Shown: one piece after another, positions 1-64,000 of the stretch
Numbering within the stretch: position 1 is the stretch's first letter
How the letters are laid out: each line of letters starts with the position of its first letter
Assembly (NCBI RefSeq): GCF_023078335.1
Contig: NZ_CP095550.1
Location: 1,656,001-1,720,000, forward strand
DNA: 64,000 nt
Reading direction: 5' to 3'
From: Metabacillus endolithicus
GTDB taxonomy: Bacteria > Bacillota > Bacilli > Bacillales > Bacillaceae
The notes under the pieces: model-generated
Databases searched by the model: none
The model's input: only the letters and a program-made list of their open reading frames with translations
Told to the model about the DNA's origin: nothing
Made by a program: the position numbers and the translations under genes

Positions 1-42
1 ATTACTATTTACCTATTATCTAATGTTCTTTTTTTTGCATAT

Positions 43-73
43 AAAAAACCTTCCTGCAAAATGAGCAGAAAGG
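43..73 (-). terminator. Expression-platform terminator of the SAM riboswitch
   Basis: On the minus strand a 9-bp stem (CCTTTCTGC / GCAGGAAGG) is followed by a run of T. It lies just downstream of the S-box aptamer and so is the regulated terminator that forms when SAM is bound. Confidence 0.85.
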
Positions 74-89
74 CGCTTTGAATACCTTT

Positions 90-196
90 CTCTCATCTCT
101 CAAAGCATCTGCTTTGTGTGAATTGGCACCATTTCAGAATGAACTGATGGTTGCCGGGCTTCATCGGGCACTTCCCTCCACCTCTCTTGATAAGAG
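90..196 (-). promoter_or_regulatory. SAM-I (S-box) riboswitch aptamer
   Basis: Read on the minus strand, the S-box hallmarks are present: CTCTTATC closing the P1 helix with GATGAGAG, then AAGAGAGGTGGAGGGA, GATGAAGCCCGGCAACC, and a P3/P4 segment. A terminator hairpin follows. S-box RNAs switch off methionine synthesis or uptake genes when S-adenosylmethionine is abundant. The controlled gene lies left of position 1. In B. subtilis the gene order next to yusD is the methionine ABC transporter metN-metP-metQ (yusCBA), which carries an S-box, so metN is the likely target here. That target is inference because the gene is outside the window. Confidence 0.93.
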
Positions 197-231
197 TTAA
201 ATATTTGATTGTCTTTTTAAGTACGATTGTG

Positions 232-261
232 ATTGTATCATGTGTTGAAAATCAATGTCAA
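232..261 (-). promoter_or_regulatory. SigA promoter of the SAM riboswitch transcript
   Basis: Minus strand: TTGACA (-35, 261-256) and TACAAT (-10, 237-232) with an 18-bp spacer, about 35 bp upstream of the S-box P1 helix. Confidence 0.8.
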
Positions 262-319
262 TTATTTATTTTCTTGAAATAGCTTACTTTTTAGATGTTA
301 ATTTTACATTTCAAAAATG

Positions 320-349
320 AAAAGGGTTGCATTAGTATGCAACCCTTTT
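320..349 (-). terminator. Terminator after metY
   Basis: A perfect inverted repeat (AAAAGGGTTGCAT / ATGCAACCCTTTT) lies 43 bp beyond the metY stop and can act in either direction. Confidence 0.85.
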
Positions 350-391
350 CGATATTATGCAATGTATAGTATTTTTAGAATATTTAATAAA

Positions 392-1706
392 TTAAGAAGT
401 CACCTTTTCTATTCCTTTTACACCTGTAGCTTCAAAAATTGCTTGATCTAAATCTTCTATTAAATCCTCTATATGTTCAATTCCTACTGATAAGCGGATC
501 AGATCTTCTGTTACACCCGATTTCTTTAAATCTTCAACTCCTAGTTGTTGATGAGTCGTACTCGCAGGATGAATGATTAAACTTTTCGCATCTCCAACAT
601 TTGCAACATGTGACCAAAGTTCAACGTTATTAATAAGAGCTGCACCAGCCTCTCTTCCGCCCTTTATACCGAATACTACTACAGAACCAGCACCCTTAGG
701 TAAGTATTTAGCAGCTAAGTCCTTAGCAGGGTGTTCGCTATTTTCAGGATACAGAACCCACTCAACAGCTGGGTGACTTTCTAAGTATTGCACCATTTTC
801 CTTGCATTTGACACATGTTCCTTCATACGGACATGAAGAGTTTCTAGACCGAGATTAAATTGAAAGGCATTGTATGGGGCTAATCGCTGGACCTAAATCT
901 CTTAATAATTGAACTCTCGCTTTAACAATGTATGCTTGTTCTCCTAATGCTTCTGCATAAACTAAATCATGATAGCTAGGATCAGGAGTTGTAAAACCAG
1001 GGAATTTTGGACTATTCCAGTCGAATTTGCCTCCATCTACAATGACTCCACCAAGAGTTGTCCCATTCCCAAGCAACCATTTTGTTGCAGAATGAACAAC
1101 AATGTCGGCACCATGTTCAATTGGTCTACATAGATATGGTGTGGCAAATGTATTATCCACAATCAATGGAATTCCAGCTTCATGAGCAATTTCTGCAACT
1201 GCCTCGATATCAAGAACATCTAAGCTTGGATTTCCGATTGTTTCTGCAAAAATAGCTTTTGTCTTCGGAGTAATAGCAGATCGGAAATTTTCCGGATTCT
1301 TTGGATCAACAAACACAGTATTGATTCCGTACTTTGGTAATGTGTTAGCAAAAAGGTTATATGTACCTCCATATAATGTAGAAGCTGATACAATCTCATC
1401 ACCAGAACCAGCTAGGTTTAAAACCGACAATGTAATCGCTGCCATTCCACTTGCTACAGCTAAACTTCCGATTCCGCCTTCCAATTCAGCAATTCTTTCT
1501 TCAAACACAGATGAAGTTGGATTATGAATTCTTGTATAAATATATCCAGGCTCCTTCAATCCAAATAAATTGGCCGCATGTTCTGTATTTTCAAATAGAT
1601 AAGCATTTGATTGATAAATTGGGACAGATCTTGCACCTGTCATTGAATCTTTCTTTAACCCTCCATGAATGGTTACTGTTTCTGGACGATATTGTTTCTC
1701 TTTCAT
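392..1706 (-). pseudogene. metY: O-acetylhomoserine sulfhydrylase (MetY-type), frameshifted
   Basis: PLP-dependent Cys/Met-metabolism enzyme that makes homocysteine from O-acetylhomoserine and sulfide. The N-terminal part reads ETVTIHGG, a YTRIHNPT segment and the PLP-lysine motif [10 protein letters not shown]; the C-terminal part has VGIEHIEDLIEDLDQA. The two parts are in different frames. The break is at the G-run 876-879: removing one G joins RDLGPAISP to YNAFQFNLG and gives an intact enzyme of about 437 residues, normal for the family. The start is the ATG at 1706, preceded by AGGAGGAAG. No S-box lies directly upstream of this gene. It is either a sequencing error or a recent mutation; I favour error because both halves are fully conserved. 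Confidence 0.85.
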
Positions 1707-1831
1707 CTTCTTCCTCCTATTGTACATTCTTAGTGTCTACTAATAGGTGTGATAACAAGATGTGGTATTCTTTTCTAGACTAATTTAATGGTAATAGAAG
1801 TTGTGTTTGATGTATATAAGAAATTTCAAGT

Positions 1832-2149
1832 TTAGATTAATTTAATTAAAGCCTCCAGCCTAAGAAAATCTCGATATGAGCCTTTTATTGATAATTTCCC
1901 AAACGATATGAGTTGCTTTAAGCTTACAGGGTGCAGAAAAACCTCTTCTAAATCCGATTCTTCGCCTTCTATAACAAAATCAACAGTAACTGGTTGAATC
2001 GATAGTAGTTTTGATTCACTTGATGAAAGTTCTAAAAAATAACTTCCTTTATCTGTTGAACGAAATTCTACAATTAATTTTCGTTTTAAAAGAATCGGTG
2101 TTATTAAATTTCCTTTATTCAGGCTTGAGACAAATGTTGTTAAAAACAT
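1832..2149 (-). CDS. yusD: YusD-like SCP2-type small protein
   Basis: A 105-residue soluble protein with no signal peptide, resembling SCP-2 sterol-carrier-like domains (beta-rich centre with FRSTDKGSYFLEL, then FGKLSIKG and a C-terminal helix). The start is ATG 2149 with GGGAGG ten bases upstream. It is the first gene left of yusE, as yusD is in B. subtilis, which supports the name more than the weak domain similarity does. Such domains bind lipids or acyl-CoA; a link to the nearby beta-oxidation genes is inference. Confidence 0.6.
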   Translation of the reverse strand: MFLTTFVSSLNKGNLITPILLKRKLIVEFRSTDKGSYFLELSSSESKLLSIQPVTVDFVIEGEESDLEEVFLHPVSLKQLISFGKLSIKGSYRDFLRLEALIKLI

Positions 2150-2286
2150 AAAAAAGAATCCTCCCGATCTCAACAAGGTTATGTTTATATAACTTCATTG
2201 AAGGTCGAAAGAATCCTCTATAAATAACTCGACAGTTTCTGCTTTTCTTTCGTAAAATCAGTCTATTTCCCGAGAAATATGTCAAA

Positions 2287-2592
2287 TTAGCAGGCATATT
2301 GTTTTATTAAGTCAAAAAGATGGGTGACAGATTGGAAAGCATATACCTTTTCTTTCATTTCACCGTTTTCAGTAATAATTAAACAAGGCACACTCTCAAT
2401 TCCTAATCTTTTCGCATCTTCAGGATAATAATTTAGATTTACGGAGTAAATGTCCGAACTGGGTATCATTTCATCAACAACCGTTAACATTTTCTTTGCT
2501 ACTTGACATGTCCCACACATTGGTGTGTAAAGGTACGTAATTTGAATACCCTTATCAGGAAGGGTGAGCTGCTTTTCTTTCCATTCAATCAT
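2287..2592 (-). CDS. yusE: Thioredoxin-like protein YusE
   Basis: A 101-residue thioredoxin-fold protein. The redox motif CGTC lies near residue 26 after a beta strand (ITYLYTPM), and the cis-proline loop reads ESVPCLI. It probably acts as a cytoplasmic disulfide reductase of unknown target. It sits 21 bp downstream of yusF and is likely cotranscribed with it. Size and position match B. subtilis YusE. Confidence 0.85.
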   Translation of the reverse strand: MIEWKEKQLTLPDKGIQITYLYTPMCGTCQVAKKMLTVVDEMIPSSDIYSVNLNYYPEDAKRLGIESVPCLIITENGEMKEKVYAFQSVTHLFDLIKQYAC

Positions 2593-2613
2593 AAAACTAA
2601 CTTCATATCCCTT

Positions 2614-2961
2614 CTAAAGGAATTTTGCATTCACATCTATATTTGCACTTAGCAAAACAGATGCTACATGGTGATCCGGTGCTGTTGCAACCTCACGATA
2701 TGCTCTATCAATGTAAAGATGAGAGGCTTCAGGAAATTCTCGTTTAAATAATTTTCTTAATCGTTCACCAGCATCATCTGAATCAACTAATATATAAACT
2801 TCCTTTAGGAATAGTTCATCAATTAGCTCATCCATTTTTGTTATGCTAATTGTTCCATTTGTACAGATTATTTCTATTGGTTCCGTTACTACATTTAAAA
2901 CCTTTTTCTTATCTGATTTTCCTTCAACAATTAATACTTTTTCAACCTCAACTAACGACAT
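2614..2961 (-). CDS. yusF: Toprim-domain protein YusF
   Basis: A 115-residue single Toprim domain. It has the catalytic-type glutamate in VLIVEGKSDK (about residues 10-19) and the acidic DxD motif in ILVDSDDAGERL. Toprim domains coordinate Mg2+ for nucleic-acid strand cleavage or ligation in primases and RNase M5-like enzymes; the substrate of YusF is not known. ATG 2961 is chosen because AGGTG lies six bases upstream; an in-frame ATG at 2967 is too close to it. Confidence 0.85.
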   Translation of the reverse strand: MSLVEVEKVLIVEGKSDKKKVLNVVTEPIEIICTNGTISITKMDELIDELFLKEVYILVDSDDAGERLRKLFKREFPEASHLYIDRAYREVATAPDHHVASVLLSANIDVNAKFL

Positions 2962-3184
2962 AGCCATCACCTATTTTTAAAGTAAGTAAGAGTCTTTATA
3001 TATAACCTATTCGAGTTGTCGAGGTTGTTTCCCTTTTATTTTATGTTTTTTCTAAATAGCTGTTTTTTAGTTAGTCGTAAGATCAGTTTTTAGTGTTTAA
3101 AAACAAAATCATTACGAAACAACTTAAATTAATAATCACAAATTCAGCCATTAAGAAAAACATGATAAGAAACGACCTGTTTAA

Positions 3185-3214
3185 TTGCAAAAGAGCAGTG
3201 GAGATCCCACTGCT
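3185..3214 (-). terminator. Terminator after yusG
   Basis: Stem AGCAGTGG / CCACTGCT directly after the yusG stop, with a T-run on the minus-strand transcript. Confidence 0.75.
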
Positions 3215-3220
3215 GCTTTA

Positions 3221-3457
3221 TTAACACCAACCGTTTTCATAATCACAATCGACATATTTTTGGTCTGGTCCTGTTACTACATCTGCAATTTGGTAAAAGC
3301 GGTTATCATTGAATTCATATCCCGCTTTTAAGTCATAATTATTCTCAGAGACCATTTGGCCAATTTTTTCTTTTTCCAGATAAAGATTTAATTGCCCATC
3401 TCCAAATTTTCCTACAAGTCGATCAGTGATATCTAATCGTTGTTTTTGAATTGTCAT
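3221..3457 (-). CDS. yusG: Conserved small protein YusG
   Basis: A 78-residue acidic cytoplasmic protein without signal peptide or known domain. It ends in DCDYENGWC with cysteines near the C-terminus. The RBS is AGGAGGGTGTCC before ATG 3457. It lies between yusF and gcvH exactly as yusG does in B. subtilis and is named by synteny and size; the function is unknown. A terminator follows, so it is probably monocistronic. Confidence 0.75.
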   Translation of the reverse strand: MTIQKQRLDITDRLVGKFGDGQLNLYLEKEKIGQMVSENNYDLKAGYEFNDNRFYQIADVVTGPDQKYVDCDYENGWC

Positions 3458-3514
3458 ATGGACACCCTCCTTTACCTACTAATAGAGTGTCCATAATTTA
3501 TTTTATCATGCTAA

Positions 3515-3900
3515 TTAGTCTTGATTTGTCATTTCCTCATATTGCTCGGCTGTCATTAATTTTTCAATGTCAGCAGGGTTTGCAGGTTCAATGACAATCA
3601 TCCACGCTTTTTCATAAGGTGATTCATTCACGAACTCTGAAATTTATCATCAAGATTTTCATTAATTTCTACAACTTTCCCACTAATTGGTGCATATAAT
3701 TCAGATACTGTTTTTACTGACTCAACGCTTCCAAATGGCTCATCCGCTTGAAGTTCATCACCAATTTCTGGTAATTCAACAAATACGATATCCCCAAGCT
3801 CTGATTGTGCAAAATCCGTGATACCGATACGCACCTTATCTCCTTCTACTTTTACCCACTCATGTTCTTCTGAATAACGCAGTTCTTTAGGTGTGTTCAT
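3515..3900 (-). pseudogene. gcvH: Glycine cleavage system H protein, frameshifted near C-terminus
   Basis: Lipoyl carrier protein of glycine cleavage, and in Bacillus also a relay for lipoate. The N-terminal 84 residues match the family, including the lipoylation site [15 protein letters not shown]. The frame breaks at 3636-3645, where the plus strand reads TCTGAAATTT. Removing the AA pair gives [18 protein letters not shown] and then a normal end at 3515, for 127 residues, the usual length. The same inserted string recurs in the chemoreceptor at 44403 and the sugar transporter at 33489. It is probably a sequence error, since gcvH is rarely lost. It lies beside yusI as in B. subtilis. Confidence 0.85.
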
Positions 3901-3987
3901 GTCTTCATACCTCCAGGAATATTTACAAATTTCAGCTTAATCATCTTTGTTTTAACAGTTTTCTGCTAACTATGCAATAACTATCTT

Positions 3988-4347
3988 CTATTTTTGCCAA
4001 GTTTCGCTAAATTGCTCTTCTTTAAAGCCAACTGTAGCATGTTCATTCCCCACTGTAAGAGGACGTTTAATGAGCATTCCTTCACTTGCTAAGAGTTGAA
4101 TCATTTCATCCTCTGACATTGAAGCAAGTTTATCTTTAAGCCCAAGCTCACGATATTTTTGTCCACTTGTATTAAAGAATTTTTTAAGCTCTAGTCCACT
4201 TTTTTTGTAAATGCTTTCTAGCTCTTCTTTATTTGGCGGGTTTTCAACGATATGTATTTCATTAAATTCAACATTATGATCTTCAAGCCATTTTTTTGCT
4301 TTACGACATGTCCCACATTTAGGATACCAGTAAAAATTCAGTGCCAA
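3988..4347 (-). CDS. yusI: Spx/ArsC-family protein YusI
   Basis: A 119-residue thioredoxin-fold protein of the ArsC/Spx family. It has the CxxC-type motif YPKCGTCRKAKKWL near residue 10 and the conserved arginine-proline element LLIKRPLTVG. The start is TTG 4347, preceded by GAGGTG; an upstream ATG at 4374 lacks an RBS at proper distance. B. subtilis YusI has 118 residues and the same position between gcvH and fadE. It is probably not an arsenate reductase but an uncharacterised redox or regulatory protein. Confidence 0.8.
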   Translation of the reverse strand: MALNFYWYPKCGTCRKAKKWLEDHNVEFNEIHIVENPPNKEELESIYKKSGLELKKFFNTSGQKYRELGLKDKLASMSEDEMIQLLASEGMLIKRPLTVGNEHATVGFKEEQFSETWQK

Positions 4348-4540
4348 GTTTTTCACCTCTTTGCTCCTAATCATTTAACTTTCCAATTAAGGAATATTTT
4401 TCTCTATCTTATCATATATCATCATTCCAGCCTAATTAGAAGTAATTAAATTTCAAGGCTCAAATTTAACTTTTATCTTTTTCAGTAGAGAGAATTAGAA
4501 GACACTTAACATTGCCTTTTATTGATTGAAAACAGGTTGA

Positions 4541-4566
4541 AGGAGGCAATGATATCATTGCCTCCT
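4541..4566 (-). terminator. Hairpin after fadE
   Basis: A perfect palindrome (AGGAGGCAATGA / TCATTGCCTCCT) just beyond the fadE stop. The minus-strand transcript has only a short T-run after it, so it is either a weak terminator or an RNA 3' end stabiliser. Confidence 0.5.
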
Positions 4567-4572
4567 GAAAAA

Positions 4573-6356
4573 TTAAGCTAGATATGCATTTTTATCGATA
4601 ATTGCTGCTGCAATCTCTCTTTTCTTGCCAATTACATTAATTGGAGTATGACGTGTAAATTTTCGTAACGCTGACATCATCATTCGTAGAGAATCACCTG
4701 ACTCAACCGCAATTAATGACTCTTTTGCATGTGCTTCGATTTCATTAAAAGCTTCTTGGCAATAAACTTGTGTATAAAGAAGCTTTTGTTTGTTTTTCGC
4801 TTCACCGTTCTTAGCAATTGCCTTTTCAGTACGTAAAATCGCTGATTCCATTGCATATACATTGCTTACAATATCAGCAATATTGACAAGAACTTCCTGC
4901 TCTTTTTGTAATTCTTTTCCGTACTTTTGAGCTGCTAAGCCAGCGATTAAAATACAATTTTCTTCGCATTCTTTAATAAGTACTTTTCCTGTTCAAGTGT
5001 ACCTTCTCCAACCTCTTCAGGCATAAGCATCATCAGTTCTTCTTGTAAGCTTTGAGCTTTTTGGAATAATGGTAATTCACCTTTCATAGCTTTTCGTAAA
5101 TATGTTCCTGGTACTAAAAGGCGGTTGATTTCATTTGTTCCTTCAAAGATACGGTTAATACGTGAATCACGATAAACGCGCTCAACTTCATATTCTGCCA
5201 TGAATCCATATCCACCGTGAATTTGAACAGCTTCGTCTACGACATAATCAAGTGTTTCAGAACCAAATACTTTATTTAATGAGCATTCAATAGCATACTC
5301 AGCAATTGATTCTGCGACTTCTTTTCCGTTTTTAATTTCCTCATCAGATAATCTGCTCATACGGTCTTCGAATAAGCCAACGGTGCGATAAACTGAACTT
5401 TCCATTGCATATGTTTTAGCTGCCATATTTGCAAGTTTTTCCTGTATAAGAGAGAAGCTTGAAATTGGTGTTTTAAACTGTTGACGTTGGTTTGCATATT
5501 GAACAGCTACATCTATTAAGCGCTTTGCTCCGCCAATTGTTCCAACTGCTAGCTTATAACGTCCAATGTTCAGGATATTGAAGGCAATTACATGTCCTTT
5601 ACCTAGCTCACCTAATAGGTTCTCTTTTGGTACTAAAGCATCTTCTAAAATAACAGTTCTTGTTGAAGATCCTTTAATTCCCATTTTCTTTTCTTCAGGA
5701 CCTGTTGAAACTCCAGGGAAATCTCTTTCCACAATGAATGCAGAGAAGTGCTCACCGTCTACCTTTGCATAAACAACAATAACATCTGCAAAGCCGGAGT
5801 TTGTAATCCATTGTTTTTCACCATTTAACACATAGTGAGTGCCTTCTGCATTAAGTCTTGCTGTCGTTTTGGCACCAAGTGCATCCGATCCTGAGCTTGG
5901 CTCTGTTAGTGCATATGCTGCAAGTGTTTCACCAGAAGCAAGACCTGGTAAATACTTTTTCTTCTGCTCTTCATTACCAAATAATACGATTGGCAATGAA
6001 CCAATTCCTACGTGAGCACCGAAAGATAAAGAGAAGCTTCCAGCTCTTGAAATCTTTTCAGTAATTAAAGCAGAGCTGATCTTATCCAATCCAAATCCGC
6101 CATACTCTTCAGGTACATCTGCCCCTAATAAACCAAGTTCCCCCGCTTGCTTTAAAAGCTTGACAGACTTATCAAATTCATGATTTTCAATATCTTCAAG
6201 ATGTGGTAGCACTTCATTTACCGCAAAATCCTCTGTTGTTTTTGCAATCATTTTGTGTTCATCTGTAAAATCCTCAGGAGTGAAAACTCGATCATATGAA
6301 ACATCTTCAATTAAAAAGCTTCCACCTTTAATCACTGCATCTGTTGCTTTTGACAT
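4573..6356 (-). pseudogene. fadE: Acyl-CoA dehydrogenase FadE, frameshifted
   Basis: FAD-dependent acyl-CoA dehydrogenase, first oxidation of fatty-acid beta-oxidation. The N-terminal 469 residues hold the dehydrogenase N, middle (AYALTEPSSGSDA) and C domains (IHGGYGFMAEYEVERVYRDS, then FEGTNEINR with the catalytic-type glutamate). The C-terminal extension typical of the 594-residue B. subtilis FadE continues in another frame (GLAAQKYGKELQKEQEVLV... to KREIAAAIIDKNAYLA). The break is at the A-run 4949-4952; one more A restores the frame. It is the third gene of fadN-fadA-fadE. Probably a sequence error. Confidence 0.9.
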
Positions 6357-6418
6357 GAAAATTCCCCCATTAACATTATTTGAATAACTGTTATTTAGTA
6401 AGTAGAACTAGAACTTGA

Positions 6419-6444
6419 AGCAATCGGAGGCTTTTCCGATTGCT
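6419..6444 (-). other. Intercistronic hairpin between fadA and fadE
   Basis: Ten-base inverted repeat (AGCAATCGGA / TCCGATTGCT) in the 117-bp gap between fadA and fadE, not followed by a T-run on the minus strand. It may stabilise processed mRNA rather than terminate; this is inference. Confidence 0.45.
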
Positions 6445-6473
6445 CAATTACAGATTTCTTTTGTCGTTGATAC

Positions 6474-7649
6474 TTACAATAATTCAAATACTCCTGCAGC
6501 ACCCATTCCGCCGCCAATACACATTGTTACTACCCCAAATTGTTCATTTCTTCTCTTCATTTCATGAATGAGTGAAAGTGTTAGCTTGGCACCTGAGCAT
6601 CCAAGTGGATGACCGAGTGCAATTGCTCCACCGTTTACATTTACTTTACCTTCGTCAAGTCCAAGCTCGCGAATAACTTGAATGGATTGAGAAGCAAATG
6701 CTTCATTTAACTCAAACAAGCCAATATCAGAAAGCTCTAAGCCTGCGTATTTTAAAGCTAAAGGAACCGCAGCAACTGGACCAATTCCCATAATTTCAGG
6801 AGGAACTCCGGCAACAGCAAATGATCTGAACTTCACCAATGGCTGATAGCCAAGAGATTGAGCTTTTTCCCGATCCATCAGCATAACAGCTGCAGCTCCG
6901 TCACTTGTTTGTGAAGAGTTACCTGCTGTTACAGATCCTTTTACAGAAAATGCCGGCTTTAATGTAGCAAGTACTTCTGAAGTTGTGTTCGCTCGAACAC
7001 CTTCATCCTGATTGAATGTAACAACCTTTTCATGTAATTTATGATCAGGTCCAACAGTTCGAACTGGTACATCCACCGGAACAATTTCATCATCAAACTT
7101 TCCTTCTTTAATTGCATTTGCCGCTCTTTGATGACTTCTTACTGCAAAAGCGTCCTGCTCTTCACGTGTGATACCATACTTTTTGGCAACAGCTTCAGCA
7201 GTGTGCCCCATGCCCATATAGTATTCGGGAGCATCTTCAGCAAGCTTTGCATTTGGTCTGACAACATGCCCCATCATTGGAACAAGACTCATTGATTCAG
7301 CTCCACCTGCAATGGCTGTATCTGAATGGCCTAGCATAATTTTTTCTGCCCCATAGGCGATACTTTGAAGCCCAGACGAACAATAGCGATTAATTGTGAT
7401 TGCTGGAACTGTATAAGGCAAACCAGCTAGAGCCCCAATGTTTCTGGCCATATTTAATCCCTGCTCTGCCTCTGGCATTGCACATCCTATAATGAGATCA
7501 TCAATATTCCCGTCATAATTCCCTGCTCTTTTTAATGTTTCTTTTACAGCTAGCGCTCCCAAATCATCAGGTCGCATGTTCGCTAATGTACCTTTTTTAG
7601 CTCTTCCTACAGGTGTTCTGGCACCTGCCACAATAACTGCTTCTCTCAT
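6474..7649 (-). CDS. fadA: Acetyl-CoA C-acyltransferase (3-ketoacyl-CoA thiolase) FadA
   Basis: A 391-residue thiolase, last step of beta-oxidation, releasing acetyl-CoA. Motifs are the nucleophile loop NRYCSSGLQSI (about Cys 88), the active-site HxxG in GGAIALGHPLGCSGAK, and the second cysteine motif MCIGGGMGAAG near the C-terminus. The N-terminus REAVIVAGARTPVGRAKKG is typical. ATG 7649 has GGGAGG upstream. It lies 26 bp after fadN in the same operon, as in B. subtilis, where FadR represses the operon until long-chain acyl-CoA accumulates. Confidence 0.95.
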   Translation of the reverse strand: MREAVIVAGARTPVGRAKKGTLANMRPDDLGALAVKETLKRAGNYDGNIDDLIIGCAMPEAEQGLNMARNIGALAGLPYTVPAITINRYCSSGLQSIAYGAEKIMLGHSDTAIAGGAESMSLVPMMGHVVRPNAKLAEDAPEYYMGMGHTAEAVAKKYGITREEQDAFAVRSHQRAANAIKEGKFDDEIVPVDVPVRTVGPDHKLHEKVVTFNQDEGVRANTTSEVLATLKPAFSVKGSVTAGNSSQTSDGAAAVMLMDREKAQSLGYQPLVKFRSFAVAGVPPEIMGIGPVAAVPLALKYAGLELSDIGLFELNEAFASQSIQVIRELGLDEGKVNVNGGAIALGHPLGCSGAKLTLSLIHEMKRRNEQFGVVTMCIGGGMGAAGVFELL

Positions 7650-7675
7650 TCTACTAACCTCCCTTTCTTACAATA

Positions 7676-10060
7676 TTAGTTTCTAAGTGGTTTGCCTTTT
7701 AAAAGCATGTGCTGCATACGTTGCTGTGATTTTCCTTCCGCTACTAAGCTTAAAAATGCTTGTTTTTCTAAATCCAATAAATATTGCTCATCTACTTCTG
7801 TACCGAATGGAACCTTACCTCCTGCGATAACATAGGCAAGTTTCTTTGCAATTTTTAAATCATGATCTGAAATATATCCGGAAAGATGCATGGATTGAGC
7901 ACCAAGTAAAAGAGTCGCATAGCCTGTTTCTCCCACTACAGGTACTTTATTGCGGGCAGGTGGTTGATATCCGCTATCATAAAGCTCAATTACTCTTTGT
8001 TTTGCATCGTATAATAAATGATCACTATTCACACTGATGTTGTCGTGGTCGTTAAGGAACTGATTTTTTCTTGCCTCTGCTGCTGAAGTTGATACTTTTG
8101 CCATAGCAATCGTTTCGAAAACTTTGTTAGCAACAGATTGTAAATCAAAGTCTGCTCCCTTAGGCATGTTACTTAATTGCTTGATATAAAGCTCTTTATT
8201 TCCGCCGCCGCCTGGAATTAGTCCTACCCCAACTTCAACTAATCCCATATACGTTTCACTTGAAGCTTGAATGCTGCTTGCAGGTAAGCATATCTCCGCT
8301 CCGCCACCCAATGTCATGCCAAACGGTGCAGCAACGACTGGTTTTTTGCTATACTTTATCTTCATCATTGCCTGCTGAAATTGATGAACAACCATTTCAA
8401 TTTCAAAAATATTATCATCTTGTGCTTCCATTAGGATCATTCCTAAATTAGCTCCAACGCAGAAGTTTTTACCTTGATTTCCAATAACAAGTCCTTTGTA
8501 GTTCTTTTCAACTTCATCAACTGCAAAATTAATCATTTGGATAATATCTAACCCAATTGCATTGCTTTGTGAGTGAAACTCGAGTAAGGCAACGTCATTA
8601 CCTAAATCGATAAAGCTTGCACCACTATTTTTCTTGATAACACCATTTATTTGTTTATGTGTTTTTAAATTAATCACTTTAGGGTTTTGTCTTACTTGAC
8701 GATACTCGCCATTGTTATAGAAAAATAGCACCCCATTTTCTTCTCTATAGAATGTTCCAAAGCCCTTAGCAAGCATTTCCTTTACCCAGCTAGGTACTTG
8801 CACATCTTGCTGCTCCATTAGTTCAACAGATTTTTCTACTCCAATTGCATCCCATAATTCAAACGGACCGGCCTCCCAGCCAAATCCCCATTTCATTGCT
8901 TGATCAATTGCCACAATATCATCAGCAATTTCACCTAGCAGCTGTGCAGAATAGACTAGTGTTGGTATTGTAATGCTTCTTAACAAGGCACCTGCTCTGT
9001 CATCAGCGTAAATAAGCGCTTTCAATTTATTTGGTAAGCCTTTCGCCTGCTTTGCAAGTTCTACAGATGCTGCTTGTAATTTCTTTTTCTCTTCATATTC
9101 AAATGTTTCGGGATTTAATTCTAGAATTGTTTTTCCTTCTTTTTTATAAAATCCTTGACCGCTTTTACTGCCAAGCCATTTATTATCAAGCATCTTTTCT
9201 AGTAAGCCAGGAATTTCAAATACTGCTTTTTCTTGTCCTTCCACTTGCTCATATACATTTTTCGCCACATGGGCAAATGTGTCCAAACCTACTACATCTA
9301 GTGTACGGAAAGTAGCGCTTTTTGCTCTACCGATAAGTGGTCCGGTAATAGAATCTACTTCGCCAACACTATAACCGCCTTTTAACATTTCTTGTACTGT
9401 TACAAGTAAGCCATAAGTTCCAATTCGGTTTGCAATAAAGTTAGGCGTGTCCTTTGCTTCTACAACACCTTTTCCTAACACATCTTCACCAAATGTTCTC
9501 ATAAATGATAAAACATTCTCGTCAGTATCTTTTGTTGGAATAATTTCCAATAGTTTTAAATATCTTGGCGGGTTAAAGAAATGAGTGCCTAAAAAATGCT
9601 TCCTAAAGTCATCTGACCGACCTTCAGCCATTGCTTCTACTGATATACCTGATGTATTGGAACTAATAATACTTCCTTTTTTTCTATGTTCATCAACCTG
9701 CGCAAACACCTGTTGTTTGACAGCCAAATTTTCAACAACAACTTCAATAATCCAATCAGCCTCTGATAATTGATGCATATCATCTTCAAAGTTACCGACC
9801 GTAATAAGTTCGAGGTTGCTCTTCACCGTAAGTGGTGCAGGCTTTTGTTTTAAAAGTTTTTGAGCAGCTATTGATGCGATACGATTTCGTACAGCTTTAT
9901 CTTGTAATGTTAGACCTTTTTTTACCTCATCGTCATTTAACTCACGAGGCACAATATCTAATAGTAAGACAGGGATGCCGATATTTGCTAAGTGTGCTGC
10001 AATTCCTGAGCCCATTACTCCTGAACCTAATACAGCAGCTCTCTTAATTCGCTGGACCAT
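7676..10060 (-). CDS. fadN: 3-hydroxyacyl-CoA dehydrogenase / enoyl-CoA hydratase FadN
   Basis: A 794-residue bifunctional beta-oxidation enzyme. An N-terminal Rossmann dehydrogenase (LGSGVMGSGIAAHLANIG, residues about 10-30; catalytic-region HFFNPPRYLKLLEI) comes first, and an enoyl-CoA hydratase/isomerase domain follows (LGNDVALLEFHS at about 490, NFCVGANLGMI, GMTLGGGAEICLP). That order, dehydrogenase first, is the Bacillus FadN/YusL arrangement, opposite to E. coli FadB. First gene of fadN-fadA-fadE, with a FadR site directly upstream of the start. Confidence 0.95.
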   Translation of the reverse strand: MVQRIKRAAVLGSGVMGSGIAAHLANIGIPVLLLDIVPRELNDDEVKKGLTLQDKAVRNRIASIAAQKLLKQKPAPLTVKSNLELITVGNFEDDMHQLSEADWIIEVVVENLAVKQQVFAQVDEHRKKGSIISSNTSGISVEAMAEGRSDDFRKHFLGTHFFNPPRYLKLLEIIPTKDTDENVLSFMRTFGEDVLGKGVVEAKDTPNFIANRIGTYGLLVTVQEMLKGGYSVGEVDSITGPLIGRAKSATFRTLDVVGLDTFAHVAKNVYEQVEGQEKAVFEIPGLLEKMLDNKWLGSKSGQGFYKKEGKTILELNPETFEYEEKKKLQAASVELAKQAKGLPNKLKALIYADDRAGALLRSITIPTLVYSAQLLGEIADDIVAIDQAMKWGFGWEAGPFELWDAIGVEKSVELMEQQDVQVPSWVKEMLAKGFGTFYREENGVLFFYNNGEYRQVRQNPKVINLKTHKQINGVIKKNSGASFIDLGNDVALLEFHSQSNAIGLDIIQMINFAVDEVEKNYKGLVIGNQGKNFCVGANLGMILMEAQDDNIFEIEMVVHQFQQAMMKIKYSKKPVVAAPFGMTLGGGAEICLPASSIQASSETYMGLVEVGVGLIPGGGGNKELYIKQLSNMPKGADFDLQSVANKVFETIAMAKVSTSAAEARKNQFLNDHDNISVNSDHLLYDAKQRVIELYDSGYQPPARNKVPVVGETGYATLLLGAQSMHLSGYISDHDLKIAKKLAYVIAGGKVPFGTEVDEQYLLDLEKQAFLSLVAEGKSQQRMQHMLLKGKPLRN

Positions 10061-10077
10061 ACATTTTCCCCCTTATT

Positions 10078-10095
10078 TGAATGAATACTCATTCA
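10078..10095 (-). promoter_or_regulatory. FadR operator upstream of fadN
   Basis: TGAATGAATACTCATTCA is an exact match to the Bacillus FadR consensus TGAATGANTANTCATTCA. It lies between the promoter and the fadN RBS, so FadR bound here would block elongation or initiation; acyl-CoA would release it. Confidence 0.9.
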
Positions 10096-10143
10096 TTTTT
10101 CTCCCAAAAAAATGAAACCTTACGAATGAGTTCCTTTAATAAT

Positions 10144-10172
10144 AATATAAAAGATTTTAAAAATTTGTTCAA
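10144..10172 (-). promoter_or_regulatory. SigA promoter of fadN-fadA-fadE
   Basis: Minus strand TTGAAC (10172-10167), 17-bp spacer, TATATT (10149-10144). The FadR site is about 45 bp downstream of the predicted start point. Confidence 0.65.
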
Positions 10173-10246
10173 TAGATTTATCATATTTTTTACTAAATAA
10201 TCAAATTCATCTTAGGAAAAGCTAATTTAGCAGGGGGTGATACTTC

Positions 10247-10402
10247 ATGGCACGTTTAAAAAAATCTCCATCAAAAGCAGGTGTAAGTGCTGCAAGTGTA
10301 AAGGGCAATGCTGGTCCTAATAACGAAAAAGCTGGCGGCGGTAAGCGCACAAGCCAAAATCAACAATACAAACAGCATAATATGGGCAGTGACAATATGT
10401 AA
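10247..10402 (+). CDS. yuzL: YuzL-family small protein
   Basis: A 51-residue basic, Gly/Ser/Asn-rich protein with no membrane segment, carrying GVSAASVKGNAGP followed by GGGKRTSQNQQYKQHN. This matches the short YuzL family, whose gene lies between the yusL (fadN) and yusM (fadM) genes in B. subtilis. The RBS is AGGGGGTGA before ATG 10247. A spore-associated role is plausible by composition but not shown. It faces fadM and shares a terminator with it. Confidence 0.75.
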   Translation: MARLKKSPSKAGVSAASVKGNAGPNNEKAGGGKRTSQNQQYKQHNMGSDNM

Positions 10403-10414
10403 AAGCTCAAGTCT

Positions 10415-10444
10415 AAGGGGTCTGACATAGGTTGCAGGCCCCTT
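10415..10444. terminator. Bidirectional terminator between yuzL and fadM
   Basis: AAGGGG(T)C ... GGCCCCTT stem in the 68-bp gap between convergent genes, with T-rich flanks on both strands. Confidence 0.7.
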
Positions 10445-10470
10445 CTTATTTTTCAAGTGACAAATTAAGT

Positions 10471-11388
10471 CTAGCGTTTAAAAATCCCCTTCAAAACAAA
10501 TGCAACATTAGCAGGCCTTTCTGCCATTCTTCTCATAAAATATCCATACCAATCTGTCCCAAATGGTACATAGACACGCATTCGATATCCTTCTTTAACT
10601 AAATCTAATTGCTTTTCAGGTCTAATACCATACAGCATTTGAAACTCAAATTGATCCTTTGGTATCTTGTGTTGATCTACAAGCTCTTTTGTATAGTCAA
10701 TCATGATATCATCATGAGTTGCCACTGCTGTGTAATGTCCATTAAGTAGATGCATTTTAATAATTTTTTTAAAGTTCTCATCAACATCCTTTTTATCTGG
10801 AAAAGCAACATCTGATGATTCCTTGTAGGCACCCTTCACAAGCCTTAAGTTCGCCTCATAGCGACTTAACTCCTCAACATCCTGAACAGTTCGGTATAAA
10901 TATGCTTGAACAACTGTCCCTACATGTTTATAATCCTTTTTCAATGTCTTAAAAATTTCGAGCGTTTTTTCACATCTAGAATGATCTTCCATATCAATTG
11001 TTACAAAAACATCATACTTTTCAGCTGCCGTTAATATACGGCGCATATTTGTTAAAACTACTTCATCAGATATATCTAAACCCATAGAAGTAAGTTTAAT
11101 CGAAATTTGTGATTTCAGCCTACTACTTCCTATAGCTTCAATTGCTTTAATACAATGATCAGCTGTTTCTCTTGCTTCCTGCTCATCCTCAATAAATTCA
11201 CCAAGGTAGTCTAATGTTACATCAAGGCCTTTGTGATTAAGATTCTGAATTACACCTTTTGCCAAATCAATTGTGTCACCAGCTACGAATCTTCCTGCTC
11301 CAAATCTTAGTCCATATTTTTTTGCAAGTCTAGTCAACGTCTTATTCTTGGATAAAAACATAAAAGAGTTTCGTAATAATTGTTCCAC
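10471..11388 (-). CDS. fadM: Proline dehydrogenase FadM (YusM-type)
   Basis: A 305-residue monofunctional proline dehydrogenase, FAD-dependent oxidation of proline to pyrroline-5-carboxylate. TIM-barrel motifs include LRLVKGAYKES (FAD/substrate), FEFQMLYGIRPE and the C-terminal RVYVPFGTDWYGYFMRRMAERP, which binds substrate. GTG 11388 is the start because AAGGAGG lies eight bases upstream; this gives a length close to the 302 residues of B. subtilis FadM. It stands alone on its transcript. Confidence 0.92.
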   Translation of the reverse strand: MEQLLRNSFMFLSKNKTLTRLAKKYGLRFGAGRFVAGDTIDLAKGVIQNLNHKGLDVTLDYLGEFIEDEQEARETADHCIKAIEAIGSSRLKSQISIKLTSMGLDISDEVVLTNMRRILTAAEKYDVFVTIDMEDHSRCEKTLEIFKTLKKDYKHVGTVVQAYLYRTVQDVEELSRYEANLRLVKGAYKESSDVAFPDKKDVDENFKKIIKMHLLNGHYTAVATHDDIMIDYTKELVDQHKIPKDQFEFQMLYGIRPEKQLDLVKEGYRMRVYVPFGTDWYGYFMRRMAERPANVAFVLKGIFKR

Positions 11389-11670
11389 CTGAAAACCCTC
11401 CTTTTGCGTTCTTATTCCATATTCAGTCCATTTTTGAATCAATTAGCGAATTGTAACCGCATTCATTATCTGAGATTTAGTGGAATACATGTTATTTTGA
11501 AAAATGACATATTGATTATATCTCTTATCAGATCTGTATTCCTCTTATAAAGAGTATATGTTTTGAAGTTAAAATCGGTTAAGGATCATTTGGGATCTCT
11601 TTTTCCCATTGCATATTACACTTTTGTAGTGGAAGGATAGAAAAGACTGAATAAGTGAGGAGGGGTATTG

Positions 11671-11943
11671 ATGCAAAAGCAAAATACGCAACAGCAGCAA
11701 CAGCCATCAATGATGGTGCAACCACCTAATATTATCACAACTAAAGACCAGCTCTACTTAACAGATATGCTTTCGTGGAATCTTTTAGCAATGAAAAAAG
11801 CTCATTTTTTTGCGTCTCAATGTCAAAACCAAGAAGTGAAAAATCAATTAGAACAAATTGGTCAAATGCACAATCAGCATTATCAAAAAATATTATCACA
11901 TTTACAATCTCAGCAGCCTTCATCAGGTGCTCAACTTCAGTAG
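11671..11943 (+). CDS. Spore coat protein, YusN/CotF-like
   Basis: A 90-residue protein with a Gln-rich N-terminus (QNTQQQQQPSMM) and a core TKDQLYLTDMLSWNLLAMKKAHFFA followed by a helical HxxHYQKIL segment. This is the CotF/YusN pattern of small coat proteins. ATG 11671 has GAGGAGG upstream. It precedes a second CotF-like gene by 14 bp, so the two form a coat operon. The position near fadM fits B. subtilis yusN. Confidence 0.75.
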   Translation: MQKQNTQQQQQPSMMVQPPNIITTKDQLYLTDMLSWNLLAMKKAHFFASQCQNQEVKNQLEQIGQMHNQHYQKILSHLQSQQPSSGAQLQ

Positions 11944-11957
11944 GAGGTCAGGTAAGT

Positions 11958-12296
11958 ATGGATAGTAAAATTAGCAATGCAGAAACACAAGTGCAAGAAG
12001 GACCTAAGATGAATGATCGTGATTTTGCAAATGATTTATTATCAACCGAAAAATATTTAACTTCTTCTTATTCAACAGCACTTAACGAAGCAAGTCATCA
12101 AGCACTATACCAGGATCTTTCTACAATATTTAATGAAACACAACAGGCTCAAAGAGATCTTTATAATTTAATGTTTAAGAATGGTTGGTATTCTCTAGAA
12201 GCCGCTGATACACAGAAACTTCAACAATCATATCAAAAGTTTTCAACAACAATTCAGCAGCAATCTCCTTATGGAAATGGAAATACTCAGCAATAG
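11958..12296 (+). CDS. CotF-family spore coat protein
   Basis: A 112-residue CotF-family protein: NDRDFANDLLSTEKYLTSSY is the family signature, then a four-helix type core with AQRDLYNLMFKNGWYSLEAA and a Gln-rich tail. The start is ATG 11958 preceded by TAGGAGGTCAGG; the frame is open upstream but that part overlaps the previous coat gene. Likely made in the mother cell and deposited on the spore. Confidence 0.85.
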   Translation: MDSKISNAETQVQEGPKMNDRDFANDLLSTEKYLTSSYSTALNEASHQALYQDLSTIFNETQQAQRDLYNLMFKNGWYSLEAADTQKLQQSYQKFSTTIQQQSPYGNGNTQQ

Positions 12297-12306
12297 CTTT
12301 CAAAAG

Positions 12307-12340
12307 AAAAAGCTCACTTCATAGTAGAAGATGAGCTTTT
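12307..12340. terminator. Bidirectional terminator, coat operon / iron operon
   Basis: AAAAGCTCA ... TGAGCTTTT stem between convergent genes. Its 3' arm reaches the last bases of the yusU coding region. Confidence 0.75.
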
Positions 12341-12593
12341 AGTCTTTCATTTTTGTTTTACGAAACTGTTCATTTAGTTCCTTAATTTCTCCAATAATAC
12401 TCTTTAGATCTTCTTTAGCTTCCGGGTAGGCTGAATTCCAATGTTTAGCTAACGGTGGCATTGATTTGGAAATATGAGTATACAATGCCCACATCTTCAC
12501 TTTTTCTTTCAACTCATCAGATGTTTCACCTAATAATAACTCTGTATATTTTTCAAGCAGTCCATCAAACTGTTCTTTTAACTGTTGCTCCAT
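12339..12593 (-). CDS. yusU: YusU-like DUF2573 protein
   Basis: An 84-residue charged helical protein without signal peptide (QFDGLLEKYTELLLGE, then MWALYTHISKSMPPLAKHW). It matches the DUF2573/YusU family by motif and by position downstream of the YusV-type ATPase gene. Last gene of the Fur-controlled iron operon, 18 bp after the reductase gene. The function is unknown; cotranscription suggests a link to siderophore use. Confidence 0.75.
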   Translation of the reverse strand: MEQQLKEQFDGLLEKYTELLLGETSDELKEKVKMWALYTHISKSMPPLAKHWNSAYPEAKEDLKSIIGEIKELNEQFRKTKMKD

Positions 12594-12611
12594 TGAACGA
12601 TACCTCCTCTA

Positions 12612-13364
12612 CTAGGTTGTTGGTTGTTTACATTCAATTGGACATGTTTGACAGCGATCTCCGTTTTTTGAAGTATAGTAAAATAAACAACAAGTGGATC
12701 GTTTTCTCACATTGTTTTTCTTATCATGAAAATACATTGTTAGAGGATTTTTATCTTTTAGACCAAAAGCTTCGGCAGGCGCATGTATGATTACATATGA
12801 AAAGTCCTCTTTTATCTTTGATTTCATTTCATCTGAAATACTTTCATCCTCGAGTAAAGATTCGTACATCCAGAAAATATAGATCGCAATATTTTCCCAA
12901 AGTATGGACTTGGACACTTTCGAAGCTTTTGATACGTTATTAATAATGATAGAAATATTATCTTTAAATAAGGCGGTAATAACCGCTTCCCTCCAACTGT
13001 TTCGATCAGTATCTGGAGTTGTTACTACCAAGTTATTAAAGTAAAAGCTTGGTAACCAAATTGGATCATCATCATCTGTTTGAAGTGACAGATTGTTAAT
13101 ACTACTGTTTATTCCTTTATCGTAGCTTGTCATGCAATATAAAACAAGTGCTGCCAAGAAGGCATATCTTTTTACTAACATAGACCCGATAACAGAGTGT
13201 TTATTTGTATTAAGCTTGTATTGTAATATCTCATCATAAAGAGACGTCAGGTGTTTCTGTTGGAGTAAATCTGCACCTTTAATGATGGAACCATTTGTTT
13301 TCTTCTCTGTTATGATCCGGTATTTTGTTAATGAATATAGTTCTTCTTTAGTTAGTTCAGCCAT
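12612..13364 (-). CDS. FhuF-like siderophore-iron reductase
   Basis: A 250-residue cytoplasmic protein ending in the [2Fe-2S] signature of FhuF-type ferric reductases: CC, ten residues, C, two residues, C ([21 protein letters not shown] region). Such enzymes reduce Fe3+ in an imported siderophore to release the iron. The rest is divergent, with the expected N-terminal all-helical part. The start overlaps the end of the ATPase gene by 8 bp, so translation is probably coupled. Confidence 0.8.
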
Positions 13365-14175
13365 TTAATACCCCAGCTTCTTTTATAATACATCTTCCTC
13401 TTCCATGAGGTATGCAAAGAGGTGTTCCAAAAATAGGATCAACGGTAACTTCACAATTCATTTGAAATACATTTTGCACTAAACTACAGTTAATTACCTC
13501 TTCAGGTTTTCCTTGTGCATAAACTTTTTTGTCTTTTAACGCTACAAGATTATGGGCATAGCGACAAGCTAAATTTAAGTCATGAAGAACCATAACAATC
13601 GTTCGATTTTCACGTTCATTTAATTCAAATAAAAGATCTAATATTTCTATTTGATGTGTCATATCTAAATAGGTTGTTGGTTCATCTAACAGAATAATAT
13701 CTGTTTGCTGCGCAAGAGTCATGGCAATCCATGCACGTTGCCGTTGCCCACCTGATAAAGAATCGACTGGTCTTTCTGCTAAATCCTGCAATCCTGTTGC
13801 TTCTAAGGCACTTGAAACAGCGTCTTCATCTTCCTTCGACCATTGCTTTAACCAGCTTTGATGTGGATATCTACCTTGTTTAACAAGCTGCAAAACGGTT
13901 AACCCCTCAGGTGCAACCGGACCTTGAGGAAGGATAGCCAGCTGTTTTGCTACCTCTTTTGTAGGAAGTTTTGCAATTGCATTTCCTTCGAGTAACACAG
14001 AACCATTTCTAGGTTTTAGCAATCTTGCAATCGAGCGTAGTAACGTTGATTTCCCACAACCGTTACTACCAATAAAGACCGTTATTTCACCCTTAGGAAT
14101 TTTCACATCTAACTCATTAATGATTATTGTATCTCCATAAGAAAGAGTGAGCGCATTTGTTTCAATCGCATCCAT
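13357..14175 (-). CDS. yusV: Iron-siderophore ABC transporter ATPase, YusV-like
   Basis: A 272-residue FecE-type ATPase. Walker [10 protein letters not shown] (about 38-46), Q-loop [10 protein letters not shown], signature [15 protein letters not shown], Walker [14 protein letters not shown] and H-loop VLHDLN are all present. In B. subtilis YusV energises several siderophore permeases, including YfiZ-YfhA; here the two permease genes are directly upstream in the same operon, so a dedicated system is likely. Confidence 0.93.
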
Positions 14176-14247
14176 ATAAATCGCTCCTTTTTGTATGGCA
14201 TATCTAGTTTCTATCTCACATGGCTATCAGAGCCAGAAATCTTACTT

Positions 14248-15303
14248 TCACGAATTCCTTGTTTTATATAGTAAGTAAATAAAATAAGGTGCACCGATTG
14301 CTGCAGTAAACACACCTGCTGGAACCTCTAATGGAGAGAATAACGTTCTCCCAATTAAATCTGCCAACATAACAAGTATGGCACCAAGCAATGCAGAGAC
14401 TGGTAAAAGAGCACCAAAGGAAGATCCTACCATTCTCCTTGCCATATGTGGGGCCATTAAGCCGACAAATCCTATAACACCTGCAAAGGCTACCGAAGCA
14501 CCTGTTAAGGCAGTCCCCAGTAATAATAGTAAAAATCGGTTCCTTTGTACCAAGCTGCCCACACCTGTTGCCAATTCATCACCGAGCTCTTGTATATTCA
14601 CATCTCTTATTGAAATCAAGCAAATGATTAATAATATAATAACAACGGGAAGTAATATACGAACCTGTTCCCATGTTGCACCATACACTGTCCCTGTAAT
14701 CCATACATTTGCTTGTGATGCTTGATAGATGGGACCTTTCACCATAAAAAGTGTAGTTAAAGACTGTGCCAGCATTGACAATCCGATCCCAATAAGGACG
14801 AGTCGCACAGATGAAGATCCATTCTTCCAAGAAAGTAAGTAAACAAGTATGCCTACAATGGTTGCACCAATAAACGCTGCAACTGGCATCCATTTAACGC
14901 TTACAATCAATGAGTTGTTTCGATCGCTAAAAAGCATTAGGAAGCAAACAACACCAACTGCTCCCCCACCTGTTATTCCAATAATATCCGGTGATGCTAA
15001 TGGATTACGTATTAAAGCCTGTAGTATCGCACCTGCTACCGCTAAGCTTATTCCTACTAATAAGGCAATAATAATACGAGGTAATCGAAAAGAATAAATA
15101 AATAGTTCATCCATCTCTGTACCAAAGCCAAACAAGGTTTTCATAACATTGATAGGAGTTATAAAGACCTCGCCAATACCTGTACTTAACATAAAAATTA
15201 AACATGTAACACCTAACAAAATACACGAAATAAATAATGCCTTTTTATCAATTAGAAAGGATAGAAAACCTGACCCTAACCTTAACTTATAATATTTTTT
15301 CAC
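14248..15303 (-). CDS. yfhA: Siderophore ABC permease, YfhA-like (FecCD family)
   Basis: A 351-residue integral membrane protein of the FecCD/BtuC family. It has about ten hydrophobic segments and the family motifs FRLPRIIIALLVGISLAVAGA, ALIRNPLASPDIIG and the cytoplasmic coupling region GLMAPHMARRMVG. It forms a heterodimeric channel with the neighbouring permease, with which it overlaps by 4 bp. Confidence 0.9.
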   Translation of the reverse strand: MKKYYKLRLGSGFLSFLIDKKALFISCILLGVTCLIFMLSTGIGEVFITPINVMKTLFGFGTEMDELFIYSFRLPRIIIALLVGISLAVAGAILQALIRNPLASPDIIGITGGGAVGVVCFLMLFSDRNNSLIVSVKWMPVAAFIGATIVGILVYLLSWKNGSSSVRLVLIGIGLSMLAQSLTTLFMVKGPIYQASQANVWITGTVYGATWEQVRILLPVVIILLIICLISIRDVNIQELGDELATGVGSLVQRNRFLLLLLGTALTGASVAFAGVIGFVGLMAPHMARRMVGSSFGALLPVSALLGAILVMLADLIGRTLFSPLEVPAGVFTAAIGAPYFIYLLYKTRNS

Positions 15304-16301
15304 TTTCCGAACCCCCTACGTGCTATATAAATAAAAAAGGGAGTTCCGATAAACGCTGTCATAACCCCTACTGGAACTTCTTCAGGCATAACAATATATC
15401 TTGCAAGGATGTCTGCAAATACAAGGAGTGATCCTCCTAAAAAGGTACTAAAAGGGAGAATCCAGCGATAATCATTACCAACTAAAAATCGGGCGAAGTG
15501 AGGAATAACAATTCCGATAAAAGCAATCGGTCCAGCAACAGCAACAGCTCCCCCACCTAAAACAATAACTAGTAATGCCCCTGTAAGCTTTACTACTCCT
15601 GTTCGCTGTCCTAATCCTTTTGCAACATCTTCCCCCATTGTTAACACATTAATTTTTTGTGAAAGAATCATACTTAATATAATGGCAGGTAAAACATAAG
15701 GAAGTACCATATACAATCCTTCCAGCTTTCTGCCTTGAATAGAACCAGCTAGCCAAAATAACACTTGATCAAGTGCCGCTTCGTTTACTACTAATAACCC
15801 TTGTGTCAGAGAAGAAAAGAGTGCTGCCATTGCTGCACCTGCTAATGTTAACTTCATTGGAGTTAGCCCTTCCCTACCAAATGACCCGATAAAATATACA
15901 ATAAATGCTGAAAAGGCTGCACCTGCAAAGGCAATCCAAATATAAGCCTGATATGAGTTAACATAAAACACTGAAACTGCCACAACAATAAAAAATCCAG
16001 CACCGGCATTTATTCCAAATACACTTGGTGAAGCTAAAGGATTTTTTGTTAAAGCTTGCATAATTGCACCTGCAAGCGCTAGACTCGCACCGACGACTGC
16101 CCCTATTAAAGCTCGAGGTAGTCGAACATCGTACACAATAATATGTTCATTACTTCCGTTAAAATGAGCAAATGCATCATAAACTGTTTTTAAGTTTGTA
16201 TCTGTATAGCCAAAAACAAGACTTCCACACATTAGTAGAATAAGTAAAATAAATCCTAAAATTAAGCCAAGCGATTTTTGATAAGAAGATTTCAATAACA
16301 T
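15300..16301 (-). CDS. yfiZ: Siderophore ABC permease, YfiZ-like (FecCD family)
   Basis: A 333-residue FecCD-family permease and first gene of the leftward operon. Motifs are VRLPRALIGAVVGASLALAGA, LTKNPLASPSVFGINAG and GIVIPHFARFLVGNDYRW. About ten membrane segments. A Fur-box-containing promoter lies upstream. Together with the second permease, the ATPase and the divergently encoded lipoprotein it forms one complete importer, like YfiYZ-YfhA-YusV of B. subtilis, which takes up hydroxamate siderophores. Confidence 0.9.
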   Translation of the reverse strand: MLLKSSYQKSLGLILGFILLILLMCGSLVFGYTDTNLKTVYDAFAHFNGSNEHIIVYDVRLPRALIGAVVGASLALAGAIMQALTKNPLASPSVFGINAGAGFFIVVAVSVFYVNSYQAYIWIAFAGAAFSAFIVYFIGSFGREGLTPMKLTLAGAAMAALFSSLTQGLLVVNEAALDQVLFWLAGSIQGRKLEGLYMVLPYVLPAIILSMILSQKINVLTMGEDVAKGLGQRTGVVKLTGALLVIVLGGGAVAVAGPIAFIGIVIPHFARFLVGNDYRWILPFSTFLGGSLLVFADILARYIVMPEEVPVGVMTAFIGTPFFIYIARRGFGK

Positions 16302-16344
16302 AGCTGCTCCTATTTATAACTTTATTTCATAACAATCTTATCAA

Positions 16345-16373
16345 ATAATAATGATTTTGAAAATCGTTTTCAA
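16345..16373 (-). promoter_or_regulatory. Promoter of the leftward iron operon with Fur box
   Basis: Minus strand TTGAAA (16373-16368), 17-bp spacer, TATTAT (16350-16345). The Fur box TGAAAATCGTTTTCA (16358-16372) covers the -35 and spacer, so Fe-loaded Fur would exclude RNA polymerase. Confidence 0.75.
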
Positions 16374-16380
16374 TTAGATG

Positions 16381-16409
16381 TTGACAATTGTCCTAATTCC
16401 TTTTATTAT
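16381..16409 (+). promoter_or_regulatory. Promoter of the siderophore-binding lipoprotein gene
   Basis: TTGACA (16381-16386), 17-bp spacer, TATTAT (16404-16409), oriented to the right. Confidence 0.8.
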
Positions 16410-16421
16410 TCTCATTGTAAA

Positions 16422-16436
16422 TGAAAATGATTATCA
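16422..16436 (+). promoter_or_regulatory. Fur box downstream of the rightward promoter
   Basis: TGAAAATGATTATCA differs by one base from the Bacillus 7-1-7 Fur box TGATAATGATTATCA. It lies at about +6 to +20 of the rightward transcript. Confidence 0.85.
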
Positions 16437-16456
16437 AATACATTGGAGGTTCAAAC

Positions 16457-17461
16457 ATGACAGTAACATCACGTAAGTCTTGGTTATCATTATTTTTATT
16501 AAGTATGACCATCCTTATTCTCGCAGCCTGCGGTAATACCAATGAGGAATCAACAGAAACTGAAGGTGCAGAAGGATCTAATGATGCTCCTGCAGAAGAA
16601 ACATATACAGTGGAACATGCAATGGGTTCAACTGAAATTACTGGTACTCCCGAGAAGGTTGTTATTTTAACAAACGAAGGAACTGAAGCATTATTATCTA
16701 TGGGTGTTACACCGGTCGGTGCCGTACAATCTTGGTTAGGTGATCCTTGGTATGAACATATTACTGATAAAATGACAAATGTTGAAGTTGTTGGAACTGA
16801 GAGTGAAGTAAACGTTGAAGCAATTGCTGCCCTTAAACCAGATTTAATCATCGGTAACAAACTTCGCCAAGAAAAAATCTATGAGCAATTAAAAGCTATT
16901 GCACCTACCGTTTTCTCTGAAACTTTAAAGGGTGAATGGCAGGATAATTTCAAATTATATGCTAAAGCATTAAACCGTGAAGATGAAGGTCAAAAAGTGA
17001 CTGATGATTTTGAAGCTCGTATTTCCGAAATTAAAGAAACTGCTGGTGATAAAGTTAACCAGGAAGTATCTGTTGTTCGATTTATGGCAGGTAAAACTAG
17101 AATTTACTATAAAGATTCTTTCTCAGGAGTAATTCTAGAGAAGTTAGGCTTTGCACGTCCAGCTGTACTAGAGGAGGTTTTCTCTGATAATCCAGAAGAT
17201 TTATTTGCTCGAGAAGTAGGTAAAGAAGTTATTCCAAAGATGGATGGAGACATTTTATTCTACTTTACATATGCACCACCTGGTGATACAGAAGCAACAA
17301 AAACAGAAGAAGAATGGACGAATGATCCACTTTGGAAAAACCTTGAAGTTGTAAAAGCAGAAAAAGCTTACAAAGTTGACGATGCTATTTGGAACACAGC
17401 TGGTGGAGTTCTAGCAGCTAACCTGTTATTAGATGATATTGAAGCAAAGCTTGCTGAATAA
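16457..17461 (+). CDS. yfiY: Iron-siderophore-binding lipoprotein, YfiY-like
   Basis: A 334-residue FecB/FepB-type solute-binding protein. It has a signal peptide with lipobox LILAAC (Cys about 26), an acidic linker (ESTETEGAEGSNDAPAEE) and the TroA-type fold with RQEKIYEQLKAIAPTV and a C-terminal VDDAIWNTAGGVLAA segment. ATG 16457 follows GGAGG. It delivers ferric siderophore to the permease pair encoded across the divergent promoter. A Fur box sits at its transcription start. Confidence 0.92.
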   Translation: MTVTSRKSWLSLFLLSMTILILAACGNTNEESTETEGAEGSNDAPAEETYTVEHAMGSTEITGTPEKVVILTNEGTEALLSMGVTPVGAVQSWLGDPWYEHITDKMTNVEVVGTESEVNVEAIAALKPDLIIGNKLRQEKIYEQLKAIAPTVFSETLKGEWQDNFKLYAKALNREDEGQKVTDDFEARISEIKETAGDKVNQEVSVVRFMAGKTRIYYKDSFSGVILEKLGFARPAVLEEVFSDNPEDLFAREVGKEVIPKMDGDILFYFTYAPPGDTEATKTEEEWTNDPLWKNLEVVKAEKAYKVDDAIWNTAGGVLAANLLLDDIEAKLAE

Positions 17462-17471
17462 ATAGAGAAAT

Positions 17472-17502
17472 AAAGCGACTGACAATGTTAGTCGCTTTTT
17501 TG
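17472..17502 (+). terminator. Terminator after the siderophore lipoprotein gene
   Basis: AAAGCGACT ... AGTCGCTTTTTTG hairpin with T-run 11 bp after the stop. Confidence 0.9.
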
Positions 17503-17560
17503 TTTTTTCTAAAATGAATAGGGAAAAATAAATGATATGACGTGAGAGAGGGTGAGGTAC

Positions 17561-18286
17561 TTGCTTCAAGCAGCACTTTGGGGAGCGTTTGCTGGATCAC
17601 CTATTTTTTTTGGTGCATTAGTAGGTATCTTTACAAATCTCCCTAAAAAAATTACTGGGTTGATTATGTCATTTGGGACTGGTGTGTTAATTGGAGCTGC
17701 TGCTTTTGAATTGTTAACTGAAGCTGTTGATGAAGGTGGCTTACGATCTACATCTATTGGGTTTCTAGTCGGTGCATTGGTATTTACTTTATCTGAAGTT
17801 ATTGTTTCTAAAAGAGGAGGAAGAGATCGAAAACGTTCAAAGAAGAGCAGTGAAAATCATTCTGGGATCACCATTTTCATTGGGACGATTATTGATGCGA
17901 TTCCTGAATCTGTGATAATAGGTGTAAGCCTTCTTGAGCAAGGTACAGTTAGCTACCTAATGGTTATTGCTGTATTTATTAGTAACTTTCCTGAAGGATT
18001 ATCAAGTACAGTTGGGTTAAAAAAAGATGGTTACAGCAAAAAGACAATTCTCACGATGTGGTTAATTGTTGTTTCACTTTCTTCTGTTAGTGCATTATTA
18101 GGTTTTGGACTGCTACAGAATGCATCAGCAAGTATTATTTCTTTTATTTCAGCTTTTGCAGCAGGTGGGATTTTTGCGATGGTATCATCCACTATGATGC
18201 CAGAGGCATTTGAAGAAGGTGGAGCCATTGTGGGTTTAATTGCATCTCTTGGATTATTGAGTTCCTTGTTTCTATCTCATTTATAA
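17561..18286 (+). CDS. ZIP-family metal transporter
   Basis: About 241 residues, seven to eight hydrophobic segments and the ZIP metal-site helices: GTIIDAIPESVIIGVSL in TM4 and FISNFPEGLSSTVG in TM5, in which H/E metal ligands are partly replaced by N and E. TTG 17561 is taken as start because GAGAGAGG lies nine bases upstream; the GTG at 17552 overlaps that RBS. Substrate (Zn, Fe or other divalent metal) cannot be read from the sequence. Monocistronic, flanked by terminators. Confidence 0.8.
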   Translation: MLQAALWGAFAGSPIFFGALVGIFTNLPKKITGLIMSFGTGVLIGAAAFELLTEAVDEGGLRSTSIGFLVGALVFTLSEVIVSKRGGRDRKRSKKSSENHSGITIFIGTIIDAIPESVIIGVSLLEQGTVSYLMVIAVFISNFPEGLSSTVGLKKDGYSKKTILTMWLIVVSLSSVSALLGFGLLQNASASIISFISAFAAGGIFAMVSSTMMPEAFEEGGAIVGLIASLGLLSSLFLSHL

Positions 18287-18305
18287 CAAGGAAATAATAT
18301 AAGGA

Positions 18306-18335
18306 AAAACCACTAATCAAGTGACTAGTGGTTTT
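18306..18335. terminator. Bidirectional terminator between ZIP gene and ktrB
   Basis: AAAACCACTA ... TAGTGGTTTT perfect stem between convergent genes. Confidence 0.9.
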
Positions 18336-18337
18336 AA

Positions 18338-19658
18338 TCATCCCGTTAATATATCTTCCTGTGGATAACGGATTTTTTCTTTGGAAGGACTCGCGAGCGA
18401 GAACATTAACGTTAGCGGACCAATTTTCCCTAAAAACATAATAAAAATGATAATTTGTTTACCAGCAAACGTTAGCATGCCGGTTAAGCCAGTTGAGAGA
18501 CCGACTGTCCCAAACGCTGAGACAACCTCAAACATAATATCTAGAAAGGATGCTTCTTTCTCTGTGATATTTAATAGAAGAATTCCAAGAATGACAAATA
18601 CAATACTAATCATCGTAATAGCAAGTGCTTTTAAAATAAACGATGAATTGATGGTTCGTTTGGAAACTACTATATCATTTTTCCCTCTAAGAAATGTAAC
18701 CGTTGCAAGTCCAATAACCAATGCAGTTGTTAGTTTGATTCCACCACCTGTGGACCCACTGCCTGCTCCGATAAACATTAAAATAATAATAAAAAAGATT
18801 GTTGTTTCATCTAAACCTCCCATATCTACCGTGTTAAACCCAGCTGTTCGCGGTGAAACCGCCTGAAAATACGAAGCCCCAAAGCTTATCACCTAAAGAT
18901 AAATTACCTAGTGTTTGGGGGTTGCTGTATTCTACACAAAAGATAAAAAACATCGCAACAATGTTTAAAACTAATGTCCCTGTTAGCATTAATTTCGTAT
19001 GTAACGATAATTTTCTGTACGATCTTTTCTTCCATACATCAACGAGAACAGTAAATCCTATTCCCCCGATAATAAATAAAAACGAAATAACAATATTTAT
19101 GATTGGATCTCCAACATACTGAATTAAATTATCAGGCCATAAAGCGAATCCAGCATTATTAAAAGCTGAAATAGAGTGAAAGAAGCTATAAAAAAGTCCT
19201 TTTGATAAACCATATTGCGGCACCCAGCGTATTGCTAGAAACACCATGGCAATCATCTCAATAGTAATAGAAAAAACAAATAAGTACTTAACTAGCTTTA
19301 TAATGCCACCTACTGAGGTTTGATTTAACGCATGCTGCATTAACAATCTTTCTTTTAGCCCTATTTTCTTTCCCAGCATAATAAAGATCAGCACAGCAAA
19401 TGACATAATCCCTAGTCCACCAACTTGTATTAAAAGAGCAATAATTAATTGTCCGAATGTTGTAAAGGTTGTACCTGGGTCAACAGTTGCTAATCCCGTC
19501 ACTGTCATGGCCGACGTTGCAATAAAAAGAGCATCAATCCATTTGATATGATCATGTGTTGAAAATGGTAATTTTAATAAAAGTGTTCCAACCGATATAG
19601 ATACCACAAATACAGAAATTAACAACTGAGATGGATTTAGTTTAATAAATTTTTTCAT
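18338..19658 (-). pseudogene. ktrB: K+ uptake channel KtrB, frameshifted
   Basis: TrkH/KtrB-family potassium translocating subunit, about 440 residues when repaired. The N-terminal half (274 residues) has ATSAMTVTGLATVD and ISAFNNAGFALWPDN pore-type loops. The C-terminal half has SPRTAGFNTVDM, GSGSTGGGIKLTT and FGTVGLSTGLTG. The halves join if one G is removed from the run at 18877-18880 (KLW then ASYFQAVSP). The pore repeats are all conserved, so a sequence error is likely. The start follows the ktrA stop by 2 bp, so it is translationally coupled to the gating subunit. Confidence 0.88.
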
Positions 19659-19660
19659 TA

Positions 19661-20320
19661 TTACATCCCATACTCTTCGAAATCAACAATATCTTTATTT
19701 TTTCCGATGATCAGCAAAACATCTCCGAGTGTAATTTTCTCCTCAGCACCAGGTGAGACAAAAATTTCTTCCCCCCGTTGAATGCCGACAATATTACATC
19801 CATACTTTGAACGTATATCCAAATCTAAAAGTGTTTTATTACACAATTTTTTTGTAGCTACAACCTCAACCATGCTGTATTCTCTTGATAATTCTATATA
19901 ATCGATCATTTTTTCAGATATAATATGATGGGCAATTCGTTTGGCCATATCTCTTTCAGGATGTATAACTCGATTCACGCCAATTTTATCTAATACCTTT
20001 TGGTGGTAGTCATTTTGCGCTTTTGCCCACACCTGTGGAATTCCTAATTCCTTTAAAATTAATGAAGTTAGAATACTCGCTTCAATATCATCACCAAATG
20101 ATACAAATGCGTGATCCACATTTCGTACACCTAACTGCTTTAGAATTGTTTCATCTATTGCGTTAGCTCTTACGGCATGTGTTGCATAGGCTGCGTATTG
20201 CTGAACCTTTTCTTCACTTTTATCAATTGCAAGCACTTCAATCCCAAGCTCGTGAAACTCTTTTACAAGGCTTCCACCAAAACGTCCTAAACCAAACACA
20301 GCGAACTGCTTTTTCACCAT
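19661..20320 (-). CDS. ktrA: K+ uptake regulatory subunit KtrA (RCK)
   Basis: A 219-residue cytoplasmic RCK protein: Rossmann GLGRFGGSLVKEFHELG (about 10-26), acidic end of the second strand AIDKS, then a C-terminal RCK_C domain (EIFVSPGAEEKITLGDVLLIIG), which binds c-di-AMP in this family. ATG 20320 follows GAAGGAA. It gates KtrB, encoded next. A c-di-AMP riboswitch precedes it, as for B. subtilis ktrAB, so the second messenger acts on both transcript and protein. Confidence 0.93.
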   Translation of the reverse strand: MVKKQFAVFGLGRFGGSLVKEFHELGIEVLAIDKSEEKVQQYAAYATHAVRANAIDETILKQLGVRNVDHAFVSFGDDIEASILTSLILKELGIPQVWAKAQNDYHQKVLDKIGVNRVIHPERDMAKRIAHHIISEKMIDYIELSREYSMVEVVATKKLCNKTLLDLDIRSKYGCNIVGIQRGEEIFVSPGAEEKITLGDVLLIIGKNKDIVDFEEYGM

Positions 20321-20406
20321 AATTCCTTCTTTCAATATAAAAGTATAAATGCTATTTTAGCTACTTTATCGTTTAGTTAAGCTTGTAGCTCTCCATATTT
20401 TTGCAC

Positions 20407-20440
20407 AAAAAAGACACAAAGGTACCGAACCCCTGTGTCT
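20407..20440 (-). terminator. Terminator of the ydaO riboswitch
   Basis: Minus strand GACACAGGGG ... CCTTTGTGTC followed by TTTTTT, directly after the aptamer. This is the switch's expression platform. Confidence 0.85.
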
Positions 20441-20443
20441 GTA

Positions 20444-20592
20444 TTTAGGCACATGTTCATCCCTTCAACGCTGACGAGGTTAGCTGTCGGATTCGGGCAA
20501 AAGAGAATAGGCCTACAAACGCAAAAAAACGTTTGATTCACCCCAAGTCAAGTTTGACATCTTTTATGGGTCCCCCGCTCCTACTTATAGGA
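20444..20592 (-). promoter_or_regulatory. c-di-AMP riboswitch (ydaO-yuaA class) upstream of ktrA
   Basis: Minus strand carries the class landmarks in order: GGGGGACCCA, TTGGGGTGAATC, a variable hairpin (CAAACGTTTTTTTGCGTTTG), GAATCCGACAGCTAACC, then TCGTCAGCGTTGAAGGGA. A terminator follows. High c-di-AMP is expected to favour termination and so lower K+ import. The borders are approximate. Confidence 0.9.
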
Positions 20593-20827
20593 TTAAGCGA
20601 TTATTGATACTCTATTCTGTTTTTATGGTATTTCTATAAAAATTAGCATAAGCAAAAACTTAACGATTATGAATGTTATCTTACTCCTCTAAGTAATTGA
20701 TCGTAAAGTATTAATTTTTGCTTAAAAAGACGAAATTGGAATAAGAAGGCTCGTTTAACCGCTTACAAGCCATTTTTACTTAGTCGCGCTTTTTATTTCG
20801 TCTTTCTACATACCCCTATCAAAATAG
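20593..20827. other. Unassigned intergenic DNA with two adjacent hairpins
   Basis: This stretch between the tatA terminator and the ktr leader holds no ORF I can support. Two back-to-back inverted repeats are visible: TAAGCAAAAA (20649-20658) with TTTTTGCTTA (20715-20724), plus internal ACGAT/ATCGT; and AAAGACGAAAT (20726-20736) with ATTTCGTCTTT (20795-20805). They could be an untranslated RNA or the 5' end of the ktr leader. Confidence 0.4.
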
Positions 20828-20859
20828 AAAAGAGACAATCCAAATGATTGTCTCCTTTT
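20828..20859 (-). terminator. Terminator after tatA
   Basis: GAGACAATC ... GATTGTCTC stem with T-run on the minus strand. Confidence 0.85.
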
Positions 20860-20861
20860 GC

Positions 20862-21041
20862 TTACTCTTTATTGTTTTTAACCGAAGAGTCGTCATCATC
20901 CATCAGACCCTTTGTTGCATTTTTAAATTCTCTTAATGTTTTACCGGCTGCTTTACCAAGTGCAGGTAATTTGTTTGGTCCAAATAACAATAGTGCGACA
21001 AAGATAATGAGAAAAATTTCTCCAAAGCCTAAGTTCATCAT
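20862..21041 (-). CDS. tatA: Twin-arginine translocase subunit TatA
   Basis: A 59-residue TatA/E protein: short N-terminus, one membrane helix (GEIFLIIFVALLLFGPNKLP, with the FGP hinge), amphipathic helix ALGKAAGKTLREFKNATKG, then an acidic/basic tail DDDDSSVKNNKE. TatA oligomers form the pore for folded Tat substrates. No tatC is adjacent. ATG 21041 and 21038 are both possible; the RBS AGAAGTG fits the first slightly better. Confidence 0.92.
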   Translation of the reverse strand: MMNLGFGEIFLIIFVALLLFGPNKLPALGKAAGKTLREFKNATKGLMDDDDSSVKNNKE

Positions 21042-21118
21042 CGAACACTTCTTTCTAAAAGAATGATAGAAACTTCTATTAAATTATAATGGAGTGCTTG
21101 GAAGAAAGCAAAATAGAT

Positions 21119-22303
21119 TTAAGATGTTTTTCTCACTTGCACATAGAAAAATACTGATAAAAACAAAGCTAGAAATAACGAAAAGGGAACAAGAAGCAAC
21201 AGATGCTTATTTCCACTTTCCTTCTCTTTCACTTCATCTGGTACTACAACTTCACTATCCATTTTTTTATTGGTTTCTACACTTTTTATCTTTGTAAGCG
21301 GAATCTTTTTTATAGATCTGCCGTTGTCTCCGTTCATTTCAAGTTCACCGGTCGAAATGACTTCTTTCGTAATGATTTCTCCTAAACGCTTTGTAACGTA
21401 CTCATCTTCATTAAGCATATATGTGTTATTTAAGTGATCAGTAAATTGTTCATTTGCCATAATCTTTTCAGTTTCAAAATTCTGGAACCCATAATCGAGC
21501 AATGCTTTTGTATCTTCATATGCCTGATTATCTGACATAGCATTTAATGTAACAGCTATTAAACTAATTTTTTCACGGCTTGCCGTTGTGACTAGGGTAA
21601 ATCCTGATTCCTGTACAAATCCATTTTTACCACCAGAAATACCTTCATATTCTTTATCTCGAACCATTTCATGATGATTAACAATGGTTGTATCCCAAGT
21701 TTGACCGTCCCAAGCTAACTCACTAGTTTGAAAAATCTCCATAAATGTTTCGTTTTTCATGGCATATTGAGTGATTTTTGCCATATCTTCAGCAGTTGTG
21801 ACGTGTTCTGGATCATAAAGTCCATGTGGGTTTTTAAATGTTGTGTGCTGTACGCCAATTTCCTCTTTTAAATAGGAATTAAAGTCAGTAATAAACTCAT
21901 CAATCGATCCACTTACATGTTCAGCTATTGCTACACCTGCATCATTACCAGAATTAATAACCAGACCTTGAATTAATTTCATTAAAGGAACCTGTTCACC
22001 AACCTCTAAGTAAACACGTGTACCATCCACATTTCTAGCATTCTCACTAACTGTTACAATATCTTCTAAATGACCTTTTTCTATTGCATAGATTGCTGTT
22101 GCAATTTTTGTAATGCTGGCAGGCGGCATTTGCACCTGACTATTTTTTTCATATAGTGTTTGACCTGACTTGGCATCTAGTAGAATGACTGATTCGCTAT
22201 AAAGTGGTAAATCTTGATTTTCTAAAGCATAAATACTATTTGGTATAACTATTGTCCATACTAACAGAATGAAAAAAACAGATTTTATTTTGTTTTTTAT
22301 CAT
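21119..22303 (-). CDS. D-alanyl-D-alanine carboxypeptidase (low-mass PBP)
   Basis: A 394-residue peptidase S11 protein that trims the terminal D-Ala of peptidoglycan stem peptides. Signal peptide at 1-27 (KSVFFILLVWTIVIPNSIYA). Active-site motifs are SITK (PPASITKIATA), SGN (VINSGNDAG) and KNG in place of the usual KTG (GGKNGFVQ). There is a PBP5 C-terminal domain and a C-terminal membrane anchor (LLLLVPFSLFLALFLSVFFY). ATG 22303 follows AGGGG. Diverges from the tetR gene. Resembles DacF/DacC types; I do not assign a symbol. Confidence 0.88.
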   Translation of the reverse strand: MIKNKIKSVFFILLVWTIVIPNSIYALENQDLPLYSESVILLDAKSGQTLYEKNSQVQMPPASITKIATAIYAIEKGHLEDIVTVSENARNVDGTRVYLEVGEQVPLMKLIQGLVINSGNDAGVAIAEHVSGSIDEFITDFNSYLKEEIGVQHTTFKNPHGLYDPEHVTTAEDMAKITQYAMKNETFMEIFQTSELAWDGQTWDTTIVNHHEMVRDKEYEGISGGKNGFVQESGFTLVTTASREKISLIAVTLNAMSDNQAYEDTKALLDYGFQNFETEKIMANEQFTDHLNNTYMLNEDEYVTKRLGEIITKEVISTGELEMNGDNGRSIKKIPLTKIKSVETNKKMDSEVVVPDEVKEKESGNKHLLLLVPFSLFLALFLSVFFYVQVRKTS

Positions 22304-22463
22304 GTTGTTACCCCTATCAAATTTAGTTCTATTCCATATTAGCATAACAAGACAGAGATTAAGAGAGCAATGTAAGGTTTTAGTAATTGATTCTTTATGA
22401 TTGACTCTTTTAAAAAGACAGTATATACTTCGAAACTGACGAACGTAAGGAAGGTTGATCATT

Positions 22464-23029
22464 ATGTCAGCAATTGAAATAAAACAGTCTGGTTTACAAC
22501 AATTCGCCCAGCATGGATATGATGGTACGTCACTATCATTAATTGCTAACGACGTTGGGATAAAAAAGCAATCTATTTATTCTCATTTCGCAAACAAAGA
22601 TGAATTATATCTGACCATCTTAGCTGAGGTTATTGAAGATGAAAAAAATTACATTCGCAACTACTTTTCAGAAAATGAAAAACTTGAATTAAAGTCGAAG
22701 CTTTATCATTTTTTGACAAACAGTTGTCAAAGGTATGAAAGAGAAGCTTCTATGAAATTTTTATTAAGAAACGGTTTTTTACCTCCTTCCCATTTACATG
22801 AGAAAGTGATGGAAATCCTTTATACCTATTATGAGGCAGTTGAAATGATCGTTTTGAATCATTTACAAAATCATCAGCCGAATTAGCTTTTCCAATTACA
22901 GAGGTGGCAGTTTCATACATCGGTCTATTCGATTCTTTATTAGTCGAACTTCTATATGGTGGGTTTGAACGTTTCCAGCGACGATTAAATGCTTCCTGGA
23001 ATATTTACTGGAAAGGTATATCCAACTAA
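22464..23029 (+). pseudogene. TetR-family regulator, frameshifted
   Basis: A TetR/AcrR regulator of about 188 residues if repaired. The HTH is FAQHGYDGTSLSLIANDVGIKKQSIYSHFANKDELY-like (recognition-helix IKKQSIYSHF). The frame ends at 22886, but a continuous ligand-domain C-terminus (SSAELAFPITEVAVSYIGL ... FQRRLNASWNIYW) follows in another frame. One extra A in the run 22867-22870 restores it. It precedes the SMR pair by 16 bp and probably represses it. Confidence 0.8.
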
Positions 23030-23045
23030 AGGAGGGATAAGACAT

Positions 23046-23393
23046 ATGAGTAAAAATTGGTTTCTTGTTTATTTTGCCGTTATTTTTGAAGTTAGTTGGG
23101 TAACCGGGTTAAAACATGCAAACAGTACCTTAGCATGGATCATGACAATCCTATCAATTCTTATTAGTTTTTATCTATTGATTTATGCAACGAAGCGATT
23201 GCCGATTAGCACTGTTTATGCTGTATTTACAGGACTAGGAGCTACTGGAACTGTTATTATTGAACTTCTGTTTTTTAGTCATGAAATAAACTGGGTTAAA
23301 GTCGGACTTTGCGCAATCTTAATTGCAGGGGTTGTTGGTCTGAAAATGGTGACGGACGATCACCAAACCCCTTCTTCGAAAGGAGAGATATAA
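23046..23393 (+). CDS. ykkC: SMR multidrug efflux subunit, YkkC-like
   Basis: A 115-residue four-TM small multidrug resistance protein. It has the conserved Glu of TM1 (IFEVSWVTGLKHA) and the TM3 motif TVYAVFTGLGATGTV, both close to B. subtilis YkkC. These proteins work as heteromers with the next gene product in proton-coupled export of cations; the ykk type exports guanidinium or lipophilic cations. No guanidine riboswitch lies upstream; a TetR gene does. Confidence 0.85.
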   Translation: MSKNWFLVYFAVIFEVSWVTGLKHANSTLAWIMTILSILISFYLLIYATKRLPISTVYAVFTGLGATGTVIIELLFFSHEINWVKVGLCAILIAGVVGLKMVTDDHQTPSSKGEI

Positions 23394-23395
23394 TC

Positions 23396-23713
23396 ATGGA
23401 TTGGTTATTCCTTATTTTAGCTGGTCTTTGCGAGGTTGCTGGGGTTGCTGCGATTGCCCGATTTAATATGCATAAAAGTTGGCTTAATGCATTTTTTCTG
23501 GCTTTAGGTTTTGGAACTAGCTTTTTATTTCTGACCATAGCTATGCAGACTATTTCAATGGGAACAGCTTATGCTGTCTGGACGGGGATCGGAACAGTTG
23601 GCAGTACATTATTCGGCATCTTCTTTTTAGGAGAACCTGCTGGTTGGAAAAGATTATTATTTATCTCAATGATTATTTCAGCAACAATTGGTCTGAAATT
23701 TATACCATCTTAG
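23396..23713 (+). CDS. ykkD: SMR multidrug efflux subunit, YkkD-like
   Basis: A 105-residue four-TM SMR protein. TM1 Glu is in LCEVAGVAAIARF and TM3 reads MGTAYAVWTGIGTVGS, as in YkkD. The gene starts two bases after its partner's stop, so translation is coupled and a heterodimeric pump is expected. A strong terminator follows. Confidence 0.85.
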   Translation: MDWLFLILAGLCEVAGVAAIARFNMHKSWLNAFFLALGFGTSFLFLTIAMQTISMGTAYAVWTGIGTVGSTLFGIFFLGEPAGWKRLLFISMIISATIGLKFIPS

Positions 23714-23722
23714 ACGTAGAAT

Positions 23723-23748
23723 AGGCAGTGCATCTAATGCACTGCCTT
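23723..23748. terminator. Bidirectional terminator after the SMR pair
   Basis: AGGCAGTGCAT ... ATGCACTGCCT stem between convergent genes. Confidence 0.85.
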
Positions 23749-23752
23749 ACCT

Positions 23753-24544
23753 TTACCTTCTAGGTTTAGTTGGATCACAATTTGGCTTTTCTGTGTTTGA
23801 AGCCTCTGCCACCTTCATTAAGTAGTAGCACTCTTCCCTCATCATATGATCTGCCATTAATGGCGAAAAAGTACTAAGCATTTCATTATTTAATTCCATC
23901 TCCTCTATTTCCGATAAGAAGCCTCTAAATAATTCAATTTCCAGCTTTACATCTTTATTCATTTTAGTTAGGGCCGGAAAAGAGTCCACATTTGCTCGTA
24001 AATAGCCTGATAATTCTACTGCTTTTAAATAAAAATCTTCAAAGTCTTTTGTAAACACATCACTCTTTTGCTTCAATTGCTTTTCAGCTCTATCTAAAGT
24101 GTCTGAAATAGCTCCTGCATGACCTGCAGCATCTAACAACCACAATAAATGGTGATGAAGCTCGTGAAAAATTGGCGGCTTTTCCTTCTTTTTCAAATAA
24201 GAAAGAACCAATAAATATTCCTCAAGCTCATTGACCATATGATTTATAAAAGAAGGTGGAAGATGTATGGTAATTTTTCCAACGAGATGTCTTTCAATGA
24301 TTGAGAGCTTAAACTCACGAAGTTCTTTTGCATATTCTTCAGCTTCTAATGTTAAGGCTACAAAGTTAGTTTGTTCTCTTGATTTTAATAATAATGTGTC
24401 AAATATATCTTTAAATTGCTTTGCCTTCTTAATATCCTCCTGCTCATTTACTGATAGAGCATTTAGAATAAACCGGGCATGGTCTCCAAGAACTTGTAGC
24501 CAAAACTGATGTTCAAATGCTGCCGCTTGCTCATATGTTTTCAT
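23753..24544 (-). CDS. DUF2935 protein
   Basis: A 263-residue soluble helical protein built of two related halves, each with an H/E-rich four-helix-type motif: EHQFWLQVLGDHARF at residues about 11-25, and LADHMMREECYYLMK near the C-terminus. This is the DUF2935 pattern; the His/Glu spacing suggests a metal-binding ferritin-like bundle, which is inference. No functional assignment is known to me. Divergent from the Mn-catalase gene. Confidence 0.75.
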   Translation of the reverse strand: MKTYEQAAAFEHQFWLQVLGDHARFILNALSVNEQEDIKKAKQFKDIFDTLLLKSREQTNFVALTLEAEEYAKELREFKLSIIERHLVGKITIHLPPSFINHMVNELEEYLLVLSYLKKKEKPPIFHELHHHLLWLLDAAGHAGAISDTLDRAEKQLKQKSDVFTKDFEDFYLKAVELSGYLRANVDSFPALTKMNKDVKLEIELFRGFLSEIEEMELNNEMLSTFSPLMADHMMREECYYLMKVAEASNTEKPNCDPTKPRR

Positions 24545-24687
24545 CTTCAGCCTCCCCTTTTGTTATTCCTTAAACTTTATGACTAAAGAGCTCGTATTAG
24601 TAAATAAACATGAAAAAAATCAGCATATCCTCCTTTACGAGGAATATATATACCATGTTCACACAAAAAAAATGAGGAGGGTTTCTT

Positions 24688-25520
24688 ATGTTTTATCACA
24701 TCAAGGAACTTCAATATAATGCGAAACCCGATCGTCCAGATGCCGTTTATGCAAAAAAGCTTCAGGAAATCTTAGGTGGTCAATTTGGGGAAATTTCAGT
24801 TGCGATGCAATACTTATTTCAAGGCTGGGGAACAAGATGTCCTGGAAAATATAAAGATATGCTTTTAGATATTGGTACAGAAGAGCTTGCACATATTGAA
24901 ATGCTCGCTGTTATGATTGGGAGATTGCTAGATAATGCTCCATTAAAAGATCAAGAGGAAGCAGCAAAAGATCCTGTTATTGAAGCTGTTCTTGGGGGAA
25001 TGAATCCACAACATGCGATTGTTTCAGGACTTGGAGCAATGCCGGCTGATAGCGTTGGAAACAGATGGACAGCAGATTACATCATAGCTAGTGGTAACTT
25101 ATTAGCTGATTTTAGAGCAAATTTAAATGCTGAGTCACAAGGTAGACTTCAAGCAGTACGTTTATATGAAGCAACAGATGATCGTGGTGTTAAGGATATG
25201 CTTTCATTTTTAATAGCTAGAGATAGAATGCACCAAAATCAATGGTTAGCTGCGATTGCTGAGTTAGAGGCCAAGGAAGGAAAAACTGTACCTAGTACAT
25301 TCCCTATTAATCTTGAAGCACAGCAATTTTCTTATAAATTTATGAATCTTTCAAGAGGAGAAGAAAGTGCTACGGGACGTTGGGCGAGCGGTCCAAGTAT
25401 GGATGGTCAAGGTGTATTCGAATACGTTCAACACCCACAGCCACATGCACCAAAACCAATTCCACGTCCAGCACCACCTGTTTATCTGTTTATCATGACA
25501 CTCCCCCAGGAGCCTGTTAA
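24688..25520 (+). pseudogene. Manganese catalase, frameshift in last residues
   Basis: Di-Mn catalase (YdbD/CotJC family), converting H2O2 to water and oxygen. It keeps the ferritin-like ligand motifs IGTEELAHIEM and the second ExxH-type segment around RDRMHQNQW. The body is intact to about PRPAPPVY. The given frame then runs through the terminator. A neighbouring frame encodes VYHDTPPGAC and a stop at 25520, just before the terminator hairpin, and xxDTPPG is a usual end of this family. One missing base near 25480-25490 explains both. Catalytic residues are unaffected even if the frameshift is real. Confidence 0.8.
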
Positions 25521-25562
25521 AAAAATGAGGCAATCGGTCCATACCGATTGCCTCATTTTTTT
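25521..25562 (+). terminator. Terminator after Mn catalase
   Basis: ATGAGGCAATCGGT ... ACCGATTGCCTCAT perfect stem followed by TTTTTTT. Confidence 0.95.
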
Positions 25563-25571
25563 AAGGATGAG

Positions 25572-26012
25572 TTAATGAAAAATATGTCTTTCCCAATACA
25601 TCATAAGATCGTCTTCTTCCACTTTTGTCATTGATAACTTTTCTAGAACTTTAATAGAAGCCGTATTCGTCTTTAAGCATTCTGCAATCACCTTTTTAAC
25701 CTTGCCTGATTTAAAGGCCCAATTAATGAGTGCTTCTACAGCTTCAGTTGCATATCCTTGTCCCTGTGCTTCATTCAATATTCCATATCCTACTTCAACA
25801 ATACCGTTTTCAGGTTTTCCTTTAAATCCAATATCGCCGATCAACTGTTCATCATCTTTTCGAAAAACTAGCCATACTCCCCAACCTTTGAGATCAGAGT
25901 CTATTTCTACTTCTTCCAAATAGTGCTGAATATGTGGCCCGATCTCCATCTCCACTGGTAATAATTTCTCTTCACAAGGCTTGATCATTAGTCTGTTCGT
26001 TACAATTTCCAT
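25572..26012 (-). CDS. GNAT acetyltransferase, RimJ/RimL type
   Basis: A 146-residue N-acetyltransferase with the acetyl-CoA loop of the RimJ type (NEAQGQGYATEAVEALINWAF) and the NTASIKVLEKLSM motif. It probably acetylates an N-terminal or amino-group substrate; the target is unknown. It faces the catalase gene. Confidence 0.8.
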   Translation of the reverse strand: MEIVTNRLMIKPCEEKLLPVEMEIGPHIQHYLEEVEIDSDLKGWGVWLVFRKDDEQLIGDIGFKGKPENGIVEVGYGILNEAQGQGYATEAVEALINWAFKSGKVKKVIAECLKTNTASIKVLEKLSMTKVEEDDLMMYWERHIFH

Positions 26013-26032
26013 GTCTTTTCCTCTTCCCTTTA

Positions 26033-27508
26033 CTAACTAGATAATGACGAAGATAACGGGAGAGTGATTGAAATGGTCGTCCCATTTGAATCACTGTTAA
26101 TTTGTACTTCACCATCATGCTGCTTCACAATTTCAAAGCTTACCATTACACCTAGTCCAGTACCGTTTTCCTTTGTCGTAAAAAATGGCTCACCTATTTT
26201 CTTAAGAATATCCTCAGGAATTCCTGGGCCCTGGTCAATAATCCTAATGATAACGGATTGATCTCCAACTTTTTCACTTTTAACTAAGATCATTCCACCA
26301 TCGGTATAACTCATTGCTTCAATGGCATTTTTAATAAAGTTAATAAACACTTGTTTTAATTTGTTTTCATCACATAAAACCTCTAATGAATCTTTTGAGA
26401 AAGACGTTTGAATATGTACATCATGGAGAATTGCCTGCGATTTTGTTAGCGCAACCACATGCTGCAATATACCTTTTATATCTTTTTTGCAGTATTTATC
26501 AAGTTGTGGTTTTGCTAAAGCTAGTAATTCGCTTAGAATGATCTCAATTCTATTAATTTCAGCTGAAATTACTGAGAAAAACTCTTGCTTATAGCTCTTC
26601 CCACTCTCCATTAACTGCAAAAAACCTTTTATAGCAGTTATTGGATTACGTATTTCATGTGCGATCCCTGCTGCTAATTGACCTGCAACAGAAAGCTTTT
26701 CAGAGTTAATCATCACTTCGTGTGCTAATTTTCTCTCAGTTATATCTCTAATAATTAAATTAACGGCTCTGTTTCCTTGAAAGATAGTCGGAATGGCTTT
26801 AATCTCAACATCAATTTCTTTACCTGTTAACTGTAGAAACTTCTCTTCATAAAGATCTGATGCAACACCATTTTCTTCTGCTTCTTTCAAGCATTTAATA
26901 AGGTGGCTTTCATCTATATTTGGAATAAAATCCTGAACATTCTTATTGATAACATCTTCTTTCTTTTCTCCTCCTAATAAGAATGATGCTTCATTATTCG
27001 CATAAACAAATCGGCCATTTTGGGTAATAATGACTCCATCAGGGGAATGTTCAATAAGACTTCTGTGCAGACGTTCACTTTCCTGCAGTTTTAATTTTTG
27101 ATCATTAAATTTTGTAATATCCTTTGCAATACCATAAACGCCAATCACTTCGTTATTAACAATAATCGGTGAATTTGTTACTTCTAAGTCTTTCTGCGCT
27201 TGATCCTTTGTATAAATCCTGCATTCATAATGCTGAAGCTCACCGTTCAGTGTATTGTGAAATACTTCGTCAATATAATCAAAACTATTACTTACAAGGA
27301 GATTCTTGTAGCTTAAATTATATAACTCTTCTTTCGAGTATCCCGTTAGTTCTTCACATACGTTATTCACTCTAATATAATTTCCTTCTAAGTCCATTGC
27401 ATAGTAAGCTTCCTGCTTTAATTTCGCAAACTGTTGATCAAAAAAGCTACTTTTCTTAATGAATTCTTCCAGTTTCTCTCTCTTTCCTTTATTCATTGTG
27501 CTGCTCAT
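26033..27508 (-). CDS. PAS-domain sensor histidine kinase, orphan
   Basis: A 491-residue cytoplasmic kinase without membrane segments. Two PAS domains (about 25-140 and 145-260, each ending in a PAC-type IRDIT/AKDIT), then HisKA with the phospho-histidine in AAGIAHEIRNPITAIKGF, and HATPase_c with N box NFIKNAIEAM and G boxes DQGPGIPE and GTGLGVMVS. The H box and lack of an adjacent response regulator resemble Bacillus sporulation kinases (KinA/KinE group) feeding Spo0F; that role is inference. Confidence 0.88.
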   Translation of the reverse strand: MSSTMNKGKREKLEEFIKKSSFFDQQFAKLKQEAYYAMDLEGNYIRVNNVCEELTGYSKEELYNLSYKNLLVSNSFDYIDEVFHNTLNGELQHYECRIYTKDQAQKDLEVTNSPIIVNNEVIGVYGIAKDITKFNDQKLKLQESERLHRSLIEHSPDGVIITQNGRFVYANNEASFLLGGEKKEDVINKNVQDFIPNIDESHLIKCLKEAEENGVASDLYEEKFLQLTGKEIDVEIKAIPTIFQGNRAVNLIIRDITERKLAHEVMINSEKLSVAGQLAAGIAHEIRNPITAIKGFLQLMESGKSYKQEFFSVISAEINRIEIILSELLALAKPQLDKYCKKDIKGILQHVVALTKSQAILHDVHIQTSFSKDSLEVLCDENKLKQVFINFIKNAIEAMSYTDGGMILVKSEKVGDQSVIIRIIDQGPGIPEDILKKIGEPFFTTKENGTGLGVMVSFEIVKQHDGEVQINSDSNGTTISITLPLSSSLSS

Positions 27509-27663
27509 GATGTTCCCCTTCCGTCTCTATCTTCTAATTTATGTATGGATAAATGCGGGTGCTTATTTTATGTATTATTTGATTACTACTTGTCTATTTT
27601 AATTTTACACCATAAATTTTTCAAACTGTTCAATTTTTTAGAAAAGGTGGAAATAAATCAATT

Positions 27664-27706
27664 AAAAAAGGTTGAAGTTCCAACACATTCTGATGGTCTT
27701 CAACCT
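27664..27706 (-). terminator. Terminator after the small acidic protein gene
   Basis: Minus strand AGGTTGAAG ... CTTCAACCT then TTTTTT. Confidence 0.85.
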
Positions 27707-27717
27707 GATTTGAGAAG

Positions 27718-27873
27718 TTATGAAGGATCTACCTCATCATATGATAAAGTAACAACCTTTGTAGAATCTCCTTGATTAATTTCTTCCTCTGTTGCATTTT
27801 GGTTTAACTCAGGATCATCATCCATGCCTGGGGCAATCTGTTCATTATCAATTGGTTCATTTTCCTTTTTCAT
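27718..27873 (-). CDS. Small acidic protein, 51 residues, unknown function
   Basis: ATG 27873 has GGAGTG upstream and the frame runs 51 codons to a TAA followed by a terminator. Composition is very acidic (IAPGMDDDPELNQNATEEEI) with a C-terminal KVVTLSYDEVDPS. There is no signal, TM or cysteine. A proper RBS, start and terminator make it a credible gene. I do not recognise the family beyond it looking like a conserved Bacillus small protein. Confidence 0.65.
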   Translation of the reverse strand: MKKENEPIDNEQIAPGMDDDPELNQNATEEEINQGDSTKVVTLSYDEVDPS

Positions 27874-27946
27874 GTTAATCACTCCTTCCAATGATTAACC
27901 TTCCCCTTTTAGAAATGAGTTTATTCGGGCAATGAATATAAATAAA

Positions 27947-28004
27947 AAGCCGACACTCCGCAAAAGATCCGAGGGGGTTAGATCACTGCGAAAGTGTCAG
28001 CTGG
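27947..28004 (-). terminator. Terminator after htrB
   Basis: AGCTGACACTTTCGCAGTG ... imperfect stem closing with GCGGAGTGTCGGCT and a T-rich tail on the minus strand. Confidence 0.65.
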
Positions 28005-28052
28005 TAAAGCATCTATATAAAGAGTTACAGCCATTCCTATTACTAAATTACT

Positions 28053-29282
28053 TTATGCATTTGTTGCATCTTTGTTTGTGAGCTTAATAGTAACGGTCAT
28101 TTTTTCTCCTGCTCGGTAAAGAGTTACTTTTACTTCTTCACCAATTTCCGTTTCTGAATAGAGAAACTTTCTTAAATCACTAGAACTTGTGATTTTTTGA
28201 TCGTTCATTGAGATAATCACATCTTGTTGCTTAAGACCTGCTTCATCTGCCGGTGATGCTGGTGAAACATTCCCCACAATAACGCCTTCTGTCACTTCTT
28301 CAGGTAGACTCATGTTTTGTTGTAAATAATATTGAGGAACCTCACTCATCTCAACTAATCCTACACCAAGGAAAGGACGTTGGATTTTCCCATTAGACAA
28401 TAGCTCTTCAGCAATAGGAACAACATCGTTACTCGGAATGGCAAAGCCTAGCCCTTCTACACCGCTATCACTAATTTTCAAACTATTAATTCCGATAACC
28501 TGTCCACTCATGTTTATTAATGGACCTCCACTGTTACCTGGATTAATTGCTGCATCTGTTTGAAGAACATCAAGTGCCCAATTACCTTCAGATGTTGTTA
28601 CATCAATTGTTCGATCAATACCGCTTATGATTCCTTGTGTTACGGTTCTGGAGAATTCTTCTCCTAATGGATTTCCTATTGCGATCACATCTTCACCTGT
28701 ACGTAGTTGTGATGAATCCCCTAACTCTGCCACAACTTCGACATGCTCTGCATCAATTTTGAGTACAGCTATGTCAGTTAATGCATCTGTTCCAACTAGC
28801 TCTGCTGGAACTTTCTCTCCATTATAAAGAGTTACTTCAATTGATTGTGCTCCTTCAATAACGTGGTTATTTGTTAAAATATATCCTGCATCACCTTCTT
28901 TTTTAAAGATGAATCCTGAACCTGTTCCAGCTTCAACACTTTCTGATGAGCTGTTAAAGAAATCTCTGCTTGTTTGTGTTTGCATATTCGTAATCCCAAC
29001 AATTGCTGGCGTTAAGCTATCAACGATATCAGCAATAGAGCTAGAATTTGTAGATAGTTCTTGTGTTGAGACATTAGGAGCAGAATCATTATTTTGAGTA
29101 ACAGCTTCAACTGCAGCAGTATTTTGTTCTACTGTCGGTTGTTGCTCCTGTTTATAAGTCGTCACACCTAATACTAATGCTCCACCAACAATTCCACTTA
29201 GAAGTGAAGATACAATTGGTTTGATACTTTTTCTTGTTTTTTTCTGTTCGCGTGTAATTTCTGTTTGATCATAATATCCCAT
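28053..29282 (-). CDS. htrB: HtrB/YvtA-type serine protease
   Basis: A 409-residue membrane-anchored DegP-family protease. Cytoplasmic N-tail, one TM (about 27-48, SSLLSGIVGGALVLGVTT), a Ser/Asn-rich linker, then the trypsin-like domain with His in ILTNNHVIEG, Asp in TDIAVLKID and Ser in NPGNSGGPL, and one C-terminal PDZ domain (PADEAGLKQQDVIISMN). It degrades misfolded exported proteins. ATG 29282 follows AGGAGG. It lies divergent to cssRS, the arrangement of htrB in B. subtilis, where CssRS induces it under secretion stress. Confidence 0.93.
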   Translation of the reverse strand: MGYYDQTEITREQKKTRKSIKPIVSSLLSGIVGGALVLGVTTYKQEQQPTVEQNTAAVEAVTQNNDSAPNVSTQELSTNSSSIADIVDSLTPAIVGITNMQTQTSRDFFNSSSESVEAGTGSGFIFKKEGDAGYILTNNHVIEGAQSIEVTLYNGEKVPAELVGTDALTDIAVLKIDAEHVEVVAELGDSSQLRTGEDVIAIGNPLGEEFSRTVTQGIISGIDRTIDVTTSEGNWALDVLQTDAAINPGNSGGPLINMSGQVIGINSLKISDSGVEGLGFAIPSNDVVPIAEELLSNGKIQRPFLGVGLVEMSEVPQYYLQQNMSLPEEVTEGVIVGNVSPASPADEAGLKQQDVIISMNDQKITSSSDLRKFLYSETEIGEEVKVTLYRAGEKMTVTIKLTNKDATNA

Positions 29283-29339
29283 ATTTTTTCCTCCTATAAC
29301 AATCAATCGTTATCTTTTATAATAAATCAGTAAAATGTT

Positions 29340-29423
29340 TTAGATGCCTTGAGAACTTACAAACCCACCTATAATGAGTAAAACAAAAAGAAGGGAAACA
29401 CCCGTAAAAATTAAAGCTCTCAT
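29340..29423 (-). CDS. 27-residue single-TM peptide between htrB and cssRS
   Basis: ATG 29423, preceded by GGAGATAATGAA, opens a 27-codon frame: MRALIF then a hydrophobic stretch TGVSLLFVLLIIGGFVSSQ and a stop. It is predicted to be one short membrane helix, Nin/Cout or reverse. It lies upstream of htrB on the same strand (57-bp gap) and may be cotranscribed. No homologue comes to mind; support is RBS, length and hydrophobicity only. Confidence 0.5.
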   Translation of the reverse strand: MRALIFTGVSLLFVLLIIGGFVSSQGI

Positions 29424-29537
29424 TTCATTATCTCCTTTTATCACGTCCACCTAATGTGTTCGCTTTTTTGCTTAACCTAACTATATGACAAGAGTTTGGG
29501 ATAATAATGAGAGAATTGTGGGAAATTGTGAAATTTA

Positions 29538-29566
29538 TCAAGAATTGAAATAGAACGTTGTATAAT
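29538..29566 (+). promoter_or_regulatory. Probable cssRS promoter
   Basis: A perfect -10 (TATAAT, 29561-29566) with a poor -35 (TCAAGA, 29538-29543) at 17 bp spacing. A weak -35 fits a promoter that needs an activator such as CssR itself; no CssR site is assigned here. Confidence 0.5.
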
Positions 29567-29588
29567 AGCGATGAAAGGAAGTGACACG

Positions 29589-30263
29589 ATGAGTTACAAC
29601 GTATACTTAGTCGAGGATGAACAGAACTTAAATGAATTGTTAACCATGTATCTCATAAATGAAAAATGGTCTGTTACCTCTTGCCTCACTGGGTCCCAAG
29701 CAAGAGAGCTAATAGACAAGCCGCCTCATTTATGGATCCTGGATATTATGCTTCCTGATATTGACGGATATCAATTAATTCGTGAAATAAAAGCAGCAAC
29801 ACCTAACGTTCCTGTTATTTTTATCTCTGCTAGAGATGCTGATATTGATCGTGTTTTAGGGTTGGAGCTTGGTAGTGATGATTATATTTCAAAACCTTTT
29901 TTACCAAGAGAACTTGTCATTCGAGCACAAAAACTATTATCAAGAACATATATAGAAGAATCAACTGAATCTAGTAAAGTTATTACTCTTACTCCCTATC
30001 AAATAGACGAGCAAGTAAGAATTGTTTACTTAAATAATGAAGAAGTTACCTTAACATCAAAGGAATTTGATCTGCTTCAATTGTTTATACACAATCAAGG
30101 TCAGGCTTTTTCTAGAGAGCAAATACTAACTAATATTTGGGGAGAAGATTATTTCGGAACAGATCGAGTTGTTGATGATTTAGTCCGAAGACTAAGAAAG
30201 AAAATGCCGGAACTGAAACTAGAAACAATCTATGGATTTGGCTACAGGATGTTAAAAGGATGA
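29589..30263 (+). CDS. cssR: Secretion-stress response regulator CssR
   Basis: A 224-residue OmpR-family regulator. Receiver domain with phospho-Asp in WILDIMLPDIDGY (about Asp 52), conserved Lys in YISKPFLPREL, then a winged-helix DNA-binding domain (LTSKEFDLLQLF ... DRVVDDLVRRLRKKM ... YGFGYRM). Very similar to B. subtilis CssR, including the ISARDADIDRVLGLELGS stretch. ATG 29589 follows AAAGGAAGTG. It overlaps cssS by 4 bp. Confidence 0.95.
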   Translation: MSYNVYLVEDEQNLNELLTMYLINEKWSVTSCLTGSQARELIDKPPHLWILDIMLPDIDGYQLIREIKAATPNVPVIFISARDADIDRVLGLELGSDDYISKPFLPRELVIRAQKLLSRTYIEESTESSKVITLTPYQIDEQVRIVYLNNEEVTLTSKEFDLLQLFIHNQGQAFSREQILTNIWGEDYFGTDRVVDDLVRRLRKKMPELKLETIYGFGYRMLKG

Positions 30264-31585
30264 AAAATAAACCGTTAGCCTTTCAAATTTGGGTAGTATT
30301 TTCAGGCATTCTTTTGGTTATTTCATTATTATTAGTGATTTTTTTCCCCACCACTTTACGAAGCTTTTTCACAAAAGAAATTTATAAAACGATTGAAAAT
30401 GAACAGCTTGTTTTAATGGAATATGGTAATCCTGGAAACAGTCTGCAAAATGACAAACAAAAAGACCGTACTGTTTCCCATTTGTTTTTACCTATCCAAA
30501 GTCGATACTATTTATATAGTGAAGAGCTTCCAACTGATTTTATTCGTCAAACACAGGATTTAGCTGCACAGCAAACAGCATCTAGTGAACGATATGAAAA
30601 GAATTTACGAAATCAAACACTTTTTTATGTGATTCATAAGCTAACAATCAACGGTGAGCCTAGTTACTTATTATCCTACTCATGGGATTCTTATCGGAAT
30701 GATCTTGTGTTCACCCTATTTCGACAACTTATGATTGTCATGGCCGTTGTCTTTTTATTTAGCTGGATACCGTCGATTTGGCTAGCAAGGTATTTATCAA
30801 AACCACTTGTTAAGCTTGAAAAGCATGTAAAAGACATTTCTGAGCAAGCCTGGCACGAACCGGTTGAAGTAGACCGAAACGATGAAATTGGAAAACTCGG
30901 GCACATGATTGAAAAAATGCGTCAGCATCTTGTAAGGAAAGACGAAGCTCAGCAAACGCTGCTGCAAAATATATCACATGATTTAAAAACACCTGTTATG
31001 GTTATCCGTGGGTATGCGAGATCTGTAAATGACGGGATTTTCCCAAAAGGTGATCTTTCCAGTACAATGGATGTTATTGAAGATGAATCAGAAAAGCTTG
31101 AAAAAAAAATAAAAGATTTACTTTACTTAACGAAGCTTGATTTTTTATCCACAAGAAAGCCGAAAAAAACTTCGTTTCGCCTCGATCAACTCATACACGA
31201 GGAAGTGGAACGAATTAAATGGGCTAAACCCGAACTTACTTGGAATTTAAATGTTGAAGACGCAACTATTTTGGGGGATTCAGAGCAGTGGGAAAAGCTG
31301 CTTGAAAACCTGCTTGAAAATTCCTTACGATATGCTGAGACAGCCATTTCAATTTCAATGTCAAAATCAGAACAACATCTTACTTTGAACTTATGGAATG
31401 ATGGACCTCCAATTGACAAAGAGATAATGGGACAGCTATTTGAACCTTTTCAAAAAGGACAAAAAGGGGAATTTGGAATTGGATTGAGCATTGTTAAGCG
31501 GATTGCAGATTTGCATGAATCTAAGGTGTGGGCAGCAAACGAGCGAAATGGAGCAGCTTTCTATCTAGAAATTCCTATACGTTAG
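30260..31585 (+). CDS. cssS: Secretion-stress sensor kinase CssS
   Basis: A 441-residue membrane kinase. TM1 at about 10-30, an extracytoplasmic sensor loop of roughly 125 residues, TM2 at about 155-175, HAMP, HisKA with NISHDLKTPVMVIRGY, and HATPase_c (LENLLENSLRYAE; GEFGIGLSIVKRIADLH). It detects misfolded secreted proteins and phosphorylates CssR, which drives htrA/htrB. Overlaps cssR; a terminator follows. Confidence 0.93.
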   Translation: MKNKPLAFQIWVVFSGILLVISLLLVIFFPTTLRSFFTKEIYKTIENEQLVLMEYGNPGNSLQNDKQKDRTVSHLFLPIQSRYYLYSEELPTDFIRQTQDLAAQQTASSERYEKNLRNQTLFYVIHKLTINGEPSYLLSYSWDSYRNDLVFTLFRQLMIVMAVVFLFSWIPSIWLARYLSKPLVKLEKHVKDISEQAWHEPVEVDRNDEIGKLGHMIEKMRQHLVRKDEAQQTLLQNISHDLKTPVMVIRGYARSVNDGIFPKGDLSSTMDVIEDESEKLEKKIKDLLYLTKLDFLSTRKPKKTSFRLDQLIHEEVERIKWAKPELTWNLNVEDATILGDSEQWEKLLENLLENSLRYAETAISISMSKSEQHLTLNLWNDGPPIDKEIMGQLFEPFQKGQKGEFGIGLSIVKRIADLHESKVWAANERNGAAFYLEIPIR

Positions 31586-31592
31586 TCGTTGT

Positions 31593-31630
31593 AAAAAGGA
31601 GATCTAACTCAAAGGTTAGATCTCCTTTTG
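31593..31630. terminator. Bidirectional terminator between cssS and fumC
   Basis: AAAAGGAGATCTAAC ... GTTAGATCTCCTTTT perfect stem. Confidence 0.95.
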
Positions 31631-31632
31631 GA

Positions 31633-33018
31633 TTATTTAGGGTATGTCATTTCTTCTGGCTTCACATATTGATCAAATTGATCTTCAGTTAATAGTTCCA
31701 ATCGTAAAGAAGCTTCTTTTAGTGTTAATCCTTCTTTATGAGCTAGCTTAGCAATTTTTGCTGCATTTTCATAGCCAATATGAGGGTTTAATGCGGTAAC
31801 AAGCATTAATGAATCTTTCACATACTTTTCAATAACCGGGATGTTGGCTTCAATCCCAACAGCACAATGATCATGGAACGAAACAATTGCATCTGAAAGG
31901 AGTTGTACTGATTGTAAAAAGTTATAAATGATAACCGGCTTAAATACATTCAACTCAAAATTCCCCTGACTTGCTGCAAACCCGATGGCAGCGTCATTTC
32001 CCATTACTTGAACAGCGACCATCGTTAGCGCTTCACTTTGAGTTGGGTTTACTTTTCCCGGCATGATAGAGCTTCCTGGTTCATTTTCTGGTATTGTAAT
32101 TTCGCCAATTCCACATCTTGGTCCACTAGCTAACCAACGAACATCGTTTGCAATCTTCATTAAGTTAGCAGCCAATGCCTTTAATGCTCCATGAGCATAT
32201 ACCGTTTCATCATGGCTTGTTAAGGCATGAAATTTATTAATTGAAGATTGAAATCTCTCATTTGTAAACTCACTAATTTCTTTTGCCACACGATCACCGA
32301 ACTCAGGGTGGGCATTAATACCAGTACCAACAGCTGTACCACCTATAGCTAAATTTTTCATATAGGATGTTGCTTGCTGAATCATTTCCTTCGTTTGCAA
32401 AAGCATATGTGTCCAACCACTGATTTCCTGCCCCAACGTTAAAGGTGTCGCATCTTGCAAATGAGTACGTCCAATTTTCACAATGTCCTCAAATTTCTTT
32501 TCTTTTTCAACTAACGTAGCATGCAGCTTATCAATTGCAGGCAAGAGCTTACTATCCACTGCTAAAACTCCTGCTATATGCATAGCAGTGGGAAATGTGT
32601 CATTTGAACTTTGACTCATGTTTACATCATCATTTGGATGAATAACTTCGTTTATTCCTTTTTCCTTCAAAAATTCATTTCCTCTTCTGGCTACAACTTC
32701 GTTTACATTCATATTACTTTGTGTGCCACTACCCGTTTGCCATACAACAAGTGGAAAATGATCATTTAATTTTCCTTCTATGATTTCATCACAAGCCTTA
32801 ATAATTGCCTCTGCCTTTTCTTTATGTAATTTTCCAAGTGAATCGTTTACAATTGCAGCACTTCTTTTTAAAATGGCAAATCCAGTAATAACCTCGTTCG
32901 GCATCTTTTCTCCACCAATTTTAAAGTTTTGCTTGCTGCGTTGAGTTTGTGCTCCCCAATACTTTTCAGCTGGTACTTGAATCTCTCCCATTGTGTCTTT
33001 CTCTACACGATAATCCAA
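31633..33018 (-). CDS. fumC: Class II fumarate hydratase FumC
   Basis: A 461-residue fumarase of the aspartase/fumarase superfamily, TCA-cycle hydration of fumarate to malate. Signature [16 protein letters not shown] (catalytic Ser loop, about 317-332), [14 protein letters not shown] and NVNEV segments are present. Length is normal for oxygen-stable homotetrameric FumC. ATG 33018 follows GGAGGTG. Monocistronic. Confidence 0.96.
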
Positions 33019-33190
33019 CTAACACACCTCCGAAAAAAATTCACTTCACTTTTCTATTTTATGGGTTTTTTGGTGATTTTAAAAGTAATGACACTTCTTG
33101 TTAGTTTCATATTGCAAGCAAAGAATTTAATGTTATTTTATATTCATTAAATTTTAAATAAATTTTTTCTTTAAATCTTAGTTTATTCAT

Positions 33191-33219
33191 TAGACAAACT
33201 AAGAAGTAGTTGGTATAAT
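33191..33219 (+). promoter_or_regulatory. Promoter of the xylose transporter gene
   Basis: TAGACA (33191-33196), 17-bp spacer, TATAAT (33214-33219). The transcript would have a leader of about 265 nt. Confidence 0.7.
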
Positions 33220-33258
33220 GAAAACAGTTAATGATCATTTACTTACTTAACATGATTG

Positions 33259-33272
33259 TGAAAGCGATAACA
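33259..33272 (+). promoter_or_regulatory. cre site (CcpA) in the xylose transporter leader
   Basis: TGAAAGCGATAACA matches the cre consensus TGWAANCGNTNWCA in all defined positions. It lies about 35 bp downstream of the predicted start point, the position for roadblock repression when glucose is present. Confidence 0.8.
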
Positions 33273-33306
33273 GCTAATCATATTTAAACAGGAGGGATAA
33301 GCAAAT

Positions 33307-33345
33307 ATGAGGGATTGGGGGCAAAATAATAACTCAATCTACTAA
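33307..33345 (+). other. 12-codon ORF with strong RBS in the transporter leader
   Basis: AGGAGGGATAAGCAAAT precedes ATG 33307, which opens MRDWGQNNNSIY and a stop. A leader peptide or the remnant of a lost gene are both possible. The rest of 33019-33488 shows only the promoter and cre site. Confidence 0.35.
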
Positions 33346-33488
33346 TCTAGCTATTGATAAAAGCTTAAACATTGTTGTAAAACTTTAATACATAATTTCA
33401 TTCCTATAAGAAAGGAGAATAGAGGAATATATAGTAAAGCTAATCAACTATACTATTTTAATAAAGCGTTATCATTCCTCTTAAACTT

Positions 33489-34893
33489 ATGATGAAAAAG
33501 CAAAACTCAATTTATATTATTGCCATTACTCTTGTAGCTACACTCGGTGGATTACTTTTCGGTTATGATACTGCTGTTATATCTGAAATTTTGAAAAGTC
33601 TCTAGAAGCCTATTTTATTGAAAGTCTCGGACTTGATACGTTTGTACATGGGATAACAACATCTAGTGCACTGATTGGATGTATTATTGGTGGACTTATT
33701 TCTGGATATTTCGCTTCTAACTTCGGTCGAAAGAAATCATTATTAATCGCAGCAGCTTTGTTTATCGTTTCGGCATTGAACCAGCTTACCCTGAATTTTT
33801 ATTTTTCACAAAAGGTGAACCTTCTATAGCTTTATTAATTACTTTTAACATCTATCGTATTATTGGAGGTATTGGTGTTGGCCTTGCTTCCGCAATATGT
33901 CCAATGTATATTGGTGAAATCGCTCCAGCAAATATTCGTGGTCGGTTAGTTTCTTTTAATCAATTTGCGATTATTTTTGGGATGCTAGTTGTATACTTTG
34001 TTAACTGGGGTATCGCTAAAGGTCAATCATTAGCATGGATTAACGATCTTGGCTGGAGATACATGTTTGCATCAGAGGCAATTCCAGCTTTACTATTTGC
34101 CGTATTTTTACTATTTGTTCCAGAAACACCTCGTTACTTAGCTATGAAAAAACAAGATAGTAAAGCATTACAAATTTTAGAGAAAATTAACGGATCATCT
34201 GAAGCAAAATCAATTTTATCTGAAATTAAGCAAACGGTTACGATTCCTAAGGATAAGCTATTTTCATATGGAAAACTAGTCATTGTTATTGGTATTTTAT
34301 TATCGATATTTCAACAATTTGTTGGAATCAATGTTGCTTTATATTATGCTCCTCGTATTTTTGAAAGTATGGGTGCCGCTAAAGATGCTTCCATGCTACA
34401 AACCATTGTAATGGGACTTATTAATGTGGTTTTCACGGTTATAGCAATTTTAACGGTTGATAAGTGGGGACGAAAGCCACTATTAATTATAGGTTCAATC
34501 GGAATGGCATTTGGAATGATTGGTGTTTCCACGATGGCATTTACAGGTATAATTGGTATAAGCACACTCATTTTCATTATTATCTATACTGCTTCATTCA
34601 TGATGTCCTGGGGACCTATTTGCTGGGTATTAATCTCTGAAATATTCCCTAACAAAATCCGTGGGCAAGCAGTTGCTATTGCAGTTGCTGCGCAATGGGC
34701 TGCCAATTACTTTATCTCATCTACATATCCAATGATGATGGAATATAGTGGTGGGTTAACATATGGTTTTTACGGCTTAATGAGTATACTTTCAGCGATT
34801 TTTGTTTGGAAGTTTGTTCCTGAAACCAAAGGTAGAACATTAGAAGATATGGAAAATATCTGGATAACAAAACAAGATAAATATAGTGCATAA
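33489..34893 (+). pseudogene. xylT: D-xylose:H+ symporter, XylE/XylT type, two frameshifts
   Basis: A sugar-porter MFS protein close to E. coli XylE and Bacillus XylT. The N-terminus (TLVATLGGLLFGYDTAVIS) is followed by three frame segments. The first break is at 33582-33591 (TCTGAAATTT; dropping AA gives VISDFEKSLEAYF). The second is near 33775-33785 (SAL, then AYPEFLFFTKGEPS; one base missing). From 33904 the rest is continuous: YIGEIAPANIRGRLVS, QQFVGINVALYYAP, VDKWGRKPL and FVPETKGRT. Twelve TMs if joined. The cre site upstream fits a catabolite-repressed pentose transporter. Either sequence error or a decaying gene. Confidence 0.85.
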
Positions 34894-34930
34894 AAAACAG
34901 GCGTTGGTGAAGACCAACGCCTATTTTTAT
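34892..34930. terminator. Bidirectional terminator between xylT and nox
   Basis: AGGCGTTGGT ... ACCAACGCCT stem with A-run before and T-run after. Confidence 0.92.
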
Positions 34931-34933
34931 GCT

Positions 34934-36262
34934 TCATATCGCTTGTAAACCAGCTTGATTTAAGAAATTCCAAGGTTTATTATAATGTGGTTGGAAGAAG
35001 AAATCGACGAAGCCTAACTCATCCATCGTCATGTTATTTTGAATACAAACAGATAATGTATTTATTGACTGTGTCACATCGACTTTAGACATGACCTGCG
35101 CACCGACTATTCGTTTCGTGTCTTCCTCATACACGACTTTCAACATAATGTCTTCAAATGTAGGCATAAACTCTGGGCGATCATGCTCTAAGATTGTGAT
35201 ACTTTTCACATTCAATCCCATACGAAGTGCTGAAGCTTCAGTTAATCCTGTTGTTGCAATGTTTTGATCATAGATTTTTATACCTGAAGTTCCTTGTGTT
35301 CCCATGTATCTAATCGTTGGTTTCACTAAGTTTTTTGCTACTAATGTTCCCATACGAACTGCATTTGTCGCAAGTGGAATATAGGCATAATCACCTGTTG
35401 GATTGTAACGAATGGCACAGCTGTCTCCGGCAGCAAACACATCTTTATGACTCGTTCTCATATACTCATCAACTTTTATTGCCCCATTAGTAAGCATATC
35501 GACTTGTCCCTTTACTAATCCGGTATTCGGCTGGAATCCGATACATAAGATAACTAAGTCAGCATCATAATGACCTCTTGTTGTTTCAACAGCAGACACT
35601 TTTCCTTCTTTTCCTGTGAATCGTGTAACTGTTTCTCCTAACGCTAAATGGATATCTCGATCCTGAAAATCTTTTTCTACTATATTTGTAAATGGTTCAT
35701 CTAAATATTTGCTTAAAATTCTTTCTTCTCCATCAATAAGTGTTACATTCTTACCACTCATTTCAAAAGCTTCAACCAACTCGATCCCAATATATCCTGC
35801 ACCTACTACAACAATGTTTTGTGCATCTTTTGCTTTTTCAATAATTGTGTTGGCATGGTGGAAGTTCTTACATAAAAGGACATTCTCCATGTTAATTCCT
35901 TCTATTTTCGGTATGACTGGCCAAGAGCCTGTTGTCATGACAAGTTTGTCAAATGTATCTTCAACTTTTTTATTCACTGTCAGATCACGAGCTTCAATTG
36001 TTTTCTTTTCAATGTTAATATCTAATACTTCATGCTTCATTTTCATCTTTACGCCGTGCTTTTCTAATTCTTCAGGAGAGCAATAAAATAAACCATTAGG
36101 ATCTTTCACCACTCCGCTAACATGTAAAGCAATCCCACAAGATAAAAAAGAAATATTATCGTTTTTTTCATAAACTGTAATTTCTGCCTCCGGGTAAAGC
36201 TTAATCATATTTGAAACAGCAGCAGTGCCTGCGTGTGTACATCCAATAACAGCAATTTTCAT
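34934..36262 (-). CDS. nox: NADH oxidase (Nox/CoA-disulfide reductase family)
   Basis: A 442-residue FAD flavoenzyme with a single redox cysteine in FLSCGIALHVSG (about Cys 42). It has N-terminal FAD motif VIGCTHAGTAA, NAD motif VVGAGYIGIELVEAFE and the C-terminal FFFQPHYNKPWNFLNQAGL typical of water-forming Nox and CoA-disulfide reductases. It oxidises NADH with O2 or disulfide; which one cannot be settled from sequence, but three upstream Rex operators favour an NADH-balance role. ATG 36262 follows AGGAGG. Confidence 0.9.
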   Translation of the reverse strand: MKIAVIGCTHAGTAAVSNMIKLYPEAEITVYEKNDNISFLSCGIALHVSGVVKDPNGLFYCSPEELEKHGVKMKMKHEVLDINIEKKTIEARDLTVNKKVEDTFDKLVMTTGSWPVIPKIEGINMENVLLCKNFHHANTIIEKAKDAQNIVVVGAGYIGIELVEAFEMSGKNVTLIDGEERILSKYLDEPFTNIVEKDFQDRDIHLALGETVTRFTGKEGKVSAVETTRGHYDADLVILCIGFQPNTGLVKGQVDMLTNGAIKVDEYMRTSHKDVFAAGDSCAIRYNPTGDYAYIPLATNAVRMGTLVAKNLVKPTIRYMGTQGTSGIKIYDQNIATTGLTEASALRMGLNVKSITILEHDRPEFMPTFEDIMLKVVYEEDTKRIVGAQVMSKVDVTQSINTLSVCIQNNMTMDELGFVDFFFQPHYNKPWNFLNQAGLQAI

Positions 36263-36284
36263 TTAGTATTCCTCCTAAATTATA

Positions 36285-36302
36285 TTGTGAAGTTCTTCAC
36301 AT
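36285..36302 (-). promoter_or_regulatory. Rex operator 1
   Basis: TTGTGAAGTTCTTCACAT, near match to the Rex consensus TTGTGAAnnnnTTCACAA, between the nox promoter and its start codon. Confidence 0.85.
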
Positions 36303-36306
36303 AAAT

Positions 36307-36324
36307 TTGTGAAATATTTCACAT
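36307..36324 (-). promoter_or_regulatory. Rex operator 2
   Basis: TTGTGAAATATTTCACAT, near-perfect Rex site just downstream of the -10 element of nox. Confidence 0.9.
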
Positions 36325-36339
36325 TCACTTGATGTCTTT

Positions 36340-36368
36340 ATTATATTTTACTTTTTTCAAAAAGACAA
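36340..36368 (-). promoter_or_regulatory. nox promoter
   Basis: Minus strand TTGTCT (36368-36363), 17-bp spacer, TATAAT (36345-36340), flanked by Rex operators on both sides. Confidence 0.75.
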
Positions 36369-36375
36369 TACCTTT

Positions 36376-36393
36376 TTGTGAAGTTTTTCACAA
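36376..36393 (-). promoter_or_regulatory. Rex operator 3
   Basis: TTGTGAAGTTTTTCACAA, a complete Rex palindrome just upstream of the -35 element. Confidence 0.9.
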
Positions 36394-36402
36394 ACTTATT
36401 TA

Positions 36403-36442
36403 AAAAGGTGCAGCCTCCTGTTTTTGTGAGGTTGCACCTTTT
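36403..36442 (-). terminator. Terminator after the MutS2-like gene
   Basis: AAAAGGTGCAACCTCAC ... GAGGCTGCACCTTTT stem directly after the stop, T-rich on the minus strand. Confidence 0.9.
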
Positions 36443-36454
36443 ATACTTTTCAAT

Positions 36455-38350
36455 TTATTCTTGATCAATATCAATTGTTACCCCTTCAACAAACTTACGA
36501 TCCATTAATTTTTTCTTCTTTCTTATATCTTTGGCGTCAAAAACCTGGTCCATGTCATATTCATTCGGATACAGTTCTTCCGCTTGGATAAAAGGCTTTA
36601 CTCGCTTGTGATTTAGCGTCATTTTTTCTCCTTTTACAATTAGCTTCATTTCTCCAATAGCATTGGCTGTCATTTCAACAATTCCCTTTGTATGAAGGTG
36701 AGGAATCCAGACTGCATCCCCTATTTGGTAGTTTCTTGTATGCTTTTCACTTCTTACTTTTTCTATTTTACGTTCAAATTTTTTCCTATTCTTTGTTTTA
36801 GGAACAATCGCTACTTCTTCTGTTGATCGGGAGTTGGAAATCTCTTTTGCTCGGTTGATAATATTGGCGGGCATACCAAGCTTCTGCGCAATCGAGAATG
36901 CCTGACTATCCCCTCCTTTACCTACAATCAGTTTATAAAGAGGTTGAAGAGTATGAATATCAAAATCCATTGATCCATTTTGAAAGCCTTCTGCTTTTTC
37001 AGCATAATCTTTTATTTCACTGTAATGGGTTGTAGCAATTAGCATAGCGCCTGAGTTATAGATTTCTTCTAGTATAGAAATGGCTAATCCCATTCCTTCA
37101 CGTGGATCTGTTCCTGAGCCAATCTCATCTAAAATAACAAGAGTATCTTCACGTGATTGTCTCAAAATATCAATCACATTTTGAATATGTGATGAAAACG
37201 TGCTTAATGAATGCTCGATGCTTTGATGATCACCAATATCAACAAAGATGTTTTTTACAATGCTAAACGTACTGAAAGAGTCAGCCGGTACATGAAGACC
37301 TGATTGAACCATCATTGATAACAAGCCAACCGTTTTTATTGTGACTGTTTTACCTCCTGTGTTAGGACCTGTGATGACAAGTGCCATATATTCTTGGCCT
37401 AATGATAAGGTTAAAGGAACAGCATTCAATCCTAATAAAGGATGTCTGGCATTGAATATCTGGAAGCCTTCATACTGCTTTATTTGGACTTCATTTCCTT
37501 TCATCGATTGACTTAACTTTGCTTTAGCAAATATAAAGTCATAAGATACCATTCCCTCTATGTTAATTAGGAGTTCTTGTTTGTATGAGGCAGTAAGATC
37601 TGTTAAGTGGCCCAAAATCTTTTGAACCTCCACCTCTTCTTCTACTTTTAAATAGCCAAGCTCATCTTGAAGCTTATTTAAATCATGCGGCTCCATAAAA
37701 ACGGTTTGCCCACTTGAAGATTGATCTACTATAGCTCCTGAAAACTTCCGCTTGTATTCATTTTTCACCGGGACAACATACCGTCCATTCCTTACGCTTA
37801 CAACTTGTTCCTGAAGATAGCTTGAAAAAGATTTCATGATTTGCGTTAGTTTTGTTTTAATCTTTTCTTCAATTGTGATGATCTTGCCTCTGATCTTGGT
37901 TAATGACCGGCTGGCATAGTCATCTACTTGATTGTTTCTTATACAACGTGAAATTTCATCAACCAGATCAGACAGTTCATACAAAGAATAGGCATAAGAA
38001 CTTATTGTGGGTGCATGGTATTCCTGCTTTATCATAAATCTTTTGATTTTCTTCACACTGTCTAAAAAAGCTCCTAAAAATTCAAATTGCTCTGGAGTTG
38101 GCATATATCCTTTATCAGCTAGTGTGAGGATTTGTTCAACACCATGGAGGGAATGAACAGGGATACTCGATGATTTTTCAATAATAGTGCAAGCTTCGGA
38201 TGTTTCGTTTAACCATCTTTTTATTTTCCCTTCATCGGTAATCGGCGTTAGTTCTCTAGATCTTATCTTGGCTTTTTCACTCATAGCAAATTCACTTAGT
38301 AGTTCTAAGACTTTGTTAAATTCTAAAACTTCAAAAGTTTTGTTGTTCAA
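36455..38350 (-). CDS. MutS2 paralogue lacking the Smr domain
   Basis: A 631-residue protein of the MutS2 branch. N-terminal core/lever helices (about 1-300, with QEQVVSVRNGRYVVPVKNEYK and GAIVDQSSSGQTVFMEP), then the ABC-type ATPase: Walker A ITGPNTGGKTVTIKT, signature LSTFSSHI, Walker B LVILDEIGSGTDPREG, H-loop IATTHYSEIK. A KOW-like segment follows (about 540-595, YQIGDAVWIPHLHTKGIV). MutS2 of B. subtilis continues for about 150 residues to an Smr nuclease; here the chain ends (VEGVTIDIDQE) where Smr would begin. TTG start at 38350 with GGAGG nine bases upstream. B. subtilis MutS2 is linked to collided ribosomes. A complex leader precedes this gene. Confidence 0.88.
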   Translation of the reverse strand: MNNKTFEVLEFNKVLELLSEFAMSEKAKIRSRELTPITDEGKIKRWLNETSEACTIIEKSSSIPVHSLHGVEQILTLADKGYMPTPEQFEFLGAFLDSVKKIKRFMIKQEYHAPTISSYAYSLYELSDLVDEISRCIRNNQVDDYASRSLTKIRGKIITIEEKIKTKLTQIMKSFSSYLQEQVVSVRNGRYVVPVKNEYKRKFSGAIVDQSSSGQTVFMEPHDLNKLQDELGYLKVEEEVEVQKILGHLTDLTASYKQELLINIEGMVSYDFIFAKAKLSQSMKGNEVQIKQYEGFQIFNARHPLLGLNAVPLTLSLGQEYMALVITGPNTGGKTVTIKTVGLLSMMVQSGLHVPADSFSTFSIVKNIFVDIGDHQSIEHSLSTFSSHIQNVIDILRQSREDTLVILDEIGSGTDPREGMGLAISILEEIYNSGAMLIATTHYSEIKDYAEKAEGFQNGSMDFDIHTLQPLYKLIVGKGGDSQAFSIAQKLGMPANIINRAKEISNSRSTEEVAIVPKTKNRKKFERKIEKVRSEKHTRNYQIGDAVWIPHLHTKGIVEMTANAIGEMKLIVKGEKMTLNHKRVKPFIQAEELYPNEYDMDQVFDAKDIRKKKKLMDRKFVEGVTIDIDQE

Positions 38351-38390
38351 TGGTTTGAACCTCCGTTATATTTATTTTTTGAATTAAAAT

Positions 38391-38430
38391 AAAAAAAGAG
38401 GTGATGAACAATGGTTGTTCATCACCTCTT
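38391..38430 (-). terminator. Leader terminator T2, just before the MutS2-like gene
   Basis: A 16-bp perfect stem (AAGAGGTGATGAACAA / TTGTTCATCACCTCTT, 3-nt loop) followed by a run of T on the minus-strand transcript, ending about 40 nt before the TTG start codon. Unless overcome it should stop transcription into the gene. Confidence 0.9.
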
Positions 38431-38466
38431 AAAACCTCTGCATGGGCCTAGGAGTCTACACTTAAG

Positions 38467-38491
38467 AACAAATGACTTAATGTCATTTGTT
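38467..38491 (-). repeat. Leader hairpin D
   Basis: Ten-bp perfect stem AACAAATGAC / GTCATTTGTT with no T-run after it, so not a terminator. Its 3' arm overlaps segment C (38462-38472), which can instead pair with segment B (38582-38592). Confidence 0.7.
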
Positions 38492-38501
38492 TTTTTGTAA
38501 A

Positions 38502-38534
38502 CATAAAAATCCGTACTTAAACAAGCACGGATTT
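38502..38534 (-). terminator. Leader terminator T1
   Basis: Minus strand AAATCCGTGCTT / AAGTACGGATTT (12 bp with one G-U pair, 4-nt loop) followed by TTTTAT. It is an intrinsic terminator roughly 190 nt into the leader. Confidence 0.8.
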
Positions 38535-38726
38535 ATCCACGAGCACTATGCTAAGAGATCGTAAATTGTGTACATACCGTTTTTGTTCTTAACTGTCCAC
38601 ATGGATATACTTAAATAAACCTTTCAATTCGAAAAGTTTTTAAAAGCATTTACATGTAGATGAAGTATTTACTTCGATTAGTTAAGAACAGAAACCCTCA
38701 CAAAACACATCTCCTAAAATTTAATT
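38535..38726 (-). promoter_or_regulatory. Attenuator leader of the MutS2-like gene (5' part)
   Basis: The transcript from the 38757 promoter carries a leader ORF whose codons contain segment A (38680-38690), complementary over 11 nt to segment B (38584-38594). B is also complementary over 11 nt to segment C (38462-38472, with B read as 38582-38592) and partly to the 5' arm of T1 (38519-38530 with 38577-38587). These pairings exclude each other, the usual layout of ribosome-mediated attenuation. The switch mechanism is inference. Confidence 0.6.
38678..38701 (-). CDS. Seven-codon leader peptide MRVSVLN
   Basis: GTG 38701 with AGGAGA eight bases upstream opens GTG AGG GTT TCT GTT CTT AAC TAA. 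The last codons form segment A of the attenuator, so a ribosome paused on this ORF would free segment B. Too short for function as a protein; best read as a sensor of translation, as in leader peptides of macrolide, lincosamide and phenicol resistance genes. Confidence 0.6.
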   Translation of the reverse strand: MRVSVLN

Positions 38727-38732
38727 ACTTAT

Positions 38733-38762
38733 AAAATATCAGAATTCAAAGTGAATTGTCAA
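38733..38762 (-). promoter_or_regulatory. Promoter of the attenuator leader
   Basis: Minus strand TTGACA (38762-38757), 18-bp spacer with TG before the -10, and TATTTT (38738-38733). It starts a leader of about 375 nt before the MutS2-like start codon. Confidence 0.7.
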
Positions 38763-38777
38763 TATAAGGTTATGTAA

Positions 38778-39560
38778 TTAAAGCCCTTTCCGAATTTCTT
38801 CCACGCTTTTTCCACCTAGAAAGGCATGACCAACTTTTATATTCATGATTGTCTCAAAACCTGATTTTTGATAAACTTTCTCTACTTGTTCGTTTATTGG
38901 GAAAACCCAAAAACGTTCTACATTTTTCTTTTTTACTTCTTCTTGAATATAATGGATAAGCTGCCCTATTAAACCTTTTCCACGATATTCTTTCAATGTT
39001 GCCACACTCTCTAGCCTTGCATTTTGTTCATGAAAAAATACACAAGCGGTTGAACAAGGAACTCCATCATATTTTAATAGATAATGTGTATAACACTCTT
39101 GTGCAAATTCCTCTTTAAAGGCTTTTTCTCGGATGCTTCCACCTAACTCTGGGATTTGGCACTCGATCTCAATAGCAGCTTGCATATTTTTTGTTGTTAC
39201 CTTCTCAATCGTCACTTTTGGATCAACAGCAATCTCAACATTTCTCTGCCATAATTGAACGGGACTCTCAAATTCCTCAAATCTAAAACCTTTATCTTTT
39301 AATGAGGTTAAAAATGCTTCCTGCTTTTCATAATGTGTTAAATAAAATCTTGGAATAATGTTCTTGCGCTGATAAAAATCAATGACTTCATTTATGATCT
39401 CTTCTGTATTCCCTTCATATGATGAAAGATTTGCGTGATTCGCATCATAATAGGTTGGTTGATTTTCATTATAAAAAAGATAGCCCCAGCTTTTTTCAAT
39501 CTTCGTTGAAAAAGAGGATAGATAAGCTATATCCAGTTGATGAATATAAGTTTCAATCAT
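38778..39560 (-). CDS. GNAT acetyltransferase, long form
   Basis: A 260-residue protein. The N-terminal half is a degenerate GNAT-like region and the C-terminal half holds the acetyl-CoA loop LESVATLKEYRGKGLIGQLIHYI (about 190-212) and the final VEKVYQKSGFETI. ATG 39560 has GTGGGGA upstream. Substrate not recognisable. Upstream neighbour of the MutS2-like transcription unit, but the promoter at 38757 makes the two separately controlled. Confidence 0.75.
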   Translation of the reverse strand: MIETYIHQLDIAYLSSFSTKIEKSWGYLFYNENQPTYYDANHANLSSYEGNTEEIINEVIDFYQRKNIIPRFYLTHYEKQEAFLTSLKDKGFRFEEFESPVQLWQRNVEIAVDPKVTIEKVTTKNMQAAIEIECQIPELGGSIREKAFKEEFAQECYTHYLLKYDGVPCSTACVFFHEQNARLESVATLKEYRGKGLIGQLIHYIQEEVKKKNVERFWVFPINEQVEKVYQKSGFETIMNIKVGHAFLGGKSVEEIRKGL

Positions 39561-39713
39561 TATATTTTCCCCACGTTTCATTTAAATTAAGGTGCTGCTA
39601 TCCTCATCATATAGCTTTTAATAGAAACATTCTACTGATTTATTGTATCACATCACTCATAACTCCTTATTAAAACTGGTATAATTTAAAGCGTTATCAA
39701 AGGAGGAATCTTC

Positions 39714-41006
39714 ATGTCTTTTTTACAACAAGTTTCTCAATCTGAGAAAGCACCAATTAAAACGCGTTTCTATTATGGATGGGTGATTGTCGCCATCGCT
39801 GCGGTCAGCGTTTTTTTCTCAGGCCCTGGCCAAACTTATTCCATCTCTCTTTTCATTGATGAATACATAAAGGACTTTGATTGGAGTCGTTCTACAGTTT
39901 CTTCTATCTATTCAGCTGCTACTTTACTTGCAGGACTTTTACTATTTCTTATTGGTCGTTTAATCGATAAATATGGTCAGCGAAAAATGGTGGTTATTAT
40001 TGCGATTATGCTAGCTATCGCATGTTTTTGGAACGCAAATGTTACCAATATGTTTATGCTTTTTGTTGGTTTTTTTCTTATCCGTTTATTTGGTCAAGGA
40101 TCAATGACATTACTTCCTAACACATTAGTTGCACAATGGTTTATCAAATATCGGGGACGTGCCTTTAGCTTCATGGCAATCGGCGGTTTTATCAGCTCTG
40201 CCTCCTTTCCGATTCTTAATGCTTGGTTAATTAAACACTATGATTGGAATACTACATGGCTTGTGTGGGGGACTTTACTAGTCATCTTCTTTATGCCGCT
40301 TGCCTTTTTCTTTATTCGCAACAAACCGGAGGACATCGGGATGGTACCCGACCATACTAGTGTTATAAATCAAAATCAACGTTCATCTGGTGAGATTCAA
40401 CCTGAGCTTGAAGAAAATTGGACACTGCAAGAAGCAAGGAAAACACTTTCCTTTTGGCTCCTGCTCTTTTGTGTGGCCATTCCCGCTTTAGTGAATACCG
40501 GGTTAACGTTTCATCTTGTTTCAATTCTTGGGGAGGGTGGAATAAAACCAACAACAGCGGCAATGATTTTAAGCTTAATGGCCATTATCGGCTTTCCTAT
40601 TTCCTTTATATCCGGCTTTCTTCTAGAACGAGTAAAGGTTAATATTTTGTTAGCAGCTGTTTTTATTGGTGAAATTGTTATGATTATTCTTCTTCTGTTT
40701 ACTGATAGCTTTTTAATGGCAATCATTTTCGGAGTAATCTGGGGAATAACCGGTGGACTTGAACGGATTACACTTGCTGTTGTATGGCCATCCTATTATG
40801 GTCGAACGCACATAGGAAGTATTAAAGGTCTTGCTATGACAGTAATGGTCATTGGGTCAGCTTTTGGTCCCCTACCTTTTGGTGTAGCCTTTGATTTTTT
40901 CAATGGCTATGAGGAAATCTTACTATTAACTTTACTATTACCTATAATCGCAGCAATTGCCTCTTTATCTGCAAAGCAACCTGTAAAGAAGCAACTCACA
41001 AACTAA
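39714..41006 (+). CDS. MFS transporter, monocarboxylate/OFA-like
   Basis: A 430-residue 12-TM major facilitator protein. It shows YYGWVIVAIAAVSVFFSGPGQTYS at TM1, a central cytoplasmic loop (about 215-240), and the TM2-3 loop motif GRLIDKYGQRKMV. The N-terminal GWV...GPGQTYS pattern is that of the OFA/monocarboxylate-like branch (YbfB type in B. subtilis). Substrate unknown. Start ATG follows AAAGGAGGAATC. A terminator follows at 41012. Confidence 0.8.
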   Translation: MSFLQQVSQSEKAPIKTRFYYGWVIVAIAAVSVFFSGPGQTYSISLFIDEYIKDFDWSRSTVSSIYSAATLLAGLLLFLIGRLIDKYGQRKMVVIIAIMLAIACFWNANVTNMFMLFVGFFLIRLFGQGSMTLLPNTLVAQWFIKYRGRAFSFMAIGGFISSASFPILNAWLIKHYDWNTTWLVWGTLLVIFFMPLAFFFIRNKPEDIGMVPDHTSVINQNQRSSGEIQPELEENWTLQEARKTLSFWLLLFCVAIPALVNTGLTFHLVSILGEGGIKPTTAAMILSLMAIIGFPISFISGFLLERVKVNILLAAVFIGEIVMIILLLFTDSFLMAIIFGVIWGITGGLERITLAVVWPSYYGRTHIGSIKGLAMTVMVIGSAFGPLPFGVAFDFFNGYEEILLLTLLLPIIAAIASLSAKQPVKKQLTN

Positions 41007-41011
41007 AACAT

Positions 41012-41034
41012 CCCTCCTTTTACGGAGGGTTTTC
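41012..41034 (+). terminator. Terminator after the MFS gene
   Basis: CCCTCC TTTTAC GGAGGG TTTT hairpin directly after the stop. Confidence 0.85.
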
Positions 41035-41072
41035 TAAAAAATATTTTCTTTCCTATTCTATTGAGATAAATT

Positions 41073-41100
41073 ACAGGGGCCATTAATAGAAGGCCCCTGT
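41073..41100 (-). terminator. Terminator after copZ
   Basis: ACAGGGGCC ... GGCCCCTGT stem. Confidence 0.8.
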
Positions 41101-41111
41101 GCTTTATAGAA

Positions 41112-41318
41112 TTACAGTACATCATACCCCTGATCCTCAATAGCATCCTTCATCTTATCTTTCGTTACTTTTTCCGGGTCAAAATCAATATTTACTGTAC
41201 CTTTATCCAATTCAACTTTTACAGTAGACACACCTTCTAATTTACCTAAACTGCCTTCTACAGCATTTACACAATGTTGACAAGACATTCCTTCTACTTT
41301 AAGTGTAACAGTTTCCAT
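41112..41318 (-). CDS. copZ: Copper chaperone CopZ
   Basis: A 68-residue HMA-domain protein with the Cu(I) motif MSCQHC (residues about 10-15) and ferredoxin-like fold ending EDQGYDVL. It carries Cu(I) to the exporting P-type ATPase and to CsoR. It sits 14 bp after csoR. In B. subtilis copA follows copZ; here a terminator does, and no copA is in the window. Confidence 0.95.
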   Translation of the reverse strand: METVTLKVEGMSCQHCVNAVEGSLGKLEGVSTVKVELDKGTVNIDFDPEKVTKDKMKDAIEDQGYDVL

Positions 41319-41332
41319 CTAAAATACACTCC

Positions 41333-41659
41333 TTATTTTTTCATTAACCTTCCAACTGTGACTAACAACTCATCAATAATTTCTTCGTCACCATTTTGGA
41401 TTTTTTCAACAACACATGTACGTAAGTGGCCTTCTAATAGCAATCTCCCCACACTATTTAATGCTGACTGAGTGGCAGAAATCTGAGTAATCACATCATC
41501 GCAATAAGTATCTTTTTCAATTAGTGCCTTAATGCCTCTAATTTGTCCTTCAATACGGTTTAAACGAGTAACTAAATTTTTCTTTACTTTCTCTGAGTGA
41601 TGACTGTTCCTTTGTTCATTAAGATGACACGAATCTTGAAAATCATTCTCTGAGCTCAT
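41333..41659 (-). CDS. csoR: Copper-sensing repressor CsoR
   Basis: A 108-residue helical CsoR/FrmR-family repressor. Cu(I) ligands are visible as Cys in KDTYCDDV, His in LEGHLRTC and Cys two residues later (C-H-C triad). The N-terminal tail is rich in His and Asn. Binding Cu(I) releases DNA. A GC-rich operator-like element lies upstream. Confidence 0.95.
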   Translation of the reverse strand: MSSENDFQDSCHLNEQRNSHHSEKVKKNLVTRLNRIEGQIRGIKALIEKDTYCDDVITQISATQSALNSVGRLLLEGHLRTCVVEKIQNGDEEIIDELLVTVGRLMKK

Positions 41660-41689
41660 CCAATCTCCTCCTTATGTATCTTATTCTAT

Positions 41690-41708
41690 TATACCCCCAG
41701 GGACTATA
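41690..41708 (-). promoter_or_regulatory. CsoR operator overlapping the csoR promoter
   Basis: Minus strand TATAGTCCCTGGGGGTATA, a G/C-rich pseudo-palindrome like the B. subtilis CsoR box, overlaps the TATAAT at 41693-41688 in an AT-rich gap. Confidence 0.7.
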
Positions 41709-41747
41709 CAAATCATTAAGTTAATCACTTAGTAAAAGTCTATATTA

Positions 41748-41777
41748 AAAGGCCGACACCGCTTGTGCCAGCCTTAT
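41748..41777 (-). terminator. Terminator after the DUF3817 gene
   Basis: AAGGCTGGCACAAGCGGTGTCGGCCTT on the minus strand, an imperfect stem ending in T-rich sequence. Confidence 0.65.
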
Positions 41778-41785
41778 TTTATGTA

Positions 41786-42076
41786 CTATTTTTTTGTTTG
41801 TAATTGTTTATCTAAATAAAACGTTCCAAATGGGATAAAAGCTAGCAACACAGCCCACAATGCCCATAGAATGGACCACCTTTTGCTAAACTTCACGATT
41901 GCCAACATAAGCAGGTAAGCAATAAATAGAAATCCATGGACTGCGCCTACTAACGAAACTGCAAATGGGAAGTCTAAGAAATATTTTAAAGGCATAGCGA
42001 TAAGTAAAAGAACCAAATATGAAATCCCTTCCAAAATTGCTGTTAAACGTAGTAACCCTAAAGAGGTATGAAACAT
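41786..42076 (-). CDS. DUF3817 membrane protein
   Basis: A 96-residue integral membrane protein with three hydrophobic segments. Motif LRLTAILEGISYLVLL at the N-terminus and AVSLVGAVHGFLFIAYLL in the middle match DUF3817 (YdzA type). The function is unknown. Start ATG 42076 has GAGAGAATG context with GGAG upstream. Confidence 0.8.
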   Translation of the reverse strand: MFHTSLGLLRLTAILEGISYLVLLLIAMPLKYFLDFPFAVSLVGAVHGFLFIAYLLMLAIVKFSKRWSILWALWAVLLAFIPFGTFYLDKQLQTKK

Positions 42077-42224
42077 TCTCTCAACTCCATTTTCTAAAAC
42101 ATAGTTCCATTATACATGTCCTAAAAAAAATAAGGTCTATTAAGTTTGACAATTTCTTAACATTGCTTGTTTTATGGATAAAGAAATTTTTCCTTTTCCA
42201 TACTATAAAGGGAGGTGTGTTTCT

Positions 42225-44117
42225 ATGAATTTTTTACATAAGTATGGAATTGAAAAACAAAGTGACGGTGTTATCCTTACACTATATGTTTTGGACTTTG
42301 ATACAGAGTTTGCAAATGAGTTGGGAACAACGGGTACATCAACATATCAAGATGAAATCGGTCAATATGCCCAGCAAAGGTTTCCTACTTTTAAAATTAA
42401 TGCAATTAAAATCGTTGCAGGCGGAATCCTTATAGGGATGTTCTCCTTTACATCTATAACACAATCTAAAACAACAGTTAAAGCTGCATCTCAAGATCAA
42501 ACCTTGATAAATACTTTAACCTATTCCGTTAAAAGTGGTGACTCATTAAGCCTTATTGCAAAAAAATACCGACTAACAACGAATGAATTAAAATTATTTA
42601 ATCAATTAACAAGTGATACCATCAAAGTTGGACAAGTATTAAACATTCCGCTACTAAAATATGATGTAAAATCAGGTGATTCACTTTCGGTACTGGCGAA
42701 GCAATTTGGAACAACAAGTGATCGAATCAAACAACTTAACAGCCTAACTTCAGACGTAATCTACCTTGGACAATCTTTATATGTTCCTGTAGCAAGTACA
42801 GTATCAACTGCTCCAACGTCTACTATCACTCAGCCAAAAACAACCACCTACACAGTTCAATCAGGTGATTCTTTGTCAGTGATAGCTAAAAATTTTCAAA
42901 CAACTGTCTCGTCTATAAAAGAAGCTAATTCTTTAACAACTGACATTATCAGAGTGGGACAAACACTGAATATACCTGGAAAAGTAAATGAATCTCCATC
43001 CGTAACAACCCAACCATCGCAAGAATTAACAAAATATACTGTTATGAGTGGTGATAGCTTATCTGTTCTTGCAAAAAGATTTAATACTAGCGTGGAGGAT
43101 ATAAAAAAACAAAATTCTTTAACGACAGATACCATTTATCTTGGACAAATGCTAGTAATTCCGTCATCAAGTGAAGCTAAAACAGCTGTAGAAAGTAAAA
43201 CAATTCCTGTTTCCTATAAGGTTGTTGCTGGTGACACTCTTTCTGGTATCGCAAAAGCATTTGGCCTATCAGTCTCATTTATTAAAGAAATCAACAACTT
43301 AACCTCTGACACGATTTACTTAGGTCAAACATTACAATTAAAAAAGCAGCCAACAACGAAGACATATGTAGTAAAAAATGGTGATACTCTTTCTGAAATT
43401 GCCAAAGAGCATGGTACTACAACAGAAGAAATGGTGAAAATAAATCAATTAACTAGTACTAATATTGCTGTTGGTCAAGTTCTTACCATTAACAGCACGA
43501 ACGGGACCGCTTCTGCAACAATCGAAAACTCCCTTACTTATCGTACACATACTGTGCAGTCAGGTGATAATATTTGGGACCTTAGTGTAAAATACGGCAT
43601 ACCTCAAGCAGAGCTTTTAAGAGCAAATAATCTAACAACATCAAGTAGATTAACGATCGGGCAAAAACTAAAAATTCCTGTACATCAAATTGCTGTGCAA
43701 AAAACAGTTAGTGAACATCATGGAGAATATCTAACGTGGTGGACAGAGGCACAATATGTTTTTCCTATTGGGAAGGTAGCAACGGTCATTGATTTTCAAA
43801 CAGGAAAATCTTTTAAAGTGAAGCGCACAGTTGGAGCCAATCATGCTGACAGTGAAACACTAACAACTACTGATACAAATATAGCCAAAGGTATATGGGG
43901 AGGCTATAGCTGGTCAACTCGGTACGTAATTGTTGAAATTGACGGCCGTGAAATTGCTGCAAGTATGAGTTTTTATCCTCATGATGTAGACTACGTTCCA
44001 AATAATGGTATTAATGGTCATTTTGATATTCATTTTAAAGACTCGACAAGACATAAAGATGGTAAGGTCGATCCTTATCACCAAGAAAAGATACGAATAG
44101 CTGCCGGTGTAGAATAA
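42225..44117 (+). CDS. Seven-LysM cell-wall protein with N-terminal cytoplasmic region
   Basis: A 630-residue protein. Residues 1-55 form a folded-looking region (ILTLYVLDFDTEFANEL) instead of a signal peptide. One TM at about 58-78 (IKIVAGGILIGMFSF) is followed by seven LysM modules of about 44 residues, each with SGDSLS- or GDTLS-type starts and GQxLxIP ends, spaced by Thr/Ser-rich linkers. A C-terminal domain of about 130 residues has WSTRYVIVEIDGREIAAS and GHFDIHFKDSTRHKDG. LysM binds peptidoglycan; the His/Asp-rich C-terminal domain suggests an enzyme but I cannot name it. Start ATG 42225 follows GGGAGGTG. Confidence 0.8.
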   Translation: MNFLHKYGIEKQSDGVILTLYVLDFDTEFANELGTTGTSTYQDEIGQYAQQRFPTFKINAIKIVAGGILIGMFSFTSITQSKTTVKAASQDQTLINTLTYSVKSGDSLSLIAKKYRLTTNELKLFNQLTSDTIKVGQVLNIPLLKYDVKSGDSLSVLAKQFGTTSDRIKQLNSLTSDVIYLGQSLYVPVASTVSTAPTSTITQPKTTTYTVQSGDSLSVIAKNFQTTVSSIKEANSLTTDIIRVGQTLNIPGKVNESPSVTTQPSQELTKYTVMSGDSLSVLAKRFNTSVEDIKKQNSLTTDTIYLGQMLVIPSSSEAKTAVESKTIPVSYKVVAGDTLSGIAKAFGLSVSFIKEINNLTSDTIYLGQTLQLKKQPTTKTYVVKNGDTLSEIAKEHGTTTEEMVKINQLTSTNIAVGQVLTINSTNGTASATIENSLTYRTHTVQSGDNIWDLSVKYGIPQAELLRANNLTTSSRLTIGQKLKIPVHQIAVQKTVSEHHGEYLTWWTEAQYVFPIGKVATVIDFQTGKSFKVKRTVGANHADSETLTTTDTNIAKGIWGGYSWSTRYVIVEIDGREIAASMSFYPHDVDYVPNNGINGHFDIHFKDSTRHKDGKVDPYHQEKIRIAAGVE

Positions 44118-44150
44118 AGTAATTTCTATATAAAAAATCTAAAGGTATAG

Positions 44151-44174
44151 AAAAAAGGGGCCTTCTACCCCTTT
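44151..44174. terminator. Bidirectional terminator between LysM gene and yjcZ
   Basis: AAAGGGG ... CCCCTTT stem flanked by an A-run. Confidence 0.6.
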
Positions 44175-44181
44175 CCACTAA

Positions 44182-44331
44182 TTAGTACCAGCCATATCCA
44201 TAACCTGGATAACCCGCACCATAACCTGCTCCATATCCACCAGTGAAGCCACCAGCTCCAACAATAATTAAAAGAATAAATAAAACGACTAGTAAAGCAA
44301 AGCCGCCGCCATATCCTACTGTACCACTCAT
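44182..44331 (-). CDS. YjcZ-family small sporulation membrane protein
   Basis: A 49-residue protein: N-terminal GGGFALLVVLFILLIIVG membrane helix, then a Gly/Tyr-rich tail (GGYGAGYGAGYPGYGYGWY). This is the YjcZ/SVIM pattern, small proteins expressed in sporulation. ATG 44331 follows AGGTGA. Monocistronic. Confidence 0.85.
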   Translation of the reverse strand: MSGTVGYGGGFALLVVLFILLIIVGAGGFTGGYGAGYGAGYPGYGYGWY

Positions 44332-44402
44332 TCCAAGTTCACCTCCAGATGATTTACCTTATTACAATATGTAAAACGTCTAAAAGTGATCTAGGCATTT
44401 GA

Positions 44403-46456
44403 CTAGTATTCTTCCTTTGCTTCTCCCACTTTAAATTTATGGATTGTGTTCTCAAGCTCGTGAATTGTTTTGGATAATGAGGAAGCAAGATCGCCCAATT
44501 CTTCAGCTGCAGCTGCCTGTTCTTCTGTCGTAGCTGTTACTTCCTCCGTTGTCGCAGAAGATTCCTCAGCTACCACGACCATTTCACTGATTGCCTTTTC
44601 AACTTTTTCTTTATTATTATTAATTTTACCGATTGACTCTTCAATATAATCAATTTCATTTATGATTGAGTCAGTACCAGATAATATATTTTCAAATGCT
44701 TGTTGAGTATCATGGATGGAAGTGGATTGCTCTTTGAATAAAGCAATCGTCGTTTTGACAAGCTCAACTGATTGTTTCGTCTGACTTAAAATACTAGTAA
44801 TAACGGTTTCAATTCGTAAAGAAGAGCTTTTCGTTTGATCAGCAAGCTTACGGATTTCCTCAGCTACTACAGCAAAACCTCTACCTGCTGCCCCTGCTCT
44901 TGCAGCCTCAATACTTGCGTTTAGTGAGAGTAGATTGGTTTCTTCACTTACGCTCTTAATCATTTCTACAATATCCTTAATCTGAAATTTATTTCAACAT
45001 TTAATTTGTCCATTGTTGTGTCAACCTGGCCAATGTTTGTACCCATTTCTTCACTTTTCTTTGTTAATTCTTTAATCGTTTCGATTGACTGACTACTTAA
45101 CTTTTTCGTTGTTTCAGTAATCGATGATACTTTAACCATATTTCCTGCTACCTCGTTAATTTCACTAGATAGCTCCTTCATTTCACGATTGGTTTTCTCT
45201 GAATAATCAACCTGACTAACCGCTCCTCTGGCCACTTCATCAATTGCTGTTGCAATTTGTTCTGTGGCGGATGCAGATTCTGAAGCGATACGTTTTAGAT
45301 CATTCGAACGGTTAACAGCATAAGCAGAAACCTTTTTATTTTCTTCTATCATGATTGTTATATTATCAATCATATTGTTAAAGCTCGTGCCAAGCTGACC
45401 TACTTCGTTTTTATATAAATAATCCGCACGATGAGTAAGGTCTCCCTTTTCAGCTTCCTTCATAATCTCTACGATTCGATGAATTGGTTTAATCATGCTT
45501 CTAGCTAAAAAGATACTAACAAAAACAGATAATAGAACAAACGCAAAAATAATGATATAAACCAAATAAAGTACGTTTTGAATTTCTTTCATTAAATAAG
45601 ATTTAGAAGTGGAAACAGCTACATTCCAGCCATTTTCAGTTTCTTTTATGGAAACTAAGTTGTCTTGTGTATTTTTATGATCCTCAAATTTTGTTCCAAT
45701 CAATTCTTCATTATTACTTGAAATCACCATACCATCTTCGTTATAGATCGTTATTTCTCTCGAAGAAACATCAATACCACTCTCAAATACTTTTTCAAAA
45801 AGCTTTCCGTCGGCTGCGAGAATAAGTCTTCCATCACGATTATACTTTCGAAATAAATATACTTGTTCATAATTACCATCTATTCCAGATTTCCAAAGTA
45901 CACCTCTTGATAGATTTTGAATTTCTTCTGATAAATTTGAATTTATACTCTCGATATTAAGATCTTTTGCATGTCCTTCGTCTCCAAAAATAGTATTTTC
46001 CTCATTTATAAAAAACATAGCTTTTGCCATATTATTAGTTGAAGTAATACTTAAGAAAAAGACTACTGCATCTTTATGCAAAAGAAATTTTTCATAATCT
46101 GTTAGTCCTTTTACTGATTCAAGCTTTTCCATTAGCTCTAAATTTGAAAAAGGCACTAACGTTAAATTTTCTATCTCTTTTAGTGAGTTATTCACATTTT
46201 TTGTTACCTGCGCACTAATATCTTCATTCATAGTAGAAACTTTATCTTCTATTGTATTTTTCGATACAAAGTAAACAACGTTTCCAATGATCAAACTAGG
46301 AATAATCGTAAATAAAAGCAAAAACATGATGATTCTTGATTTAAGTGTCATCCCATTTAAAAAATGAGGCACTTTGAATCCAATCTTTCTCTTTTTCTTT
46401 GAAGCTTTTTCACTTGATGACTTCCGCTTTATTCTTCCTTTTATTCGCTTCATCAT
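44403..46456 (-). pseudogene. Methyl-accepting chemotaxis protein, frameshifted
   Basis: A dCache-type chemoreceptor of about 683 residues when repaired. Basic cytoplasmic N-tail, TM1 about 40-62, extracellular double-Cache-like domain (to about 300), TM2, HAMP, then the signalling domain. The frame breaks at 44981-44990 (plus strand TCTGAAATTT); without the AA the text reads [17 protein letters not shown] and then the hairpin tip [19 protein letters not shown]. The C-terminal part ends [11 protein letters not shown]. Start ATG 46456 follows GGGGGAG. The same insertion occurs in gcvH and xylT. Confidence 0.88.
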
Positions 46457-46741
46457 CCTGTTCTCCCCCTTCATAAATTCAAATTGTTCTGAAAAGACAA
46501 CGCTCTAATTTAAATATTAAGACAAAGCTCCTAGTCTTTTTCCAACAATCATGTATTCGCTTTCAATTATACTATATTTCGACCGAATTTTTCATAATAT
46601 TTTAATATTCTCTCACCTTTCTAGTAACATTATCATGGATGCGCTTACAATAACCTCGTGACTTCTAGTACTCTATTCCTATGAAAATTTGTGGAATACT
46701 GTCGATACAAAGGACAACATAACTTTTTTGGGGGGATTTCT

Positions 46742-48451
46742 TTGTTTAATCATCTTAGATGGAAAAACACCAAGATTGGAGGAAAGTATTTTTACGTATT
46801 TTTAGTTGTGATTGTTACATTTCTTGTTTCAATTTTTATTACGTACGGATTGCTTAATAAAACAAGTCAAACAATTGACCATTCATTAGCAAAAAATGAA
46901 ATAGCTTTATATAGTTCAGATTTAGCTTCTCTTTATCATGAGAAATACAGTCAAATTCCAGAATATTTACTTCTTGCTGATGAAGAAAGACTAATGAATT
47001 ATTTAGAAGACAGCCGAACGTTTGTAGACATTGCAAAAAAGTTAAAAGCTCAATTAACAAACAAAGAACAAATTGACATTTTTAATAAAATCATCGAAAA
47101 CAATCATAAATTAGATGAATATTTCTTTAGTACGATTGTACCGAATGTCCAACAAATCAATACAGAAGATTTTAAGAAGCTACAAGGAGATGCAAGTCTA
47201 CTAAAAGTTGAAACTACTGAATTAAGTGAACAGTTAAAAACAATGGCAACAGAATCTAACAAAGCTTCTCTAACAGAATCACAAAATGCCATTTCTACTA
47301 CGATCAAATTATTAATGATCTCAGTCGCCGTAGCAATTATCGTTTCAACTATCTTACTCATTTTCATCAGCAGAAAAATTTCATCAAATTTAAATCAATT
47401 AGTTTTAACAAGTGAAGAAATTGCGGGTGGTAATCTAACGTTTGAGCCTCTAACGAATGATGGAAATGATGAAATTGGAAAGCTGTCACAAGCAATTAAT
47501 CACATGGGTAGTCGTTTAAGAGAAATGATCTTAGAAGTTTCTCATATCGCTTCAGATGTTGATCATCAAAGTTCCGCGTTTGCTGAATCTGCCTCAGAAC
47601 TAAAACAAGGCAGCACACAGGTGGCAAATACAATTGATGAATTAGCCTCCGGTGTTAACAACCAAGCAAACGAAGTATCAGATATCTCTGAACACGTTAA
47701 GGAGTTCAGTAATCGTTTAATTGAAGTGAATCAGGATGGAAGTAAATTGGTCCAGTTTTCTGATGACATGTTAACAGTATCTGTAAACGGTGATCAACAG
47801 ATGAAAAGCTCTTTAGAACAAATGAAGCTAATTCATAAGATCGTTGAACGATCGGTTGAGAAAGTGAAAAGCCTTGAATTAAAAACGGAATCAATTACAG
47901 AGCTTGTTACAGTGATTAAATCAATTGCAGAGCAAACAAATCTTCTCGCACTTAATGCCTCAATTGAAGCAGCAAGAGCTGGAGAAAGCGGAAAAGGCTT
48001 CGCTGTTGTAGCCTCAGAAGTTAAGAAACTAGCTAACGAAGTAACAGCTTCAATAGAAAACATTACTTCTATTGTTACTAGTATTAAAGAAGAAACAACA
48101 TCAATATCAAATGAACTAAATAGTGGATTTCAAAAGGTAAATGAAGGAACGGAACAAATTGAGGTAACAGGTAAGTACTTCTCAGATATTAAAGAAAAAG
48201 TTTACGATATGACAAATCGAGTAAAAAATATCTCATCAGCTTTTAACTATTTTGAACAAACTAGTCAAGAAATCAATCAATCCGTTGAACAAATTGCAGC
48301 CATATCCGAAGAGTCTGCTGCTGGTTCAGAGGAAATCTCTGCAGCTATCTATGAACAAACGCAATCAATTGATACTATTTCAACTAGTGCAAGAACGCTA
48401 TCAAATATGGTTGTACGAATGAATGAGATGATTGGTAAATTTAAGGTTTAA
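46742..48451 (+). CDS. Methyl-accepting chemotaxis protein (four-helix-bundle sensor)
   Basis: A 569-residue receptor. TM1 at about 14-38, an all-helical extracellular module of about 150 residues (four-helix-bundle type), TM2 near 200-222, HAMP ([19 protein letters not shown]) and the signalling hairpin with tip [36 protein letters not shown] 46742 is chosen since GGGGGGAT precedes it. It is followed 26 bp later by a sugar-binding lipoprotein gene, so the ligand may be that protein rather than a free sugar; this is inference. Confidence 0.87.
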
Positions 48452-48477
48452 GTCAAACTAAAGATGGAGGTCACAAG

Positions 48478-49540
48478 GTGCTAAGATCCTACAAAAAAAC
48501 AAGCTTAAGTCTAATCCTTTGTTTTGTTTTACTCATAACTACAGCCTGCTCGTCAACAGAAAAAGCAACATCACCAAAAACAGCAGGCAAACTTATTACA
48601 AATGACAGTGTTCCTTATGTTGGATTTTTATTAGATACTCTTGAAGAAGAAAGATGGTATAAAGATAAGCAATTATTTGAGGAACATATTAAGTCATTAG
48701 GTGGACAAGTAAAAACACTTGCAGCCAATGGTCATGACGCTGTTCAATTAAAACAAGCTCAATTGTTAATAGAAGAAGGTGTTGATGTTTTAGTTGTTGT
48801 CCCACATAACGCAGAAGAAGCAGCAAAGATTGTGGAACTTGCACATGAAAACAAAGTAAAGGTCATTTCCTATGATCGACTTATTACTAAGAGTGACCTA
48901 GATTACTATATTTCCTTTGATAATGAAAAAGTAGGTGTTTTACAAGCAACCGAAATTGTAAAGAACACCTCACAAGGAAAGTTTGCTTATATTGGTGGTG
49001 CAGAAACTGATAATAATGCCATTTTATTTAGAAAAGGAGCTATGTCAGTTCTTCAACCATTAATTGATAAGGGAGACATTACCTTAATAGCAGATCAGTA
49101 TACAGATGAGTGGAAGCCTGAAAATGCTGAAAAAAATATGAAAGAAGCTTTAAAGAAATCAAATAATCAAGTAGACGCAGTGGTTGCAGCAAATGATGGA
49201 ACTGCAGGTGGAGTCATTTCAGCACTAGGAACTGTCGAATTTAGCAGGCAAAATCCCAGTATCTGGACAAGATGCTGAATTAAACGGTATTAAACGTATT
49301 GTTGATGGTACTCAAACGATGACAGTATACAAACCGATTAATGTAATTGCTACCCAAGCAGCGGAAATGGCATTTAAGGTTGCGAAAGGTGAAAATCCAA
49401 AAACTGATACTACTATTAATAATAATAAAATAGAAGTCCCTACGATTCTATTAGAGCCTACTGCCGTAACGAAGGAGACAATTGATTCAACTGTTGTGAA
49501 AGATGGCTACTTGTCTAAAGAAGATATTTATGGAAAGTAA
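48478..49540 (+). pseudogene. XylF-like sugar-binding lipoprotein, frameshifted
   Basis: A type-I periplasmic-binding-fold lipoprotein, about 353 residues when joined. Lipobox LLITTACSS (Cys about 22), sugar-site segments PYVGFLLDTLEEERW and VISYDRLITKSDLDYYISFDN and VDAVVAANDGTAGGVISAL, close to XylF/RbsB. The frame breaks at the T-run 49240-49242; removing one T gives LAGKIPVSGQDAELNGI and the C-terminal lobe. No ABC ATPase or permease follows; a terminator does. GTG start with GGAGG. It probably works with the chemoreceptor directly upstream. Confidence 0.83.
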
Positions 49541-49547
49541 AGTAATC

Positions 49548-49590
49548 AAAAAAACGCTGGTGACTTGGTTTCAAGCTACCAGCGTTTTTT
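49548..49590. terminator. Terminator after the XylF-like gene
   Basis: AAAAACGCTGG ... CCAGCGTTTTT stem between convergent genes. Confidence 0.9.
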
Positions 49591-49601
49591 CCTTTTTATT
49601 A

Positions 49602-52600
49602 TTAAACTGCAATTGTATCTTCTTGCTTTTCAACTTGTTTTCTTTGCTTTTTTGATTTTCTGAAATAGAGAAGCTCATACACTACCGGGATTACAACAAG
49701 TGTTAATAGTGTAGCTACACTTAATCCACCGATTACAACAACTGCAAGACTTGCCGAAACTAAGTTTCCTGATTCTGCTTCTTTAAATAACAATGGAAGC
49801 ATAGCTGATATAGTAGCAACTGCTGTCATAATAATTGGTCTCATACGAATTGTTGCGGCTTCTACTACTGCATCACGAATAATCATCGTTTTCTCATTTT
49901 GTTTTACTCGATCAAGTAGAACTATCGCGTTTGTTACAACGATTCCAATTAACATAAGTGCTCCAAGTAATGCTGTTACATCAACGGAAATGCCACTGAT
50001 GATAATTCCTAGAATTGCGCCAATCGCTGCTAATGGTAGTGAGAATAATATGGCAATTGGTGCGCGAATTGTTTTAAACGTAATGACCATGATTAAGAAC
50101 ACAATTCCAATGGAAGCAAGCATTGTCATGAACAAGTCATTAAAGTCACTTGCTTGGTCGGCACTAGCTCCGCCAACAAACACATCAATATCATCTGGAA
50201 TGTCTATCCCTTCTGTTTCTTTATCTCCAAAGATCTTACTATTTACTTCAGTAGAGATTTCTGAAAGTTTTTCAGGATCAACATTAGCCGTTACCCTCAC
50301 ATATTGCTCACCATCTTTATGGAAGGTGCTAGTAGGCTCTTCTGATTGCTTGAGTTCAGCTACCTTCGAAATAGTTGTCATACCGTTTGCTGTCATTATA
50401 GGAACTTCAGATAATTCTTTTTCCGTGTCAGGTGTGTAAACTGGCTCAAGCATCACCATTGTTTGCTGATCATTTACTTCAATTGTGCCAAGCGGTGTTT
50501 GATTGAGCATAACAGATGCTTGTTGTGCGATTTGATCGGCCTTAGCTAAGCTAGGATCAACAACAAAGGAATAAACTGTTTTTGTTTCTTCTTGGTTTGA
50601 TGAAACCTTTTCAACTCCGTCAATATCCTTAATTTCTGCTGTGATCGTTTCTGAAAGATCTGTTAATTCCTCAACATCCTCACCAATTACATCTACGGTA
50701 ATGGATGTAGAACCGCCACTCATCATAGATGCTTCAGTTACTTCTAATGTAGCATCTTTATATTCTTCTTTCTGTGTGTTCACCTTGTCTATGAATGCCT
50801 GCATATCTGCATCTTCTTTAAGAATTGCCATAATCTGAGTCTGGGTTGGATCTCCTACCTCACCATATTTTGCAGAATCTGCTGAGTTGCCAAGTTGCAA
50901 ATAAACATTTTCAAGCTCATTCTGTTCCATCACAAATTCTTCAAGCTTTACTGACTCTTCTTTTACTTTTTCTATTGGTGTTTCATTAGGATATTTTAAC
51001 GAAACATAAACATAATCTGCTTTTGTTTTATCTACAGAGCCTTTAGGAAGTAACATATATCCCCCAATTGACCCTGCGAATAAAATAAATGATGTTAAAA
51101 GAACAACCCATTTATGATTCAGTGACCATGTTAAAAATCTAGTAAACTTCACAGAAGGTTTGTGCTCTTTCATTTTTGCATTTTTTAATAATCCTGCACT
51201 CATAACCGGAACAATAGTTAAAGCAACGATTAAGGATGCTAGTAATGAATAAGTGATTGTTAAGGCGAATGGTAATAAGAAATCTTGTAAACTGCCTCCT
51301 ATTAATCCCATCGGTAAAAAGACAGCAACTGTTGTTAACGTCGATGAAGTGATAGCAGATCCTACTTCTTTCGTTGCATCTATGACCATTTTGACTGAAA
51401 ACTTCTCAGTTTGAGCTCTTCTAAAGATGTTTTCTATAACAACAATACTATCATCTACTAAACGCCCTACCGCAACAGCTACTCCACCAAGTGTTAAAAT
51501 ATTTAATGTTACACCTGATTGTGCTAGTAGAAACAGTGTAAAACCTAATGACAATGGAATCGATACGATTGTAATTAATGTTGAGCGTAAGTTACGTAAA
51601 AAGATCATAATAACAATCGTAGCAAAAAGTGCACCTAATAAAACTTCTTTAATCATACTGTGAACAGATGATTCAACCATATCTGCAGATGCTAAAACCA
51701 CGGTTGTTTCTAACTGATCATATTTCTCGTTAATTTCTTCTGATACTTTCTCCGCTTCTTTACTGATTGTTACAGCATTTGATTGACTGTCTTTTGTAAT
51801 AACAAAGGTTAAAGCATCAGAGCCATTTACTTTTGTAAGATTGTTATCTTGTTTTTCGATTTTAATTTCTGCTATATCTTTTAAAGCAGCGCCTGGAATA
51901 ACCTCTGTATTTTCTAGTTTTTCAATTGTATTAACATCACCAATTACTTTAATGTTTGATGCTTTTCCATCAACTGTATTTTCAGCTATGGCCGCTGAAA
52001 CATTCTGTCCCTGAAGCAGCGTCATAACACTCTCAATTGATACCTGCTTTTTTGCCATCTTTTTCTCATCTAATTCAACGGATACAAAAGAAGGGATAAT
52101 ACCGTTTGTTTGAATATCTGCTACACCATCAATGTTTTTAAAATAAGGAACAATTTCATCTTGTGCATATTGAATGGTTTCTGGATTAATTCCTTCGTCA
52201 AATGATAAAGCAATATATGAGACTGGAATCATTGATGTATTAAGTTGGACAATGTTCGGCTTCATAACATTCTGAGGTAATGGAACATTTGCCAAAGCTT
52301 CTTCAATCTCACGTTTGGCTTCCTTTTTATCAACACTAGATTCTAGATGAATATCAACGGATGAATAGCCATCACCCGTAGTTGAAAACACATTTATCTT
52401 ACCATTTACACCATCTATCGCATTTTCTATCGGGGTGGTGACTTGATCTTCCATTGTACTTGCGTCCACCCCGTTCCCCATTGTCACAACTGAGATGAAC
52501 GGCTGATCTGTTGAAGGTAAAAATTCCATAGGTAAGCGAAAATAACTCAAAACTCCCATCACTAAAATCAACGTTGACATTAAGAAAACTGCTGCTTTGT

Positions 52601-52631
52601 TTTTAAATGACCATTTTGTAAACCAAGACAT
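49602..52631 (-). CDS. RND-family efflux transporter (SwrC-like)
   Basis: A 1009-residue resistance-nodulation-division exporter. TM1 at the N-terminus (KAAVFLMSTLILVMGVLS), large periplasm-facing loop with FLPSTDQPFISV, the TM4 region with GVAVAVGRLVDDSIVVIENIFRR (proton-relay Asp pair), a second large loop and a symmetric C-terminal half (LMLIGIVVTNAIVLLDRV). Similar in size and layout to B. subtilis SwrC, which exports surfactin and lipophilic compounds. The C-terminal tail is charged. No membrane-fusion protein is adjacent. Confidence 0.9.
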   Translation of the reverse strand: MSWFTKWSFKNKAAVFLMSTLILVMGVLSYFRLPMEFLPSTDQPFISVVTMGNGVDASTMEDQVTTPIENAIDGVNGKINVFSTTGDGYSSVDIHLESSVDKKEAKREIEEALANVPLPQNVMKPNIVQLNTSMIPVSYIALSFDEGINPETIQYAQDEIVPYFKNIDGVADIQTNGIIPSFVSVELDEKKMAKKQVSIESVMTLLQGQNVSAAIAENTVDGKASNIKVIGDVNTIEKLENTEVIPGAALKDIAEIKIEKQDNNLTKVNGSDALTFVITKDSQSNAVTISKEAEKVSEEINEKYDQLETTVVLASADMVESSVHSMIKEVLLGALFATIVIMIFLRNLRSTLITIVSIPLSLGFTLFLLAQSGVTLNILTLGGVAVAVGRLVDDSIVVIENIFRRAQTEKFSVKMVIDATKEVGSAITSSTLTTVAVFLPMGLIGGSLQDFLLPFALTITYSLLASLIVALTIVPVMSAGLLKNAKMKEHKPSVKFTRFLTWSLNHKWVVLLTSFILFAGSIGGYMLLPKGSVDKTKADYVYVSLKYPNETPIEKVKEESVKLEEFVMEQNELENVYLQLGNSADSAKYGEVGDPTQTQIMAILKEDADMQAFIDKVNTQKEEYKDATLEVTEASMMSGGSTSITVDVIGEDVEELTDLSETITAEIKDIDGVEKVSSNQEETKTVYSFVVDPSLAKADQIAQQASVMLNQTPLGTIEVNDQQTMVMLEPVYTPDTEKELSEVPIMTANGMTTISKVAELKQSEEPTSTFHKDGEQYVRVTANVDPEKLSEISTEVNSKIFGDKETEGIDIPDDIDVFVGGASADQASDFNDLFMTMLASIGIVFLIMVITFKTIRAPIAILFSLPLAAIGAILGIIISGISVDVTALLGALMLIGIVVTNAIVLLDRVKQNEKTMIIRDAVVEAATIRMRPIIMTAVATISAMLPLLFKEAESGNLVSASLAVVVIGGLSVATLLTLVVIPVVYELLYFRKSKKQRKQVEKQEDTIAV

Positions 52632-52823
52632 AATTTAAAACTCCCTTTTCATATTTTTTTGGTGAATACGGGTAATTCTTATAACTCCTTCCTAATCATA
52701 GGTAAAATTCGTCATATCAGGTTAGTTACTACAGTCATTATTTTAATAACAAAAAGTGGAAGCGTTAAATGACCTGAGGTGTAAAATCATCTACGACTTG
52801 AGACGTATTATGAATTTAAAAAT

Positions 52824-52853
52824 AAAAAAAGACAGACGATTGTCTGCCTTTTT
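52824..52853 (-). terminator. Terminator after the GNAT gene
   Basis: AGGCAGACA ... GTCTGTCTTTTTTT on the minus strand. Confidence 0.8.
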
Positions 52854-52869
52854 CAACGCATTGTTTATA

Positions 52870-53268
52870 TTATTTTTTTCTAGGGATACTAAACCCATTA
52901 TCTAAAGAAGTAAATCCGATTTTCGGATAATATTCCATTGCTTCAGGAGCAGAAAGCAATAAAAGTGACACCTCTTCTCCTATTTCGTCTTGTAATAATT
53001 TTATAAGGTGCTTACCAATTCCAGCTTTTTGATGATCTTTATCGACTGCAAGATCTGATAGATAGCAGCAATAGCTGAAATCTGTAATCGCTCTCGCCAC
53101 ACCAATAACTTTATTTTCTGCTCGTGCTGTTATGATAATATCTGCCTGGTCGATCATTTTTTGTAGTCGGTCTAAATCATCAACAGGTCTTCGTATTCCT
53201 GAAGCTTTAAAAACTTGTGAAAGCTCAGCTGCATCAATGTTATCGTGGACTTTGTATGTATAATTCAT
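52870..53268 (-). CDS. GNAT acetyltransferase, small
   Basis: A 132-residue GNAT: CYLSDLAVDKDHQKAGIGKHLIKLL carries the acetyl-CoA loop, and EAMEYYPKIGF is the usual C-terminal motif. Substrate unknown. Start ATG 53268 has an RBS-like GGGGAAAC upstream. Followed by a terminator. Confidence 0.8.
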   Translation of the reverse strand: MNYTYKVHDNIDAAELSQVFKASGIRRPVDDLDRLQKMIDQADIIITARAENKVIGVARAITDFSYCCYLSDLAVDKDHQKAGIGKHLIKLLQDEIGEEVSLLLLSAPEAMEYYPKIGFTSLDNGFSIPRKK

Positions 53269-53477
53269 CTACGTTTCCCCTTTGTGTTTTTTCTAAGTAT
53301 ATAATGAAGAGAACCTATATAAAAGCAGTTTCTTCGGAAAACATTCACTTTAAATAAGAAATATGAGGAATTCTTTCTATTCAGTGAAATGTCGGTATGT
53401 CTCATGGTTTTTGAACTTTAAGTGAGTGTATGAACGAAAAGAGAATCAGGTTTAAAAGAGAGTTTGAACACAATCTT

Positions 53478-54640
53478 GTATTGAAACTTGAGCTTGCTCA
53501 ATGCAGCCATTTCTGTCCCAATTCTCCCTCTATCGAGACTGAATTTGCTCAATGCAACCATTCCTGTCCCAATTCTCCCTCTATCGAGACTGGATCTTGC
53601 TCACTGCAATCATTACTGTCCCGATTCCTTCTCTATCGAGACTGGATCTTGCTCACTGCAACCGTTCCTGTCTCGATTACTCCTCTATCGAGACTGGACC
53701 TTGCTCACTTCAATCATTACTGTCCCAATTCCTTCTCTATCGAGACTGGACCTTGCTCACTGCAACCATTCCTGTCCCGATTCCTTCTCTATCGAGACTG
53801 GATCTTGCTCACTGCAACCATTTCTGTCCCGATTCCTCCTCTATCGAGACTGGACCTTGCTCACTGCAACCGATCCAGTCTCGATTACTCCTCTATCGAG
53901 ACTGGACCTTGCTCACTGCAACCATTTCTGTCTCGATTCCTCCTCTATCGAGACTGGACCTTGCTCACTGCAACCGTTCCTGTCTCGATTCCTTCTCTAT
54001 CGAGACTGGACCTTGCTCACTGCAACCATTCCTGTCCCGATTCCTTCTCTATCGAGACTGGACCTTGCTCACTTCAACCGTTCCTGTCTCGATTACTCCT
54101 CTATCGAGACTGGACCTTGCTCACTGCAATCATTCCTGTTCCGATTCCTCCTCTATCGAGACTGAATTTGCTCAATGCAACAATTCCTGTCCCAATTCTC
54201 CCTCTATCGAGACTGGACCTTGCTCACTGCAACCGTTCCTGTCTCGATTCCTTCTCTATCGAGACTGGACCTTGCTCACTTCAATCATTCCTGTCCCGAT
54301 TCCTTCTCTATCGAGACTGGATCTTGCTCACTGCAACCGTTCCAGTCTCGATTCCTTCTCTATCGAGACTGGACCTTGCTCACTTCAATCATTACTGTCC
54401 CGATTCCTCCTCTATCGAGACTGGAGCTTGCTCAATGCAACCATTCCTGTTCCGATTCTTCCTCTATCGAGACTGAATTTGCTCAATGCAACCATTCCTG
54501 TCCCGATTCCCCTTCTATCGAGACTGGACCTTGCTCACTGCACCCGTTCCTGTCCCGATTCTCCCTTTATCGAGACTGGATCTTGCTCCTAGCACTGCTG
54601 CCTGTCCCGTTTCTCCTTGGATAGAGACAGGATCTCGATA
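53478..54640. repeat. Tandem array of 52-bp repeats, about 21 full copies
   Basis: TATCGAGACT starts recur at 53531, 53582, 53634, 53686, 53738, 53790, 53842, 53894, 53946, 53998, 54050, 54102, 54154, 54205, 54257, 54309, 54361, 54413, 54465, 54516 and 54568, with degenerate copies at both ends. The period is 52, or 51 where GACTGGATCTTG is replaced by GACTGAATTTG. Each unit holds ATCGAGAC and, about 27 nt on, GTCTCGAT or GTCCCGAT, giving hairpin arms. GC content is well above the neighbourhood. Nothing is annotated in 53269-53477 before it. Confidence 0.95.
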
Positions 54641-54700
54641 CTTGCACTTGCTTACTGTCCCCAATTCTCCTGTACCAAGAAATTGCCAGCCCTGCCCATA

Positions 54701-54738
54701 AAAAACACCCCCTTTTCTTTGTAAAAAGGGGGTGTTTC
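54701..54738. terminator. Terminator after the DJ-1/PfpI gene
   Basis: AAACACCCCCTTTT ... AAAAGGGGGTGTTT stem, T-run on the minus strand. Confidence 0.9.
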
Positions 54739-54746
54739 ACCGTACA

Positions 54747-55272
54747 TTATTTATCCTCTAACACCTTAATAAATTCTCTCATATAGTCCGGCAGATCAGG
54801 TGGGCGACGACTTGACACTAAGTGACCGTCGACGACAACAGGTTCATCAAGCCACTTTGCACCGGCATTCTCCATATCATCACGGATTCCAGGTGTGCTT
54901 GTCACAGTTTTTCCGTTCAAAATCTTCGCAGAGATTAATACCCAGCCAGCATGACAGATTTGACCAATTGGTTTTTGGTTTTCTTCCATATGCTGAACAA
55001 TCTCGATTACTTCCTTAAAGCGTCGAAGCTTATCAGGAGCCCCAACCGCCAGGAACGAGTAATGCGTCATAGTCGCCCGGATTAATATCTTGAAATTGAA
55101 AATCTGAAGTAGCCGGCACTCCGTATTTTCCTTTATAAGTAAAGTTTGCATCTTCACCTGCTAAATGAACAGTAGCTCCTTCTTCACGTAAACGATGAAT
55201 CGGGTACCAAAGCTCCAGGTCTTCAAAATCTTCATGAACAAAGCTTAGTATTTTTTTGCCTGAAAGTCTCAT
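54747..55272 (-). pseudogene. DJ-1/PfpI-family protein, frameshifted
   Basis: A class I glutamine-amidotransferase-like protein of the PfpI (deglycase/protease) type, about 175 residues when joined. The N-part ends in the strand ALLVPGGW and the C-part holds the nucleophile elbow GQICHAGWVLISA and EPVVVDGHLVSSRRPPDLP. The break is the C-run 55040-55043 (G on the coding strand); removing one base gives PGGWAPDKLRRF. Family members protect against carbonyl damage. The cysteine and partner residues are intact apart from the indel. Confidence 0.85.
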
Positions 55273-55338
55273 ATACTTCTCCCTCCTTATTCATAGTTTC
55301 ACAATACCTTAACGATCCAAATAAAACAAATGATTAAA

Positions 55339-56283
55339 CTAGACATCCATTTCGATTAACAAGCTTGCAGTATGTTGATCTGTAATTAACACATTTGCAT
55401 ATTTCCCTTTTAGTGCACCGTATATGGCTTCTAGCTTTTTGGATCCTCCCGCAACCAATATCGATTTCTCTTTTTTGGCTAATTCATGGAGTTCTATGCC
55501 GATCGTTCGATTGTTTAGACTTTCTACACAAATCTCACCATTCTTATCAAAAAATCTAGAACAAATTTCTCCAGCTGCTCTTGATTGAATTAAATGTTGA
55601 TCTTCCTTTGATAGATATTCAGCTTGTAAAAGAACAGAATCTACAACAGGTGTTCCAACACTAAAAATGGCGATATTCGCCTGTTTACCGAGGTCGAGAA
55701 TTTTATGAATATGACGATCTGCTTCAATCGCTTGCTTTACAACAATATGATCTACAATTGCTGGTAACGGTAACAAAAAGGTTTGTGTATTATAAGCTTC
55801 ACCAAACAAATGAATGATTTCTGACGCATAAGTCTTTGTCTCTGAATGGCTAACCCCGCCATTCAGCTGAACAATTGTTGTATGGCTTAAGGGTCTTTGC
55901 TTCAGCCTAGTTGCGACTTCATAAATTGTTGTTCCCCATGATGTTGCAATCACATCATAATCTTTTACAATTTTGTTTAGATAGTCAGCTGCAACCTCAC
56001 CTAGCTGTTTTTTTATATTCGTATTGTCATGTTCAGACATAGAGACCACAATCACTTCTTTTAGGCCGAACTTTTCTCTTAATCGTTCCGTCAATTGTTC
56101 ACCAGCCTCAACAGGATTATGGATGGTAATCTCAACAATTCCGGAATCCTTGGCTTGTTTAAGCAATCTGGAAACAGTTGGTCTGGAAACGTCTAATTTT
56201 TTTGCAATCTCTTGCTGACTATAATCTAATTGATAGTAAAGTCTAGCAGCTTCAATGATTTTATTAAGCTTATCTCTTTCCAT
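55339..56283 (-). CDS. deoR: SorC/DeoR-type sugar-binding transcriptional regulator
   Basis: A 314-residue regulator: N-terminal HTH (YSQQEIAKKLDVSRPTVSRLLKQA, about 20-43) and a C-terminal sugar-phosphate-binding domain (SWGTTIYEVA, GGVSHSETKTYASE, SVGTPVVDS, SILVAGGSKKLEAIYGALKGKYANVLITD). It is most like B. subtilis DeoR, the deoxyribose-5-phosphate-responsive repressor of dra-nupC-pdp, but those targets are not nearby, so the symbol is tentative. ATG 56283 is chosen over an upstream GTG because AGGTG lies at the right distance. Confidence 0.8.
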   Translation of the reverse strand: MERDKLNKIIEAARLYYQLDYSQQEIAKKLDVSRPTVSRLLKQAKDSGIVEITIHNPVEAGEQLTERLREKFGLKEVIVVSMSEHDNTNIKKQLGEVAADYLNKIVKDYDVIATSWGTTIYEVATRLKQRPLSHTTIVQLNGGVSHSETKTYASEIIHLFGEAYNTQTFLLPLPAIVDHIVVKQAIEADRHIHKILDLGKQANIAIFSVGTPVVDSVLLQAEYLSKEDQHLIQSRAAGEICSRFFDKNGEICVESLNNRTIGIELHELAKKEKSILVAGGSKKLEAIYGALKGKYANVLITDQHTASLLIEMDV

Positions 56284-56330
56284 TTTCTGCACCTAATTAA
56301 TTAGACTTTTTTCTTGCGATAATAACATAC

Positions 56331-56366
56331 AAGAGGCTGACATCCATTTCCGTCAGTCAGCCTCTT
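56331..56366 (-). terminator. Terminator after tkt
   Basis: AAGAGGCTGAC ... GTCAGCCTCTT stem directly downstream of the transketolase stop. Confidence 0.85.
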
Positions 56367-56377
56367 CATGATCTATA

Positions 56378-58390
56378 TTATTCTTGGATTAACTTTTTCA
56401 CACGCGCTACTACGTTTTCAACTGTAAAGCCGTATTCAGCTAGAACACGTTTTTCAGGAGCTGAAGCACCAAATGTATTGATTGCTAAAATATCTCCTTC
56501 GTCTCCAGTGTAACGATCCCACCCAAGTGGAGAAGCCATTTCAATTGCAAGGCGTTTCTTCACTTCTTTTGGAAGAACAGAACGCTTGTATTCCTGAGTT
56601 TGTGCCTCGAAGCGATCCCAAGCTGGCATACTTACAACAGCTGCTTCAATACCTTCTTGAGATAATACTTGTTGTGCTTCTATTGCTAAACCAACCTCAG
56701 AACCTGATGCTAGTAAAAGAACATCTGCTGTTTCTTTATTAGCTGGTGAGATCACATATGCTCCTTTTTTCACACCTTCATAAGCTGTTTCGTTCGTACC
56801 TTTGATTGTTTTTAAGTTTTGACGAGTTAATACAAGTGCAGTTGGAGTAGATGTTGACTCAATTGCTGTTTTCCAAGCTGCTGCTGTTTCATTTCCATCA
56901 GCTGGACGTACAACAGAAAGATTAGGCATTGCACGTAATGATGGAAGCTGCTCAATTGGCTCATGTGTAGGGCCATCTTCACCAACAGCAATACTGTCAT
57001 GTGTAAACACATATGTTACTGGTAAGTTCATAAGAGCTGCAAGACGAATTGCTGGACGTAGGTAATCTGAGAATACAAAGAATGTCCCACCGAACACATG
57101 AAGGCCACCATGTAACGCCATACCATTTAGTGCAGCACCCATTGCAAATTCACGAACACCGAACCAGATGTTGCGACCGCTGTAATCTTCGCTTGTGAAG
57201 TCACCGCTACCACTAATTGTTGTTTTGTTAGAACCTGCTAAGTCAGCAGAACCACCAAAGAATGATGGAAGACCTTTTGCAATCCCATTTAATACTTCAC
57301 CAGAAGAAGCACGAGATGCCAGGCTAGATCCTTCTTCGTAAACTGGAATGTGTTGATCCCAACCTTCTGGAAGCTCACCGCTTACTGCATGTTTAAATTG
57401 TTTTCCTAACTCAGGAAACTCTTTTTCATATGCAGCTACTAAAGAATTCCACTCTTCTTCTTTCGCTTTTCCAGCTTCATGGACAGTTTTGTTGAAGTGG
57501 TCATAAACTTCACCTGGAACATGGAAGTCTTCTTCAAATGTCCAATCGTATGCTGCTTTCGTTAATTTAATTTCATCCGCACCTAGTGGAGAACCGTGAG
57601 AAGCTGATTTACCTGATTTGTTTGGTGAACCAAAACCGATTGTTGTTTTTACTTCAATTAATGTTGGACGATTTAAATCTTGTTTCGCTTGTTCAATTGC
57701 TGCTGAAATTTCGTTCAAGTCATTTCCGTTTTCAACGCGAATAACTTGCCAGCCTTGTGCTGTGAAACGTTGTTCAACATTTTCAGAGAATGAGCGATCA
57801 AGGTCACCATCTAATGAAATATCGTTTGAATCATATAATACAACTAGACGACCTAGTTTTAAGTGAGCTGCTAATGATGCTGCTTCAGAAGAAATACCTT
57901 CCATTAAGTCTCCATCACCACAGATTGCGTAAGTATAGTGATCCACTACATTATATGAAGGCTTGTTGTAAGTTTCTGCTAAATGACGCTCAGCCATTGC
58001 CATACCTACTGCCATTGCAATACCTTGTCCTAGAGGACCTGTTGTTGCATCTACACCTGGTGTGTGACCAAACTCAGGATGTCCTGGAGTTTTACTTCCC
58101 CATTGTCTAAATTCTTTTAAATCGTCCATTGTTACATCATAACCTGTTAAGTGAAGAAGGCTGTAAAGTAACATAGAGCCATGACCTGCTGAAAGAACAA
58201 AACGATCTCTGTTAAACCAGCTTGGGTTTGATGGATTTACATTCATAAATTTTGTCCATAATGTGTAAGCCATAGGAGCTGCCCCCATTGGCATTCCTGG
58301 ATGTCCTGAATTAGCCTTTTCAATCGCGTCAATTGACAAAGTACGGATTGTTTCAATAGATAACTTTTCTGTTTGTGTTAATTCACTCAT
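56378..58390 (-). CDS. tkt: Transketolase
   Basis: A 670-residue thiamine-diphosphate enzyme of the pentose phosphate pathway. N-terminal substrate/TPP motif [17 protein letters not shown], diphosphate-Mg motif [17 protein letters not shown], pyrimidine-domain [20 protein letters not shown] and [14 protein letters not shown], and C-terminal domain [12 protein letters not shown]. All catalytic motifs look intact. ATG 58390 follows GGAGGG and overlaps the end of the PFK-like gene by 4 bp. Confidence 0.97.
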
Positions 58391-59268
58391 TTTATTCCCT
58401 CCGATTGTTTCAATTCACTTAAAATAACTTTATTATCTTGGATGAGTAATTGACCTGATTTGTGATTTGACCTAACCCATTCTACAACTGCTCTTTTTAA
58501 TTGATTAGCAAGAAGTCGATCAACGGCAGTAGGATATGGCCCGCCACATTGTGACTCATCGATCACAACAGCCTTCCAATCAAGATCAAACTCTTCAAAA
58601 TGCTTTCCTAATTCCTCTGGGTCTACAGAGTTATCCATTACAAAAAAGGTGTATCCTTCTTTATTCGCTTCCTTGTTCCTAATGTGTTGTTTTAAGTGAT
58701 TAATCACATCACCGCTCACTTGATCCACAACCTCTGCATCAACTGCTAAAGCTGTGTCGTTTAATAACCGTGAAGATTCATATCCGGGTATTTGCACATT
58801 AAAAACGCGAACTTTACCATACGATAATGAACTAGCTGTATCCCTAACACTTTCAATGCTTTCAACAATAGAATTTAAAGCAGTATCATAACCTAATGTT
58901 GCTTGTGAACCATTTATATTATTGTAATAACTAATAGGTACTACTAATAGTTTAGATGTAAAATGGTCCAGATTAGCTTTTGTGTCCCCTAATAAAATAA
59001 CCTGATCAAGCTCAGATAATTCACTTGCAATCTTATCTAGCTGTTCGTTCCATATATTAATAGAAAATCGATTCAATCTATATCGATTAAAGCCAAATGT
59101 ATGAAGTGAATTTCTGTCAAGTTCAGTTTGTTGTATTTTTTTTGCTGAAGCATTCCATTCAATGCCGTAAACCATATCCCCTTGAATAAACGCTTCTTCT
59201 ACTAGGGTACGAACGATCTCTGATGCACCTGCTAAAGCACAACCAAAATGAACTACACCTATTTTCAT
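58387..59268 (-). CDS. Degenerate 6-phosphofructokinase paralogue
   Basis: A 293-residue protein of the PfkA fold. [28 protein letters not shown] aligns with the PFK segment [28 protein letters not shown], and [12 protein letters not shown] with the C-terminal PTAFDRILATRL. But the ATP-loop GGD(S/G) signatures are FGCALAGAS and [10 protein letters not shown], the catalytic TIDND is SYYNN, and QRGG is QCGG. It is therefore probably not a kinase. Coupled to tkt by a 4-bp overlap; it may sense a sugar phosphate and regulate transketolase, which is inference. Confidence 0.7.
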
Positions 59269-59400
59269 TATCGTTACCCCTTCTCAAGAAATTTCGTTCA
59301 ACTCATAATGAACATTTGTAACAATGACTAGTATACACGAAATAGTTGTAAAGATAAATATATAAAACACTAAATTATTAGAAATTTTACTTTTCCCATA

Positions 59401-59417
59401 TTGTAAACGCTTTACAA
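59401..59417. promoter_or_regulatory. Perfect palindrome upstream of the PFK-like/tkt operon
   Basis: TTGTAAA CGC TTTACAA, 17 bp, about 135 bp upstream of the PFK-like start. It resembles a cre site but carries one extra base (TGTAAAGCGTTTACA against TGAAAGCGTTTACA), so the binder is uncertain. Confidence 0.4.
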
Positions 59418-59452
59418 TGCGTTGAATTCTTAAAAATTTAAAAACAATAAAA

Positions 59453-59490
59453 AAACCGACCTCTCTGTTTAATCTACGGTCGGTTTCTTT
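59453..59490 (-). terminator. Terminator overlapping the end of the HisK_N kinase
   Basis: AAACCGACC ... GGTCGGTTT stem followed by a T-run on the minus strand; the 5' arm is the last codons of the gene. Confidence 0.85.
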
Positions 59491-60620
59491 TCATTTATAG
59501 GAAGTGTGATGATAAATGAGGTTTTATTCTTGTATGACTCACAATATATCGTTCCATTGTGCTTTTCAATCAGAGATTTACACACATATAATCCGATTCC
59601 TGTGCCTAAACTCTTAGTAGTATAAAAGGGCTCAAAGATTGCTTCTTTTGTTTCTTCCGGAATTTCTGGTCCATTATTTGTTATGTTAAACAGAATAGAT
59701 TCCTGCCTTACTTCACTTTTAATACATAGTTTACGATCAATTGAGTTATTATGTTTTAAAGCATCTATTGAATTTAAGATTATATTGACTAATACTTGTT
59801 TGATTTCATCTTTTACTGCAACAATTGTACAAGTAGGATCTATTGTCATTGATAACTTAACATCACCATCGACAATGCTGGGATAAAGAAACGCTGTGAT
59901 TTCATCGAAAAGCTTCTTAACCAATATTTCTTCTTTATTCTTATCAGCTACTTCCAACTTTGATGCATGCAAAAATTGAGTGATTCTAAATTTTAACTGA
60001 TCAAGCTCATGCTCTATAGTGTCCATATATTTTAAAGCAGGATTTTCATTTTTCAACAACTTTACAAAGCCCATAACTGATGTAAGGGGATTTCGAAATT
60101 CATGTACAAAACTAGAGGACATTTGCCCAAGCAGGGATAACCGGTCTTTATGGGATTGATTAACAAACACCATTTTCTCTTTTATTTCAATATCTTTTAG
60201 TTCAGTATATCTAGTAACAGCATGATAACAATAACGATCAAAATGGTCATTTATTTGATCAATAATTGGTTGTAAATCGTTAATTGAAATACCAGATTTT
60301 ATAATATACTTTATAACCGTGCTTCTCCCAACATTTACATTGTAAACAAATTCACCAATATTACTCTTACTAAGGACCCGTTCCTTTGCCACTTTATAGG
60401 CTAGCTCTTTTATCTCTTCATCTTTGATAGAGCTTTTCAATGATTTCTTCACCAATAAGTACATTTGATGCCCGTTTCCACTCACTCTATCTTTAAAAAT
60501 ATCATCTTCGCGTAAAATGATGCTTTCTTTCCATAATGATAAAAAGTCCTCTTCTGTTTCCTCAAGAAACTTAATTATTTTCTCTTCAACAGAATGAGTT
60601 GATCCAGACAATGAGTTCAA
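59469..60620 (-). CDS. Soluble sensor histidine kinase with HisK_N domain, orphan
   Basis: A 383-residue cytoplasmic kinase. An all-helical N-terminal domain of about 150 residues (IIKFLEETEEDFLSLW, GEFVYNVNVGRSTVIKYI) resembles the HisK_N/globin-sensor-like input of some Bacillus sporulation kinases. HisKA follows with SSSFVHEFRNPLTSVMGFV (His about 178), then HATPase_c (VNIILNSIDALK, PEIPEETKEAIFEPFYTTKSLGTGIGLYVCKSL). No response regulator is adjacent. It could feed the Spo0F phosphorelay. Confidence 0.82.
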   Translation of the reverse strand: MNSLSGSTHSVEEKIIKFLEETEEDFLSLWKESIILREDDIFKDRVSGNGHQMYLLVKKSLKSSIKDEEIKELAYKVAKERVLSKSNIGEFVYNVNVGRSTVIKYIIKSGISINDLQPIIDQINDHFDRYCYHAVTRYTELKDIEIKEKMVFVNQSHKDRLSLLGQMSSSFVHEFRNPLTSVMGFVKLLKNENPALKYMDTIEHELDQLKFRITQFLHASKLEVADKNKEEILVKKLFDEITAFLYPSIVDGDVKLSMTIDPTCTIVAVKDEIKQVLVNIILNSIDALKHNNSIDRKLCIKSEVRQESILFNITNNGPEIPEETKEAIFEPFYTTKSLGTGIGLYVCKSLIEKHNGTIYCESYKNKTSFIITLPINEKKPTVD

Positions 60621-60839
60621 TATTTATCACCGCTTTCAATGAGTCAAAGGCCTATATAAAAAATTAGACAAAAAACGATAAAAACCCTTTCTTTTTTCAA
60701 GAAAATATTATTATTTTTTAAAAATTTCTCGATTAATCTTGATTTTAATGCAATTACATAGTAATCCAAAGGGAAATTAGCCTTATCCTATCAATAGGTC
60801 AATTGCATGAAATTTTAAGATCATTATTCTCATTGTACA

Positions 60840-60868
60840 AAAAAGAGCATCGAATAATTTCCATGCTC
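60840..60868 (-). terminator. Terminator after the ECF S component
   Basis: AGAGCATGG ... CGATGCTCTTTTTTG on the minus strand. Confidence 0.8.
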
Positions 60869-60881
60869 TGCGTTTATATAT

Positions 60882-61571
60882 TTATTTAACTTCTAATAAC
60901 CCATACTTTTTCCTGAACCTCTGGAGAATCTTCATCCAGCCTGTTGCAAACAGTAGCAAGAAAAACACATTTGAGATAGCATGAGCTAAATCAAAATATA
61001 AGCTTGCTCCATAATACGCCAAAATCTCCACTAGTTTTATATCATCACCAAGACTAACGAAATACCATAGATTCATCATCCATCCGAATAATATCCCTGT
61101 TATAAATCCAAAGATCGCCCTTCCAATTGGTGACACTTGTATCCATGTCCCGCGTAAAAATCCTGCACATAACCCTATCATCCCCCAGGCATACATTTGC
61201 CAGGGAGTCCATGGTCCTTGACCCAAAAATAGGTTCGAAACGAGGGCAGCAAGTGCACCAACAACAAACCCACTTTCTGCTCCGAAAACAAACCCTGTAA
61301 CAATGATCACAAACGTTGTTGGCTGCACACTTGGAATAGAGGCAAACGGAACACGGCTAACCGCAGCAATCGCTGCAAGAATGGCTAAAATAACTAGTTC
61401 CCTTCCCATCACCTTTCTTCGTTCAAAACGAATCATAAAAGGAAGGAATGTACCGAGCATAAATAGCACACTAACAAGAAGAAATTGCTTCTCCGCAATG
61501 AGTGTTCCACAGAGTAGAATGAAGGTGATAATTAAGACAGAAATCAATAGTATTATTTTTGGACGTGCCAA
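60882..61571 (-). CDS. ECF transporter S component (probably cobalamin-type)
   Basis: A 229-residue membrane protein with six to seven hydrophobic segments and the S-component text AIAAVSRVPFASIPSVQPTTFVIIVTGFVFG and FLGQGPWTPWQMYAWGMIGLCAGFL. This resembles group-II-like vitamin carriers such as CbrT (cobalamin). It binds the vitamin while the ATPase and EcfT encoded upstream energise uptake. Substrate inferred, not shown. It overlaps the ATPase gene by 19 bp. Confidence 0.8.
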   Translation of the reverse strand: MARPKIILLISVLIITFILLCGTLIAEKQFLLVSVLFMLGTFLPFMIRFERRKVMGRELVILAILAAIAAVSRVPFASIPSVQPTTFVIIVTGFVFGAESGFVVGALAALVSNLFLGQGPWTPWQMYAWGMIGLCAGFLRGTWIQVSPIGRAIFGFITGILFGWMMNLWYFVSLGDDIKLVEILAYYGASLYFDLAHAISNVFFLLLFATGWMKILQRFRKKYGLLEVK

Positions 61572-63201
61572 GACAATCGAGCCTCCTCAACCGTTAAGAC
61601 ATCAGGAATATGACTGCCTCTTGTCATTCGATTTACGACGGTTGTATAAAATGCATTTCCTTGAAAAAAACGCTTAGAAGGGGCTTCTGTTGTAATAGAC
61701 CCTTGAAACATCATTGCACATCTTGTTGAATAACTTGCCGCAAATTCAATATCATGTGTAACCATTACGATCGTTAAACCTTGTTTTTGAAGTTCTTTTA
61801 ACAGCTCTCCGAATTGCTGCTTAGAATCTGGATCAAGACCTTTCGTTGGTTCATCCACAAGAAGCAAAGAAGGCTTTGGCAACAGCACCCCAGCTAGGGC
61901 TGCCTTTTGCATTTCCCCTCCACTAACGTCATATGGATGCCGCTTTAAAAGATGCTCTAATTTAAAAAGATCGAGCAACTCTTGTATCCTTTCTTCTCCA
62001 GCATTCACATGATGATAGTGAATAATCTCTTTTAACTCATCTTCAATCGTATCATGTAGAAAAAATAACTTAGGGTTTTGTGGGAGAAAGCCTATTTCAT
62101 TAGGGAGTTGTTTTTTCACTTTTTTACCTTTGTAATAAATAGAACCTCTCTGTGGTCGAGCTAAGCCTGCCATCACCTTTAAGAGCGTAGATTTTCCCGT
62201 ACCATTAGCCCGACTATTGTTAGCCATTCTCCTTCAAATACGTTAAGGGATAAATTATTTAAAATTTTGTTCGTATCCTTCGAATATTGGAAATCAAGAT
62301 GCTTTAACTGTAAAAGCATATCTTGGTAGGTTTTATTCTCTGTGATTTCCTTTGTAACCGTAACATGTAGACTATTTAACCATTTCTTTCCTTCCTTAAC
62401 AGACAGGGGAATCAAACCCGAATGTCGTTCATTGCTTTGATCTAAAAATAATCTTGCAGGACTTGGTAAGTAATTGTACATTTCATGATTCTTTTCAGAC
62501 CCAAGCCTTTGAATAACACTACGCGGATGATCAAAGTAAAGCATCTCACCTTTATCCAACACCATAGCTCGGTCGGCAATCCCAAAAAGCTCTTCTAACC
62601 GATGCTCTGCAATAATAACAGTAATGCCAAATTCTTCGTTCATTGTTTGAAGCATTCCGATAAACTCTCTTGCTGAAACAGGATCTAATTGAGACGTTGG
62701 CTCATCAAGTAACAATACCTTTGGCTCCATTAACAGAACAGACGCTAAGTTTACAAGCTGCTTTTGTCCTCCAGAAAGCTCATATGTTTTTTTATCAAGT
62801 AAACCTTCTAATCCGAAGAAATGGACAATCTCTGCTACTCGCTTTCTCATCTCTCCTGTTGATGCTCCCATATTTTCAAGGCCAAAAATAAGTTCTTCTA
62901 AAACCTTGTCCATAACGATTTGATTTTCAGGGTCTTGAAAAACCATGCCGATACTTTTTGCTACTTCTTCTGCTTCTATAGTTAAAAGGGGATTATTCTC
63001 TAAGAAGAACTCTCCTTTTTTTTCTCCATGTGGAGCGATCTCTCTCTTAATAAGCCGGAGTAAAGTGGATTTTCCACTTCCAGATGAACCACAAAGAACA
63101 ATAAATTCCCCCTGTTCAACTGAAAATGAAATGTCCTTTAATACAGGCTGTTTTTCATCAGGATAAGTAAAGCTTATATTTTTTGCTTCCAAAAATGCCA
63201 T
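61553..63201 (-). pseudogene. ECF transporter double ATPase (YkoD-like), frameshifted
   Basis: A fused A1-A2 ATPase of about 549 residues when repaired. The first cassette has Walker A GSSGSGKST, signature LSGGQKQLVNLAS and Walker B KVLLLDEPTSQLD. The second has Walker A ending GTGKSTLLKVMAG, signature VSGGEMQKAALAG and SLLLVDEPTKGLD. The break lies at 62209-62211; one more base in this run (GGGGCT on the coding strand) gives TIVGANGTGKS. It drives the S and T subunits encoded on either side. Likely sequence error. Confidence 0.85.
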
Positions 63202-64000
63202 CGAACTGTATCCCTCCCCTCAATAAATAGTGGGATGGCAAGATATAGAGTGAAAACACCAAGATAAAACCATTCTCTTCCTTGAATAACTGGTGATTCT
63301 AAGATAGGATAGATGCTTAACACCCCATCTCCCAGCCACCAGCCTGCTACTGCTACACTTCCTATCAATAGTAACGTAAACAATACAAGCCAATCTTGGA
63401 TCTCCATTTTAAAAGGCGTATATTTGCTTCTCTTTTTAAGACCATACCCACGTGCTGCCATAGAATCTGCGGTTTGAATTGCTTCCTCTAAAGACCATGT
63501 TAATAAAATTTGTATAAGTAAAATACCGTTCTTTGCACGAGTTCGAATTTTCCCCTCTGAAACAGACAAACCCTTCCCTTTTTGTACCGATTCTATTTCT
63601 CTTAATCTTCGTTTTAACAATGGCACAAATCTCATAGAAAGCATCGTTAGTAAAGCCCATTGAGGAAGGATCCTAGAAAAAAGAAATAAAAACTTTTCAG
63701 CTGTGATCACAAGGTTATATGAAGCAAATAAAACCAGTAGCGTAAAGATTGATAATGCTAATATCACTCCCTGTATAATTGCCTCTAACATGACAGGGTT
63801 ATGATATAAATAAAATAAGATATGAGTTCCTCTTCGATTGATTAAAGGGTTAATAATCAGAAAGAAAATAGATAGAAAAAACATCATAACAAGCCAGCTT
63901 CTTAATGTTTTTCCCCTATCAAGCTGCAAATGAAAAAGAATGAATAAAAGAGCTGCAACAAATAAAAACACCGGATGCTTATAAAGCATTACCAGTGCTG
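63174..64000 (-). CDS. ECF transporter T component, N-terminus beyond the window
   Basis: The EcfT transmembrane coupling protein. Visible are about 272 residues with five to six TMs and the two coupling motifs SMAARGYGLKKRS (the ARG motif) and the preceding LREIESVQKGKGLS region. The frame is open through the right edge (ALVMLYKHPVFLF), and the family usually has more N-terminal sequence, so the gene continues outside. It overlaps the ATPase gene by 28 bp. The operon order is T, A-A, S. Confidence 0.85.
   Translation of the reverse strand, partial: ALVMLYKHPVFLFVAALLFILFHLQLDRGKTLRSWLVMMFFLSIFFLIINPLINRRGTHILFYLYHNPVMLEAIIQGVILALSIFTLLVLFASYNLVITAEKFLFLFSRILPQWALLTMLSMRFVPLLKRRLREIESVQKGKGLSVSEGKIRTRAKNGILLIQILLTWSLEEAIQTADSMAARGYGLKKRSKYTPFKMEIQDWLVLFTLLLIGSVAVAGWWLGDGVLSIYPILESPVIQGREWFYLGVFTLYLAIPLFIEGRDTVRWHFWKQKI

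Follow-up and report, generated by a model that had tools for sequence, protein, structure and literature searches.

The closest described systems include the leaders of vmlR, cplR and yxjB (for which we take tlrB to be another name). In the excerpts available of the report on the vmlR leader (PMC9226507), the Bacillus subtilis NusG pause motif is given as TTNTTT, which in vmlR follows the anti-antiterminator and precedes the 3′ part of the antiterminator; in those of a report on further attenuators (PMC10201436), the cplR upstream open reading frame (uORF) was shown to gate both transcription and translation. As far as the excerpts of a third report (PMC10897456) describe it, B. subtilis MutS2 is a splitter of stalled ribosomes for which the ATPase is critical, its loss makes cells hypersensitive to chloramphenicol, tetracycline and erythromycin, and in mutants of KOW or SMR the sensitivity to erythromycin is only modest. 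Experiments described in the available part of PMC11633108 indicate additional, unknown splitting factors in B. subtilis. Here we describe a leader whose layout is of the vmlR attenuator type and whose gene encodes an Smr-less MutS2 paralogue, not an ABCF protein. In the parts of the open-licence literature available to our search, we found no report of this leader.

The leader and the gene it precedes

The window, that is, the whole stretch analysed, comprises 64,000 nt of the 5.3 Mb genome of Metabacillus endolithicus; window coordinates are used throughout, and the features of the leader lie on the minus strand. On that strand a GNAT gene ends 427 nt (38351-38777) ahead of a TTG-started ORF of 631 aa (36455-38350). 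A −35 box, TTGACA (38757-38762), and a −10 box, TATTTT with extended TG (38733-38738), mark a putative promoter. The preliminary description had called this promoter strong; the boxes are present, and TTGACA..TG..TATTTT-like elements are found again in related leaders read by eye, but the match by itself is not above chance in a promoter scan (3 sites vs. 2.6 expected). The uORF, GTG AGG GTT TCT GTT CTT AAC TAA (38678-38701), encodes MRVSVLN, lies downstream of a Shine-Dalgarno sequence, AGGAG (38711-38715), and carries immediately before its stop codon GTTCTTAAC, which is found in the same position in 85 of 86 uORFs of the VLN type (those ending in Val-Leu-Asn).

Segment A (38680-38690), the putative 5′ strand of an anti-antiterminator, lies within the uORF and is a perfect 11-nt complement of 38584-38594 in segment B, CAGTTAAGAACAAAAACGG (38577-38595); an 11-nt complement of the uORF within 38500-38640 arose in 2 of 5000 dinucleotide shuffles. 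B (38582-38592) is also a perfect 11-nt complement of segment C (38462-38472), a match that arose within 38440-38500 in 2 of 5000 shuffles. Two intrinsic terminators, T1 (38507-38534) and T2 (38396-38430), lie between B and the Shine-Dalgarno sequence of the gene, GGAGG (38360-38364), terminator-like sites numbering 3 (T1, T2 and a weak third) vs. 0.1 expected, and T2 contains TTGTTC (38406-38411), the complement of GAACAA in B. The uORF with its good ribosome-binding site, both pairings and both terminators had been set out in the preliminary description, and all are borne out. Between A and B lie a small hairpin, GAAGTAAATACTTC, directly after the uORF stop codon (38662-38675), where hairpins with other stems recur in other leaders (by eye), and a hairpin followed by TTTATTT (38613-38640; TTATTT at 38613-38618), a candidate NusG-dependent pause site. 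The segment 38351-38726 has a predicted folding energy of −122 kcal/mol (z = −10 vs. shuffles) and forms chiefly one long hairpin enclosing the Shine-Dalgarno sequence and start of the uORF and segment A, with the 3′ side of the outer helix (38553-38576 in the minimum-free-energy fold) pairing with the Shine-Dalgarno/start region; that is, a short uORF with its Shine-Dalgarno sequence sits inside a hairpin, as in leaders of the vmlR type. In six leaders (L004, L040, L041, L043, L049 and L222), GC-rich DNA resembling a repeat (GAGACTCCTGTGGGAG...GGAAAGC and similar) lies, by eye, between T2 and the Shine-Dalgarno sequence of the gene.

The downstream gene encodes not an ABCF ATPase but a MutS2-type protein: MutS domain V and TIGR01069 are matched, the latter with 605.6 bits (cut-off 400). 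The closest named relatives, with 71-78% identity, are from Metabacillus and two "Bacillus sp." records (L001-L008). The same genome also encodes a canonical MutS2 of 786 aa, with which the paralogue shares 39% identity over 543 aligned positions. In an unrooted tree, one branch with 100/100 support separates 42 short paralogues from 12 canonical MutS2 proteins, and the short paralogues form two supported subgroups. Walker A, PN[TA]GGKT, and the DE of Walker B are present in all 42 paralogue rows, Walker B reading DE.G.GT in 36 and having Ala in place of Gly in six (DEMASGTDP and similar; L234, L235, L236, L238, L239 and L241). No Smr domain was matched in 11 paralogues, and HG[KR]G, which we take to be the Smr signature, occurs in 0 of 42 paralogue rows vs. 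11 of 12 canonical rows. The C-terminus has a KOW-like stretch followed by a conserved tail, LYPxxYDxDxxF, the LYP of which is retained in 41 of 42 rows. An AlphaFold2 model of the paralogue (mean pLDDT 76; weak at 375-383, 459-482, 508-538 and in the tail) resembles MutS2 structures, among them the collided-disome complex 7qv3, and predicts four strands in the KOW region (546-580, pLDDT near 80), beyond residue 536, where the BLASTP alignment to canonical MutS2 ends. The lack of an Smr domain, which aids MutS2 in binding collided ribosomes, counts against a role at the ribosome. Because the ATPase of B. subtilis MutS2 is critical and the effects of its KOW and SMR mutations are modest, a paralogue with an ATPase, a KOW-like part and no Smr domain could still act on ribosomes, and we consider it most likely that this Smr-less ATPase acts on stalled ribosomes.

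Distribution of the leader and conservation of the uORF end

Searching 299 genomes of the order with a profile built from 11 paralogues, we find the short paralogue form in at least 122. A leader pattern comprising the uORF end and B, GTTCTTAACTAR-N60-90-GTTAAGAACA, gives 74 matches in 72 of the 299 genomes and 23 of 117 genera; reversed as a control, it matches nowhere in the 299 genomes. A homologous leader before orthologues, the absence of which the preliminary description had named beforehand as counting against its proposal, is present: 70 of the 74 matches are followed, at a distance of 158-605 nt, by a short MutS2 paralogue. One match (in G261) is the palindromic reverse of a counted match, and those in G089 (L222) and G195 (L221) precede paralogue ORFs with an interrupted reading frame. 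The exact pattern is absent from 52 paralogue genomes, many of which, among those read, have other uORF types or small differences.

Upstream regions were also scored for a uORF plus complement, each region being represented by its best-pairing uORF candidate and the canonical and antisense controls being given the same choice. A best score of at least 20 is reached in 98 of 125 distinct paralogue upstreams vs. 0 of 20 canonical mutS2 upstreams and 17 of 145 antisense sequences, the antisense set not having been made distinct and a hairpin read backwards still being a hairpin. A uORF with a complement of at least 8 nt is found in 0 of the 20 canonical upstreams, a small control. When each row is compared with its own shuffles, 103 of the 125 reach p ≤ 0.05 and 51 reach p ≤ 0.005; these values take no account of the selection of the best candidate, and none of the counts is one of independent events, the rows being related. 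The score alone is no proof, because L265, outside the class, scores 27.5 with an implausible uORF. One row (L120) has no uORF candidate, and 14 of the 125 upstreams were excluded from later counts for a doubtful uORF or pairing (L007, L009, L011, L071, L072, L107, L108, L109, L111, L113, L153, L155, L158 and L165), several of them having a plausible uORF (MSAVGTK, MSGVVSK) with weaker A:B pairing. In four rows counted as non-VLN (L089, L090, L095 and L110) GTTCTTAAC is present and the frame taken by the scanner was wrong, and some peptides are one or two residues too long because the scanner began them at a TTG or ATG further upstream. Among 19 short paralogues read outside the class, seven (L243, L245, L246, L247, L248, L250 and L251) have an MS..-type uORF, with scores from 13 to 31.5, and for the remainder the scanner gave no uORF or a doubtful one, L252, L258 and L264 showing an MS.. 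start by eye. We conclude from these sequence comparisons that the leader is associated with the short MutS2 paralogue.

Several records stand apart. A second leader copy in G252 (L220, 6620-6910), with uORF MKVVVLN, precedes a GNAT acetyltransferase gene whose NCBIfam matches are weak and all below cut-off. Three records, two labelled Enterococcus phage and one Listeria phage (L267, L268 and L269), contain a full-length short paralogue with, by eye, MSVVGI and MSVAGI uORFs; these contigs are unannotated and may be host DNA. The paralogue with a VLN-type leader is also found on two plasmid-classed records, pHD01 of Paenibacillus sp. IHB B 3084 (L241) and a plasmid of Cytobacillus spongiae (L240).

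The uORF end is conserved as nucleotide sequence. In 85 of the 86 uORFs ending in Val-Leu-Asn the codons are GTT CTT AAC, with GTTAAGAAC opposite in 79. The exception, L146, encodes the same peptide through CTG AAT and has B altered to match; L246, outside the class, uses CTG, with a matching change in B and a 14-pair run (one G-U); and one-sided changes in L006, L008, L103, L159 and L161 retain a G-U pair. Other groups have uORFs MSVYRF, MSAVGTK, MSVVGIN, MSGVVSK, MSVLSI and MLMSEVVSA, with complements mostly changed in step; pairing is weak in the MSAVGTK and MSGVVSK rows (p 0.12-0.34). The uORF hairpin is thus preserved by compensating changes between groups. An RNAalifold consensus of 51 of the 84 VLN leaders retains only A:B, which is invariant there and so without covariation, and covariation was for this reason read between groups. 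The covariation for which the preliminary description had proposed a search is accordingly found for A:B between groups and not within the VLN alignment. Conservation is concentrated in the uORF end, B and TTNTTT. Of 111 leaders, 96 have TTNTTT between A and B vs. 44 expected, and 47 have the longer form TTTATTT vs. 5.1 expected; the last motif in this interval begins a median of 24 nt before B (quartiles 22-27).

The pattern of conservation bears on three alternatives to a sensor of inhibited ribosomes. An amino-acid starvation attenuator, in which the uORF would sense uncharged tRNA at Val, Leu or Asn codons, would accord with the prevalence of Val-Leu-Asn (86 of 125 called uORFs), and a ribosome stalled at hungry codons would work the same RNA switch; single-codon runs are absent, however, the same layout occurs in other groups with uORFs ending in Arg-Phe, Gly-Thr-Lys, Ser-Lys, Ser-Ile or Val-Ser-Ala, and the regulated gene is non-biosynthetic, and we regard starvation sensing as improbable. 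A riboswitch-like leader that binds a metabolite or protein, with the uORF incidental, might be expected to be long, strongly folded and furnished with two terminators, as this leader is, but conservation centred on the uORF end, B and TTNTTT, with A:B alone retained across 51 leaders, and the absence of any Rfam 15 family at gathering score for the window leader make this reading very improbable. Two related loci are also without an Rfam match at gathering score. An antisense match on the plus strand (38399-38574) to rliA, a Listeria sRNA, was judged to be chance (32.1 bits vs. a gathering score of 50). Elsewhere on the minus strand of the window, a c-di-AMP (ydaO/yuaA) riboswitch (20454-20609) and a SAM riboswitch (90-196) score above gathering. 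Lastly, two strong terminators before a gene would suit a leader whose terminated form is mainly a small RNA, or one that serves as an insulating double terminator; a uORF with a Shine-Dalgarno sequence, a compensated A:B pairing and a TTNTTT motif at fixed position would then be purposeless, and to this reading we assign the slightest probability of all.

Folding of the leader with free and masked uORF

For a switch governed by stalled ribosomes, we computed folding with the uORF masked to mimic a stalled ribosome in the 67 of 84 VLN leaders that have at least two terminators passing filters. At equilibrium, the mean T1 stem probability is 0.87 with the uORF free and 0.83 with the uORF masked. 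The probability drops by at least 0.3 in 7 of 67 leaders with the uORF masked and in none with a control mask, and it moves in the opposite direction, rising by at least 0.2, in four (L105, L134, L136 and L137). Because masking the uORF barely weakens T1, a simple equilibrium switch is disfavoured. A second quantity, chosen after the equilibrium result was known, is how far the T1 5′ arm is occupied while the 3′ arm has yet to be transcribed. At this stage the 5′ arm is paired with probability 0.47 with the uORF free, 0.68 with the uORF masked and 0.49 with the control mask; changes of at least 0.2 are upward in 35 of 67 leaders and downward in 2 of 67 (3 and 0, respectively, with the control mask), and L134 and L136 lose occupancy. 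By computation, then, capture of the T1 5′ arm is greater in about half of the leaders only.

In the window leader, the T1 5′ arm has a total occupancy of 0.63 with the uORF free and 0.58 with it masked, and the partner alone changes: B pairs with this arm at 0.00 when the uORF is free, and under the mask at 0.16-0.21 with T1 transcribed to its 12th base and at 0.45-0.48 with T1 transcribed to its 16th and 18th. The preliminary description had proposed that masking A frees B and opens T1. The computed pairing of B with the T1 5′ arm (from 0.00 to 0.16-0.48) agrees with the first part; the second part fares less well, T1 being barely weaker at equilibrium and total occupancy in the window not being raised.

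T2 is a strong terminator, a point against the attenuator mechanism proposed below, in which polymerase would have to pass it. Of 84 VLN leaders, 45 have TTGTTC in the last terminator vs. 2.6 expected, and 0 of 67 have it in the first; the enrichment in the last terminator suggests that B may also act on T2. Segment C, the third pairing partner in the preliminary description, does not generalize among VLN leaders, being kept in the window and in its nearest relatives only. B has a complement further downstream (p ≤ 0.05) in 11 of 86 VLN-type leaders (14 of 90 after moving the four wrong-frame rows) and in 15 of 25 non-VLN leaders (12 of 21 after the same move), most of the non-VLN complements being 40-60 nt short of the end of the upstream sequence retrieved. 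The complements in the non-VLN rows make a translational step likely there. More generally, freed B might chiefly affect the downstream ribosome-binding site and not T1, a possibility to which the non-VLN complements, the complementarity of C to the Shine-Dalgarno or start region as well (by eye) and the near-constancy of T1 at equilibrium all lend weight. In the VLN rows, the window's own class, the complement is present in just the 11 of 86 (or 14 of 90) and capture of the T1 5′ arm is up in 35 of 67, and we consider a chiefly translation-level switch unlikely.

A proposed stalling-dependent attenuator and its relation to known systems

We propose, with a probability of roughly 0.78, that the leader is a ribosome-stalling-dependent transcription attenuator through which stalled ribosomes switch on a ribosome-rescue ATPase. 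In unstressed cells the seven-codon uORF would be translated rapidly, after which the uORF 3′ end (A) would pair with B, and T1 and T2 would halt transcription. A ribosome stalled on the uORF would cover A and release B; freed B, together with the adjoining stretch, would capture the T1 5′ arm ahead of synthesis of the 3′ arm, and polymerase would read on. Polymerase and ribosome are probably kept in step by the candidate pause site that lies between A and B. In this mechanism we infer stalling as the trigger, pausing, passage of T2 and the function of the protein. Because the product most likely acts on stalled ribosomes, the stall signal would induce its own remedy.

A broader reading, which we hold tentatively and at somewhat less than even odds, is that a conserved RNA-plus-peptide sensor, predating the split between the two paralogue subgroups, senses stalled ribosomes and turns on an Smr-less MutS2 dedicated to splitting them, as an inducible rescue arm in many Bacilli and some other Bacillota, with the uORF end being read both as peptide (Val5 and Asn7 before the stop) and as RNA (A). 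If so, a stall-controlled, inducible Smr-less MutS2 would be, in related genera, a splitting factor of the additional kind indicated for B. subtilis, and ribosome quality control would be linked to a leader type of intrinsic antibiotic resistance. The near-invariant uORF end across many genera offers a ready test of joint selection on peptide and RNA.

At the level of the gene product, the comparison is with canonical MutS2, which shares with the paralogue Walker A, Walker B and a TIGR01069 match above cut-off. The paralogue differs in having no Smr domain, in having its own LYPxxYDxDxxF tail and in forming a separate group (100/100), and the window-type leader is unseen in the 20 canonical mutS2 upstreams.

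At the level of the leader, and as far as the available excerpts of the reports go, the closest counterpart is the B. subtilis vmlR leader, an ARE-ABCF attenuator (PMC9226507), which likewise has a short uORF in an anti-antiterminator hairpin, a TTATTT pause hairpin before the 3′ part of the antiterminator, and an intrinsic terminator. The vmlR gene encodes an ABCF protein and its uORF ends in Met-Ile-Asn, whereas the window gene encodes a MutS2-type ATPase and its uORF has seven codons ending in Val-Leu-Asn-stop. Unlike vmlR, leaders of the window type have two strong terminators, with complementarity to B often present in the second, and a uORF end and B that are nearly invariant in nucleotides across 23 of 117 genera. 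The Shine-Dalgarno-sequestering hairpin of vmlR has a possible counterpart (C) in non-VLN rows and none shown in the window. In the excerpts of PMC10201436, the attenuators of cplR, vmlR2 and lsaA likewise have short uORFs before the gene of a ribosome-acting factor, but with other genes and other uORFs (MR[I/M], MK[L/Q], MAGN). The yxjB leader, as described in part of PMC6851288, is similar in combining NusG pausing with tylosin-dependent ribosome stalling and different in preceding a methyltransferase gene. In the excerpts of PMC12121999, toiL-topAI of Escherichia coli resembles the window leader in that a single uORF senses several classes of ribosome-targeting antibiotic, and differs in using translational repression with Rho-dependent termination and in having a toxin-antitoxin target. 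Because the residues preceding Val-Leu-Asn vary, a general sensor, as in toiL, is favoured over a stalling peptide that is strictly drug-specific.
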